This document shows, piece by piece, positions 1-64,000 of a DNA stretch of 64,000 bases (position 1 is the stretch's first letter; each line of letters opens with the position of its first letter). The stretch comes from Pseudophaeomoniella oleicola. Lineage: Eukaryota > Ascomycota > Eurotiomycetes > Phaeomoniellales > Phaeomoniellaceae. The notes under the pieces are model-generated. The model was not told where the DNA came from. It worked only from the letters and a program-made list of their open reading frames with translations, and searched no databases. The position numbers and the translations under genes are program-made. The stretch is taken from contig QWDQ01000056.1 of NCBI GenBank assembly GCA_003868215.1, positions 110,496 to 174,495 of the forward strand. The letters are read 5' to 3'.

Positions 1-295
1 ACCAGTCATCTGGAACTTCATATGCCTCCGCAGTTGCTGCCTTGGCCCAGAACTTCCACTTCGGTGGTCCCTTCTTCTGAGTAGCGTCCTCATCTTTACC
101 ACCGCCACCAGCAGAGCTTGGAGCTTTGCTGAAGCGACGATCGCGGTAGGTCGAGATGTACTTGACAAGGTTCTCGTATTCACCGGCATGTTCGTCAGGA
201 GCAAAACCATCGGCCCATTGGACCTTCTCCTGGTTGACATCTCCGTTTTCGAGATCCTTGTTGGCTTTGTCGCCCTTTTCCTTTGAGTGCCTCAT
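1..295 (-). CDS. Plasma-membrane H+-ATPase (P3A type), N-terminal part, cut by window edge
   Basis: Proton-pumping P-type ATPase of the plasma membrane, which builds the proton gradient used for nutrient uptake. Only the first 98 codons are present; the rest lies beyond position 1. What is seen is the ATG at 293-295 (minus strand) and an open frame to the edge, encoding a charged cytosolic N-terminus. It contains the block LVKYISTYRD, a Gly-rich stretch, KWKFW, and then EVPDDW at the edge. In mould Pma1/Pma2 proteins the same order (VKYISTYRD, KWxxFW, PDDW) comes just before the actuator domain and first membrane helix; this family match is from knowledge, not a search. No intron is visible in this piece. 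The upstream leader is pyrimidine-rich on the coding strand and has a TATA-like box, as expected of a strongly expressed fungal gene. Pma1 and Pma2 types cannot be told apart here. Confidence 0.75.
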   Translation of the reverse strand, partial: MRHSKEKGDKANKDLENGDVNQEKVQWADGFAPDEHAGEYENLVKYISTYRDRRFSKAPSSAGGGGKDEDATQKKGPPKWKFWAKAATAEAYEVPDDW

Positions 296-339
296 GGTGG
301 GCAATTAATTGCTGCGATAGCAAGGCCGACAATGGCCAG

Positions 340-554
340 CAAGTAAAAGGAGAGAAGAGGGGGGACTAAGAAGAGAGGAGGAAGTTCACAACAAAACGAG
401 AATGAAGGATGGTCGAGAGGTGAAAAAGAAGAGAGAAGGAGATTCGGAAGCAGAAGGCGACCTTTTTGTGTTGGGACCTAGGCGGGTCGGGGGGGAAGCT
501 CAAGAGGGTCGATGGGATTGAGGTAGTGAGAAGCAGAAAGTGGGAGCTCTTATA
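340..554 (-). promoter_or_regulatory. Putative core promoter and CT-rich leader of the H+-ATPase gene
   Basis: Read on the minus strand, bases about 530 to 340 are strongly pyrimidine-rich (purine-rich on plus). A TATAAGAG box sits at 547-554, about 250 bp before the ATG at 295. CT-rich tracts near the transcription start are common in highly expressed genes of filamentous fungi. No start-site data are available, so the assignment is inferred. Confidence 0.45.
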
Positions 555-3500
555 AGTGTCGGCACGATTATCACTTTAATTCTAGTTTAGCGGTGTTTTG
601 AGTGGAAATCTTACTTAGTATGCTTTAGGTAGTCCTCTTGTAAACTCCGCACCATCCGTTGCTCTTTTTTCCAATGCTTTCCTTTGCCCTCTGCCGTCAC
701 TAAAGGATGGGATGTACGTACGGTAAGCGAAGGTAAGGTAACCATACTAATCTTGTACCGTCTCGGTATTGTAATGCTCCATCGCCTAGAGATGGCCGAG
801 ACGGTGATGAACGTGAGCAGATGTCCCCCATGACCTTACCGAAAGAACCACCAAACTTACAAGGTCTTTTCTTTTTCTTCCCTCTTTTTTTTTCCTTCCT
901 TCTTTTACTTTACGCTCATTACACCGTTGCTAGACTCGGTTAGGGAAAGTAGGAACTTAACGATCAAAGAGGATGGACCCCCCGGGCTTTAACTGGAATC
1001 AATAATGTGGGTTTCACTTGTTATTGTGATGGGTATCAACACCCACTTCTTACTGTCTATCACCATATCAAAACATGCCGAATTCTGTTTACTTGATCTG
1101 CTTGCCCTCAAAATCAGAATCTCGGTCTCTCCATCACCGAATCGCTTTCCCAAAGTGCCAGTCTCTCAGGTCCTGATCAGATAGATGCTATCGACAGATT
1201 CCTGGACAAGAAGACCTCATCGTCCGACCAAAGCAAAACCAGCTTGGACGCTGCTCATCAGTTTCCACTTGAACAGGGGAGAGGGTGCATAGCTCGATAG
1301 TACTATGTAGTACAAACAATACGGATATCCCATCTCTATAATATGGGAACGGCATCAAAGCTCGACTCGGAGGCTTGCAGTGGATAATACTGAAGACGTA
1401 ATATGATACCAAAACACTCATCTGTATCGTTATTACCATGTATCATATCTGCTGGAAACTCGGCATTTAATCTCTATGAAAGTCCGGGTGAGGCTTTTTG
1501 TTGCTACCCGTTGCCATCCCCCGTTGCTGGGCAAGTTGGACAATGCACAGAGCGAAGAGACGGCTTTCTGAGGCAAAATATCGGTCTGCTTATTTTCTCC
1601 ACGCCGAGATGTTTCCATTTCTTTATATTGTCTATTCTTATCATCAAGAGTCGGAATGTCGGACTCCCTACCGAAAGCTTTGGGAAAGGATCACAATGAT
1701 GGGTTCGTCGCCTTGAGGGATTTTTGAGGTCGCATCTGCGACTCGTTGTCGGCGGCTTGTAAACGGAAAATACGCAGAACCATACGTACTGTACATATAG
1801 ATGCAGACCCTGAGGTGCTTCAAGTTGTCCACCATGTCTCCGATCGATACCTTACAGGTATGTCGAATAATTTATATCATCCTGTCTGCTTAGAAGAGGA
1901 ATCCTGTCTCCCATCTCATCTGATACTTCAGCCGATGCTCCCGTCCTCACCTTCGCTTAGTAACGGGAACTACCCGATGTTGTGAACAGTAAGAAGAATA
2001 CGTGTAATCAATCTCGGTCTCCTACCGGGTCCGAGGTTGACTGACCGATGGTTTTTGCTCACAGTCGCTGCCGTGTGCTTGATTCATCCATTTCTTCTTT
2101 TTGTCCACTGTTCTATCGCCATCAAGATATACACGGGTAGCGAAATGTGACATCGCAGCCATGGTATCCAAGATGCTCCAAGGAATTGTCCTTTCGAATC
2201 AATGGCTCTTCACATGCCTCTGAGGTTACTCAATGATGATGCAAGCCCAGTCTTCGGTAATCAAATGCATCTCGATAAGATCTATATTACACGCCTTCAA
2301 TACGAAACTTACGAGGCGTTGGCACACCCTCCCAAAGGTTATCCAGCAGGGGGGTGAGACTTACGCTCAACGGTGTATTTTGGAGCCCAGAGAAATCTGC
2401 TTCGATGCTTTTCCCATTGCTTGCCGCAGTCTGTAACCTTTGCTACCCGTGGAAGTGATTTTCAAACCGCAAAAGCAATGAAAAGCAGACTGCGCATCGA
2501 CAAGCCCAATGTTGATAACGCTCGCTCACTGAGTGGTACTATGATACTCGCTACTGCCTTTGAAACCGATCCAGCAAGCCACAGTGACAGGCCAATTGCA
2601 CCCGTTTCGTTTCATGGCCTTGTCGAAGGTCCCTTCAAACGTCCTGACCCTGATGACCGACGATGGATCTCTTGAAGCTGTTGCAAGCTGAAGAGAGGAA
2701 AAAGTGTCCCATGCTCCACCTAAACTCTACTAACTTAAGTGCTCGACATGGCTCAATGGGCAATCACACAGGTGGAGCGTCTCCCGGAAGCAGTCTATTA
2801 CTATGTCAAGAGAGCAACACACTTATCCACCATCGTTGTTTTTACGAAGCTGGGCCATTACAATGTGAACAAGAACAATACGCTGCCATCGCATCGAATT
2901 TCCGGCGTCAAATACCCCTCGTCTCCCTCCCCTTCGAGAGCGCAGTCTGGGGCAATTGGGCAATTGGGTGATCTAGACGGCGAGATAAGATGACGTGAAT
3001 GGCTTATCCTTAATGGGTATGCCGTCACTTTGCGCTGAATCATCCTTGTACTAGGCGAAACATTCACTAACAGCCGGTGAAAGGGGGGTAAGGAATAAGC
3101 AATAACGCACACAATTTTCCAATGGGCAGCGACGGCGAGACGGGTGGTATTGCATCTACTACTACGATGTACATCCTCGATGTGACCATATCTCATCATG
3201 ATCGTATCGACATGGGCCAATGCTGATTCAGGAAAAAGCTGATCGTCACACAGTCCCCGGCAATCCTGCTCTAACTTCTCGGCCTGCCAATAGGCGAATT
3301 GGAATAGCACCATCATTAAATCAGTAGCGGCCTCGTTTGCAGATTGTTATGGAGCGTCAAATGCTTATCTTGCTTCTGATGATTGGCCATTGAACGTGGG
3401 AGCTACGTACTACGTAGTAGTAAAGTGAAAAGCTTTTCGATTCCAACAAACCATGACCCTGCTAGCCCGCCCACATTTGCCTTCAAACCCCATCCAACGT

Positions 3501-6500
3501 CGGTCAGCCAGGGGAAGCTCCAGGTCTTGCGAAACGATTGACCGGGGGTGGAAATGTGCGTAGTTCTCTCCAGATACAGATAGCTGTCCCCCTCACTTGG
3601 CACATCCGCCAATGGTGCAGACTGATGTGTCGCATCATCATCAAATATCACTCCCCAAGGCTTGGCCAGCCTTGTCTAGGGCCTTGCCCTTCTTGGTGCG
3701 CAATATATTGTACGTCTAATATGGCTTTAAGAGGGACAGGCTCTTATGTTATCACAAGCCTTCCTTTTTCTGAAACGTGGCGCTTGTCAATCGGGCAAAG
3801 CTCGACCAGGAAGTTGCCAAGTCCACCAATATCAACTGAATCGACAAAGGAAAAACCAGGATATCTGAAGCTGCTGCCACTACGGAGACGTTCTCACCAT
3901 TGTTTTCAGATAGAACTTCCTGGTAATGTCGAATTTGTTCGCCCTTCCCCTTCGGCGGCGTTTCTGAAAGCACCGAGTGGTATCAGCATGGATCCATGGT
4001 AATTCTCATTGTTACGTTGAGAGTCGCGTGCCGATTTGCCATGAGAAAAAATGCCTCACTCTTTTTCCGAGGCTGCCAGATTGGTCGTAGATTGAGCCGG
4101 CACTATTTGGTGAAGATACGGGAGCGAGTCCACTTTTAAGACCGGGCAAGAATCGGCATTATTCTTACTAACGTACGTACTGTACCTAGTAAGGATGACC
4201 TTTCCATTGTTAATAGGAACTGGGTAAGATGGATACAATACCGTAGTACACTGCTTATCGGGCGGCTATGACGGCTTACTCTTGACTGTCTGTCCAGGTA
4301 TGTGTCAGGTAATATATGTGATTTCCCCTGCAGGGGTCCAAATCCCTGCTGACTGTACCGTAAGGTAAGGTAATGAATGAATGACGAGAGTAATCCTCGG
4401 AAAAATAGTAAACGCGACCCCCGATCCGATGGCGCAACGCTTAGGGGTCGACCATCTTGCGGCTTTTGAGGAAAGAGAACGACCACAGTGGAAAATTGCT
4501 CACTCCAAAGGAGAAAAGATGATTCGCTTCAGTGTGTGCCTTACCTTAGGTAAGAGACGATCGCCTCACCGTCACCACCTTATTCTGCAATTGCCTTAGC
4601 CTAGCAAGCAAGCCGAATATGGAGTAATCATACAAGGCGAGGCATTTTCCAGACAATCAAAGCACGTACTGTCAGCCTCTCTCTCTTTTCTTCGCGAACC
4701 GAATATCACCCGCAACCTTAGTCTCTAATGGCCGGCCCTGCATTGTACTACAGAAGTAGCTATTTCTCGTCCTGTCAAACAAAGACAAAGCGGTGAGGAT
4801 TGAGCAGGTCGCTGTCCTATGCAATGCAACGTATCGCACCGAAATAGACCCCGATTCGCCGTTTCTCCAACGTTGAATCTTGGCTTCAACGGTCTTCACG
4901 GACGTCTCCTGCCTTATCTATCAAACCTCGGGTACAGGAGAGTAGCAACAACCAATATTCTCACTGCGCACAGTAGTCCTCCCAGCGCAGGGAGTATCAT
5001 CACACGTTCATTGCTATCACTGTACTCAACGCAAAAGTGTCTTACAGTTCTTGATAATAGATGGCTCTCAATACAGCTCTCCTGTCACCGTCGGTTTCGG
5101 TGGACCTCGTACAATACACAATACCATACAGATAGGTATCATTTCCACCAGCTCGTCCGGTCGCTTGTGCTCTGGTATACAGTAGGACCTGGTGGACCTT
5201 GCAGTAGACTGCATTCTATTGTCGATTAATCGCAGGCGCCCACGCTATTTGCCGGAGATTTACCTTTATCCAATTTCCCACCATCAAAACAATAGCCAAG
5301 AAAGGAATAATCACAACAATGGTTTGACCCAATGTCCAACAACAAACAAGTTCATGATGATTTCGTCTCCTCCAAAAGCAACCCACTCCCATTTGACGAA
5401 TAACGATATGCATTCAAGCGGTTCTGCACTTAGGCCCGGCTCGTTATGCGCTTCTACCAATGGGAGCAGCAATGAGGGTACACGTCTGGGTCTTTCAGGA
5501 GTGATCCAACCATGCGCTTGATGCTTTAATTAACGGTCTGTCCCCGAGGCTTATCTAGTCGGCTCGTTGTAGTGAAATCAATTGCAGCTTATCTAGGTTA
5601 CTGTTAATATCCTCCGAGTCTAGGCTCACCAAGTCGTGCGGCTTACGCCATACTCGGTACACATAATTCCTGTGGTTCAAAGGACCACTCTCGACGGTAT
5701 TTTCGCGGCTCTACAGATCGGCTTCTCCTTTTGAGTGAAGGTGGCTAGGGATGTTTATTGTGGTCGACCCAGGACTGTGCCTGTACCGGTTTCTACCTTA
5801 TCCTGATTGCAGGCAACATCAGCCATATCCGTTGTGCGGCGCTCTTGTCGTTCCCATCACACCACCATCTTTACCCTCGAGCATCAATGCTATCAATGAC
5901 ATTTTGACGAAACGTGTGTTATGGACGTCTCAAAGCCAGACCAGCGCTCGATTTGTCCTTCTACCCCGAACATTCTCCTGGGCATGGTAGGTATTTGTTT
6001 GATCGATGACGAGTGCAGTGATGGAGGGCGTATTTTGATGCAAGCAGAGCTACGGATGCGTCCTTAGCAGACTTTACTCTGTCGTTTCAATCTGATTACT
6101 TTTTCATCTTCCTGCATATTGTTGAGAGATCATACGTTCCTTATGTCTTACAGTTTCCTCTGAATGACCTTTTCTTTGCATATGTCTGTGTCACAGAGTA
6201 CGATCTACTGTTATTCCCATCAGAGGCTCGTTTGGAGTTTCTTCCACATTCTTTCATTAGTGTCGCAGTATGGGGCCCCTCCTTTGAATCATGTCTCTGG
6301 CGAAGGGTGGTAGGTCTACCCGCAACTTTCTGATCCAATTATGCGGATACGAGGGGTTGTCACAGGGGAGCCAGCCAGGAAGGGAGAAAGCAGCAATGGT
6401 ATCCTTCGGCCCAATGTCGTGATTCTTCGTCCTGTGAGAGTGGTTGAGGCCGTTGTCATTCTATGAGTGCCTCTGGAATTCTTGTACCACGTTGACGGGC

Positions 6501-7947
6501 TAAGGAAGTATGCAGTTACGTAAATAGCTACCAATACATTGACCGGATGCAGAGTGCTGCGTGTTCAAGAGATGAGTCAAGGCCTGCAGGTCGTTGTGCC
6601 GTTCGTTGTGCCGTGAACCACGTCTCTTAACTCACCAATCCGTCGCTCGCAGCCAGTGTCAAGGCCACGATCTCGACAATAGCCCAACTTGGTTCTTGAT
6701 GTCGCACTTCTGTCCGACTCAATGGTCTCGAGAATCATCCTCAACCCGACGAATATCTCTAATGAAGCCGCCAGGCAATCATTCAGCCGGCTAGCCAGAT
6801 AGACAATAAGCAGTCAGAAAGCACCCTACACGCATGACCATAGTCTCCGTCGAAATCATGATAGCATCTGAGGAAGCGATCACACTGAAAATGCCATGCG
6901 TATACACTAGACTAGTTCCATCAACCAGGCAGTGTGTACCCTGAGACAGTTGATACTGAGCATTCTCATTCTCGGAACCGTGAGATTTCGCCCTATGATA
7001 GGTAGTCCACTTCTGCTCCCAAATTTTCGTACGGATTCGAACAGAATATTACTGTCTTTATATACTGCTACGCATTTGTGCATCTACCTGCAATACTGAA
7101 CCATAGAAATGTTGACAATGTCAATACAACCTCCAATATCGATATAGCCTAAGCGCGACCGGTGCTACACCATATAATTACTGTAACCCCGCCGTCCAGA
7201 CATCCCGCTTCAGAATATATTTCCCACATCTTTTTGGCGACGTGATTTGCAACACATCTTTTCTAGTAACATCGAGTTGATAGTTTGATGATATGAATCA
7301 TGAGACTCATTTTCGATGGATTTACTTACCTTTTAGATGCTTTGTATCTCGTTGGAAATGTACTTCTGTTGAGAAAGACAAAGCACATCCACACAGTACC
7401 CAGTTACTATGAGCTCAGCAGCTTGAAACTGCGTACTAGTCTACAAGGAACTCAATGTTCTCATTGCACAGATCCTGGGTCAGAAAGGTTCGTGTCGAAC
7501 AACATCGCTGATCACCATCGTTGAAAGACGCTGAGATATACAAAAAACCGGAGAACATATCCTACTTGCTACGAAAAGATGGCGCTTATAAACCTAGCTT
7601 TGTGGTCTCATGGAGGTTATGTCGTCTGCGCCGTGCTTTTATATGCACAGTCGCTACACGGAGAGAATGGGGCCAGCTGGGAAAGTCAAATGCGGTTTCA
7701 ATTTGTAGAAGCTTAGGTTAAACGAACGGTCCGTCCCCTTGCATGGGTTTCACGTACAATCTGATCACCTACGGATCTGGTTCACCGCCTCGATGTGAGC
7801 GTGCATACAATGCGGGCGCTCCGCGAGAACACATACAATAATACTCGGAGAGTTTATACTCTTCCGGGATGCTGTAATCAGACACTGTGACACCCGAGAA
7901 CGATATAACTTCTAAAACCCGGCAAAAGCAGTGAACCAGAGATATAA
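555..7947. other. Long gene-free intergenic block (about 7.4 kb)
   Basis: I see no convincing coding gene here. All open frames are short (at most about 154 codons, e.g. 3538-4002 plus and 2858-3316 minus), many begin at non-ATG codons, none resembles a known family, and no run of them joins across credible splice sites. Composition is balanced, not AT-rich, so it does not look like RIP-mutated transposon sequence. It contains a plus-strand CT tract (about 862-905), short GGTA/ACCT tracts (about 733, 4365 and 4545), a 12-bp tandem duplication (6591-6614) and a duplicated 9-mer (2954-2971). It may hold distal promoter elements or noncoding RNA; the sequence alone cannot show this. Confidence 0.5.
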
Positions 7948-8984
7948 TCAGTATGTGGCAGGCATGGTTGCCAATTTCCCTCCATCAAGGACCATCACAC
8001 TGCCATTGAGGAATTCCCCTGCCTTCGAAGCCATATACAACGTCAGCCCGGCCATATCCGCTTCAGACCCTGCCCGTTCCGCAGGCTGGTAGTTCCGAGA
8101 GAACACACCCTCCTGCGTTAACTTCTTGGTTTTGTCGATGACGAATGGCTTGAACATGGGCTCAGATAAAGCCGAGGGGAACACTGAAGAAGTCAGCGCT
8201 ATGACAGCAAGTGATCGAGACTACTTACACCCAGCTGCAATTATGTTGAAGCGAATACAGAACGGTACGCAGAACGTACTGAAGGACTTGAACATGGAGA
8301 TAAGAGCCGCCTTTGAGCTCGTGTAGGCGAAGCCTGCTCTGGGATTGCGCAGGAAGGCTGCCGTTGATGCTGTTGCGATGACTTGGCTCTTGAGATACGT
8401 CTGCCGATTGTTTCCCTCTTCCAGGAGAGGGAGGAAAGCAAGGACGCTATAGTATACTGCAGAGCAGTTCAGCCCATATACCGCATCGAAATCCGTCATC
8501 GGTGACTTCCAAGCGAGGTCGACAAAGTCTTGAAGAGTATGTCTGGGCTTCAAAGGTTCAATGCCAGGACCTTGCATGCCGGCGTTGCAAATAAGTAAAT
8601 TGAGGTAACCAACGTCGTCCCGAACGATTCTAGACATGTTCTCGAGGGACTCTTTACAGGTAAGGTCTCCTGGAAGCGGTATAATTGTTCTGTACTGCAT
8701 CAGTCATGGCTTTCGAGTGACCGATACTAGGTATCTCACCCTGGGTACAAAGCTGCTGCTTCCTTTAGCTTTTCTTCACGACGACCGACAATGTAGACCC
8801 TTTCAGCGCCATTCTCGGCTAGGGTCTTCGCCATCATCAAGCCGATTCCTGCACGTGTAAGCATGAGACAATGAGGCCATTCAAGCTTCTTACCTGTTCC
8901 ACCCCCAGTGATCAATGCCACACAACCATCTATGGCAAAGAGGTTTGTGGCTTGAATCGTAGCGGCCTCATTATCTTTGATCAT
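7948..8984 (-). CDS. Short-chain dehydrogenase/reductase (classical SDR), 298 aa, four exons
   Basis: NAD(P)-dependent oxidoreductase of unknown substrate, probably cytosolic. Exons on the minus strand are 8894-8984, 8740-8848, 8229-8689 and 7948-8183. The introns (45, 50 and 45 nt) have GT-AG ends and the total is 299 codons including the stop. Visible motifs are the Rossmann glycine motif TGGGTGIG (residues 26-33), NAG (102-104), a Ser in IATASTA (about 175), and the catalytic YTSSK (Tyr189, Lys193). A C-terminal NGSVMVLDGG is typical of FabG-like SDRs. The length fits the family. The first intron falls inside the glycine motif and is in frame without a stop, so only the spliced form has an intact cofactor site. 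The gene stands alone between long gaps, with its nearest neighbour a second SDR on the opposite strand. Substrate cannot be inferred. Confidence 0.88.
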
Positions 8985-9652
8985 ATTGGTGGGCTTTGCT
9001 TTCGTATGATAATCTGAATAGCAATGACAACCCGAGTTCGTAGCATTGCTAAGGAGGGATGAGCCATATTTATGTGGTCTCGAATCCTAGGTTCACAGTC
9101 GGGATCCAAGACTAAGGGATCGTCACACAAAAGAGATCGGATTGTCAGTATAGCTCCGTACGCTTCGTCGGGTGCTAGGGAAGTGAATGGCATGGATGAA
9201 AGAGCCAATGGATGAAGAGTTCTCGGGATGTGGGCGTAGATGCAAATGTAGATCGCTATGCTCTAGTAATTGTAGCCGCATCTGATACTGCACTTGACCG
9301 CAAGATCTGTCGATACAGGTGGGTAGGCAATCATGGACTATGCACACAGTTCGGCATCTAGGAAGCCTCTCCCGTTAGGGCTCTGACAGGGCAACTAACA
9401 TGATATCCAAACGAACGGTCAAGCTTTGTTGTAGGATAGTCGTCGTAAGCATTCTCGGCCACCGAAGCCTATGCTTTTGCCAGGGTGGGTGAAAGATGAT
9501 CTGGCATCGACATCATCTTACATATGTCTGTAAGGGTAGAGCTTGAAGTCAGGAAGGGCTCATGGTGTATGCAAGTCAATCGGATATATGACTCTGACCG
9601 CCTAACTCCCGCATCTGATATCTTGTTGACTCTCTTGAAAGGAGAAGATGAC

Positions 9653-9685
9653 GCTCTACATTTGCTCTACATTTGCTCTACATTT
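9653..9685. repeat. Three tandem copies of an 11-bp unit
   Basis: The unit GCTCTACATTT is repeated three times without mismatch. It lies about 520 bp upstream of the plus-strand SDR start and about 670 bp upstream of the minus-strand SDR start. It may be a simple minisatellite or a clustered binding site; the sequence does not decide. Confidence 0.8.
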
Positions 9686-9961
9686 ACGTATCGTGGAGCC
9701 GTCCGTGTCGCACATCAGCGGCCTCCGCGTTCGTCCGGAAGAAGGAGGCTCACCCTAATCCTTTTTCGGACCAAAAGTGATATCGTGTTAACAACTTCAC
9801 GGTCGACTTCCCAATAACAACGTTTCATCGTGTCCTCTAGTAAAATCAGTACCATCCGCAGCTGGTGTTCTTCTGATTCGGCTCTACTCGTCTGTTGGCA
9901 GTTGAAGCAGGATTGCTCATACCGGCTCAGGATGGGAACCTTCCGGAAGCTGTGCAGCCTA

Positions 9962-9969
9962 TATATAAA
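9962..9969 (+). promoter_or_regulatory. TATA-like box upstream of the plus-strand SDR
   Basis: A perfect TATATAAA lies 234 bp before the ATG at 10203. The distance would leave a leader of roughly 200 nt. It is assigned by motif and position only. Confidence 0.4.
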
Positions 9970-10202
9970 TGGCTGGTATGGCTCTCCTCGATCACAACCT
10001 CTTCCTCTTCTTATTACATGTACAAACTGCATAAATAGCAGTAGGTAAGCATTGTCTCCAGTCATCAGGCTTAAAACAGTCTAGCGAAGCAAAAAGGTAT
10101 GAAATGTTTTCAGACGTTGTTGTTCCTTACAACATCACAGACCAACTAAGTGAACGTTAGGGCGTTACAAATCCCCTGAGAGCCGTCATCTATAAGATCA
10201 CC

Positions 10203-11189
10203 ATGCCAAACCGTTACTCCGAAGCTCACCGCCATCCCAATGGCCAAGGTGATGCACGTCCAACTGCAATGCAGATCATACAAGACGAAGGCCTTGTTGG
10301 AAAATGGACGGACAAGAACATCGCGATCACAGGATGTTCCTCCGGCATTGGAGTGGAGACAGCTCGTGCTCTTGCGGCTACTGGTGCAAACCTATTTCTG
10401 ACTGTTCGTGATGTTGAAAAGGGAAAGAAAGCATTGGGTGACTTCTTATCGGATAAGATTACGCTTATTCGCATGGATCAAATGTCACTCGAAAGCGTTC
10501 GGAAGGGTGCCAACGAGCTTCTAACGGAATGTCACCGGAAGTTGAACATCCTAATTTGCAATGCTGGAATCATGGCCAACCCGACTCGCGACCTCTCGGC
10601 CGATGGTTTCGAGGCTCAGTTCGCTACAAACCACCTTGCTCATTTCCTTCTCTTTGATAGCGTCAAGGATACGCTCCTTGCCTCTTCTACCCCCGAGTTC
10701 AACTCTCGAATCGTCATGCTCGCATCTTCAGGTCATACCTATGGCCAAGTCAAGTTCGGAGATTACAATTGGGACAATGACTACGAACCAAACAAAGCGT
10801 ATGGGTCTAGCAAGACGGCAAATATCTATATGGCAAACTATATCGATCGAGTGTACGGTCCGAGGGGTTTGCACGCCACCTCGCTAGATCCTGGCGGCAT
10901 CTACACGGGGCTTCAGGTCCATGTGCCCGCGGAGACAGTCGCTATGTGGAATGCAAACCCTGCAGTCGGGACCCTCATGAAATCTCCGGCTCAAGGAGCT
11001 TCAACCACTGTTTACGCAGCGGTGTCGAAGGACTGGGAAGGGAAAGGCGGTCGATTTCTACAGGACTGCGACGAAGCCCCTCCAGTTTCGGAAGGTTATT
11101 CGTTCATTTCCGGATATGCTCCACATGCTTATGATCAAGAGGCGGAGGATAAACTCTGGGATGACTCCTTGAAGATGCTGGAATTGTAG
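10203..11189 (+). CDS. Short-chain dehydrogenase (retinol dehydrogenase/WWOX-like SDR), 328 aa, single exon
   Basis: NADP-type SDR of the large fungal group annotated as retinol-dehydrogenase or WW-domain-oxidoreductase-like; the real substrate is unknown. One uninterrupted frame runs from ATG 10203 to the stop at 11189. Motifs are TGCSSGIG (residues 43-50), TVRD after the second strand (about 67-70, Arg favouring NADP), NAG (120-122), VMLASS (about 171-176) and the catalytic YGSSK (Tyr200, Lys204), followed by SLDPGGIYTGL. The C-terminal part has the AQGASTTVYAAV block and a tail including GGRFLQDC, seen in this SDR group. It lacks introns, while the neighbouring SDR has three. The two SDRs differ in subfamily, so they are not a recent tandem duplicate. 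An upstream TATA box is present. The next gene downstream is a sugar-type transporter on the same strand. Confidence 0.92.
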   Translation: MPNRYSEAHRHPNGQGDARPTAMQIIQDEGLVGKWTDKNIAITGCSSGIGVETARALAATGANLFLTVRDVEKGKKALGDFLSDKITLIRMDQMSLESVRKGANELLTECHRKLNILICNAGIMANPTRDLSADGFEAQFATNHLAHFLLFDSVKDTLLASSTPEFNSRIVMLASSGHTYGQVKFGDYNWDNDYEPNKAYGSSKTANIYMANYIDRVYGPRGLHATSLDPGGIYTGLQVHVPAETVAMWNANPAVGTLMKSPAQGASTTVYAAVSKDWEGKGGRFLQDCDEAPPVSEGYSFISGYAPHAYDQEAEDKLWDDSLKMLEL

Positions 11190-12276
11190 TTATGAACTAT
11201 TTGAGTATTCCCAGTCAGCCTACAGATCCCTTTTGGGTAGTTGATGGCTGGACTAACTTATATGCTGTTGAGTAGCGCCGTAGGCTCAGGTTGCAGATCT
11301 CCCTACTCATTTATTTCTATTACGATAGAACTATCACTCGTTTGCAACAGTTGTACCCTTAATTTCGCTGGACATGGTCAAGCACGTCGAAGCACCAGCA
11401 GCCTTCTTCAATCTGTCACACGCTTAATATACCACTTGGATCCCTCGATAGCCCGTAGGGATGTGCGCGACAATCAAGGATGGTTGGACTTGCCTCATCA
11501 GGTGGGCTGGTCCATCGACACTGTCATTCGGTAACGCACGTAAAGACTACCTAATCATGTGCCAGATGAATTCATCCAATAATACCCGTACATGTTTGAC
11601 ATCACACTCATTCAGTCGTAGGGGCGCTAAGCAGTGGTAATGCATACAAACGCAGCATCTCCGCAGATCAAGCGAGGGGTCGCAATTCAGGCTGAATCCT
11701 TCCCCGGTTTCTCCAGAAAAAGCGTCTCGTCGTCGGCTCCATGATTTGTTATCGGCATTGGCTGTTAGCCTATCCCAGTCTGAATGGTATCGCATTATGG
11801 TTCTTAGATTCGATTACCTAATGCATATAATCTGATCGTTGGGCCTTTGCAGGTGAAAGAGAAGACCTACAGAGAACTGACTTAGGTATGCCCGAACGGT
11901 AAGTACACATGACAACCCCCTCGCCATCTGCCGCGGTCTTGGCCGACTACTATCGCAGATGAGGATAAAGGAGCCGCCTAGGAGTCATGGATAAACCTGT
12001 CGTTCGAAGAGCTGAATGAGGGGAGTCGGTCTCTCCCGTAGAGCAATCCTCCATCACCTCTCATACTTTGCAAGAGCCATGACACCCCCCTGTCAGCTCT
12101 GTCTCGATGGCTACTTCAGGCTAATGTTTGGACCGACCCTTCTTGTCCTGCCTGACCTTCTCCAAGGTATCTATAGGTTGATGTTGTTCCACCCTTGCTC
12201 GCGTTTCTCTGACATGTTCTCGTATCTTCATCAAGTTCAACACTCTCTGCTCTTCATCCTTGATTGAGTCGCAATC
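11190..12276. other. Intergenic region upstream of the sugar transporter
   Basis: No supported gene in about 1.1 kb. Open frames on both strands (such as 11241-11534 plus and 11547-11795 minus) show no domain and lie in a region with the irregular codon content of noncoding DNA. It presumably contains the SDR terminator and the transporter promoter; I see no clear TATA box. Confidence 0.5.
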
Positions 12277-14607
12277 ATGGTACACGATACTACTGCCTCG
12301 CTTTTTGACCAGGCAGCTCAACGTCGTCAGGAGCTTGCAGGTGCCCTGACAGGCCCTGCATATCTGATCAGAAACCTCCGAGTATTCGGAATTGCCTGTT
12401 TCGCTTGCATTGGTGGACTCCTCTATGGCTATAACCAAGGTGTCTTTTCCGGCATCTTGACTATGTCAAGCTTCAACAGCCATATGGGAGTCTACACCAC
12501 GGATCAGGTCAGTCATTTTGCCCACAATCCGGTGCCTGACACTAACTATATCCAGACCAAAAAGGGATGGTTAACCTCGATCTTGGAGCTCGGCGCTTGG
12601 TTTGCTTGCCTTTCCGCGGGATTTCTGGCCGAAATCCTCAGTCGAAAATATGCCATTATCGTTACTACGGCTGTCTTCATTCTCGGCGTAATTATCCAAT
12701 GTACAGCGGTCAGCAACTCCGCCGGCCATAGTGCAATCCTCGGAGGTCGCTTCATCGTCGGAATGGGTGTCGGTTCGCTTTCGATGATTGTACCTCTTTA
12801 CGTCGGCGAGTGCGCACCACCGAACGCGCGTGGCTTGTTGGTGGGCCTGCAACAGATAGCCATCGAATTTGGAATCATGGTCTCTTTTTGGATTGTAAGG
12901 ACATTCGACGGAAGGTATTTGCGAGCACTGCTAACACCTTCCAGGACTACGGCACTAATTATATTGGCGGGACTGGAGAAGGGCAATCGGACGCCGCTTG
13001 GCTGGTCCCTTTGGCTCTCCAGTGTGTTCCAGCTCTAGTACTTCTAATCGGGATGATCTTTATGCCGTACTCTCCTCGATGGCTGGTTCACCACGATCGT
13101 GAGGCCGAAGCCCGGAGTACTCTTGCTCTTCTTCGATCACTCCCGGTGGACAGCGAGCTCGTGGAGATAGAGTTCCTTGAAATCAAGGCTCAATCTCTGT
13201 TTGAGAAGCGAACGAATGCAGAAAACTTCCCCCATTTGGCAGAACTCACTCCGCTCAACACATTGAAGCTTCAGTTTGTTGCCATCGCTTCTCTTTTCAA
13301 GACTATGCCGATGTTCCGCAGAGTTATTGTGTAAGCTTGACGAGCCATGAGCTGTTCCCAGCTGATTCCTTAGGGCAACTGTTACTATGTTCTTTCAGCA
13401 ATGGACAGGTACCAATCACATCCTCTTACGCTACTGGGTAGTATGAAATGGAAACTGACTAACGACACTAGGAATTAATGCCATATTATACTACGCACCT
13501 TCAGTAAGTCTTCCCTGCTTATATCCGAAATAAGAGGAGGAAATTGGCAGGGATGAGAAAAGGAGAAGAAAGAACTGCCTTGCTTGGACTCAGGACATTA
13601 TGCAACATGGTAGTCTTGGTCAGCCCAACGGACAGAAGAAGGCCGATGCACCGCAATTCTCCTGAACCTGTGGGCGAGCTACTGAACAATTCTCCACTGA
13701 CTACTGGACGCGCAGATATTCAGGTCTCTCGGGCAATCCTCGAATACAGTCAATCTCCTTAGTACTGGAGTTGTGGGCATAGTCATGCTGGTTGCTTCTT
13801 TCCCAGCCGTCGCTTACATCGATAAACTTGGTCGCAAGCCTGTTCTAGCCATTGGCGCCCTTGCAATGGGGGCATGCCATCTGATCATTGCAATTATATT
13901 CGCGAAGAACGAAGACCAGTGGCCAACCCACAAAGCTGCGGGATGGGCAGCAGTGGCAATGGTATGGCTGTTCGTTGCGCACTTTGGGTGGTCTTGGGGA
14001 CCTTGGTATGTTTTACATGCTCCGCCTTGGAACTTACCGTTAACGCTTCTCAAGTTCGTGGATTGTCATAGCAGAAGTGTGGCCCCTGTCTGCTCGACCC
14101 TATGGCGTTGCTCTTGCGGCTTCTTCAAATTGGGTACGTTCTTAAGGTTCCCATGACTCGAGATTCCATGCTGACGAGAATTGCAGATGAACAACTTCAT
14201 TGTGTATGATGCCGAGTCTTCCCATCTGTCCTGATGTATTCACTTACACACTTTTAGGGGCCAAGTCACACCAGATATGCTCGAAAGCATGAAATGGGGA
14301 ACATTCCTGTTCTTTGGGATCATCATTATCATTGGTTCCGGGTTCATTTGGTTCTTCGGTAGGTACAAGTGGTCGACCATTGAAATATACTTACGTGTTT
14401 ACAGTTCCCGAAACAAAGGGTCTAACCCTGGAAGAGATGGACATAATATTCGCATCGCGCGGAGTAGCAGCTGCTGATCAAGAACGTTTGGCCCAGATCA
14501 ACGAGGAAATTGGTTTGACGACAAAGTTGTACGGCAATGGCAAGCGTAGTGAAGCTGGAGACACGTTGGATGAGAAAGGACCCATTACTACCCATCACCT
14601 AGAGTAA
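12277..14607 (+). CDS. MFS sugar transporter (SP family), 570 aa, ten exons
   Basis: Twelve-helix plasma-membrane transporter of the sugar-porter family; likely substrates are hexose, pentose, polyol or quinate, not resolved. Exons: 12277-12507, 12556-12894, 12945-13330, 13374-13408, 13472-13503, 13716-14005, 14055-14133, 14187-14203, 14258-14358, 14405-14607. All junctions are GT-AG and every phase closes. Signatures include GGLLYGYNQG in helix 1, GRFIVGMGVGSLS, PYSPRWL, QQWTGINAILYYAP, DKLGRKPVL after helix 8, VIAEVWPLSARPYG, and VPETKGLTLEEMD after the last helix. Exon 8 is only 17 nt. Intron 5 (212 nt) is much longer than the others (about 43-63 nt). Intron 1 (48 nt, with CTAAC) is in frame and stop-free, so retention would add 16 residues to the first outside loop. 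The neighbouring SDR suggests, weakly, uptake coupled to oxidation. Confidence 0.93.
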
Positions 14608-15318
14608 GAGTATCTGGTCAAGGTGTCCGGCCGTAAGGCTCCTACTTAAGGAACTGAAGAGTGGATGGCATACGGTTGGCTGCACGAGAGGATACTCCAC
14701 GTTTCCCCGGGGATACGATGGATGTTGTTGCTATTGTCCTCTCCCGATTCCACCTTCAGTCTTCAAGGGAGAGGTGTTCGTGTCTATGATTTGTGATGAT
14801 TGCCTTCAATCAATCAATATCAGAAATGCTACCCAGCTAGGAGCATTTCCATGCCTTTCTTAGTCTAGCCTTGTTATCCAAAAGAGCTCTCTTATAAACA
14901 GAGATGTTCGTATCGCAGCTTCAACAAGTCTTCGGTGCCCCATAACTGTGGAACTCAACCTCCTGTCAACATGGAGCCTGCTGATGCTCAGACAATACGA
15001 TTCCACAAATGGCTCTTATCATGGAGGGCATTTACTAAAAAGAAGCAAAGTTTGATGTACTCGGACGTGATCAATATGTCAAACCGAGACGAAAGGAGTA
15101 GAAGACGTTGGCCGGAGATGTCGGGCAGGTTCGGTTATCGATAAGTTGTGGGGCGAAGTACAGATCCTTCCCCACATACATCATAACACCCTCGAGGAGC
15201 GTCACAAGAAGAGGGTATTGTACTACATACTGGACTACAAGAAGCTTGTCAATGTCCATCTATTACCTGTGCTGACTTCTTCTACCTTTATCGAATACAT
15301 CCTTCCCTGCAATCCATA
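14608..15318. other. Intergenic region, no gene seen
   Basis: About 0.7 kb between two plus-strand genes. Short frames at 14935-15144 and on the minus strand (15071-15459) show no domain. Nothing beyond a presumed transporter terminator and the macro-domain gene promoter is supported. Confidence 0.5.
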
Positions 15319-16327
15319 ATGGCATCTTCCATTCTTCCTTTGACAGACATCCCCACCATATCCCTCCTTTACAAGCTCAAGAAACTTACTCCTGCACCGA
15401 CCGCGTCCTCTTTCCCTGCAGATCAGACCTTGAACGACAAAGTGTCTATCATTAGACATGACATTACAAAACTACAAGTTGATGCGATCGTGAATGCTGC
15501 CAACAGTTCGCTTCTTGGTGGCGGCGGAGTGGATGGCGCGATTCACAGAGCGGCCGGGCGCGGTCTGCTAGAAGAGTGCAGGAGACTTGACGGGTGTGAC
15601 ACTGGATCCGCGAAGATTACAGGTGCACACAGATTGCCCTGCAAAAGCGTCATACACGCAGTTGGTCCGATCTACAGTAGCCGCTCTCGTTCAGAACCGC
15701 TCCTACGAGGATGCTACAGAACCGCGTTACAACTGGCTGCCGAAAACGGCTGCAAGAGCATTGCCTTTAGCGCAATCAGTACCGGAGTCTACGGTTATCC
15801 AAGCCGTGAAGCTGCCGATGCTGCGTTGTCCGAGGTTCGAGAATTTTTGTCCAAAGACGATGGACAGAAACTGGAAAGAGTGATATTTTGCCAATTCGAG
15901 AACAAGGATATTCAGGCATACAACAATAAAATTCCGTGAGTCAACTCTAGCGCGCTGTATACAAGTGGTTTCAACTGAACACGATAGAAAATATTTCCCA
16001 CCCACCGAAGCAGATATCTCAGGTCCAGCAGATAGCGCACAAGAGGATTCTGAAAGTGAGTTGCTCGCTGCGGCCCTTCCCGACCCACCTACAACGGAAC
16101 CCTTAGAACCAGGAGAGCCCAAGGCTAAGCGGCACAAGGTTAAAACTGATAACGACGATATTGCTGAAGGTTGGGAAGAAATCACTAACGAGAAATCTCC
16201 GATTGCGCCTGCTGCGGACATAGCGGCGAGGGAACCGGCTAAAGAAGGCATTGTATCACCTCAGGATCCAAAGAAGGAAACTATGATGGATATAGAACCT
16301 CAAAACATGTTGGTGAAGGACTGGTAG
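15319..16327 (+). CDS. Macro-domain protein (MacroD-type ADP-ribose hydrolase), 318 aa, two exons
   Basis: Likely de-ADP-ribosylating enzyme or O-acetyl-ADP-ribose deacetylase, in cytosol or nucleus. Exons are 15319-15935 and 15988-16327, with a 52-nt intron that closes the frame. The macro domain spans about residues 40-205. It carries [19 protein letters not shown] (ADP-ribose-binding Asn and Gly-rich loop, about residues 58-76), [21 protein letters not shown] and [11 protein letters not shown], the second ligand loop. This is the MacroD/YmdB arrangement. After the domain comes a tail of about 110 residues that is acidic and low in complexity, with a short basic patch PKAKRHKVK that could serve as a nuclear localisation signal (inference). 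The start ATG is preceded by a short leader; no other in-frame ATG competes. The gene is transcribed with, but well separated from, its neighbours. Confidence 0.93.
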
Positions 16328-17690
16328 CTTTGCGCTGATTGCACAAGAGAAGGTCCCTTAATCTTAAGCGTTGAAATGCCTAGCGAAATGATACCCATTG
16401 ATATTCTACCCTCAGGCCAGGTCTTAATCCTCTGCAATCCAGTCAACGCGCTCTGCAATGGATTCGACCTCTGTTCATATGGAGCCCGTCGCCCCGTTGC
16501 GCTATTGCCATACCCACGATCTTGTGTCCTCGCCCATTCCGCAATTCAATTTCGATTGCTGCCTATCGGATATACCGTGGCTGTACCTTCACGTGTCCAC
16601 CTTGTGACCTCCACAGAACTTCAGAGACGGTTGACTGGCTTAGAAATTCCCTGCTTGATAATACTACAGGTTGGCCTTCCATTTGGCCAGCCATGCTGTC
16701 AAACAGTGCCTTGCCTAGTCCCCATCTCGGGATTCATTCATTGTCTTCTTGGACGCATTATCACGGGGTAGCCTACTGTCTCCACTGGGGTTGGATTTGG
16801 TTACTCTAATCAACTGCCTCTCCGATGTGAACGAGCGACCTCAAAGGCAAGATCCGCCGCCCACTCGACTCTATGTCTGGAAAGAAATGCTAGTCGGTAG
16901 CGTTCTCCCAGGAATGCTCGATGTGAGTTGGTTCGCTATGGCCAGCGCTTCTGGAGTCGAGGTTCCCGCGCCATGACACGATCGTTTCTGATCTTCAGCG
17001 GCTTGCAACAGAACGAGGGGGATCCCACAGTACAGGAGACCCTTGCAGGTCAAACATTGGCATATTGACACAATAGTTGGTGTATCGCCAACCTCGAATG
17101 GTTGAATGGTATACTTTCCAGTGCTCAAGCCCATGTTTGTGTGTACATTTGCCGTGCCTTTTGTCGTAGTTGTTAGATCAAGTAAAGTGAGTGAAGTCCA
17201 GTGGGTGCTCTAAAAGTGTCATACAATACTCTCCGTGACATGCTTGCTTTCATATCAATTCAATGATGACACTCTTGTGCATTCGTATGTCCTTCTATCC
17301 CACCTGGCGACCAGTCACCGTGCCCGTACCAATACAAGAGAAAACCCAAGTATCGAAAGACTCGTTAGTCCCTGACAACTGATAGCCGATGAGCGCATGA
17401 ATCAACCGATCGACCATATACAAAACTTCATTGAAGACAAACAAGATGAGATCTACCTTCACCTTCAGAAGCAACGCCAAGGATGGTTATCTAATCAGTC
17501 CGGACAACTTCCGGTCCGAAGACAGTTCTTTTTTGTCCGCCCGAACATGTTCTTCTTTCGACTCGCTGTGCAACCAGACATTTACAGTACAGTACAGTCC
17601 AGTACAAAAGGGCTCGTAAGCGTCATAGAGTATCATGAAGCCTAGCGCCGCCGCCGCTGCTTCTCACATCCCAACATCACCGTGAGGCCT
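16328..17690. other. Intergenic region of 1.36 kb with unassigned open frames
   Basis: Three partly overlapping plus-strand frames (16376-16771, 16522-16809 and 16749-16976) and two minus-strand frames (16871-17134, 17295-17480) lie here. I tried to join them through GT-AG introns without getting a consistent protein, and none shows a known domain. A short ACAGT-type direct repeat lies at 17584-17605, about 100 bp before the IMP2-like start. Treat as noncoding unless transcripts show otherwise. Confidence 0.4.
17584..17605. repeat. Short tandem ACAGT repeat
   Basis: Three ACAGT units and a related CCAGTAC unit lie in a row in the upstream region of the IMP2-like gene. It is a simple repeat with no assigned role. 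Confidence 0.6.
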
Positions 17691-18692
17691 ATGCCGCCAT
17701 CGTCACTCGGCGGGCTAAGATGGCTTGCTCGATACGCTTCGACGACAGCGAAACCCTCTCATAAAAGGAGCGCGGCCAAACATCTACAGCAACCTCTGCC
17801 TCTACCTCTCTCCTCGTCGTCTTCGCCGTATGCTCAGACCGTCAAGAAGAAACCTGGTCGAATCTACCTGCCACGGTCCTCTACAAAGTTGGCCGTGGAA
17901 GAAGAAGAAGCAGCTTCAGGATCGACAGTGCGAAATGTACGACGACGCAGCGTTTTGTCCCACTACCTAGATCCCCTGCGAGACACCTGGCGCGCCTCTA
18001 TCCGCTCTCGCCTCCGCCCCGAGATCCGCCGCAGCATCTGGAAAGTGTGGTGGATCCTCCCCTGGCTCCCGATCTTCCTCGTCTTCGACGAACACTTCTT
18101 CACCGTGATGCGCGTCAATGGGCCCTCGATGGTCCCGACGCTGAACGCGGATTTCGCGCACGACGAACCCAACGCCGAGGACCATGTGCTCGTCAACCTG
18201 ATGCGACCCGGCCGGAATGTCGTGAGGGGAGATATCGTCGCGTTCCGCTCGCCGCAGGACCCCGAGCGGATCGTGATGAAGAGGGTGGTCGCGGTGCAAG
18301 GGGATATGGTGCAGCCGTTACCGCCGTATCCGACCGAGCCGCTCATCGTGCAGTGGGGCCAGGTATGGGTCGAGGGGGACAACGAGGATAAGACGAAGAC
18401 GAAAGACAGCAATACGTACGGCGCTATTCCTCAGGGTTTGATCGTTGGGACCGTGAAGGCCATCTTGTGGCCTCTGGGTCATATCAAATGGCTGACCGCT
18501 GCCGACTGGAAGCCAGGTCCGCGAGTGTCCAGGAGAGCTGTCAAGCTCCTTGATCCTGACGTAGTGGATTCGCAGAAAGAGGCATATTGGAAAGCCAAAA
18601 AGGCCGAAGCCAATGGAGGGCAGTCCCGCCAATCCGACTTAGCTGATGACGCCGCTGCGAGAGCAGCGCTCAGGGAGATCGAAACAGCTTGA
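17691..18692 (+). CDS. IMP2: Mitochondrial inner-membrane protease subunit 2 (S26 family), 333 aa
   Basis: Signal-peptidase-like serine protease that removes sorting signals from proteins delivered to the intermembrane space, working with Imp1. The start is taken at ATG 17691; the frame also runs upstream to a GTG but no earlier ATG exists. The first about 25 residues are basic, Ser/Thr-rich and lack acids, as in a mitochondrial presequence. A hydrophobic segment VWWILPWLPIFLVF (about residues 119-132) is the membrane anchor. The catalytic Ser lies in NGPSMVPTL (Ser146) and the catalytic Lys in RIVMKRVVAVQGD (Lys197), followed by the WVEGDN and S-x-x-YG-x-IP blocks typical of S26 enzymes. At 333 residues it is longer than yeast Imp2, with an extended N-terminus and a charged C-terminal tail. 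It faces the Spo71-like gene tail to tail, 136 bp away. Confidence 0.92.
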   Translation: MPPSSLGGLRWLARYASTTAKPSHKRSAAKHLQQPLPLPLSSSSSPYAQTVKKKPGRIYLPRSSTKLAVEEEEAASGSTVRNVRRRSVLSHYLDPLRDTWRASIRSRLRPEIRRSIWKVWWILPWLPIFLVFDEHFFTVMRVNGPSMVPTLNADFAHDEPNAEDHVLVNLMRPGRNVVRGDIVAFRSPQDPERIVMKRVVAVQGDMVQPLPPYPTEPLIVQWGQVWVEGDNEDKTKTKDSNTYGAIPQGLIVGTVKAILWPLGHIKWLTAADWKPGPRVSRRAVKLLDPDVVDSQKEAYWKAKKAEANGGQSRQSDLADDAAARAALREIETA

Positions 18693-18828
18693 TGCAGGGG
18701 GTTATGGCTTGTAATTACGATATGTACATTATGAATAATATATACTACATGTGATCAAAAGGATCAAAACAAAACAGTCCAGCATAGGTACCTTAAACGC
18801 CGCGCTGTTGCTTTTCCGTCATCAAACA

Positions 18829-21800
18829 CTATTCAGGCTCTTGAAGACGAACGTCTTCATCTTGCTGCAACCGATCGATATCCATGGCAATGTTCATAAC
18901 CCAATGATCTCTTTCCGCTCTGCTTCTGCACTTGAACACCATACTTCTGCCAGGTACACCAAGGCGAGACACTTGCCGTAATCGATGGCGTTTTCCACCA
19001 CCCTCGACATCTTCATCTGTTCGAAACAGAGACTTTTTGAGACCATGCCACAAGACAAAGCAAGTCATTGTGTCTTGATCTCTTGAGGTCCAGGCATCTT
19101 GTGGATATACTCGCGGCAGTGCTGGCAGACCTGGACGGTTGCTGTCGAAGGTTTGGTTGTGATATAGAAGATCGTCCTCGGTAATCAAACCGCTGTACAC
19201 ATAGCAATCTTTGAGGTCTAGAGTGGTCTGGCGCTCTTGATGGATGTGAGGCACTTCGGCACCACTACGTTTGCGAAGCGAGCCTTGGAAAATGAGAAGC
19301 TTGCCATCCAGAAGGATGACACCACAGCGAATGAATGTCCCGTGTCGTCGAGGCTTCCGATAAAGCAATCCCGACATCGTGATTGTGCGACAAGAACCTA
19401 CGCCACACATATGATAAAGATGTGGCGATGCTTCCGATTTTGAGACTTCCCATTTTCGTGCAAACTGCCCAATAACGGCTTCCATCTCTTCATCAATCTT
19501 GAGCTGTGCAAGATTAGCTTGTCTAGTATTCCTATACAAGTCCATATCGGCCGCAGTTCGACGCTTCCAGTACTTCACCAATTGGCGAAGGCGTTTGGTC
19601 CATTCATGCTTGGTCTGCTCATTGAATGCTTGAAGTCGAATAACCAGGCCGTTGTCGAGAACGACCTCGAAGATCCTGTTGTCATCAATTTCCGTGGTCG
19701 TACCATCATCTTGTTCGGTGTCCGTGACATCTTGATGGAAATCTACATCTGAACCCTCGTCCAAATCTTCATCTACAGGAGTTGCCCCCCATTTGACATT
19801 CCGAACCTTGGCGATGCGGCGCATATCAATGTAACCGTCACAGCTTGTCAGGTTGTCCATGTTCCTCTGTAGCTCTTGATATGCTTCTTCGTCGTGCCGT
19901 GCGATATAAGCCTTATTGCCTGATTTGGTCCACTTGATTTCACCATCTTCCACAAGGTAAGGTTCTATATCATACATCAAAGGCGTCTTCTCCACGATCT
20001 CGGACGAAGAAGGAACAGCAGATCCACTAATGGTCGAAAGCCGAGGTGGATGGGGTGGCGACGTCCTTGAGGGACGGCAAAAGACGAGGAAATGATTTTG
20101 CGTAGTGAAGTACAACCTCTTGAAGAACATCCTGCCGAGTCGCTGATGCAGCCCCCTCTGCGAAGTCAATCTTATCAAAAATCCTTCGATTGGAGAGGGC
20201 TCGACATGGACTTTCCCCTTTCTACCCGTTGCAGTTGTAGGGTAATGCTGCTTCGGCCTGAGTTCTAACTCATGAGACCTTTGCATTGCCATAGAGCCGT
20301 ACATTTTCTGCTCATTGCCACCATGAATCCATTCGAGCCTGTCATATCGTTTCCATGCCAATCCCATTTTCTCATTCTTGAGCCATGTATCCAATACGCT
20401 GGCCCATTCAGGATCGCCTTCAAGCATATCTAGACAGCTTCGAATAATACGACCCGCTACTGCTTTTTCCTCTTCCATTGCTTTCTTCCAAACAGCCTCT
20501 TGATCACCAGGCTCGACCGCAGTATCCCGGGTCGCTTCCAGCTCCTTGAATGGATTGATGAGGCGTAGAGAAACACTTAAATCGGGGACGTTTACCACTA
20601 AGGTTGAGGGACGTGCCCAACCTAACGCGTCTCGGAGGAACGTATACCATTCCACGGCATGTGTGGTGGCTCTCGGCCGCATTATGAAGAACCTCACACC
20701 CTTCCTGTAAGGATGCCACACAACCACAGTCTTGTCTAGTGACGAGAAAAGATTGACACGCGTGCTCTTTGGCGTCAGGTATACCTCATGTTTGCATTTC
20801 TTCTTGACGGTTCCGTTGTCGACGGCAGGGATCACGCGGCTTTTGTAGAACTGGAGTCGAAAGTCCGAATCATCTTTGCGATTCTGTCTCACGACGACCA
20901 TATATTCCCTCCATTTTTCAGCAAGTTGTGTCTCAAGCTTCTGGCCGTCATTTTCATCAAACTCCGGTGGCACCTCCTGCATAGTGGTATCAATGCGGAC
21001 AAGCATCTTCTCCATCTTCACAATTGTACCCTCACGAAGAGTATCACGGCGTGACTGCAATCCAGCTGCACGCTGTTGAGCATGCGAGATTCTGTCCTTG
21101 ACTCTGTCACCACGGTGAGCAAAATTTTCGGCAAACCTGACGCCTCTGCCATCACGGTCTTCTATTCTCATTGCCGAATGCTGGTCTTCCATAGGCGCTG
21201 GCTCGTGCTGGTGAAGCGACCTATGTGATTTCTTGGATGGCTTTGATCGCGCATCCATGTCATCATGTGGTATCAGAGACGTCGTTGAGCTTGTATGTGA
21301 CACTTTGCGTCCATTCGCTGGACTCAGTTCTCGTGAGCTCCCAGCTGCTATGGATGTACTGGTCCGTTGAGGCGCTATGCTCGCTTCCACTGCGGAATTG
21401 CCTGCTTCGTCTGGATCTATCGCAGTCTCGTGCGCGGTAACAAATGTTTCTTGTCCGGGAGAGCTAGACTGGGTTGCACGTGTCGTCAGCAGCCCATGAC
21501 CAGAGCCACCACTCTTTATGCCATGTTCAGAGGATATTGGCAGGGACTTGCTTTGGCCAGGGTTTTCTGAATCCTCGATCCCGACGATTTGCGGCACATT
21601 GAGCTCTGTCGTGTTTACGGGATCTAGCTCTTCAGGCGCAGCATCGGGCCCCTCGTCATCTTCTCTCTGTTCAAGGCCTTGTTCATCATCTAGGTCGTTG
21701 GGCTGTTGGAAAGAACTTCGTCCATACATCGCAGTCAGAGAAGGACCGTCGAGTCCAGTGAGTTGTCTCTGATGCGCTGTGGACTGACTCGCTGAAAAGG

Positions 21801-22085
21801 AAGCTGTCCTTGATGAGTAATTCGACAATTCTAACCGACGCTTATACCAGGATTTCCGATGACTATTGAGCCAGCCTTCCGGGATGGGCCCAATGAAAAA
21901 TCGCCGTGTGGTCATGTGAAGATGCTCGGGCGACGCATGTTTCTGATGGATGATCAGTATTATTTGGTCCAAGAACAAAGGACGATACCTACCAGCCTCT
22001 GCGCGGTGTGCGACGCTGGATCGAGTGCCTCAGCAACATCATCTGATGCTGTTGATCCTACCCTATGGACCTGGCCCTCCGCCAT
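18829..22085 (-). CDS. Spo71/Mug56-like protein with PH domains, 1068 aa, two exons
   Basis: Fungal PH-domain protein related to yeast Spo71, which helps shape the prospore membrane in meiosis; its role in moulds is little known. Exon 1 is 21993-22085 (31 codons from the ATG at 22085; an in-frame TGA lies nine codons upstream) and exon 2 is 18829-21942, joined by a 50-nt GT-AG intron in phase 0. The N-terminal block RRFFIGPIPEGW is the family hallmark. A long low-complexity, Ser/Thr/Glu-rich stretch follows (about residues 90-300). After it come DRLEWIHGGNEQKMYGSMAM with LELRPKQHYPT, then a first PH-like region (GFLIRLTSQRG to KRLYFTTQNHFLVF, ending at TKHEWTKRLRQLVKYW) and a C-terminal PH domain starting GLLYRKPRRHGTFIRCG. 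The gene is divergent from the GLTP gene, with 514 bp between them. Confidence 0.85.
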
Positions 22086-22599
22086 GTTCTGGACCACAAT
22101 GTCCACCACTCATTGACACACTTGGACAGGATGAAGTGCCTTGGAGCAGTCACAATTGACAATTGATGTGGGTTCCAATGCGTTTAAAAGACAATATATA
22201 GTAAGTAACAGACAAATACTGTAACTACTTTGCTATGTGGGCGAATAGTATGCAACAGCAGCATCTTGGAACGAGTCTGCTTATGGGCGCGCCGACTAAT
22301 TAAAAGTTCAGGGACAGCAGCCGCGGATGACGTACCGTAGTAGAAGGAGTTGTTGACAATTGCCCCACCACGGGGGGACGCTCAGCCGAAACAGACAAGG
22401 GATCGATGGTCCATTGAATTGATTTGACCACCTGGCGAGACTGGGCAGATCGTTTAACTGCACACGTACCAGGTACCGATCAATGAAAGGTGTTCACTTC
22501 AACCACCTTCGAGAATTGCCTGCCCACAACGCCATTGTGACTTGATTGACTCCAGCTTCCAAACATCTATTAGGACCTTTAATTGATCACCGGACTACC
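22086..22599. promoter_or_regulatory. Shared upstream region of the Spo71-like and GLTP genes
   Basis: These 514 bp lie between two divergent starts (22085 minus, 22600 plus) and must hold both promoters. I see no further gene, no clear TATA box and no repeat worth listing. Confidence 0.5.
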
Positions 22600-23335
22600 A
22601 TGTCGACCGTCTCCATCCCCCCAGGTGGCACCTTTGTTGACACCCTCAAGAAATCCTTCACAGATGTACCCGTGAACCCGGCAGACGATAGCATTGAGAC
22701 AAGTGCTTTCCTGGATGCTGCAGACTCTTTGACAACACTCTTTGGTCTGTGCATACACTCTCACCACTCTACATGTTGTTAACATTGTCTAGACCTTCTC
22801 GGTTCTGCTGCATTCAAGCCTGTCAAAAGCGATATCCAGGGCAACATAAAGGTTCGAGGGTTCCAAGTCCACAAGCTCAGATCTGAACACCAACACTAAT
22901 CGCCCATCGCAGAAACTCAGAGAAAGGCAGCTAGCTGCTCCTGCAGAGTCAGAGACCCTTCAATCTCTCGTCGTCAATGAGATCAAGACGAAGAAACATA
23001 CTGCCGCCGAGGGCTTGGTCTGGCTCGTCAGGGGTCTGGACTTCACATGTCAGGCTATCAAGCAAAACATGGCCAATCCTACAGAAGAGCTGTCAGCATC
23101 GTTCAGAGCTGCATACAAAGGCACTTTGGCCCCTCACCATTCATTCATGATCAAGCCAATCTTCAGCGCTGCCATGAGCGCAACTCCATACCGCAAAGAC
23201 TTCTACCTGAAGCTTGTTAGCAACCCGAATGATGTCCCTAAAGTAGAGGAGGAATTGAAGCCTTGGTTGGCAGCTTTGGAGAAACAAGTGAACATTTTGA
23301 AGACGTTCCAACAGAGCAAGGAGGCGAAATGGTGA
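22600..23335 (+). CDS. het-c2: Glycolipid transfer protein, HET-C2 type, 208 aa, three exons
   Basis: Small cytosolic all-helical protein that binds and moves glycosphingolipids between membranes. Exons are 22600-22744, 22793-22851 and 22913-23335; both introns (48 and 61 nt) are GT-AG and the frame closes at 209 codons. Compared with human GLTP, the sugar-headgroup residues are present with the right spacing: Asp62, Asn66 and Lys69 in SDIQGNIKKL, Trp105 in GLVWLVRGLDF, and a His in PHHSFM (143 or 144). The length is the usual one for the family. In Podospora the same protein is the product of the vegetative-incompatibility locus het-c, so it is a candidate allorecognition gene here (inference from family, not shown). 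It shares its promoter region with the Spo71-like gene and converges on the pepsin-like gene. Confidence 0.93.
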
Positions 23336-23557
23336 TCTGATTGTATATAGATGCGAGCACACCCAGGGCACAAAGCATTGCTTAGTGAAATGGTGGCGGA
23401 AGCATAAGCGCCTCATTTGAAAGACGGGGCAAAACGCCATGGTTATCAGCGCTTTACGAGAACGAATGACGCATGAAAGTCATGAAGCAATTGATTCTTT
23501 CGACAGAAATCCTGTTCAGCGAATGCTGGGTCTTCCGAAGGGCTGTTTTCTAGCGAA

Positions 23558-25120
23558 TTAGTAAGATCTGAATCCGACCCTCTCCTGTCCGGCATCGAAA
23601 ACTACCCCGATCCCTTGGAAGAAAGGCTCTCCCATGATCCACGTGTTCTGCAGGCCGCTATCTCTCACCCCTACTGCTTCCTGCTTCCCTTTCTTGAAAG
23701 TGTACCCCTCTTCATCGATTGGTCGCCCCAGTCTCGATTCTACAACTGCCCCCACGCAGAAGCCGCTACCGCCTCTCACCTTACCCAAGCTGAATCTTCC
23801 ACCATGGTGACCTGCTAGGATTTCTTCTGATGTCACTGGCCCACTCATCAAGGGGAACATCCAGCTGTCAAATTCAGCCGCTATGTTGGGAGCGTTAAGA
23901 CAAGGGAATACGTAAAATCTCTCATGAGGCTCCGATAATCTCTTCGCTCCACTGATGCCTTCGTAGAAAGTCCTAACAGCTAATGGTGGGGCCAGTATGA
24001 ATGGCACCTGCACATCGAACAGTACAGGCTGAGTTTTCAGCACCTTAGCGCCATTGACCCAAACCCCAGACATCAACGCCGTCCACCATCCCTCTGCGCC
24101 TTGCACGGGAGACCACCGGAAAGCGTTCTCCCACGAAGCTGCCGAGACTGCACTTCCAAGTCGGCCAGGGAATGAGGACATGAGCCTTCGAACTTTACTA
24201 TCAGCGGTGGCAGCGTCAAGAGATGGGTCGTCTGCATATTTCAATTCGACCTGCGTGCGAATTTTCGCTTCTTCGAAGATCTCAGCACTGGTCCCGCCAA
24301 GTGACAGGATACCCTTCTCACGGTTCAGCAACGTGAGTGACCATATTGTATCCCCGATCAGCTTCCGATCTTGAAGCTGATTAATCAAGGAAGGCCTGGC
24401 TAAGCGAGCCATTGTCGACGGCGGTCCAAGTCCTAGAATGCTGCCATGAGGGCGATGTGTCTGGCGAGAAAATCTGGGAGGACTGCACGTCGGAATGTCC
24501 AGCGGAGATGATATTACGTCGCTGTCGAGGGACCATACGACTACGTCCATCATCATCCTACAAACTGGATGGACATACGTTCTTCCGTACTCCACTGAGA
24601 AGTCAGAGGCTTTCTCTTATACATTGTTTTAACAGGACTCCTCGGGGCGTACCATGGGTGGATGAAAAGAACGACTTGAAGATCGAGCCCTGTTGGCTCG
24701 TTGTCGACAAAAAGTAGAAGTCCGGAGTGAGCATATCCACATCCAGTTGTATATATTGCACTGGCTCGCCAATTTTCAGCCATGTATACCTGGACCAATC
24801 GATGAGAATCTTGCCAAAAGATGAGATTATGGTACTGACCAACTACCGTTCCTACCCATCTCAGCTTGCAAGTCGCTACCATCAACAACTATCTCGAACG
24901 TTGACTTCCAACGCCTTCTGACTCCATTGTCTTCAAGAATGCGCGTAGCATGGCCGTATCGGCTCTCTGCATCATCCGCAAGCTGCGAAAAACGGTCTAG
25001 GTTGATCACAGACCTGTTCCCTAAGCTACCACCACGGCGCTCGATCGGCAGATGGATCACCGGTTGGCCAGCGCTACAGAGCACAAGGTAGAGAAGAAAT
25101 ATGAAAAGAGAGAACGGCAT
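23558..25120 (-). CDS. Secreted pepsin-fold (A1) protein with non-canonical active-site motifs, 484 aa
   Basis: Aspartic-protease-fold protein entering the secretory pathway. Exons on the minus strand are 24840-25120, 24653-24789 and 23558-24594; introns are 50 and 58 nt and the frame closes at 485 codons. The start at 25120 opens a clear signal peptide (MPFSLFIFLLYLVLCSAG). The N-lobe begins NGSWYTWLKIGEPVQ and aligns without gaps to pepsin through the active site, placing Asp112 on the first catalytic Asp. The triad reads D-M-L instead of D-T-G. The C-lobe triad at Asp333 reads D-V-Q. The fold is otherwise well kept: SILGLGPP, a WTALMSGVWVNG strand, YVFPCLN, and the C-terminal WIMGEPFFQGIGVVFD. 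Both aspartates survive while the flap-supporting glycines are lost, so activity is doubtful. No frame break is seen, so it is not a decayed pseudogene. Confidence 0.85.
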
Positions 25121-25195
25121 TATCAAACGCGGAGCATGCGCAAGTGGCGTGAGATGCAGAATGCAGCTGTGAAATGGCCGAGGGTTGAGTTCCTA

Positions 25196-25219
25196 GAAAT
25201 GAAAGAGAGAGAGAAAGAA

Positions 25220-25253
<34 letters not shown>
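25196..25253. repeat. GA-rich microsatellite (CT-rich on the minus strand)
   Basis: Nearly pure GAGA/GAAA repeats of about 55 bp in the 259-bp gap between the SulP gene stop and the pepsin-like gene start, both on the minus strand. Read with the gene it is a CT tract 75-130 bp before the ATG, so it may act as part of the leader or promoter of the pepsin-like gene. Confidence 0.85.
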
Positions 25254-25379
25254 CTTGCTTAGGACGTTGACAGAGACGCTGGTAAATGACTTTTTGATGA
25301 TTCTTCCACAATGCGAGGTCAGTTTGCATCAATTCACAGACAGCCAACCGGCCATGTATGCGTAGGGCAACTTCTACTT

Positions 25380-27930
25380 CTATCCATCTGATCTCTGTCG
25401 AAACTCGATATCCAGATCTTCTAATTCACAAAGCCTCAATGCCTGATCTACACCATGCACGAATCGGGACTCCCCACCAACGGTTTCCACGATACCACTC
25501 CTGACAAATGACGCATAGACCTGGCTGCGATTGTTGGGCAGACGACAAAATATGACCCGAACGCCTCTCTTCACATATTCTTCCACAATTTCTGCCAACA
25601 CCTGAGTTCCTGATCCGTCTATACTTGTGACGCCATGTACGTCGAATATGATATTCCTGTTATGCTCCGGGCGCCGGACCCTCGGTAAGGCGGGATGCGC
25701 TGCATTTGTACCATAGAACTCAAGTCTGCGCAACCGACTCTTGAGCTGTGCGGTGTTGGCGAACGTTAACGGCTCTGGGATCTTGCAGATGAGGCAACCT
25801 TCAACGAATTCAAGAGACTCTGGGTGAAGCTCAGCGTTCTCAAATTTGTCGGTGGTGCCAGGAACCTTACCCAAGATCTGTATGCGGGCCCTCGTGGCAT
25901 GTTTGATCAACATGAGGATAGACAACCCAATGCCAAGTGCAATGCCGAGAGTTAGCGAATAGAATATTGTTGCGAGGAAGATGACAGCCATCAAGGAGAG
26001 CTCAGTCCAGCCTCGGATCTTGATGAAGAATTTAATGTCATGCGGGCATTCTTCAACCAGACTGTATGCCACGACGGAGATCATGGCCGATAGGACACCT
26101 TTTGGGAGCCACTTGAAATATGGTACGACCAAGAAAACGCAGAGGACAGTGATGACGCTGAGTAAGACACTGCTCATGGGAGTCGTGCCGCCGGTAGATG
26201 CGTTGACTTTGCTGCGGCCATAGCCACCGAAAGCGGGGAGGGCCATGAAGCAACCACCGACGATATTTGCAACCCCTAGCGCAACAAGCTCTCGGTTGGC
26301 ACTGAGGGAAACACCCTGTAGTCCATGCGTCCCCTCCCCTAGGCTTTTCGCAGCGACAGAAGATTCAAAGAACCCCAAAAGAGCTATGACAAAGGAAGTG
26401 CCAAGAGCAGTGTCTATATGCTTCATTTGCGGTGTCTGCAGCGGCCAGTGAAATGGGAATGGGCTGCCAGTCCCAGACTTGACGCTTCCGAGTATCTCAA
26501 CGCCCTTTTTATCCCATTCAAACTTCCAGGCGAATACTGCCGAGAGTACAACGACCAGGAAGCGGTCTGGAAAATACGCCACTGAAGGATACCGAGGCTG
26601 TAACCGTCTTTTCACCTCCCTAAGAGCCTTTATTAGCACAAATAATAGGTCTGCCATGAATGGATGCTCACCTGAGGACCATGATGATAGCAAAGCTCGA
26701 AAGTGATACAGCTACTGTCAACCCATGGGATCTGCCGATATTTTTGACCAGAAATACCAGCTTTTGCACACTGCTGCCATGCTCCACGCCAGCGGCATGC
26801 TTCTGGACTTGAGCCAATCCTAGCTCTGGGATCAATTGATCCACTAGAATGACAAACCCAATAGCACTTATAAAACCTCTCAGAAAAGGCCTGCTAAGTA
26901 CACTGTCAAGAAAGCCCAGGCGTGTTAAGCCTGCTATCAATATGATGGCCCCTGCCATACCAGTGACAACACCTGCAATCTGACCATTCAACTGGTCATC
27001 TTCATCATGAGAATTCCCCTTGTCGACACTAGATCTGACAACGGAGCCGACCAGTAGGGAACCAGCCGCTTCTGGCCCCACAACCATTTGAGGGCATGTG
27101 CCAAGTAATGCGTAGATGATCGGGTTAAAGACGAATGAATAGAGACCATTGATCGGAGGAATGTGTCCAAGATTGGAAGCGTAAGAGAGAGACATTGGGA
27201 TATAGAATGATGCCATTGTCAAAGCGGCCACCAAGTCACCCTTGAACCAAGCCCAGCGATACTGGCGCATCCAGTTGAGAGCCGGGAAGTAGTACGAAAT
27301 GTACATCACTCTGGAGTGCTTGATCCCATGTCTTTGGGCCAGCCACTTGGTAGTGCTCATCTTGGGACCTCGACCTCCACCGAGTACACCGTCGGCGATG
27401 GTATCCCCGAGCACGCCATGGACAGCGTCAGGGGCTTCGCCATCTTCATCAAGAGCACCAGCATATCTGCCTCCGAAGCCATCTCTTGATTCTATACTAC
27501 TGGACGTACTCGTATATGATAGCGCGCGGGGAGAGAAGGTGCCATGATCGCAGTTTTTCGATCCACACCCTCGTCCCTTGTTATACTCCTCTAGTAGACG
27601 TGTGCGAGCATCTGCTTCACGTCGTGAAGGCGATACAATATGAGCGCCAGCCACATTGTCTCCCTCGTCTAACAGGGGAGTCTGTTCTTCTGGTATAGGA
27701 TGGCGGTCTGCACCTTCGAATCCTACGGGTGTTGAATGCGCCGGTGCATGCACTGCATTATCGTCGCCCGTCTCGTATTGTACTTCGCTTGTCAAGTCTT
27801 CGTTGGATAGAGGAGCAGCTACTGCCGTTCGTAAGCGGCTTGGAGTTAGGGGAGCATGCGCATTATGCGATTGTGGGTTGGGTGATGTCGGCCTGCTTGA
27901 AGAAGAAGAGCGAGTCCTCTGGCCTGACAT
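25380..27930 (-). CDS. SulP-family anion transporter with STAS domain, 832 aa, two exons
   Basis: Sulfate-permease-type (SLC26/SulP) membrane protein of the group including yeast YPR003C, probably on an internal membrane. Exons are 26672-27930 and 25380-26619, with a 52-nt intron. The start is the ATG at 27930; earlier in-frame codons are non-ATG. Residues 1 to about 200 are a long cytosolic, Ser/Pro-rich tail with an acidic dileucine EEQTPLLDE (about 81-89) and a Cys/His cluster GCGSKNCDHGTFSP (about 121-134). The membrane core starts near WMRQYRWAWFKGDLVAALT and includes MSLSYASNLGHIPPINGLYS, GPEAAGSLLVG, and NIVGGCFMALPAFGGYGRSKVN. The C-terminal STAS domain carries NIIFDVHGVTSIDGSGTQVL. 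The dileucine fits AP-3-type sorting to the vacuole (inference). It is divergent from eIF2-alpha, 801 bp away. Confidence 0.93.
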
Positions 27931-28731
27931 TCTGAATACAGCCAATGCTGCAGTGTCTGTAGATAATTGGCTACCGAAAATTGCGCTCAGATATCAACAA
28001 ACATGGCTGTCTATAGATCTTTTGGAAATCATGGCTCGTTCAGATTTCGTCAAGTGACTATAGGGACAGTGATTGGCAGGATAAAGGATTAGAAGGTTGG
28101 TGTACGATATGTACATACACTTTCCTCACATGCACGACCAGATTTTGCGATATATAAGATGTGTCTCCGCAACATTACATCTACCTAATGTAGGTGAGGT
28201 AATCAACAAAAGCAAGCAATCCTGTGGACAGCACATACTACAACGCCTCGACTGATGGTGGTATCATATGATGCATTGTGCCTCTAGCTCGCTAGGTAGG
28301 TAGTTTCTCTATTTGGACAGCCTCGGCGATGGTTCCAGGCATCTAATGAGAGATAATTACAGTGTGGTCGTAGGGTTAAAGAGGGTCATTCTCCAGAGGA
28401 AAGCTTCTAAGCGGGGAAAGACTTCCATACCCGCGAGGGCACGCCGTGAATCTGTCTCTTTGCACTAATTAATACGTATTCGGCTTACCTTCCCTCTCCT
28501 TTCTCCGACCGCCGCATTTTTCGATATCAAAACCAGTCATCCGTGGGGCAAGCACCAAAGCATCGCGAGAAGACCACGACACGAAGCGCATACCTACCTA
28601 CTAAGGCTTGATTGGATGTGCCTGGGTATTTTCGAGAAAGGGACCAATTACTTCTTCACGGACGAGAGAAGCAACTACTTCTGAAAGCTTGATAGTTTGC
28701 CATTGCCTCCGTGAGGCAACCCTCGCCCAAC
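27931..28731. promoter_or_regulatory. Shared upstream region of the SulP and eIF2-alpha genes
   Basis: About 0.8 kb between divergent starts. It holds a small inverted repeat (ACCTA-ATG-TAGGT, near 28182-28194), part of a GGTA/ACCT-rich patch, and a pyrimidine-rich stretch near 28490-28505 that could mark the eIF2-alpha transcription start. No open frame of interest is present. Confidence 0.45.
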
Positions 28732-29763
28732 ATGTCGCTCACAAATTGTCGGTTCTATGAGGAAAAGTATCCCGAGATTGACAGCTATGTCATGGTTAAT
28801 GTCAAGCAGGTATGACTTTGGTTACTTTCGAAATGAGAGTGCTGCGACTAATTCCACGCAGATTGCCGAAATGGGTGCTTACGTCAAGTTACTCGAGTAT
28901 GACAATATCGATGGCATGATTCTGCTCTCCGAGCTTTCGAGAAGGCGTATCAGGAGTATCCAGAAACTCATTCGGATAGGAAGGAATGAAGTCGTCGTTG
29001 TGCTCAGAGTGGACAAGGAGAAAGGTATGGACTGCGCCACTTAGTACCTCTTGCCATTGCTGAACTTTCTCCAGGTTACATCGATCTCTCCAAACGAAGA
29101 GTGTCTCCAGAAGATGTTGTTAAATGTGAAGAGAGGTACAACAAGTCAAAATCAGTTCATTCGATTATGCGCCACGTTGCCGAGAAGACGCAAACGCCCA
29201 TCGAAAGTCTATACCAGGATATCGGATGGCCACTGAATAAAAAGTACGGTCATGCCAACGATGCCTTTAAGCTTGCTATCACGAATCCGGAGGTCTGGAA
29301 TGATGTTACATTCCCAAATGATGTCGTCAAGGAAGAGTTGCTTTCCTACATCAGCAAAAAGCTCACGCCACACCCTACCAAGGTCCGGGCGGACGTCGAG
29401 GTCTTCTGTTTCGGGTACGAGGGTATTGATGCCGTGAAAGGGGCTTTACGGAAAGCTGAAGCAAAGAACACGGCCGATACACAAGTCAAAGTCAAATTGG
29501 TGTCGCCTCCACACTACGTGCTTACCAGCCAGACCTTGGATAAGCAGCTGGGGATCACACTGTTGGAAGAGGCTATCAAAGATATTGAAACTGCGATCAA
29601 GGCTGCAGGAGGAAACTGCGTTGTCAAGATGGCACCAAAGGCCGTCACCGAACATGATGATGCAGAATTGCAAGCACTAATGGACAAGAGAGAAAGAGAA
29701 AACGCCGAAGTCAGTGGTGATGAGGATCTTAGTGAGAGTGATGAGGGACCAGAAATCGCGTAA
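28732..29763 (+). CDS. SUI2: Translation initiation factor eIF2 subunit alpha, 309 aa, three exons
   Basis: Regulatory subunit of eIF2, which brings initiator Met-tRNA to the 40S ribosome; its phosphorylation by Gcn2-type kinases slows general translation. Exons are 28732-28809, 28862-29024 and 29075-29763; introns are 52 and 50 nt. The N-terminal S1 domain contains [25 protein letters not shown], whose Ser52 (Ser51 without Met) is the conserved phosphorylation site. The helical and alpha-beta domains follow ([17 protein letters not shown], then [15 protein letters not shown]). The tail is acidic, [11 protein letters not shown], as usual for casein-kinase-2-type sites. The first intron directly follows VNVKQ, a position that separates the first beta strands of S1. 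The gene is followed on the same strand by the YVC1 homologue after 486 bp. Confidence 0.97.
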
Positions 29764-30249
29764 GCGGTAACTCAAGAGACAAAAGAAATCCAATGATAGA
29801 TAGCTCGGTGGAATCTTTGTCTACGTGTTTGTGAACAGAAGGCTTGGTTGCTAATATTGCAATGTCAGTGAGGGTTGTGGAGATGGCAGAGACGTGCATG
29901 TATTTCAAAAAGCAATGCACCCACCCAATGGTGAGGGAACACCATAAGCACAGTAGCTATGTCTAACAACACCAAAACGATATAGAGAAAAATATCTACA
30001 GTACCCATGCATCTCAACAATCGATTCTTCCGTGACCTAATTATAATGTTTTCATCTCTACACAATTGCACCCAGGTCTGCCGATGACGTAGAGAGCGCA
30101 AACCGGTCCAAAACAAGCTTCTCCACAAACAGGTGTGCCCAGCTTTCAGAGCTGAAGAGCTCAAAAGCTGAAGAGGAGGTTCCTACAATCTCATCACCGG
30201 AGACCAATTGGTCTTACTGAAGTTACAGAAGCCGACAGAGAAGATCAAA
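29764..30249. other. Intergenic region between eIF2-alpha and YVC1, no gene seen
   Basis: Terminator of eIF2-alpha and promoter of the channel gene are expected here. A minus-strand frame (29865-30164) encodes one hydrophobic stretch but begins at no well-placed ATG and shows no domain. Confidence 0.5.
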
Positions 30250-32232
30250 ATGCTGGACTGGCTGAAATCCTTCAGTAGAAGCGATAGAGATACTCGCAGA
30301 GGCGAAATTGAGAGATGTATGGTTTCTCATCATTGATTGCTACCACACCTTCGGTCTAACAGTTTCCAGTGCTTCCATCGCATCGTCATGAGCTTCCACC
30401 GTCGGCTTTCCCTGCTAAGGAGGTTACGAAAATCGCCCTGAGACTGAAGTACCAAATTGAACAGGTCATTCCCTGCGAACTTGAAGAGGAAAGGATAACG
30501 AGAGCCAATAGCCCGGTTATCACAAGCGGCGTGATCAAGACTGCTCAAGATGCCGGTGGTTCTGAATACAGCGCCTGTGTCGTGTATTGCCTACTCGTTT
30601 GTAAGAGATGGTTCATGCGTCAGGCTCTTCTAGAACTGTGGGATGCCGATCTCCACCAAGTCCGAGCGGTGGCCTGTGAAGTCATTGCGAAAAAGATGTA
30701 TGTTTCCGCTGTATTTGGGTCTGTTATTGGTCGCTAAGTGTTTCTTCAGAATCGAGTCGGAAGAGGATCAAGATCATATGCTCCAGGAAGTCTTGCTGAA
30801 ACGATATGCAATCATAAGAAACGGCGAGGAGACAGAGCCTACGAATGTAATCGAACGAGCAGTCGACCTTCATGCTCTCCGAGTCATTGGATCCTCAGGG
30901 TACCAAAAATGCGTCCGCTATCTCTGGCGCGGTTGGTTGCATCAAGACGATACTGACCCCTCTCGATTCGTTACCTACAAGGAGAAGGGCAATGCAAATT
31001 ATTGGGTGCATCTCAATCCAGACCGAATGCGAGCCCCTGTGTATCAGAACGCTATCCAGATCACGGTCAGCATCATCTATCTCGCTCTATACACCGGTGC
31101 TATCAACACCATCAACGAAGATGGAGACTTGGACGTTGTTGAGGGCATTTTGTACATCATGACCTTCTCGTTCATCTGCGATGAGGTGGCTAAGTTCTGG
31201 AAAGTTGGCCGTTATTACTTTGGCTTTTGGAACGCTTTCAACAATACCCTTTACGGAATTCTGACGGTATCATTCGTCTTGCGGATGATCGCTCTCGGTC
31301 ACTCTTCAGATCCCGACGATGAGCAAAGAATCTATTTCAACAAACTTTCTTATCGATTCTTCGCCTTCTCGGCGCCGATGTTCTGGATGCGGTTGATGTT
31401 GTATCTCGACTCAATCCGCTTCTTCGGCAGTCTTCTCGTGGTGCTCAAGGTCATGATGAAAGAGTCGTTGATCTTCTTCGCTTTACTCATTGTGGTCATC
31501 ATCGGGTTCCTCCAAGCCTTCATTGGTCTTAATTCCATCGATAATGCGCAGACTGTTACACTCGAGATCATACAAGACATGGCAAACAGTATCATGCAAT
31601 CTCCAGATTTTGATGGTTTTGATAATTTCTCACCACCTTTTGGTATTCTTCTCTATTACATCTTCACCTTTGTCGTCATGGTGATTCTCCTGAACGTCCT
31701 TATCGCCCTCTACAACTCGGCATATGAAGATATCACGGACAATGCTACGGACGAGTACATGGGTCTATTCGCTCAGAAAACCATGCAATTTGTCCGTGCT
31801 CCCGATGAAAATGTCTTCCTTCCTCCTGCGAACTTGATCGAAATGTTCTTCCTCATCATTCCATTCGAGTGGTGGATGGACTCAACCCGCTATGAACGCC
31901 TGAACCAATACGTCATGGGAGCTGTCTATGCTCCCTTCTTGTTTCTGACGGCAGCCTTTGATACTCGCGATGCTCGTCGAGTCAACTACAACCGACGTCA
32001 TGGGGAGGAGGATGACGATACAACCGAGGAATGGGAGCAAATGGAAGGAGACATCGACTTCGAGGGAGAAGGGTGGGATAAAAAGGTCGAGCGTACGAGG
32101 CCAAATGTTGAGATAGAAGCGGCGGTCCTGGAAGTCCGGGAACTCAAGACCCAGCTTGCGGAGTTGACGAAGATGGTGAGGGCGATGAGTGCGGAGCCAG
32201 AGGATGGGCATCAGGACGGGGATACTTCTTGA
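30250..32232 (+). CDS. YVC1: Vacuolar TRP-type calcium channel, Yvc1 homologue, 625 aa, three exons
   Basis: Cation channel of the vacuole membrane that releases stored Ca2+ on osmotic or mechanical stress. Exons are 30250-30316, 30370-30697 and 30750-32232; introns are 53 and 52 nt and the frame closes at 626 codons. The small first exon (22 codons) is the least certain part. The cytosolic N-terminal domain contains ACVVYCLLVCKRWF, ALLELWDADLHQVRAVACEVIAKK, VIERAVDLHALRVIGSSGYQKC and the YLWRGW block. Several membrane helices follow, including NAIQITVSIIYLALYTGAINTI, the FWNAFNNTLYGIL region, MKESLIFFALLIVVIIGFLQAF and the pore/S6 stretch ending VVMVILLNVLIALYNSAYEDI. The C-terminus has the acidic cluster EEDDDTTEEWEQMEGD, implicated in Ca2+ response in yeast Yvc1, and a short predicted coiled coil. 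It converges on SPF1. Confidence 0.94.
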
Positions 32233-32582
32233 AAGGGACAAGGGTCGCTTTTGCTGTCGCTAATTGGCATCCTTCTCACCTCACGCGGTCATCTCAATAA
32301 GTATTGTTCTTATTCTAATGCACGGACGATCTATCCAGTGCGCTAGCGAAAAGCGTTTTTAATGTATGGTTGCTTCTTGGCGCAGGCGGTAGTTGACCGC
32401 CTCAACGATAAGGGGGGATCATCTTGCTTTCTATGTCTCTATCTGTACAGTCCGCGGAGTTTTCGAGGCTGCTTCTTGATGTCTTCATATCTCCTGCAGT
32501 ATACGATGTATATGTACATGTGTGACCACCACTGAGCCGCCTTGTTAGGACATTTCTACGTTCCCGTTCTCTAATTATCTCC
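32233..32582. other. Convergent 3' gap between YVC1 and SPF1
   Basis: These 350 bp between two gene ends presumably hold both polyadenylation regions. A short minus-strand frame (32402-32635) overlaps the SPF1 end and looks like chance. Confidence 0.5.
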
Positions 32583-35500
32583 TCACGCTCTTGCGCTCCC
32601 AAACATTGCCGCTCTCGTCTTTTCCAATGCCTCAATTTTCTCTTTCTCCGCCTTTTCCATCGCTTCTTCCTTCTCTCTCAGCAACTTTTCCGCTTCTTCC
32701 TTCTTCCTGTTCTCCTCACGAGCCAATTGGTCGGGCCTGCGAGTAGCAATGTCTTTGGGCTTAAAGTCGGCGAAGAATCGTTTGAGGATACGTTCAACTG
32801 TGAGGCAACCAATGTAGTCGAGACCCATAAGGAGAACCAAGGTAGCCTTGAACTCGGGAACGAAAGGGACCATTCGGAGCTTCTCATTTAGCTCTGGAAT
32901 GAATTCTGTGGCACTTGAGAATGCTACAAACGTGCATCCAAGAAGACCCCAGTACATTCCCCTGTTCTCGTTGATGCCCTCACGGAACGGACGGCCTTGA
33001 TAATTGATGGCGAAAGTACTGACCTGTTGAATCAATTGAAGGAGATAGACGGCGCTGTTGAGAAGAGAAGGTTCAAATTCACCTTCCAGGTCGATTTCCT
33101 CACTGGCTGGTTCTAGGCGGTAGACAGTCCGAGACAAGTAGACCAGAGTAGCAATATGAATAGCGAATTGACCAAGGATTGAACCTATGATGTAGACGTT
33201 GAAAATATTGGGATGCGGTCTTTCCTTTGACAAAGCTTCCACGGGTTTGGCCCGAGAGATGGACAGAAAGCAGACAGACATCATCATACCGCTAATTGTA
33301 ACCTGGCCGTCGGAGAACTTGATACCAGCCAGGTATATAACGGACAGCGAATATGCAGAGATCAAACAATTCAGTGCAAGGATCTTGTACATCTGGATTG
33401 TGGCCACAAGAGTACAGCGCCCTTGCCGAATAATGTTAGGGATCGCGATGACATTAGCCAATTTACTGGTGAATGGAGCAGCGACTGACGCATCTCCAAG
33501 CTTGATCGTAGGCGGCTCGGAGTCGTCCAGCTCTGACTCCATCAATGATGAAGTAAGCTTATCAGCTAAGCCAGCGGCCTTCTTTTGCGCTTCTTGTTTT
33601 TTCTTCTCTTGCGGTGTTAGATTTTCATTGGCTGCTTGAAGGGCCTGAGCTCCCGGCGAAGTGATGGTTTCAATGGTACCATTCGTCTTGGCATTAGGAT
33701 CTGCAGCGACAGCACCGGCTGCACCCTTCCTCTCTGCCTGAGCTTGCATGGCCTTCTCATAATGCGGGTTGGACGGGCCTGGAGGATACAGATGTGCGAT
33801 TGCTACCGGTACTGGCGGTGTAGGCTGATTGAATCGAGCCATCATCGCAACTTGCTTTTCGTACAGTTCCTTCATCTTAGTGTTGCGGAAATGCTCTGCG
33901 ATCTTTTGCAGATCGTCAGGAGTTCCATTGAGTAAGGCCACACCGATATGGGCTTGTTTTAGAGCGCCTACGTCATTCGTTCCGTCACCACACATGAGCG
34001 TGGTGTAGCCGGCATCCTTCAGACCCAGTAGGATCTCCTCCTTTTGCTTTGGGGATACACGAGCGTAGACCCATGTATGACGCAGAATGGAAGGCAATGC
34101 CTTTTGACCGGTGAATTTCGCTAGTGCATAACCAGTGACGCAGATGTCCTTGGTGTCAAGAATCTCAAGGTCAATATCCTTAGTTGGGTCTACTGGAATG
34201 TTGACCTTGTCATCAACACTTCGCCAAACCAACTTGGTGCCACTATGGTCGTCTTCAGGAGCATCCAAGATAAGACAATCGCGATCGACGATCTCAACTT
34301 GATGAGCGACATGTACGGCTGTTAAAGGATTGTCACCAGTAATCATGATGCAACGATGGCTGCTCTCATTCAACATTTGGATGGCTTTGATGGCATCTTC
34401 CTTCAGCGGTGTTTGCAAGACAAGGAAACCTGCAAAGCTCAGGTTACACTCGATTTCTTCGCGTTTGAAGTCATTGATACGCTTCTGGCTAATTTCACCA
34501 TCCGTCGAGATGTACTTATAAGCGAGTGCAAGCACGCGAGCACCATTCCGGGTGAAGTACTTGAACGTCTCCTCGTACTTCGGCGGGACTTCAACTAACA
34601 TGGTACGAATTGTCTCTGGTGCTCCTTTTACACCCACAAAAGTACCTCTAGTCTTCTTGCCTGTATGCCTGTCCGTGGTGAGGACGGTGGCAATAGAGGA
34701 TTGCCTCTTTAGAGCAGAGGAGAATTGGAAGCGACGTTTAATTTGGACAATATCGGAAGCCGCTGAGGGTTCTCTGTTTGCCTTCGCAGCGTTTGGTGAT
34801 TTGCTCATCAACGTGTCATTGCGTCCAAGGGTCCATCCCAAAGAATCCAGAGTGGCTTTCTCCATAGGGTCTCCCACGATATCTCCTTCATCGAGCTTCA
34901 CAAGAGCGTGAGCAGATGCGAGTACTAACGTCGTCTCATGACCAACATCTACGACCTTCTTCAGATCCGTGTGAGCTCCGTCTTGCATTACTGTAGCGCC
35001 TGGCTTCCCAAGAGAGAGTCCAGCAATTCCATCGACAAGAAGATCTTCGCCAGTTAACGTTCCTGTCTTGTCGAAGCAGGCGACATCAACACGGCCAGCA
35101 AAGGGGATCCGGAATGGTTCAGTACAAAAGATGGCAAACTTGCTCAGAGCAGCAAGACTTGTATTGACGGCGAGCGAGAGTTCCATTGGCAGTTCCGGAG
35201 GTACCACGCTAGTGATGATGAGAACGCAGTCGAGAAGCAGCTTCGAACGCTTGCGGTCTCTTTGAACGCCTTCTTGCCACACGTACCAAGATGCTGCCAG
35301 CGCGAAGATTAGCAAGAAGAGGATGAAGTACAGAGCTTCAGCATTGTCGGCGGAGACACGTTCTGTTGCGAATATCATAGTTCTGACCAAGCTCCCTTGG
35401 TTGGTCTCAAAACCAGTCTTAACGACAACGGCCATTGCACCCTTATCAGGGGGAGGTGGCACGCCGGAGGCAATCGGTGGTGGCACATCAGCGACGTCGT

Positions 35501-36641
35501 CGCCAGGGGTTGCATGAGTGACTTGAAGCACCTTTGTCCCGCCCCATAAGAAGGCGTTCCTGTCCAAACCCTCTGGGTCAATTGGGACATTGCCTGGCCG
35601 AAGTTGCAAAGAATCTTTCAGGAGCGGCGTACTTTCGCCCGATAACATTGCCTCGTTCACGATGGCTGTCCCCTCCACCAAGACCATGTCGCAGGCGACG
35701 CCGCTGTCCTCCTTGGTCCTTTCGACGGATGCCAAATCTCCAGGCAGCAACTCATCGCTCTTGATTTGTTGCCAACTTTTCTCACGGTATACGTAGATAT
35801 CATAGGGTTTGATCGACATCCCGCGGAACTCAGTTAGAGTTCGCTGACGCTGCCATACGACGGTACTTTCGAAAGCGACTAACATGAAAAGTGTGAACAG
35901 TGAGTAATACCAGTATTCATCGAGTAACCACAGTCCAACGCAAAAGATCTGGAATACGAAGAACGGCGCAACGGCATGTTCTTGAAATAATTCCAGGAAG
36001 GTCGGGACAGGTATATCAAAAGTATTGTTTCCATAGTACTCGTGTAACCGATCAATCTCTGCTTTGGAGGTCAATCCTTGGGAGTTCTGAAAGGTCTGTA
36101 GGAGGGGTTTGTCTTTGGCGTCGATTTCGTACTTAAGCGGGCCAAAGCATTTCTTATCTGGATAATACAGGAATCTTCTTTTCTGGAACAAGAACGACAA
36201 GTCGGACCTCCCGTTCTTTTCATCGTGAACAATTTTGCAGATAGCAGGAGTCCCTGCATTGGCAATTGGGATGACTTTGATCAATTCCGCGGTGTTGACG
36301 TCGTGCGCCGCGGTTGTAGTAAACAGTGCTTGCAAATTGACACTCCATTTGGTAGAGAGCCATGCCAGCGATTGCAATGTGACAATGGTTGCGACCCAGA
36401 CAAAAGTCCATTCCTGACCTCCAATATATTCTTCATATCGCTCTTCTGAGAGATATACGGCTAGAAAGGCAGGCCAGACAATTGTGAACGGCAAGATATA
36501 CAAGTGAAAAAGAAGACCACGGGGCGAGCGCAGAGTGGCAGACTGAACCTGCGGATCCTCTACAAGTCGCGACCTGTCTCCAGATTAGAAACTGGCGCCT
36601 GGTGAATGAAGCATAAGCTAGAGAGAGCTGTTGACTTACAT
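32583..36641 (-). CDS. SPF1: P5A-type ATPase Spf1 (ER transmembrane-helix dislocase), 1330 aa; start codon split by intron
   Basis: ER-membrane P-type ATPase that extracts misinserted helices and affects ER Mn2+/Ca2+ and sterol balance. The main exon is 32583-36573. The frame has no ATG at its 5' end. Upstream a good donor (AT|GTAAGT, GT at 36638-36639) and acceptor (ACAG|G) remove 66 nt (36574-36639) and create ATG from 36641-36640 plus 36573. The protein then begins MSRLVEDPQVQSATLRSPRG, which matches the expected short N-terminus. Motifs are MLSGEST (actuator), VVPPELPMELSLAV (P5A helix-4 signature), CFDKTGTLT (phosphorylated Asp about 502), MITGDNPLTAVHVA and MCGDGTNDVGALKQAHIGVAL. The C-terminus is a charged coiled coil rich in Glu, Lys and Arg. 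It is divergent from GLN4, 405 bp away. Confidence 0.95.
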
Positions 36642-37046
36642 GACGGAAGGACTGAGAGCGATACGTTGAAGTGATCAATGCTGCCTCATACCTGGAAGGA
36701 TGTTATAGGGAAAGAAACGGTTATCCAACCCAAGAGAAGTTGACCCAGTTAATGGTACTGGGGACGTGGCATCAACCAATGTGAGTCTGACGGCAATAAT
36801 TCGAAGCGGCGATAAGTGAACAAACTTAAGTGAATCGGTCGCGGGTCTAGTGACTTCAGAGCCCTGACTTGGCGGGGGCCGGATTTTCTTTTCTCCCGGA
36901 AGGGAAGCTCAATGCCCGAAATCATATTGTAGGGAATAAATATCCTATCCCACTGACTCATATGAGCAAACGTCCAAACCGGTTCCTTTTCTTTCATCCG
37001 CTATCTGTGATACCTTGCCTTGGTCTACTGGCATAACAGGTTCGTG
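36642..37046. promoter_or_regulatory. Shared upstream region of SPF1 and the glutaminyl-tRNA synthetase gene
   Basis: 405 bp between divergent starts. The notable element is a TGACTCA at 36954-36960, listed separately. A possible intron acceptor (CATAACAG, about 37032-37039) just before the GLN4 ATG may mean a 5'-leader intron, but no donor can be chosen with confidence. Confidence 0.5.
36954..36960 (+). promoter_or_regulatory. Gcn4/Cpc1-type response element upstream of GLN4
   Basis: A perfect TGACTCA, the binding site of the bZIP activators Gcn4 (yeast) and CPC1/CpcA (moulds), lies 87 bp upstream of the glutaminyl-tRNA synthetase ATG and about 310 bp from the SPF1 start. Aminoacyl-tRNA synthetase genes are known targets of cross-pathway control, so control of GLN4 is the likely role. 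Confidence 0.6.
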
Positions 37047-39061
37047 ATGGCATCAACGGAGGCAGATGCAAAAGAAGTGTCGCTCCCAGAACGAGTGAAG
37101 GAGAAGGCTGAGGCTTCCCTGGAGTCTGCTAAGGATGCCGTGAAGCCCAAGAAGAAAGAGGCGAAGAAGCCAAAGGAACCAAAACAGCCGAAACCACCTA
37201 AGCCTGCAAATAATGCCCCAAAGAAAGAGAAAGCTCCTGCCGTGCCAGCAGCTCCTCTTGACCCTGATGCCATGTTCAAAGAAGGGTTCTTGAAGACTGT
37301 TCATACTGAAAAGCCAGCGGGACATGTCTTCACTCGTTTCCCGCCAGAACCAAATGGCTTTCTCCATATTGGTCACAGCAAAGCCATTGCAATCAATTTC
37401 GGGTTCGCACGATATCATAAGGGTGACTGCTACCTCAGATTTGACGATACCAATCCGGAAGCAGAGGAAGAAATTTACTTCAATGCCATTGAAGAAATGG
37501 TCCGATGGCTTGGCTTTGAGCCGTACAAAATCACCTACTCCAGTGATCACTTCGATCGGCTGTATGAACTAGCTGAACAATTGATTCTAGATGATGGTGC
37601 ATATGTCTGCCATTGCACGGATGAGGAAGTGAAGCTTCAACGCGGTGGACCCAATCATGGACCTCGCTATGCCTGCAGTCACCGCAATCGACCTGTGGAG
37701 GAGTCACTTGCCGAATTCCGCGCCATGAGGGATGGCAAATACAAGCCTAAAGAGGCATTCCTTCGGATGAAGCAAAACATTGAAGATGGCAATCCTCAGA
37801 TGTGGGATCTGGCTGCATATCGTGTCCTTCTGAAGCCACATCATCGAACTGGCGATAAATGGAAGATCTATCCAACCTACGATTTCACACACTGTTTGTG
37901 CGATAGCTTTGAGGGGATCACTCATTCGCTATGCACGACCGAGTTTCTTCAGTCTCGAGTATCATACGAATGGTTATGTGATGCTGTCCGAATCTATAAA
38001 CCAATGCAAAGAGAGTAAGTCTTATTTCATATGACCATATTGCAGCCGCTGACTTCATTAGGTATGGCCGCCTAAACGTCCAAGGTACTATCACATCGAA
38101 GCGGAAAATTGCAAAGCTGGTCAATGAAGGGCACGTCCGTGGATATGACGATCCTCGTTTGTACACGCTCGTTGCTCTTCGACGCAGAGGCATTCCCCCT
38201 GGAGCCATCCTTTCATTTATCAATGAGCTCGGAGTATCGACTGCTTTGACCAATATTCAGATTGCTCGCTTTGAGCAAAGCGTACGAAAATATCTTGAGC
38301 AGAGCGTTCCTCGACTAATGCTCGTCCTCGACCCAATACCCGTGATCATCGACAACTTACCCGATGATTACGTAGAGGAGGTAGAAATGCCATTTGCACC
38401 AAAGGATCCCGCCATGGGCAACCATATGCTTCCCTTCACCAAGCTTGTTTACATTGACCGCAGCGATTTCCGCGAGGTTGACAGCAAAGACTTTTTCCGT
38501 CTGGCGCCTGGAAAGTCTGTAGGTCTGCTCAAAGTTCCTTATCCAATAAAGGCAGAATCATTCAAGAAGGATGAAAACACAGGGCTTGTGACAGAAATTC
38601 ATGCGACGTACGAAAAACCAGAGGAAGGTGGCACTTTCAAGAAACCTAAGACATACATCCAGTGGGTCGGCAAATCAGAGAAGCACGGCTCTCCTATCAA
38701 CTGCGAAGTTCGCGTCACAAATCCACTGTTCAAGTCCGACAACCCCGACTCCGTTGAGGGCGGGTTTATGAACGACCTCAATCCGAGTAGCGAGGAAGTT
38801 CATCCTAACGCTGTGATTGAAGTGGGCCTGAACGAGGTTCGCAGACGGGCACCTTGGCCTGAGGAAGCTGGTGAGAAGAACTTGAAGAAGGGAGAGCTCT
38901 CGGATGAGCAACCGACGGATCCTGGCGTCCCTGGTTTCGAGACCGTCCGATTCCAGGGTTTGCGTGTCGCATACTTCTGTATGGACCAAGACACGAAGGG
39001 GGACAAAGTTGTCTTGAACCGTATCGTAAGCTTGAAAGAGGACGCCGGAAAGGCTTCGTAA
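37047..39061 (+). CDS. GLN4: Cytosolic glutaminyl-tRNA synthetase, 655 aa, two exons
   Basis: Class I aminoacyl-tRNA synthetase charging tRNA-Gln. Exons are 37047-38014 and 38062-39061; the 47-nt intron closes the frame. ATG 37047 is the first in frame. Residues 1 to about 75 form a Lys/Pro/Ala-rich basic tail that replaces the long folded N-terminal domain of yeast Gln4 and probably aids tRNA binding (inference). Catalytic motifs are [16 protein letters not shown] (HIGH at 107-110), [26 protein letters not shown] and the KMSKS equivalent ITSKRKI. The C-terminal anticodon-binding beta barrels end in [16 protein letters not shown]. The DDTNPEAE and [15 protein letters not shown] blocks separate Gln/Glu synthetases of eukaryotes from other class I enzymes, and the overall match is to GlnRS. 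A TGACTCA site lies 87 bp upstream. Confidence 0.96.
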
Positions 39062-39502
39062 ACTGGCTGTAAGCTTCAAGACTTCGGGCGTTGGTTGGGA
39101 GAAAAGGGCTACTAGGAGGAAAGTGACACCTGATTGACAAGCAGGATTGATACGCTCGGACTTATGATACCATAGATGCGATAAGCTTTCCACGAGAGAC
39201 GGATGAGTGTGAACCGAATTGAAATGCAATAGCCAATAAGTGTCAATGTAGTTGTGTGTTTTATCCGACTCAGAAGAAGCATATCGACCTGAGGTAGGTA
39301 AGAGGTAACAGTTGTAGAGATCTTAGGTGGACACCGGGCCGGCTGCCGAGGGTTTAGCAATCCAGCCCCTCCACAGGCTCCAAAGTTGCCCAAGCTTAAG
39401 GGTCCTAACCTCATCAAATGATTTCGATATCGGATCTATTACGGCAAACTCCCTGGCTATATACCACCTACAGCTCTATGGGAGCACTCAGAGCTTCCTG
39501 CC
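39062..39502. other. Intergenic region between GLN4 and VAC1, no gene seen
   Basis: 441 bp with GLN4 3' sequence and the VAC1 promoter. A short GGTAGGTAAGAGGTAAC-like patch lies near 39292-39308. Open frames here are short and without domains. Confidence 0.5.
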
Positions 39503-41697
39503 ATGTCAAGAAGGACTCTTGGAGGTGGCAGAGTCCTCGGTAGTGGAAAAGGTCTATCACCTGCAGCGCCGGCGCTGCAAAGACCATCGCATCACCTATC
39601 CCCTTCCGCCAGTAGCCTCTCACTGAACTCCCAAACGTCCACTCCGCCCTCTTCCGAATCACAGGATATAGCTTCGAGAATATCGATAGACCATGGGGAT
39701 TCTAGTATCGCCACGGCGGCTGCTGCAGCGGCTGGCGCTCGCATGGTTTGTCCTATCTGTAACGAGGAAATGGTCAGTGAAGTCGCATGTTTGAAATTCG
39801 GGATTGCACGCTGACAAACACAGGTCACGCTTTTGCAACTGAACAGGTATACTCACCCTTCATGAAGTGTACTCGTCTTTGTCTAATTTCAGTATAGGCA
39901 TCTAGACGACGACCATCAAAACCTCGAAGACGAGCGACAAGATGAAGTCAAAGACTGGTTCAAAGCGCAGATGATCAAGGCCAAGAAGTTTCAACCACTG
40001 GCGGTTCTCAACCAGAAACTGAAAGGGCTGGATGTCTTCGAGTCCAATGCTGAATACCAAAACCCCAGTCCCATGACCCGGGCCAACACAGCAGGAATGC
40101 CCACACAAGAACCACCACGGCCACAGTACGTTGATCCAGATGAAGTTGTTACAAGACAACACTGGCAGAGGGCAAATCCAGGGGACACATGTTCAGAGCC
40201 GACTTGTGGAAAGAGGCTGAACGCTACAAATGGAAGTGTCAATTGTAGGCATTGCGGGAAGTTATTCTGTGAGGATCACACAATGTATCAGATGAAACTG
40301 TCGAGGTCTGCGAAACACGAGCCCATCAGAGGACTCTGGTGTCGTGTCTGCGAGACATGTTATAAATCACGAGAAGGCTACAATGATCATAGCGGTGTGT
40401 ATCTCACCGTTCATGGGGCAAGCACGTGCTAATTTCGTCAGGATTCGAAAGAGATCATATGGCAGACTTCCGCAAAATCAGGCAACACTCTGTCGACAAG
40501 AAGCTCTTGGAAGTATCTCGACTCGAGAAACGTCTCACCAGGTTAACCCAGTTATTGGCAAATCCTCCATCCGATATTCCCCAACCCACTAGCAACAAGC
40601 GGTGGTCGCTGTCATGGGGCCAGGTGGATCCCCGCAAATCAATTGAGCAGTCGATAGTGACGTGGCAGGAGGATCTGGAAGTTCCTCGTTGCCCATACTG
40701 CCAACAAGAGTTCAGCACTTATACCTTTCGCCGGCATCATTGCCGAACTTGTGGGAAGGTTGTCTGCGGAGATCCTCAGACTGGTTGTTCCGTCGAAATT
40801 GGTCTTAATGTTGCAACGAGTAAGTCATTCGCTAGGTTTCCTTGGGCCCATACTGATGCGGCAGGGACTGATACTGGAACAGAGAAACCCGAAGGACAGG
40901 TAGCTGTTGACGTTAGGTTATGCAAGGAGTGTAAATCGACCATATTCGACTGGCAAGACTTTCAAGTAGAACTAAAGCGTAAACCGCCGGATGCTCGAGC
41001 CTATGAAAATCTCGTCCAGTTCGAACGCGGTATTCGACTTCTTCTTCCCAAGTTTCAGAAATTACTGAACGCACTCCAAGATCCCGAAAATCCCCCCTCA
41101 TCCACTGAATTGGCAGAAGCGGCCAAAGTACGGAAAAGACTGACAGAATCATTTACCCAATATGATGTCGCTGCCCGAAGAATACGCGACCTCAAAACCG
41201 ACTCCCCCACCCAAAAGAGATTGCAAAAGGCCATCTATCAGCAAGCAAGCAACTTTTTGCATCTTCACATGCTACCACTGAAGGCCTTGCCCAAAATTCT
41301 GAAGCATGCAACACCTCACGGCAAGGCAATTACTTCCTCTCTCTCACCTCAGCCTGGTGGCCGCCCCATGTCTGCTCTTTCCACGATCAGATACAACGAA
41401 CTTGCAGCTGATGCAAGAAGCGAGATCAGCAGCACTTCGTCCCGTATATCGGCACTAGAAGCCGAAGAGAAATCCCTCCGTGAACGGTTGATTGTGTTAG
41501 AAGAGCAGAAGTTCTTCGTTACGGAAATGATAGCCGATGCGAGTAAGCGAAGGAAGTTCGACGAAGTGGCTGCGCTTCACAGCAATGTTGATGATCTGAG
41601 CAAAGAAATCGATAGCGTGCAGGGTATGCTAGAACAGTTGGACTTCCAATCGGCCTACACTGGTGTGAGCAGCCCGATGATAAGACCTGAGGCTTGA
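39503..41697 (+). CDS. VAC1: FYVE zinc-finger endosomal protein Vac1/Pep7 (rabenosyn-like), 660 aa, five exons
   Basis: Rab5 effector that tethers Golgi-derived vesicles to endosomes on the vacuole pathway. Exons are 39503-39772, 39824-39846, 39898-40394, 40442-40819 and 40883-41697; all junctions are GT-AG and the frame closes at 661 codons. The N-terminus is Ser/Pro-rich, followed by a C2H2 finger (Cys83, Cys86, His99, His104) that is split by two introns, with a 23-nt exon 2 in the middle. A first FYVE-like finger contains NCRHCGKLFCEDH. The second FYVE finger has the PI3P-binding signature RRHHCRTCGKVVCGD. The C-terminal half is helical, ending in a coiled coil about SALEAEEKSLRERL, with a rabenosyn-type Rab-binding region. 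Intron 4 (63 nt) lies within the second finger, in frame and stop-free; retention would add 21 residues between its zinc ligands. Confidence 0.93.
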
Positions 41698-42520
41698 CGT
41701 TAAGACTCGTCCATTTGAAGATTCCCACAGTTGTTATGCATTTATGGCGTTCTTTATCGAGCTGACGTTGTGTTCTATCTATGCGTTTGAAGTGGCATTG
41801 CAAGGCGTCCTCTCACAGGTTCAACAGGGGCTCCTTTTCACGTATGTAGGTATTTTGAGTATTCGTTCCTAGCTTAGTGGCTACCAATCCAGGTGCCGAA
41901 CATCACTATTCAGAAACAAAGCTATATCTCTGAATGGACTACAAGTATCCTATCCCTTGTTTTCATACGTCGTACTATACACTGACACAACCATCACACA
42001 AGACTGAATCCGCACCTTGTAAACGGAAAGTAAAGCGTTCGTTATGCCGAATATCATCTGCAGCTAACAGCAATATGCGAGCCAGGTAAGCAAGATAGCT
42101 CGGTACAGGTAGGTAGGTGTGACGAGAATGAGTGTGGAGGAGTGAGTTCCCCTCCTCAATGTCGGAATCTTACCTCCTCATTCAGGGCTGATCAACGACT
42201 CGGGTTCAGCCACTCGGGAACCCTGTACGTCCGAGTTGAGATGGGGCCGATCACCTACGGCGCGATATGGCTCGCTACACTTTACATGCGTGGCAGATGT
42301 GACGTGCAAGTGAGAGTGAGGTCCGTTGGAAAGTATCTGGATTGCGACTCTATCGGCCTGACTATATGAATTGCGTTGTCGCACATGACTCTGAAGCTTG
42401 GATCATAGTGCTCTGGACTTCGTAATTCAACTGGTTTAGCACCTATTACATATGCTTGCATAATCTCGTCATCGGCCGCAAAACACTCGGAAGCGACTGG
42501 CAAGCTAGTGTCTACAGGCA
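41698..42520. other. Intergenic region between VAC1 and the MDR gene
   Basis: 0.8 kb. It contains an AGGTAGGTAGG patch near 42109-42119. Short frames on both strands show no domain. A stretch near 41,870 with the letters of a tRNA A box was examined and rejected. An upstream exon of the next gene could hide here. Confidence 0.45.
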
Positions 42521-43795
42521 ATGCCACCTTCTCAGATAGACGGGGCGAGTCTGGCAAAATGGGTGATTAGTCCGTATCTATGTGGTGGTCATATCTGGTC
42601 TGACAAACATCCGCAGAAGAACCCGTCATGTCTCTTGTATGGAGCAGGGGATGCTCGGTTTGAGGATCGGCCCGTACCAAACATCACAGATCCCAAAGAT
42701 GTCATAATCAGAATCAAGTATGTGGGCGTTTGTGGAAGCGACGTAAGTTGGCCTACCGGCTCCAAGTGCGGCTGAAAGAACCGGGGCTCTCGCACCATAC
42801 CAACCCAAATTGATACCTTCTGGATACCTGACACGGTGTTGCGATAGGTCCATTTCTGGTCTCATGGAGGGGTGAGACTTCTCGTGTCTGAGGAACAACC
42901 GCTAGTAATGGGCCATGAGGCTGTTGGGGTCGTCCATGAGGTTGGATCAGCCGTCACTTCTATCCGTCCTGGCGATGTGGTTGCTCTCGAGGCTGGCGTC
43001 CCTTGTCGACTCTGTGAATGGTGTAGAGAAGGCCGTTATAATCTCTGCCCAGGCATGAAATTCGCTGCAGCACCGCCTGACACTCACGGATGCCTGTCAA
43101 GATTCTACAAGTTGCCACAGGATTTGTGTCACAAGCTTCCTCAGAATATTGGGCTTCAAGAGGGTGTCTTGGTCGAGCCGCTCTCTGTAGCGGTCCATGC
43201 ATGCAGGCTCGTAGGGGTTAAGCCCGGCCATACAGTAGTGGTGTTTGGTGCAGGAACAGTCGGCTTGATGAGCGCTGCTGTAGCGAAATGCTTCGGAGCG
43301 AGTAAAGTCGTCAGTGTCGACATCCTGTCCAGCAGGCTGGACTTCGCACAGGGCAAGAGCGTCACAGATTTCACATGGAGGCCCAATTTGGAGGAATCCG
43401 AGGAAAAGAATGCCGAGAAACTGATTGAGGCTGCTTGCTTAGGCTCAGGCCCCGATATCATCATCGAGACCTCCGGCGCCGCGACTTCGGTCAATACGGC
43501 GATCCACGCCTTACGTGTCGGAGGTTCATTCGTTCAAGTAGGCTTAGGGAGGCCCAAAATCGAGTTTCCAATTTTGAGGATGAGTGAAAAGGAACTGCAC
43601 CTTCATGGCTGCTTCCGGTACGGTGTTGGAGACTTTCAGCTTGCAATCGATCTGTTGGCCAGCAAGAAGATTGGCCTGGATGATTTCGTTACCCAAGTGT
43701 TTCCATTTGAGAAAGCCACCGAGGCTTGGGAGATGACTAAGGAGGGTTTGGGCGTAAAACAAGTCATTGAAGGTCCTCAAGAGGCTTCGATCTGA
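42521..43795 (+). CDS. Zinc-dependent medium-chain dehydrogenase (xylitol/sorbitol dehydrogenase type), 389 aa, two exons
   Basis: NAD-dependent polyol dehydrogenase, most like fungal D-xylulose reductases and L-arabitol dehydrogenases of pentose catabolism. Exons are 42521-42742 and 42848-43795; the 105-nt intron closes the frame. Motifs are YVGVCGSDVHFW (catalytic zinc Cys), MGHEAVG, the structural-zinc Cys set PCRLCEWCREGRYNLC, GCLSRFY, EPLSVAVHACR, and the Rossmann motif GAGTVGL. That motif is followed by VVSVDI, where the Asp favours NAD over NADP. The family usually begins a few residues before SCLLYGAGDARFEDRPVP. The modelled start at 42521 adds about 30 unusual residues before this, so an upstream intron with acceptor at CCGCAG (42609-42614) is possible and the start is uncertain. 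Xylitol and sorbitol activity cannot be separated by eye. Confidence 0.88.
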
Positions 43796-45212
43796 AAGGT
43801 ATATCAGGCTTCACAGAGCTTGTGAGATTATATGAGGTATCATGTGGCGTGCCCTGAGCGCATCGAGTATGTATGTCGGGACATAATGAGGCTAGGATGA
43901 ACGCCATGCATGTTAGGCTGTTAGGTCAAAGCTCTGTCCCTTATCACGATGTTGTAGAAGACGATTCCATAGTGCGTGCATCTTTGATCACGACCATGTG
44001 AGAAGGAGACGACTTGATCAGCAGGATCTCAATTTGCACCTGATCAGGTCTGTGTTACACAGCCTTACAAACCCCGCTTCCACAAAAGCTCTCCGTCTCT
44101 CTTGGATCGGTCATCATTTGTGTAGCTCTTCTGCATCATCCAGAGAGAAGACCCGGCGTCAAGCTCTAGGGATATCTAAGAGAGGCGTGAGTGGTCTATT
44201 GTCTTTCTAGAGCCACCTCTAGGATCTTGACAACCTTACACATTTGCTCTCGTCATGGAGCCGTAGGAATCATAAGGCTAGATATCGTCGACTTGCAGAC
44301 GAAGCGCCGGTTGCCATTGGATGTTCAGAGTCTTCAGCCTCCTTCCAATATGTGGAAATAAGCAAGATTACTAGGAGAATGAAGGGCGACGTGATCAGAG
44401 TGATCATTATCCTTTCCCGGTAAAGTACGTCAAATACAGTAAGGCAAAAAGGTCTGTGCCGCATCAACTGCTGTCAAGGGACTTACTTGAGCCTCAACTT
44501 TCGCAGTACTCAGTGAAGGTACGCAGGTCTCGAATCTCACGTGAGAAGTATTTGATATCATCATGAAACATCATCCGTGTCTCATATATGCCGTACTTCA
44601 CGAGTCTGACGATGTGTCAAGCGTAAGCCATTCCTGCTTGGATCACGAACAGTGAAGGGAATGAGAAGATGCGGCTCTTAAGAAGTAATTCTCGTTAGTG
44701 CGTAGCCTTGCATTAATTACCGCAACACGGAAATCCAACTCCCAGATTGACTTAAATACATACCATTAATGACCTTGCATACATCATGCATTGAATCGGC
44801 TCTCGTTTGCCTCGTCTAACGCCAATGGTGCACTGTATGCTTTCGCTCGAATCCTGTAATCACCATGGCACTATTCTTGCACCATCGCCAGCCTGATAAG
44901 TCTCCTTAAAACCGGAACCAGCCCAACAACCTTGGATTCGCGTACATCTTGCCCAATGGAGTTTCCGAGAAGAGATCTTGGATGGATCATGGACGGTAGG
45001 CTAGTATTCGCAGAGCCGCATTCCCCTACCACGCGTTTGCTTGTGGCAGCTCACCGCTATCACTGCTGTATAAGGCTGGACAGCCTCTAGTCAATGCTTT
45101 CCTAACTTCACTTTACAAATCTGCCTACATGCCCTTGTCTGTCGTTCCCTCCAATGGCCATGCTCATCTGAATATCGTACGCTCTTTTGGTGGCTATGTT
45201 TTCTAAGCAGTC
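43796..45212. other. Intergenic region of 1.4 kb, no supported gene
   Basis: Open frames are short. One on the minus strand (44270-44467, 65 codons) contains a single hydrophobic helix (ITLITSPFILLVILLIST) and could be a small membrane protein, but its start codon context and lack of any relative known to me leave it unproven. Nothing else stands out. Confidence 0.45.
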
Positions 45213-47160
45213 ATGGATACCCTTCCCCTTGACGTTTTTCATTTGCTCGCGAACTGCCTTGAATGCGAGGATTATATCAATCTCAGCCAAACTGATCGGT
45301 ACTGCCAAAGTGTCCTCTGGGACGAGCACCTTGCCCGGCAGTGTCTAAAGGTAAGCAAAATGCTTCTGTCTTGTAACAGATACAGCGCTGACTCCTTAGA
45401 CTCACTTGTTTCACTCGGTTGAAACCAAGCTTGCCGACCGAGGGGCCTATTCATATCGTCAAGCGATTATGAAGGCTTATGGGAGGAGGCAGTCAGTGGC
45501 TACAGCGCATCCGTTCGCAATGGGGATCATCTCTCTTGCGGAGTCATTCATCTACAGTCAAGGCCGAGTTTGCTACCTGGCATTTGGGCGGATCCATATG
45601 CTTGATGTCAATATGTGGTCCGAGAAGGAAGTCCTTGTGGATCTGAAGTGCGTCCTTAGAGACTGTGGCCTGATCCAAAGTTCGATTAATGACATTACTG
45701 GCTGCGAGTTGTTGGCCTGTGCCAACGACAGCATCGCTATTCGCTGGGTAGACGGAACTGGCTCCCAAGCTTGGCTGATCGCTCTGCACATTGACCGACA
45801 GAAGGATAGGCTAGGGCTATCGTGGTGGAATCATTCTTTGCCCCGTGGAAAGTACCTAGTCAAGATTGGTGGAGGCTTCCTTTGTCTGGGATGCCGTATC
45901 ACGGGAGGAAGTCAACAGCATGAATGGGAGTTTAAGGTGTTCACTTTGCAAGGTGCAAACGGCAATCCGCAGTGGTCCACTCGCCTCAGCGGCTTACAGG
46001 GTACTGACATAGGCATGAATGTTGTCTTCGAGATATTCAACGGCTACTTGTACGCTGTCTCTAGTCAACCGTCCTCAGACGCAGACCCTATGGGATGGGT
46101 ATCATTCTACCATTGCATGCGCTTTGCGCTCGGCGAGGACCAACAGCGACCGGAACAATGCCAAATATGGAGACGCGACCATACGGAAGGAGTCGTAAAT
46201 GATTCCTGGCTTCAATTATCGTTGAGTCAAGACGAGAAGGATGGTCTTCTCTACATCACTGAGGTAAGGAAAGAGTGGCCTGGACACGACAGTTTCTGCA
46301 CCAGAATCCATTACAGACAACAGCTACACTCTGATGAATGGACCCCAGTTATATCTATCGAGGACTGGAACAATCATCCACGTCAGCAGCGAGCTAGCTC
46401 TGCTGATTGTGACCCCTCACTCCCAGAAGAGCCGCCTCAGAAACGCTCACGGCAAGTCATTCATCGAGAATACCAGTCACATGCTGCGAGTCGCACCGTC
46501 CCCGAATTTATCCTTGCACACACAGAAAGTCGATTTTACGACTCCTCATCAAAGACGTTTGTAGACGTTGTACGCAGAGATGGAGGGTTACAAACGCCTC
46601 GACAAGGAGGGAACACCGCTCACCTAGCTATTCGAAGCGTCCCTCGAAAACGTGCGGTCCAAGAAGTCTTTGTGGAGAATGATGTCGGTAATCGCTCATC
46701 AAGGAAGAGGAAGGTTCAAAAGGATGGCAAGGAAGAAGCCGAGACAGAATGCTACCTGTGGCCACCGCAGAGTATATCGCCAGAGGTCTTGGAACTCCTT
46801 GAAACAAGCACCAACTCCGCAAGTATGAACATGATGGCAGACAATCGAAACATTGTCTACATGGCAACCGGAAAGTCACTACGCGCACAACTGAACGAAG
46901 TCGGGGTGGCAAGCACCCTTTCTCCGCTCGTCATCATCTCGTTTGATCCAAGCTGCAGGATGCCGGGTCTACAACAGGTGACCTCTTCTCCATCGCAAGA
47001 GGCGCAACCTCAGCAATTGCCGAGAGGGGATGCGACAGGTCTCAGAGAAAAGCTGAAGGCATTGGCAAAGCAGTCCAAGAAATCGGAATGTCAGCCAGTG
47101 CGAATGTGGGAGAGGCCAGCAGCATATACCAGAATCAGGACTGGCTTTCGATTTCGGTGA
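45213..47160 (+). CDS. F-box-like protein of unknown function, 632 aa, two exons
   Basis: Probable substrate-recruiting subunit of an SCF ubiquitin ligase, judged only from its N-terminus. Exons are 45213-45350 and 45400-47160, joined by a 49-nt GT-AG intron in phase 0. Residues 1-50 fit an F-box: MDTLPLDVFHLLANCLECED, then YINLSQTDRYCQSVLWDEHLARQCLK. After it comes a long region with strand-like segments (AFGRIHMLDVNMW, ACANDSIAIRWVDG, KYLVKIGGGFLCLGC) that may form a beta-propeller, as in many F-box partners (inference). Residues about 360-480 are charged and low in complexity (EEPPQKRSRQ, NRSSRKRKVQKDGKEEAE), possibly nuclear-targeting. The C-terminus is also disordered. I do not recognise a specific orthologue. 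It converges on the BAR-SH3 gene, 259 bp away. Confidence 0.8.
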
Positions 47161-47419
47161 AGTCAGCATCTAGAACTACCTAGTTTTGGCCACCAGCTCG
47201 GTTTCAATCAAAAGTTGTGTGTTTACAAATCATGAACATTACTACCTGAAAATGAGTTTGCTCGACTAATGAATCGAAGAATCACTGCTACCAACATACA
47301 TTTCGCGATTAGCGAATGATAGTCAACTCCACCGGTGATATGCGTGTCGGATCCCGAGCATGTGCCCAATTACCCTGGCTTAAACGTCAATGCTTGATAA
47401 ATCCCATGTTCCAGTCATC

Positions 47420-48780
47420 CTAGTTTAGCTTGACATAGTTGCCTGAATCCTGCGTCAGATGTTGTACTTGGTCCACAGTTGTGGGAATGTCAGCTTACCT
47501 GGAAATTGCCCTTGTCTTCCGTGCACACGGCCAGACCACCATTCATTCTCGTTTGCTGTCCGATGGATGATCTCAATCACATCACCTGTAGTAAAACTGA
47601 GGTCTCCTTCTGCTTGCGCTTCGTAGTCGTATAAAGCTGTCACTGTTTCTGGAGCGGGGGCACCAGAGAATCTTGATGGCTTAGGCTTTGGTGGTGGTGG
47701 TTTTGTCTTGGCTGCCGCTGCTAGGGACGGTGAACCGGGCGCCGAGCTGGGTGAGTACGGAGGTGGTGGATGATCAGAACCGTCTGAAATAGTTGTCCTT
47801 CTTGTGGGACCAAGGGACGGGCTATCCTTCTTTCCAAGGGCGTATTTGCTTTGACCTGAGAGTGTCCCAGACCTCTTGACGCCACCCGTTGATTTGAAGT
47901 GTACCATACTCAGAGCCTCAGCCTGTTCCTGGACGTTCCCTCTCTTCTTTTCAAAAGCAGCCTCCACGTCCAACGTGAGGTCAAAATAACCAATGTTGAT
48001 TCCCTGCATCTTCTCGTGGAGTGTATAGAAGACATTAAGCTGCATGTAATAGAAAGACTGGAAGAGCGGCCGGATGAATTCGGCTTCGAGGGCAAACAGC
48101 TTTGGTAGTTCGTCTTTTAGAAGATCGTTGAAATAGTTGAAATCTGCCGTCGCTTGCTCCACGTCGTTTTCGGCCTTGAAGAGCGCCTTCTCATCTTTCA
48201 GTGTCTTCTCCTTTTTGTCCTGGAGTTTCTTCAAAGTGGCCCTATGCCTATCATAATCCAGCTGCTTATGCTGGCGCTTCATTGCGACCTTTCGGATGAC
48301 TTTGATAACTTCAAGCAATTGATCTGCAGGGGCAATAACTCTCTGTTCGATCATTTCGAGCTCTGGCTGAAGCGTCGCCAGCAAGTCGCGGCAGATAGAC
48401 TCGTATTCCTCGCACGCTCTGATACCCTCTGGATTGCCCTCTTGGACATAAGAGTCGGGATCGCTGGCGCGCCCAGAAATGGGTTTGTAAATTTCCTGGA
48501 TGGACTTTGAGAACTCAATCTGGTGGTTCAACATGCCTAACAAGCAATGTCAGTCGCAGGCCCGATTTACACTTTGCGCAACCGGTCTCAACAAACCATT
48601 TATCGCGTTGAAATATTTCTGGGATTCATCATGCAATTTCTTCGTTTCAGTCTCAAGATCCTGAAATCGTCTTTCCGCATCGAGATAGACAGCATCCTTG
48701 GTATTGTCTCCGATGTTGAAGCGAGCCTTGAATTGCTGAGGCGCTCGCACGAAGCCCTTTTGTATTCCTTTCAAACTCAT
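47420..48780 (-). CDS. BAR-SH3 protein, Hob1/Rvs167 (amphiphysin) homologue, 414 aa, three exons
   Basis: Membrane-bending adaptor of endocytosis and the actin cortex. Exons on the minus strand are 48597-48780, 47499-48536 and 47420-47442; introns are 60 and 56 nt. The N-BAR start [17 protein letters not shown] is a typical amphipathic helix. The BAR domain runs to about residue 240 with [50 protein letters not shown] and [21 protein letters not shown] Pro/Ser-rich linker ([20 protein letters not shown]) leads to an SH3 domain, [16 protein letters not shown] to the end. Reading past the last donor gives a wrong tail and an early stop; splicing to the 23-nt terminal exon restores the SH3 ending GQFPGNYVKLN. 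This is good evidence for the micro-exon. Confidence 0.95.
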
Positions 48781-49832
48781 CTTGAAGCCCCGCACAAAGT
48801 GCGAACAATTCAAGTACGTCTAGTCTCGGACGTCTCGGATTTGACAGATGCAAAATGAGAATGTTCAATTCGACGCTGAGAGTGAGATAGGAAAAGATGC
48901 AAGTTAAGAAAAGTACGTCGTTACTTGTAGGCAGCGAAGTACAGCAATGTTGGTTGTTACCGTCGGATGATTGGTGGCTTGGTGGAGGGAAGACGTTCTT
49001 GGTTAAGGGCCGATGACGCAGTAGAGATCATTTTCGGAGGCTCAGCCACTGCCGATGCGATCGGTAGTCGACATAGTCATTGTACAACAGTAATGACTTG
49101 CAACAGGATGCCTCATCCATGATGGAAAGAAGAGGAATTAAACGGTAGGAGAATCGTTTTTAATCTACTATGTAAATACAATATATGCCCGCAGTACATA
49201 CAGTCGTTTACTTAGATATGTCACTACTCAGTGAGCCGCAATGTATTACAGTTAAATGTAGGCACCTAGGAGGATACACCGACCTACTACCTAGGGTGTA
49301 CTACGGTAATTATACCTATAGGTACTGTGTAAGGTAGGTAGGTAGGCAGGCAGATAGGTACAGTGAGGGACATCAGAGATAGGTACCTAAAGCAAGCCTC
49401 CCGAGTCTGTTAGTTGGTAACTATTGGGATGTGGATTAATTACTACTTGGTATATATTGTGATCTCCTCTAAGTCGTGATCACCCCTTTGACTTTGAGTG
49501 CTGTACCCCCCACGCTCGGCTTTACGGTGTTCATCCCAACTCATTGGGCGTGCATTGGGCTCATCTCATCACAAAGCAACTCCACCAGAACGGGGTTCGG
49601 TGATAAGATACCGGAGATCGACAGCAGCCATAAGCGCAATAATAATCTGATCGATTTTAGCACTGATCTCATCTGATCTGATCTTTTGCTGCATAACTTC
49701 AGTTCTTACTATTGCAACTTATTGATATCCTGTCAACCATCTTGCTGATTACATTTTCTCTCAAGATCGAACAATCCCCCTACTACTTATCAAAGGTTAT
49801 CACATCATACTAGACGATTGAGTGTTACCAAT
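48781..49832. other. Divergent intergenic region of the BAR-SH3 and NFS1 genes
   Basis: About 1.05 kb with no gene. The leader side of the BAR-SH3 gene (48781-49020) is ordinary. The middle contains the GGTA/ACCT-rich patch listed separately. Just upstream of NFS1 is a run of overlapping TGATCT/ATCTGATC words (about 49665-49686). Confidence 0.5.
49261..49391. repeat. GGTA/ACCT-rich low-complexity patch
   Basis: Dense CCTAGG, TACCTA, GGTACC and (GGTA)n words, including four tandem GGTA-like units near 49332-49345, make a region able to form several small hairpins. Similar but smaller patches occur in other intergenic regions of this window. Such sequences are common in many moulds; no function is assigned. 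Confidence 0.7.
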
Positions 49833-51597
49833 ATGGCTTCCTTGGCTCCGGTAGCCATGAGGCAGGCCTCAAAGTCATGCTCTCGCCGCCTCTCATCTCA
49901 TTTCTCGACCAGACCTATGCTCTCAGCTCGAAAAGCTGCCTTTTCCCCTCGATCATCCCAGCACTGTCGATACACATCTGAAACCACTCCAAAGCAAGCC
50001 CAGGTGAGCGATGTCGAAAATGCCATCAAGGCGGATCAAAAGAAGTTCATTCAACAAAGCGGCAGCCTGCCCAGCCAATCCGAAAGCAAGATAGGCGTAT
50101 CTGGAGATACGATGATGAATCCTTCTGCCGGTATCTTAAAGCAAGCGACAGTTATGGACCAGGGGACGAGACCTATCTACCTCGATGCGCAAGCGACCAC
50201 TCCTACAGATCCCAGAGTGCTCGATGCAATGCTACCTTTTATGACCGGTTTGTATGGGAATCCACACTCGAGAACCCATGCATATGGTTGGGAAAGTGAA
50301 CAGGCTGTTGAGAGCGCTCGAGAGAACGTTGCTAAGTTGATCGGCGCCGATCCTAAAGAAATCATCTTTACCAGTGGCGCAACTGAAAGCAACAACATGA
50401 GCATCAAGGGCGTTGCAAGATTTTTTGGTCGATCAGGAAAGAAGAGGCACATTATAACCAGTCAGACAGAACACAAATGCGTTCTGGACAGCTGCAGGCA
50501 TCTTCAAGATGAAGGGTTTGAGGTGACGTACTTGCCGGTGCAGCACAATGGTCTGGTTGATCTAGCCGAGCTTGAAGCTGCGATTCGGCCTGATACAGCA
50601 CTTGTCAGTATCATGACTGTCAACAATGAGATTGGTGTCATACAACCAATGAAAGAGATTGGCCAATTATGTCGATCAAAGAAGGTTTACTTCCACACTG
50701 ATGGCGCCCAAGCCGTCGGAAAAATCCCAATCAGTGTGAATGATTGGAACGTCGATTTGATGTCAATTTCCAGTCATAAGATCTATGGCCCCAAAGGTAT
50801 AGGCGCTTGTTACGTCCGTAGGCGGCCGAGGGTTAGATTGGATCCCATCATCAACGGTGGTGGCCAAGAGAGAGGTCTTCGAAGCGGTACTCTGGCCCCT
50901 CACTTGGTTGTTGGTTTTGGCGAAGCATGCCGCATCGCAAGAGAAGACATGGCTGTAAGTTGTTCCCTGCGCTGCACGTTATCGTTGTATTCCCTACGTG
51001 ATTATACGCTTGAGAAAATGCTTGAAAGTACGCATGGCGTTCTGAAGGCTTGACTTAAGCTTCTTGTCGATGCCTTTTGACTTACACAGCAGGGGTTATG
51101 ATTCGGATTTGCCTTTCGTTCTCTTTACATGCTGTGCGATTTTCTGAAGGCCTTGTACTGACATGGATAAATAGTATGACTCGAAGCGCATTACTACTCT
51201 TTCGAATCGTCTCCTTAGTGGACTCCTGTCTCTCGAACATACAAGTCTTAATGGAGACCCTGATCGGCACTACCCCGGTTGCGTCAACGTTTCTTTTGCA
51301 TATGTTGAGGGCGAATCTCTACTCATGGCGTTGAAGGATATTGCTTTATCCTCTGGCAGTGCATGCACGTCGGCCTCGTTGGAGCCTAGTTATGTGCTTC
51401 GAGCTCTTGGTAACAGTGATGAGAGTGCTCACAGTTCTATTCGATTCGGCATTGGCAGGTTTACCACGGAAGCAGAAATCGATTATGTCTTGAAGGCTGT
51501 TCGGGAGCGAGTAACATTCCTGCGAGAACTCAGTCCACTCTGGGAGCTGGTTCAGGAGGGGATCGATCTCAACACCATCGAATGGAGCCAGCACTAA
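49833..51597 (+). CDS. NFS1: Mitochondrial cysteine desulfurase Nfs1, 514 aa, two exons
   Basis: PLP enzyme that takes sulfur from cysteine for Fe-S cluster assembly on Isu1, and for tRNA thiolation. Exons are 49833-50954 and 51175-51597. The intron is 220 nt, four times the usual size here, yet exons join exactly at IAREDMA|YDSKR as the family needs. The first about 50 residues are Arg/Ser/Ala-rich without acids, a clear presequence. A linker of about 65 residues precedes the catalytic core [20 protein letters not shown]. Other motifs are [31 protein letters not shown], the PLP-lysine block [14 protein letters not shown], and the persulfide cysteine in [14 protein letters not shown]. The C-terminus [16 protein letters not shown] is strongly conserved in the family. 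Start ATG is the first in frame. Confidence 0.97.
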
Positions 51598-52362
51598 ATT
51601 GTGTGCATTTTGGGTGTGATTCGTACTTCATGTATATTTACCTAGGTAATTATAGGGTCTGGTCGGATTTCAGAGCGGATTCATTCTCTCAACCGGTGTG
51701 CTATTAGGCTCAGAGCATCATGATTCTAGTAGGTCACGAATAATGTCTATGCAAGCCCACCTAAAGATTACCACGGCTCTCTCTCAAGACTTCGTCCTCG
51801 GTAAACATTGGACCTTCCCCGTCACTCGAAAAAGGGGGGTTTAGCAGAGGTACTAAGGTCGGGTTGTGCGACGGAGCAAAGGAATTACTCTCATTTTGGC
51901 TCGATTGACTTAATCACATGTCAACGACGGCAAACCCCGTGATCTCCATCTCTTACTTTGCTACCGAAGTACGGGGATTCATGAGGGGCAAATGCTGAAC
52001 TGATGTTGCCAAATCACGTAGAAAAGTGCAATCACACGCAGATACCAATGAGCCATATCGCTCATTTCGTGGCTATCCAATTGACAGGCATTCGTTCGTT
52101 CAAGCGCGTCATATCTTCATCCGTGTACATCCGCCAACACTGAGATTGACGTCGCATCGGTCAGTTCGGCGAAGTCACGGCATTTGCCCCGCGGTATCGG
52201 ATTACAAAGAAGATATTTAGACCACTCCTTGGACTTTCCTTCACAAGCCTTGTTCATTCTTACGACACCTATTGATGAAGTATTGCATCTCTCTTTGGCG
52301 TATGAGACGTAGGATCACGACATTCTCTTTGTTCATTGGCCTTTGCGCCTCAATTTGCCTCG
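51598..52362. other. Intergenic region between NFS1 and the IDO gene, no gene seen
   Basis: 0.77 kb, with NFS1 3' sequence and the dioxygenase promoter. A short TACCTAGGTA palindrome lies at about 51640. A plus-strand frame at 52026-52220 has no domain. Confidence 0.5.
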
Positions 52363-53877
52363 ATGCATCCCCCGATTCCTTTCGATTTAGCCGCGTATGA
52401 TGTCTCGCCAGAGACGGGCTTCCTGCCTCCAGAACCACCCCTCCAACGTCTACCACATCCAGCGTATGAGAAATGGGAACGCATCATCAATAACTTCCAA
52501 TCGCTTCTCCTAAGCAAACGGCTCCGAGCCATCATCGACACCCTCCCCGTTTTCCCTGCTTCACACCTAGAGACCGAACCAGAATGGCGGCGCGCATACT
52601 CCATACTCACTTTCATGGCACATGGCTACATTTGGGGTGGTGAGAAGCCAGCCGATCGCCTACCCCCTCCGATAACATATCCTCTTCTCTCTATTAGCGA
52701 GCATCTCGACATTCCTCCAGTTGCGACATATGCTGGCCTGTGTCTTTGGAATTGGAAACCGATTTTCCTGTCCGAGCCTATATCCTCGATCGAAAATCTC
52801 TCGACACTGAATACATTTACTGGCTCTTTGGACGAGCAATGGTTCTATCTTGTTTCGGTGACTATGGAAGCAAAGGCCGGTCCTTCTATACCAATAATGA
52901 TGCGTGCAATCGCGGCTGCAAGAGAGGGAAACGCAGATGTCGTGATAGAGTGCCTACACTCCTTGGCTGAAATAATTGATGAGCTTGGGACGTTATTGGT
53001 TCGAATGTACGAATCATGCGACCCGCACGTTTTCTACCACAGGATACGGCCTTTCCTCGCGGGGAGTAAGAACATGCGGGATGCTGGTCTTCCGAATGGT
53101 GTTCTGTATGACGAGGGTAGTGGTCAAGGTTCGTGGAGGCAATACAGTGGTGGGAGCAATGCGCAAAGTTCTATCATCCAATTCCTCGACATAGTATTAG
53201 GGGTGGAGCACAGGCCGACTGGGGAAAGGAGAGTCGAGACATCCGAGAGCGAAACAGAGGTAGCCCCAACGCCGCGTCACAATTTCATACTGGAGATGCG
53301 CAACTACATGCCGGGAAAGCACAGAAAGTTCTTACAGACCGTTGAGACCATTGCGAACATGCGAGAATTTGTCGATGGGAATCGCAGCAATCGTCCCTTG
53401 GTCCTTGCATATGATGCGGCTCTGGCTATGCTCAAGTCTCTTAGGGATAAGCATATCCAAATGGTCAGCCGATACATCATCGTCAAGTCACGAGAGAGAT
53501 CGCTGTCGCGGTCGAGAGGTCGTCAAATGAACGACGGCAGCCCAGTATCATTGAGAAAGCCGTTAAACCTCGCCAGTGCCAAACCTACATCGAGTGGAAA
53601 GGAACACGGTAGTAACAAAAAGCAACGTGGCACCGGAGGGACAGCCCTGATTCCCTTCCTTAAGCAAGCACGAGACGAAACAGGAGAGATGGCCATGGAT
53701 GCCTGGTCTAGGAAATATCTTTTGGGGAGATTGACCGAAGGTGATCGAGAAATCGCAAGTGAAAGTCAGATCCATGATACATTGACGAAAGCTGGCGAAC
53801 TACCTCCTAATGAAGTTGTCGGACTCGCTGGAAGCTGGGATATGGAAGACCATGGGGGTGGTCTGTGTGCTTTCTAG
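52363..53877 (+). CDS. BNA2: Indoleamine 2,3-dioxygenase, 504 aa, single exon
   Basis: Haem dioxygenase opening the indole ring of tryptophan to N-formylkynurenine, the first step of the kynurenine path to NAD. The frame is uninterrupted; the ATG at 52363 is chosen because the frame upstream has only non-ATG codons. Family blocks include YSILTFMAHGYIWGG, AGLCLWNWKP, DEQWFYLVSVTMEAKAGP, FYHRIRPFLAGSKN, GGSNAQSSIIQFLDIVLGVEH, and the proximal haem ligand His320 in RNYMPGKHRKFL. The C-terminal KQRGTGGTALIPFLKQARDET matches the conserved GTGG-TxxxPFLK-xxRDET end. Between the last two blocks sits a basic, Ser-rich insert (about residues 395-440, with RSLSRSRGRQ). Fungi often carry several IDO paralogues; which one this is cannot be said from sequence alone. 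Confidence 0.95.
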   Translation: MHPPIPFDLAAYDVSPETGFLPPEPPLQRLPHPAYEKWERIINNFQSLLLSKRLRAIIDTLPVFPASHLETEPEWRRAYSILTFMAHGYIWGGEKPADRLPPPITYPLLSISEHLDIPPVATYAGLCLWNWKPIFLSEPISSIENLSTLNTFTGSLDEQWFYLVSVTMEAKAGPSIPIMMRAIAAAREGNADVVIECLHSLAEIIDELGTLLVRMYESCDPHVFYHRIRPFLAGSKNMRDAGLPNGVLYDEGSGQGSWRQYSGGSNAQSSIIQFLDIVLGVEHRPTGERRVETSESETEVAPTPRHNFILEMRNYMPGKHRKFLQTVETIANMREFVDGNRSNRPLVLAYDAALAMLKSLRDKHIQMVSRYIIVKSRERSLSRSRGRQMNDGSPVSLRKPLNLASAKPTSSGKEHGSNKKQRGTGGTALIPFLKQARDETGEMAMDAWSRKYLLGRLTEGDREIASESQIHDTLTKAGELPPNEVVGLAGSWDMEDHGGGLCAF

Positions 53878-54818
53878 ACACATCCAAGGCTCAAAAGACG
53901 AGCTTTGTGGCTGCGACTTTTGGCGTTGCTTTGGACAACGTTTCCGATTGGCTCGAATTTGTACAGCGAGCTACCTAAGGTATCATATGGGCGGCGTATA
54001 TGAAGCATTTTCATGGCGAACTAATCATGGGTTTGGAGTAACAAAACGGTAAGCACACTATGGATTCTTGTATATCGATGATAGATGACCGGGATTGTTG
54101 GAAAAGTGACCAGTTCTACTCTGTACATTAGGAACATCGAACACAGCATCATTCAATATATTCCAAAGACCGTGAGCCATTGTAGCCGAGTCGTACAGTA
54201 GCATGGAATGGACGCTAAGAGAGTACCCGTAGTAGACTTGAATGAAATGGGGAAGAGATCTACTCGGGAATTTACTGGATGGCGATACATATTGTTTCGA
54301 ATAGCCGGGGAAATAGATCTGAATCGCTGAAGGACAGAGGTTGACGTTTGTATCTACTGAGCGAGATGGAAAAAGAGCCATGAAAAGATTGAAGATAAGC
54401 GTGTACATATGTAAAAGATATCAAATGATATTACCATGTCCAATTAAAAGGCAGTAAGAAAGGAGGGAGGGAGAAGGGGAGTTTGTATGGTCGGACAAGG
54501 GATGTGCGTATTCGTGTCCGCAATTTGCAAGTTCATAGGTCCAACAAACTTCCCAGCGTGTCCGCAACGCCTGTTACTTGCACGTAGACCCCCATTCATT
54601 CATTTCTCTTATACCACAATTACGACCCTCTACCTTGATAACACATCGTCTCGACTTGTGTCTCTCATCGTCGCCCTTTTCTACACTTCTCTCTGCGCGA
54701 TGGTCTGTCGTCGTCATCGATTGCATTAGGAAGTCTTTTACCAAGTCCCTCCCTTTGCCGAACATGTACATTCAATTCCACCATTTCAATTCGTAACCTG
54801 TCCCATTCAACAACAAGA
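53878..54818. other. Intergenic region between the IDO and mannosyltransferase genes
   Basis: 0.94 kb. A minus-strand frame of 116 codons (54058-54408) begins with an ATG but shows no domain and ends without splice partners, so I leave it unassigned. The stretch just before the next gene (54,600-54,800) is pyrimidine-rich, as in fungal leaders. Confidence 0.45.
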
Positions 54819-56007
54819 ATGGGCGTCCGAGGTCAACTTCGTGCGGGAAATCCGCGACTGCAACAGGGTTTAGTCTTCATCCTTGTGCTCGGCCTCTTGT
54901 GGTTTTTCTTCGTTCCTACATCAGATCCTGTCGCTGAGCTTGCGCGGCAACGGAAAAGCGACGCTGCTGCGTCAAACCCGCTATCACCACCAACATCTGC
55001 CTTCAAGAAACAAACTGGCCAGAGTGATGGCAAATACAAACCTCCACCGGTTGTTCATTACGACTTGAACAAGTTGACCGCAACGTCAACCCCTATCGAA
55101 AACAAAGAGCGGGTGCTCATTCTGACACCCATGGCAAGATTTTACCCGGAATTCTGGAACAACCTCTTGAAGCTCACATTCCCTCATGAGCTTATCACCG
55201 TAGGATTCATAATACCACGAAACAAGGAAGGGAACGCTGCGTATACTGCACTTCAAGAGTACATTTCTAAAACACAAGCGGGTCCAGAGTCGGATCGCTT
55301 TCAATCCGTTGTTATACTGCGCCAGGATTTTGAGCCTCCGCTGACCTCACAAGATGAGAAGGAACGTCATAAGATGGAGAATCAATTGGCAAGGAGGGCA
55401 TCAATGGCTCAGGCGCGAAACTCCCTTCTTTTCCCGACAATAGGACCCGAGACATCCTGGGTACTTTGGCTCGATAGCGACATCGTCGAATCACCACCTA
55501 CCCTCATACAGGACCTCGCATCATTTGACAAGCCAATCATCGTTCCAAACTGCTTCCAAAGATACTACAACGATAAAACAAAACAGATGGATATTCGACC
55601 GTACGACTACAATTCGTGGCGTGACTCCGATACTGCACAACAGCTTGCTGCGGGAATGGGGCCTGATGAGATTCTTTTGGAGGGTTACAATGAGATGGCC
55701 ACCTACCGCAGTTTGATGGCCATGACGGCCAATACATCACCAGACAGAGATACAAGAATGATACAACCACTGGATGGTGTAGGCGGGACAGCACTCTTGG
55801 TCAAAGCAGAAGTTCACCGGGATGGAGCTATGTTTCCACCGTTCCCGTTCTACCACCTCATCGAAACCGAAGGCTTTGCCAAGATGGCAAAACGTCTAGG
55901 TTGGGAAAGTTTCGGTTTACCAAATTATCTTGTAAGGAATTGCATATCATACCACAGGGAAGCTTACTGACCATGGTGTTCACTAGGTGTATCATTACAA
56001 CGAATGA
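54819..56007 (+). CDS. Mannan polymerase subunit, Mnn9/Anp1/Van1 family (GT62), 377 aa, two exons
   Basis: Golgi type II membrane mannosyltransferase that extends the alpha-1,6-mannan backbone of N-glycans and cell-wall proteins. Exons are 54819-55931 and 55987-56007; the 55-nt intron is followed by a 21-nt last exon. Residues 1-15 are cytosolic and basic, and GLVFILVLGLLWFFFV (about 17-32) is the signal anchor. The stem is Pro/Ser-rich. The catalytic domain has RVLILTPMARFYPEFWNNLLKLTFPHELITVGFI in the start region, NSLLFPTIGPETSWVLWLDSDIVE with the DxD motif, then PNCFQRYY and GVGGTALLVKAEVHRDGAMFPPFPFYHLIETEGF. Splicing restores the family ending FGLPNYLVYHYNE; unspliced reading gives an odd RNCISYHREAY tail. 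Which of Mnn9, Anp1 or Van1 it is remains open. Confidence 0.94.
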
Positions 56008-56693
56008 GATAGAAGTCCGGTCATTGAGTACAACTACCCAAAGACAATATAGAGGACGGATATGTATGAGTGAGTGACACTGGGAGGAATATACACATTA
56101 GCTCCAAGGGATTTTGGAAGGCCAATCTGTCCTCCCGTATTTGGCTGATTGGCTTCGGCGTCACATGTGCATAACGCTCGTCTGGAAACGGCGTTTATGT
56201 CAAGGTTTCCAAAAGGGCAATGTTGGTATCTTACATTGATGTTCTTCAGCGATCGAAATCAAGTGCTATTCGACATTTGTGTACTGTCTGAGCCATTTGC
56301 TTCTTCCCATGCTAGTCGTTTATATCACAGCATAAGCGGCTCTATACTGAAACGTTTCGACTTAGAAGCTGTCATCAAAGATTGTATAGGCTCAATAGAA
56401 GAGGTAATCATTTTCCTCATTCATGTTTCCTTGTTTATTTCTTCTATTGTCATGTCTATACTCGATGGCCGTACAGACGTAAGGGTGTTTGAGTAGTTCG
56501 GTTTTTAAATGCATTAAGCTCCAAAGCCTCCGAGATCCCGCAGCGCCACTCTTTGTTGATATCATCAAAGACCAAACATCCTCAGATCTTCTGTAAGGCG
56601 CATCTCAGAGCAATTGTTGATACTAAGGATCGAAACCATCCGCATTTCTATTGTTCAAATTACCTAGCATACATTGATGTATGCTCTTCGCGC
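56008..56693. other. Intergenic region between the GT62 and PPT1 genes
   Basis: 0.69 kb. A plus-strand frame (56149-56496) begins at a TTG and has one hydrophobic stretch near its end but no known domain; taken as chance. Confidence 0.45.
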
Positions 56694-57797
56694 ATGAGTA
56701 CACCTCTCAATATGGCCAATAGGCCTGTGGTTGTTGTCTGGGTCTTCGCCATCTTCCAAGTCATTTCTGCCTTCATCATTCCTCCTAATGATCTCGAATC
56801 ACAGCAGGTCCAACTCGAACATTCATCATTCGGCTCTCCCTCGAACGATGTCGAGCAACACGACGTCTCTACACCTTCGTCTGTCACCCCCCTCCCTCTT
56901 GTCATTTGGCATGGTCTAGGCGACAGTTTCGACGGGGCCGGACTTCAAGATGTTGCACTTTTCGTCAACGAGACTATCCCAGGCACCTATACACACATAA
57001 TTCGATTGGCATCAACTGGGTCATCAGACCGCAGTGCCACCTTCTTTGGCAATGTGACGGAGCAAATTGCGCTGGTATGCGACCAACTCGCTTCGCATCC
57101 CGTTCTTCGTGATGCCCCGGCCATCAATGCCCTCGGGTTCTCTCAAGGCGGCCAGTTCCTTCGTGCTTTCGTTCAGCGATGCAACAAACCTCCTGTTCGT
57201 AACCTTGTGACCTTCGGCTCTCAACACAACGGCATCTCTGAGTTCCAATCCTGTCGCAGCTCCACAGATTGGACATGCCACAGCGCCAATGCTCTACTCC
57301 GTTCAGGAACCTGGTCGAACTTCGTCCAAAGCCGGCTTGTGCCTGCGCAATACTTCCGCGATCCTTCCGACCCAGACCAACTATCCCAATACCTCTCACA
57401 CAGTAATTTCCTCGCCGACATCAACAACGAACGACCGCTCAAAAACGCAACCTACACTGCTAATATCAAGTCACTTCACAAGTTCGTCATGTACCTCTTC
57501 AGCCAAGACATAACCGTCATCCCAAAGGAAAGCGGCTGGTTCGCGGAGGTCAATCGAACGAGCGAAAAAATCACCCCGTTACGTGAGCGGACAATCTACA
57601 AAGAGGATTGGTTGGGTTTGAAGACGCTGGATCAAAAGGGAGGTCTAATCTTCGATACATTGGATGGTGAACATATGCGATTCAGTGATGATGAATTGGA
57701 AGAGGTATTCAAAAAGTACTTTGGGCCTGTGGACAAGAAAGATCTTGAATTGTGGAAGAATGGGAGACAATCATCACTGTTTCAGGACGAGTTATGA
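56694..57797 (+). CDS. PPT1: Palmitoyl-protein thioesterase 1, 367 aa, single exon
   Basis: Lysosomal/vacuolar alpha-beta hydrolase that removes palmitate from cysteines of proteins being degraded. The frame starts at ATG 56694; a second ATG at 56712 would give the shorter MANRP start with the same signal peptide (PVVVVWVFAIFQVISAF). The core starts PLPLVIWHGLGDSFDGAG, which supplies the oxyanion loop. The nucleophile Ser150 is in ALGFSQGGQFLRAFVQRC, the catalytic Asp is probably in SQDITVIPKESGWF, and the His (about 327) is in DTLDGEHMRFS. NLVTFGSQHNGI is also a family block. Potential N-glycosylation sites are present (NETI, NVTE, NATY, NRTS). At 367 residues it is somewhat longer than human PPT1, through an extended region after the signal peptide. 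Confidence 0.93.
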   Translation: MSTPLNMANRPVVVVWVFAIFQVISAFIIPPNDLESQQVQLEHSSFGSPSNDVEQHDVSTPSSVTPLPLVIWHGLGDSFDGAGLQDVALFVNETIPGTYTHIIRLASTGSSDRSATFFGNVTEQIALVCDQLASHPVLRDAPAINALGFSQGGQFLRAFVQRCNKPPVRNLVTFGSQHNGISEFQSCRSSTDWTCHSANALLRSGTWSNFVQSRLVPAQYFRDPSDPDQLSQYLSHSNFLADINNERPLKNATYTANIKSLHKFVMYLFSQDITVIPKESGWFAEVNRTSEKITPLRERTIYKEDWLGLKTLDQKGGLIFDTLDGEHMRFSDDELEEVFKKYFGPVDKKDLELWKNGRQSSLFQDEL

Positions 57798-58808
57798 AGA
57801 TGTATCTTACTGTATTTGTACCTTTCTTATCTGCTACTATGATACCCACTCTTTGCTTATGTTCAACACCTGGATCTGTTTCCGTCACCTCGCGCAAGCC
57901 TGTCTGAATATCTGTTCCATTCCAATGACGAAGCATGGGCGAGGATTTACTGCCGCTGAAGGTATTCTTGCTTGTAAAGTCGCCGTCTCTCCCTCGTCCT
58001 CCTACATTCCTACGTAGAGCAGGGCTCGTCCTCATCACATCCATGCTCGACATCTTGACGACCCTTCCGAACAGCTTCGCCAATTTAACCGGCATGACTA
58101 GTGTCAAGGAAGGCCAATAACCAAGCTGACTCCGTTACCCAACCCATTATCGTATTCAATGACAGTCTGTAAGGCTGCCTTCAATCGACTGCTTCTTGGA
58201 AGCGAAAGGAGGCCACCGACCGAGACACAAACATCAGGACATCATCTCACGGGCCAATTTTGTAGGCTCAAGGCCATTTACCGAAGCTGAATATATCACA
58301 GAACTTTGGCCGGAGCAAGCAAATGCAAGTTGCCCATGCATGACAATTGATATCATGACCTGATCGTCTGTCTTTCTCGAGGGTTTCGTAGACGGGTAGA
58401 TGATCCTTCATTGCGGTAGGACCCTAGCAGGAATGGAAGGCACATGGCGTAAAAGAGATACTAGGCGAAAATGGAGTCCTGCAGAGGAGGAAACACATAG
58501 ATTATGCTATTAAATGATGCCCCGGAGGAAAGAGATATGGGGTCCAGGGTAGGGGTTGTAGAAGTGGTGTCGTAATCGACATGTGAGGGCCGAAGACTCA
58601 TCGCTATCTGACTCATATACTCAGTATCAGATGAAATGACCTTACCTACGAACCACCACCATTCCTGATGATAGCTACTCAATCACATTGTTCATCATTC
58701 CAAAACCGACAATATCACACTTGAATCATCGGAGCAGTCCCATAAAGTTTATAACCACAATTCCTCCGACAAACGTCATCGACCTACTCTCCAAATATAG
58801 CGACAACA
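57798..58808. other. Intergenic region between the PPT1 and GNAT genes
   Basis: 1.0 kb. A minus-strand frame at 57709-58107 overlaps the PPT1 3' end and a plus frame at 57935-58120 overlaps it in turn; neither has a domain. A perfect TGACTCA occurs at 58609-58615, 194 bp before the GNAT start, possibly by chance. Confidence 0.45.
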
Positions 58809-59294
58809 ATGTCTGACTTTGACAATCGCAACTGGGAAAGGGGACAATATCTACTAAGCACTGAAAAGCGATGGGTCAACTTGGAGCAACTGCAAAAAGC
58901 ATTCTCCAGTCCAATGTGCTATTGGACGAATGCACTTCCCCTCAAGGCTATGAAGAACATGGTTGAGAATTCCATATGCTTCTCGCTCGTCCACTTCCCC
59001 CCCAGCGGTGTCTGGGAGCTTGTGGGATTTGCAAGGATGATCACGGACTATACCACGTTATGTTATCTCACTGATGTGTATGTGCTCGAGGAGCATCAGG
59101 GACAAGGATTGGGTAAATGGATGATCTCCTGCATCCCGGAGATCCTAGACGAGATGCCGGATCTTCGAAGGACTGTACTTCTGACAGGCAGAGACGGGAA
59201 AGGTGTAAAGTTCTACGCAGAGACTTTGGGGACGACTGAACTTCCGTCTGCTTTGGCGGTTTGTGACAGGAAAGGTCGTGGCAACGTTGTTTGA
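58809..59294 (+). CDS. GNAT-family N-acetyltransferase, 161 aa, single exon
   Basis: Small acetyl-CoA-dependent acetyltransferase with unknown substrate. The whole protein is one GNAT domain: an N-terminal helix region, LVGFARMITDYTTLCYLTDVYVLEEHQGQGLGKWMISCI, and a C-terminal strand with VLLTGRDGKGVKFYAETLG. The acetyl-CoA loop is QGQGLG, fitting (Q/R)xxGx(G/A). The YLTDVYVL strand before it and the GVKFYAETLGF-like end are typical of the small fungal and bacterial type-5 GNATs that act on amines or amino acids. The sequence contains no signal peptide. The ATG follows an A-rich context (GACAACAATG). A TGACTCA site lies 194 bp upstream. It converges on the P450 gene. Confidence 0.9.
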   Translation: MSDFDNRNWERGQYLLSTEKRWVNLEQLQKAFSSPMCYWTNALPLKAMKNMVENSICFSLVHFPPSGVWELVGFARMITDYTTLCYLTDVYVLEEHQGQGLGKWMISCIPEILDEMPDLRRTVLLTGRDGKGVKFYAETLGTTELPSALAVCDRKGRGNVV

Positions 59295-59582
59295 TTGTTC
59301 GACAGCAGGTTGATCCATGATCCATGATAGTATTGGACGTATCCCGGAACTAAAGTTGTACACAGCATTGAGTGGGCTTGAATAGAAGACATCACTGAGC
59401 GAAGTATATAGGTACGCTGCCCAGAGGAATCGATGACCGGGCACCATGGGGACGCTGTATGAAATTTTCAGAAGGAGCAGTATTGCCTCGTTAAGGTGTC
59501 TCAATTAACCCAAAGCGAACGCTTTGTAAAGTCCTTCTGACCGTCAATGTTCTGAAACAATGCTGGCGTTCCCGAGAGTAAC

Positions 59583-61170
59583 TCATAATGCGCTGGGTAC
59601 CTCCCTTAACCTCACATTGACTTGAAAATCCTTCGGCATGACGAGCCAGAAATTTTGCGTCCGCCATGGCTTATGAGGGTTGACAAAGTCAAAATCAAAC
59701 ATCGAGATCAGGTTAGGTATCAATTTTGACATCTCCAGTATTGAGATATGTTTACCAATGCAGGTCCGAGAGCCTAGACCGAACTGAAAATGTCATTAGA
59801 TTATTAGACCGTTCATATAAGGAACGGAGCAGACATACCGGCATATAATGAGCATCCATGACCTTCAGTCTATCTTTGTCACCTTCAGCCTCCAACCATC
59901 GCTCTGGCCTGAAAACCCCAACATCTGGTCCAAATATCTTTTCGTCGTAGTGTGAACACCATGCGTTAACGCCTACCACTGTTCCAGAGGGGAAGTGGCG
60001 TCCACAAAGCTCAGCACCGTCTTGTGGGACAACTCTCCAAAGTGGTAAGCCTGACACAGCATGCATTCGTAATGCTTCCTTGATAACAGCATGTAAGTAT
60101 GGCATTGCTTGACTCTCCTTGAACGTGATATCGGGACGGCTAATGCCACCATCGGACCGGGATTGGTCGACTTCTTGTCTCAGCTTCTTGAAGATCTCGG
60201 GAGAATGAAGTAAGTAATATAAGATTGAAGACAGGCTTGCGCTTGTGGTGTCTGAGCCAGCAATGATGTTGGATTGTCCCATCATGAATATGTGATAATC
60301 AGTGACCTTTTCTGGACCTTTCTCCTTTGCTTTCATCATCCTCTCCAGAAAGTCTTGAGGCCTGTCAGGGTCTATATCGTCCAATCCCGACGTCCTCTTT
60401 TTCCTGCGCTGATTGATCAAAGATTGTGCAAACCTCATCACAGCCATTCGGCCTGCACCACCAGACCAGGGAAGGAGGCTTGTCAGAGGGAACAATGGTG
60501 CATGCCATTCTGGAAAGATTCCAATCAAAGAACCGTAGAGTTGAGTTCGATCCAGCGCTAGCATTATGTTTTCAATATCATCCCCACGATCCAAGAAGCC
60601 AAATCCCTTGCCGTAGGTGATGTTCCCAATCACATCGAAAGAGTAGAATCGGAACCATTGTGCCATATCAATTGGTTTCCCGGTATGTGCAAACCCTCTC
60701 AATCTTTTCACTAAGATCTCCGTACATTCATCAACGTATGGTTCGTAATGAATCAAGGAGCTCATAGAGTACATGGAAGCGAAGCGTTTGCGAGTATCAG
60801 CATGGCGTTTGATATCTCTGTCCGGAAACAATGACCACCTGTCTGGACTTGGATGCTTGAATCCTCCGTACCATTCGGACTTTGGGAATTCTGAACCAAT
60901 GCTATAGATAGTCTTGATAGCCGAAGCATCACTTATGCTGTAATGATTTGGTTGAAGCCGTACGACCGGCCCATACCTGCGGTGTAAGGCGATGTTATGC
61001 TGCTCAAAATCACCAGCATACACGCGATTACAGTACCAAAGTCTTGTGAATCGAGCTAAGAATGGACCTGGGACCGACCGAAGCGGAGACGAAAGAGAAC
61101 GATATACGAATACCAGGATTTTTATGGCAACGAGAACCACAAAGGATAAAATGAGAGTTGAGAAAACCAT
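59583..61170 (-). CDS. Cytochrome P450 monooxygenase (pisatin-demethylase-like), 510 aa, two exons
   Basis: ER-anchored haem monooxygenase. Exons on the minus strand are 59839-61170 and 59583-59783; the 55-nt intron is removed between HYMP and FGLG, just before the haem loop. The N-terminal anchor is VFSTLILSFVVLVAIKILVFVY, followed by the proline hinge SVPGPFLARFTRLW. Further motifs are the C-helix DIKRHADTRKRF, I-helix IIAGSDTTSAS, the K-helix ExxR in IKEALRM, FRPERWL, and the haem loop FGLGSRTCIGKHIS with the cysteine ligand. The overall layout (YGPVVRLQPNHYSISD, ITYGKGFGFLDRG) resembles fungal P450s annotated as pisatin demethylase or benzoate/xenobiotic oxidases; the substrate is unknown. 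It stands alone, with no biosynthetic core gene in the window, so detoxification is as likely as secondary metabolism. Confidence 0.93.
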
Positions 61171-62819
61171 CTTAAGACGCTGGTCATTTGCCTGTTATGG
61201 AATTTACAAGCAATGATCTGGTTACTGAAATCGTCTTTCTCAACTATCATTCTGTGACCTTCAGAAGTAGGCACCAGAGGGATAGGTCCTAATCAAGAGC
61301 GGACACATCTGGGGAGAATCTTGAGGACGGACATCGAGGGCGGACATCCGAGGTAGATTGCGGATGAAAGGCGCCAGCTGGGACCTTGTTGTACAGCAAT
61401 GCACGGCGGGAAGACTGCTAATGGGCGATGCAGGCAAAGCGAACGAGGACCGCGGTGTCAACGCAACAGCCGCGGTGGCTGCCAAGGTCAGCCTGAACTG
61501 TGCACTCAAACACCTCATCATTCCAGCACCCTTTCAGATTCAGCACTGTATGAGAATTCTGTCACTTCTCAGCCCGCAAGTCGCTAGAATCAAAGCATCC
61601 ATTGGCCCCATACGTCCTGATTCTCTTCGCGCGGAATCCAAAGCGCCCATGCTTACAGACTATCCAGGTCTCCCATTGTAGAACCTGCGCATGGAGACAC
61701 CCATCCAAGAGATCAATGGCAACTTACTGACTTAGCTGCCATTTGAGTTGATACATTTTCAACAGATGCGATCATCGAAACAGCAGTTCAATGCCAATAT
61801 CAGTTGAAGAATCTTATATGTTTGTCTGTTGCCACAGTATAGTATACCTGGACCCCAGCGAGAACATGTCCAGTGGGTTGAGAGTGGAAGAGCTCCAGAT
61901 GGTACGTGCCTATAGCAATTGGAAGTCCGAGAACACAGGGAAAGTAGGAAACTCGCATGCGGCTGAGCGATGACAGGTATCAAGTGTTGTACTCTCTCTC
62001 GACAACTTAAACAAGCTTCAACTTCTCGTCGAACTTGCGGCATATCGCAGAACTCCATCTGCACGAAGGATGGCTCTTATGTCGTACCCTAACTCGGTTC
62101 ATCTTTCCACAGGTCTGCTACGTTGCTAATGATGCCACGTCAGGAGCAACCCCGAATTAATGCTTAGCGCTGTCGACTCCAGCTTTGATGGCCTGATCGA
62201 AGAACTCTGTTGCTCTGGAACATGGAAAATCCCAACCGATCATTGAAAAGACATATAGCATGACTTTTATCATTTTGCAGTCACACATTCTCTTATGCAA
62301 CTAGATATCCTCTCTTAACAGGGGACCTTAGTGGTCCCAAATTGAAACAGGAGGTCGAAACAGGATCCCAAAGGGCTTGTTCGCTTGAGCTTTCCGTCTC
62401 CACCTAGTCTACCCCTGCTGCAGAGACTTGTCCTCACACCCTTTCATCTACAGCCTGTTTCTTGATGGTATTACTGTCACCCTACTCCATAGTTCATACA
62501 GAACTGTCCCTGCCATACGCTAGTTGTCGATCCCAATGCATGGTAGTTTTAATTCATGGATAAACAAACCACCGTTGTTTCTGAAACATCATATGATCCT
62601 TTCAATTTGCCGGCTGTACGGATAATTGTGTCAGTTTCATCATCACTATACGTTGAAAAGACTAAACTTGTCATGGTACAACACGCTTGGTCCTTCTTGG
62701 CTTTGAGTATATATGGATTCCTCTGGGCTGAGTATAGAGGACACAGATAGCCTATCTTCTCAGCATTTCTTCGCATTTCAATAAGACCGCATCAACTATA
62801 TTCCAGTCATATCACAATC
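61171..62819. other. Intergenic region of 1.65 kb upstream of the xylanase gene
   Basis: No supported gene. A plus-strand frame (ATG 61364 to 61681) and an antisense frame (61261-61521) overlap each other; neither has a domain. The xylanase promoter, with TATATAT at 62708-62714, lies at the right end. I looked for a xylanase-activator site (GGCTAA/GGCTAG type) and found only a near match (GGCTAT on the minus strand, about 62746-62751). Confidence 0.45.
62708..62714 (+). promoter_or_regulatory. TATA-like box of the xylanase gene
   Basis: TATATAT lies 112 bp upstream of the ATG at 62820, a usual spacing for fungal cellulase and xylanase promoters. The assignment rests on motif and distance. 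Confidence 0.45.
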
Positions 62820-63522
<703 letters not shown>

Positions 63523-64000
63523 GAGTCCTGATAAAGGAGGCATGGTCATGACATCCGAAGAAAAGGTGGTGACTCAGGAGGTGGCTGTGATAGGCGTAAC
63601 ATGTACGGATTTTAGCTGCAGCCTCACAACGACAACACAAATGAAGCTAATCACTCAACTCTGGTGTATGTTCATACGCGTTGCGGTATCCTCATAACTG
63701 ATCAATCGTATACTGGGCACACAATTCCTTCCGACGACGTATTGACCATGGCAAGCTGCCTCCTTCAGCGTAGTGCATTCCCGAAAACATCAGCGACAGA
63801 TCTGAGGCTCAAATGTCCTGATGTTTAAGGCGTATCAATACTGGTTCCGGGCTAATCACTTGAAAAAAAGAAGGCTAGAGTGACTGATACAGGAACTCCT
63901 GTCTACATTAACGGTCTAAGAACCTACCTATATGCACCTTGCAGTTTAGTATGGCATCAGCATGCTGATGGGAATTTTGGGTAGTCTAATGGTGGAAGGT
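63523..64000. other. 3' flank of the xylanase gene to the window end
   Basis: 478 bp without a recognisable gene. A frame overlapping the xylanase end (63467-63697) has no domain. The terminator of the xylanase gene is expected here. Confidence 0.5.

Follow-up and report, generated by a model that had tools for sequence, protein, structure and literature searches.

Relatives of pepsin that no longer cut their substrates are a known kind of protein. In sheep and goat pregnancy-associated glycoproteins (PAGs) and the cockroach allergen Bla g 2, A1 proteins considered inactive, each of the two DT/SG motifs carries substitutions. These proteins, like PxAP9 of Phytophthora, a probably inactive A1 paralogue, have been proposed to bind peptides without cleaving them (PMC3116508). 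By crystal structure, Bla g 2 adopts the pepsin fold (PMC9541408), and a xylanase inhibitor is also listed among the A1 non-peptidases (PMC2761423). Outside family A1, Ecm14 has been described as a conserved, secreted fungal pseudopeptidase belonging to a different family (PMC7706225).

In filamentous ascomycetes, a survey of Aspergillus niger reported 15 A1A proteins and doubted the activity of four of them (PMC7804941). According to its Table 2, An11g00310 carries the triads DWT and DHA, An11g09170 carries DLT, An15g07770 carries DRG, and no motifs are listed for An11g09240 and An11g10270; three of these five A1 homologues with non-canonical triads are starred as predicted to be secreted. 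As worded in the survey, the doubt covers the other four proteins and not expressly An11g00310. By contrast, both motifs were present in all of the reported aspartic proteases of Talaromyces marneffei (27/27), which speaks against the generality of such changes (PMC13414439). In Zymoseptoria tritici, codon-selection tests were significant in each of the six secreted A1 peptidases studied (PMC5784588).

Here, we describe a gene of Pseudophaeomoniella oleicola that encodes a putative secreted pepsin relative, in which the two triads read DML and DVQ. The gene lies in a window of 64,000 nucleotides, the whole stretch of DNA analysed, which falls in contig C65 of a genome of 26.1 Mb in 112 contigs; the genes it holds and their short introns would suit a filamentous ascomycete. 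Like An11g00310, its protein has an Asp in both triads, although the triad letters of the five A. niger proteins, as published in the table, differ from DML/DVQ (PMC7804941). It shares defective motifs with the PAGs and Bla g 2, which are animal proteins with, in those named, Phe at position 75; PxAP9 is membrane-anchored and BACE-like with a changed Tyr75, whereas the protein described here has no anchor and has changed triads (PMC3116508).

Gene structure and coding signal

The gene model was rebuilt from the sequence and is given in Table 1, together with neighbouring genes and the five further A1-like loci whose triads are altered. Both the coordinates and the length of 484 amino acids (aa) reported in an earlier note on this DNA were reproduced, as was its unbroken frame: no internal stop was present across the 484 codons, and both introns had usable GT-AG sites. 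Local decay by a frameshift was ruled out, as the gene model contained no frame break.

Table 1. Positions of the gene and its parts, of neighbouring genes (all in window coordinates), and of the five other A1-like loci with altered triads (contig coordinates where available)
Feature	Position	Strand	Description
Whole gene	25120-23558	minus	3 exons, 1455 nt joined, 484 aa; rebuilt gene model
Exon 1	25120-24840	minus	hydrophobic leader (~residues 1-18); presumed propeptide containing LPIERR
Intron 1	24839-24790	minus	50 nt, GTCAGT...CCAG
Exon 2	24789-24653	minus	IGEPVQ turn and first active-site loop
Intron 2	24652-24595	minus	58 nt, GTACGC...CTGACTTCTCAG; CTGAC near acceptor
Exon 3	24594-23558 (stop included)	minus	flap region, first psi-loop (ILGLG), C-lobe and second psi-loop (WIMGEPFF)
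First triad, D112-M-L replacing D-T-G	24737-24729	minus	within exon
Second triad, D333-V-Q replacing D-T/S-G	24016-24008	minus	within exon
Sulfate permease with STAS domain	25383-27993	minus	upstream of the gene; Pfam
GLTP gene	22850-23335		convergent, downstream of the gene; Pfam; 161-aa frame
SPO71-like PH-domain protein	18832-22029		downstream of the gene; Pfam
Altered locus C28			triads SSS/DTT; C-terminal transmembrane helix by eye; one open frame
Altered locus C102			triads NIL/DSS; C-terminal transmembrane helix by eye; one open frame
Altered locus C47			triads SIL/STE; C-terminal transmembrane helix by eye; in pieces
Altered locus C69:203k			triads EPC/EPS; C-terminal transmembrane helix by eye; in pieces
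Altered locus C33	236460-237548		triads DLS/MNG or NGD; one open frame

For the acceptor of intron 1, three donors (GTCAAC, GTTCGA and GTCAGT) were all phase-compatible; we preferred GTCAGT, which we take to be the nearest of the three to the splice donor consensus. For intron 2, the alternative open pairs (acceptor index 556) lose the VEYGRTY stretch.

The earlier note had named alternative splicing that restores DTG as one observation that would overturn its reading. We enumerated the open GT-AG two-intron models with donors within the gene's first 200-700 bases and intron lengths from 45 to about 150 nt (n = 1080), and none of them had D[TS]G at the triads, so that such splicing was ruled out (0/1080). 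The sole D[TS]G match in these models was an irrelevant RDSGLQ near the C-terminus. LFDVQVP was present in 1080 of the 1080 models, DVDMLTPD in 255 and KIGEPVQ in 152, and the triads were altered in each open model that retained them.

Codon usage gave the gene little support. The coding frame exceeded a composition null (z = 3.4), yet its score (4.0) was surpassed by those of the three antisense frames (8.7, 8.0 and 4.4), and its score per codon (0.008) lay at the bottom of the range spanned by 13 reference frames (0.008-0.061).

Relationship to peptidase family A1

Profile and structure-database matches place the protein in peptidase family A1 as a distant member, and the pepsin-type homology proposed earlier was borne out. 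Pfam PF00026 matched with 31.5 bits (cut-off 19.9; E = 1.6e-7), over residues 437-481 only. Three PDB entries matched at E ≤ 1, namely 9uf9_A (7.3e-8), pepsin 1am5_A (0.019) and chymosin 4aa9_A (0.14); in the C-lobe alignment with 9uf9_A, Asp333 falls on the Asp of DTG. Against an A1 profile built from the nine normal homologues of the same genome, defined as having D[TS]G in both lobes, the protein scored 24.4 bits versus 5.2 for the best of 1000 shuffles.

The N-lobe was described in the earlier note as aligning to pepsin without gaps from the IG-x-P-x-Q turn through the active site. The stretch IGEPVQYIQLDVDMLTPDFYFLS does pair gaplessly with IGSPAQSFIMDFDTGSSDLWVPS; however, its own score is almost nil (0.2 bits in the PDB search and 1.0 bit with the own-genome profile), and the placement of Asp112 therefore rests on landmarks (the spacing from IG-x-P-x-Q) and on their order.

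A protein search of the genome returned the gene itself and one other match, which was 28% identical over 92 residues; this ruled out a recent paralogue or a second allele. No relatives were found in viral contigs with the spliced protein as query, or in a prokaryote genome collection with exon 3 only. A structure model of exon 3 alone, predicted from the single sequence, had a mean pLDDT of 29, too low to be of use.

Triads and other conserved positions

Both triads are located inside exons, at the aspartates reported previously (Asp112 and Asp333). Relative to pepsin, T33/G34 are replaced by M/L and T216/G217 by V/Q, with both adjoining aspartates retained, and Thr218 (pepsin numbering) is replaced by Val. 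In pepsin, the fireman's grip consists of Thr33 and Thr216, while hydrogen bonds to the ligand come from Asp32/Gly34 and Asp215/Gly217 (PMC11313796). An active A1 peptidase requires D-T/S-G, and neither lobe of this protein has it. Both triad threonines and both glycines being replaced, normal catalysis is therefore unlikely, and loss of pepsin-type catalysis appears to be the best reading of these sequences.

To describe conservation outside the triads, we used an alignment of 15 A1-like rows and counted as near-invariant the columns common to at least seven of the nine normal homologues (n = 49). The 484-aa protein kept 22 of these 49 columns. The five other altered rows kept 15, 16, 21, 21 and 29, and the nine normal rows, which themselves help to define the columns, kept 38-48. 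Among the kept columns were Gly and Gln in the IG-x-P-x-Q turn, the two triad Asp, Gly-Leu in the first psi-loop and Gly in the second, FPC, and V-x-D near the end. Hydrophobic-hydrophobic-Gly psi-loop motifs were present in both lobes (ILG at 192-194 and WIMG at 458-461), and the core motifs that remained were IG-x-P-x-Q, ILGLG, WIMG-x-x-F, VVFDAGxxRVGF and the cysteine pair 371/419. Nevertheless, the claim that all landmarks other than the triads are kept was too strong, given 22 of 49 columns: the Trp39 column, which holds Trp in all nine normal homologues of the genome, is occupied by Tyr119; the flap glycines are lost; and the GD of the second psi-loop has become GE (Glu462). For the flap Tyr75, Tyr142-Gly143 fits by eye, whereas MAFFT places Arg152 in this column.

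It could be argued that the protein is still an enzyme, with its two Asp at work in a rebuilt loop, either as an aspartic protease of an unusual type or as some other acid hydrolase. The retention of both Asp, unique among the six altered A1-like loci, and the possible flap Tyr142-Gly143 of the preferred splice model would fit this explanation. However, the triad glycines have become Leu and Gln, the triad threonines Met and Val, Thr218 Val and Trp39 Tyr; moreover, at a retention of 22 of 49 columns, two Asp would be kept by chance with a probability of about 0.2 (our own estimate from those numbers). Because this is not beyond chance, the two retained aspartates would be weak evidence of function, and we consider continued enzymatic activity very unlikely. 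More speculatively still, and with hardly any expectation on our part, the Asp pair in a loop devoid of Thr and Gly might mark a pepsin-fold acid hydrolase whose catalytic loop is new, or a secreted peptide receptor whose carboxylates contact the ligand.

Protein layout and predicted secretion

The signal peptide was assigned by eye and by hydropathy. The leader reached a Kyte-Doolittle value of 1.99 in a 19-residue window at residue 4, and no C-terminal transmembrane helix was found among the 19-residue hydropathy windows from residue 26 on, the highest of which was 1.32 at residue 328. The C-terminal end of the protein is the A1-like motif VVFDAGQERVGFRSY. By this hydropathy profile, a hydrophobic leader with no later membrane helix, the 484-aa protein should be secreted and soluble, in agreement with the secretion proposed in the earlier note. 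Cysteines were located at residues 15, 151, 176, 371 and 419, among which Cys371 and Cys419 would fit the C-lobe disulfide of pepsin, their pairing being deduced from position.

A1-like loci of the genome

When the whole genome was searched with PF00026, 19 matches at exon level were obtained, interpreted as 14 loci; the gene in the window makes 15. The window gene was absent from the list produced by this search, though the frame of its exon 3 scores above the Pfam cut-off. Because the search missed it, the number of A1-like loci is a lower bound, and further diverged A1 copies may be hidden in the genome. Nine loci were normal, with D[TS]G in each lobe (C13, C17, C20, C25, C26, C39, C67, C69:396k and C70), and the triads, taken from alignment columns, were altered in 6 of the 15 found.

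Altered triads are not rare in this genome. Such changes are not unusual in themselves, given the five other loci listed in Table 1 and the published cases. Like the protein described here, these five are altered in both triads; however, none of them has both Asp, which makes the window protein the only one of the six to keep the pair, and the first four are of the membrane-helix type, whereas the window protein has no anchor. What is particular here is the combination of both Asp kept, no membrane anchor, and the longest A1 branch of the genome.

In the proteins from C28, C102, C47 and C69:203k, the transmembrane helix was followed by a tail that looked cytoplasmic by eye; these would be receptor-like pseudo-pepsins. 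The C33 protein lacked Asp at the triad column of the C-lobe and ended, by eye, in a hydrophobic stretch resembling a GPI signal.

The four proteins with a transmembrane helix formed one clade (support 99/98). The best tree placed the window protein beside normal homologues, at a fork of 81/78 (drawn open) within an eight-row group (96/98), which suggests that its catalysis may have been lost separately from that clade. The tree program warned that the position of this long row is unsure and that its composition departs from that of the alignment; trees constraining the window protein into the transmembrane clade (AU p = 0.149), or C33 as well (AU p = 0.067), were not rejected.

The branch of the window protein was the longest of the 15 rows, with 3.51 changes per column versus a median end branch of 0.98. 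Such a branch, the losses beyond the triads and the weak codon bias would all be expected of a relaxed or decaying copy: a secreted A1 protease, once duplicated, would have lost its catalysis and now be drifting with its frame still open. On the other hand, 484 codons have remained without a stop or a frame break despite very deep divergence, both introns have usable GT-AG sites, and the psi-loop and C-terminal motifs are retained. A neutral gene should carry stops or shifts at 3.51 changes per column, and from the open frame we therefore infer constraint. We regard a decaying copy as unlikely, yet as the next most likely reading after that of a secreted binder.

Genomic neighbourhood

Pfam was used to scan 20 frames of the neighbourhood (19 of the 22 frames of at least 200 aa, and the 161-aa GLTP frame); the frames at 56493-57794 and 59755-61194 were left out, and the A1-like gene was scanned separately. 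Matches were obtained for 19 of the 20 frames, the frame at 45400-47157 having no Pfam match. Past the sulfate permease, on the opposite strand, were eIF2alpha and a YVC1-like channel (Pfam), and a P5A ATPase and a Glx-tRNA synthetase were also among the matched frames. A mobile neighbourhood was ruled out, as none of the 19 matched frames was of mobile-element type. An Rfam scan of the window gave no matches at the gathering threshold. A purine-rich GA/AAAG simple repeat was observed at window positions 25198-25257, some 80-140 bases ahead of the gene's start codon.

Nothing in the neighbouring genes suggests a function for this gene. This bears on the idea of an inhibitor or decoy that binds other secreted hydrolases, for which the xylanase inhibitor among the A1 non-peptidases offers a precedent (PMC2761423): neither the sequence nor the neighbourhood, whose Pfam-matched members are ordinary cell genes, hints at a target, and we hold such a role to be decidedly improbable, if somewhat less so than retained enzymatic activity.

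Discussion

A1 non-peptidase homologues are recognized by homology to the family together with defective catalytic motifs, and both were found here at the level of sequence. We lean, with somewhat better than even confidence, towards a secreted, soluble A1 non-peptidase homologue whose scaffold may be kept for binding peptides or proteins outside the cell. With the fireman's-grip threonines and the triad glycines gone, the carboxylates and the attacking water would not be positioned as in pepsin, and the cleft would consequently no longer cut; the bilobed body would then serve as an extracellular scaffold for holding a peptide or protein, much as proposed for PAGs, Bla g 2 and PxAP9. A binder that does not cut is the most likely reading, its binding role being drawn by analogy with these proteins. 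As a counterpoint, the retention of 22 of 49 columns would also fit relaxed constraint.

A role other than normal proteolysis, as suggested in the earlier note, appears likeliest, given the A1 homology, the leader, the kept Asp, the rewritten triads and the open frame. The protein adds one case to a known kind, and the gain is modest because the A. niger survey already doubts the activity of 4 of its 15 A1A proteins (PMC7804941). Judging from their triads, 6 of the 15 A1-like loci found here probably do not encode ordinary peptidases. Should the altered triads prove to be common to orthologues and under purifying selection, the gene would clearly exemplify how a secreted pepsin fold in a fungus was taken over for binding, and counts of fungal A1 genes would overstate the number of proteases.
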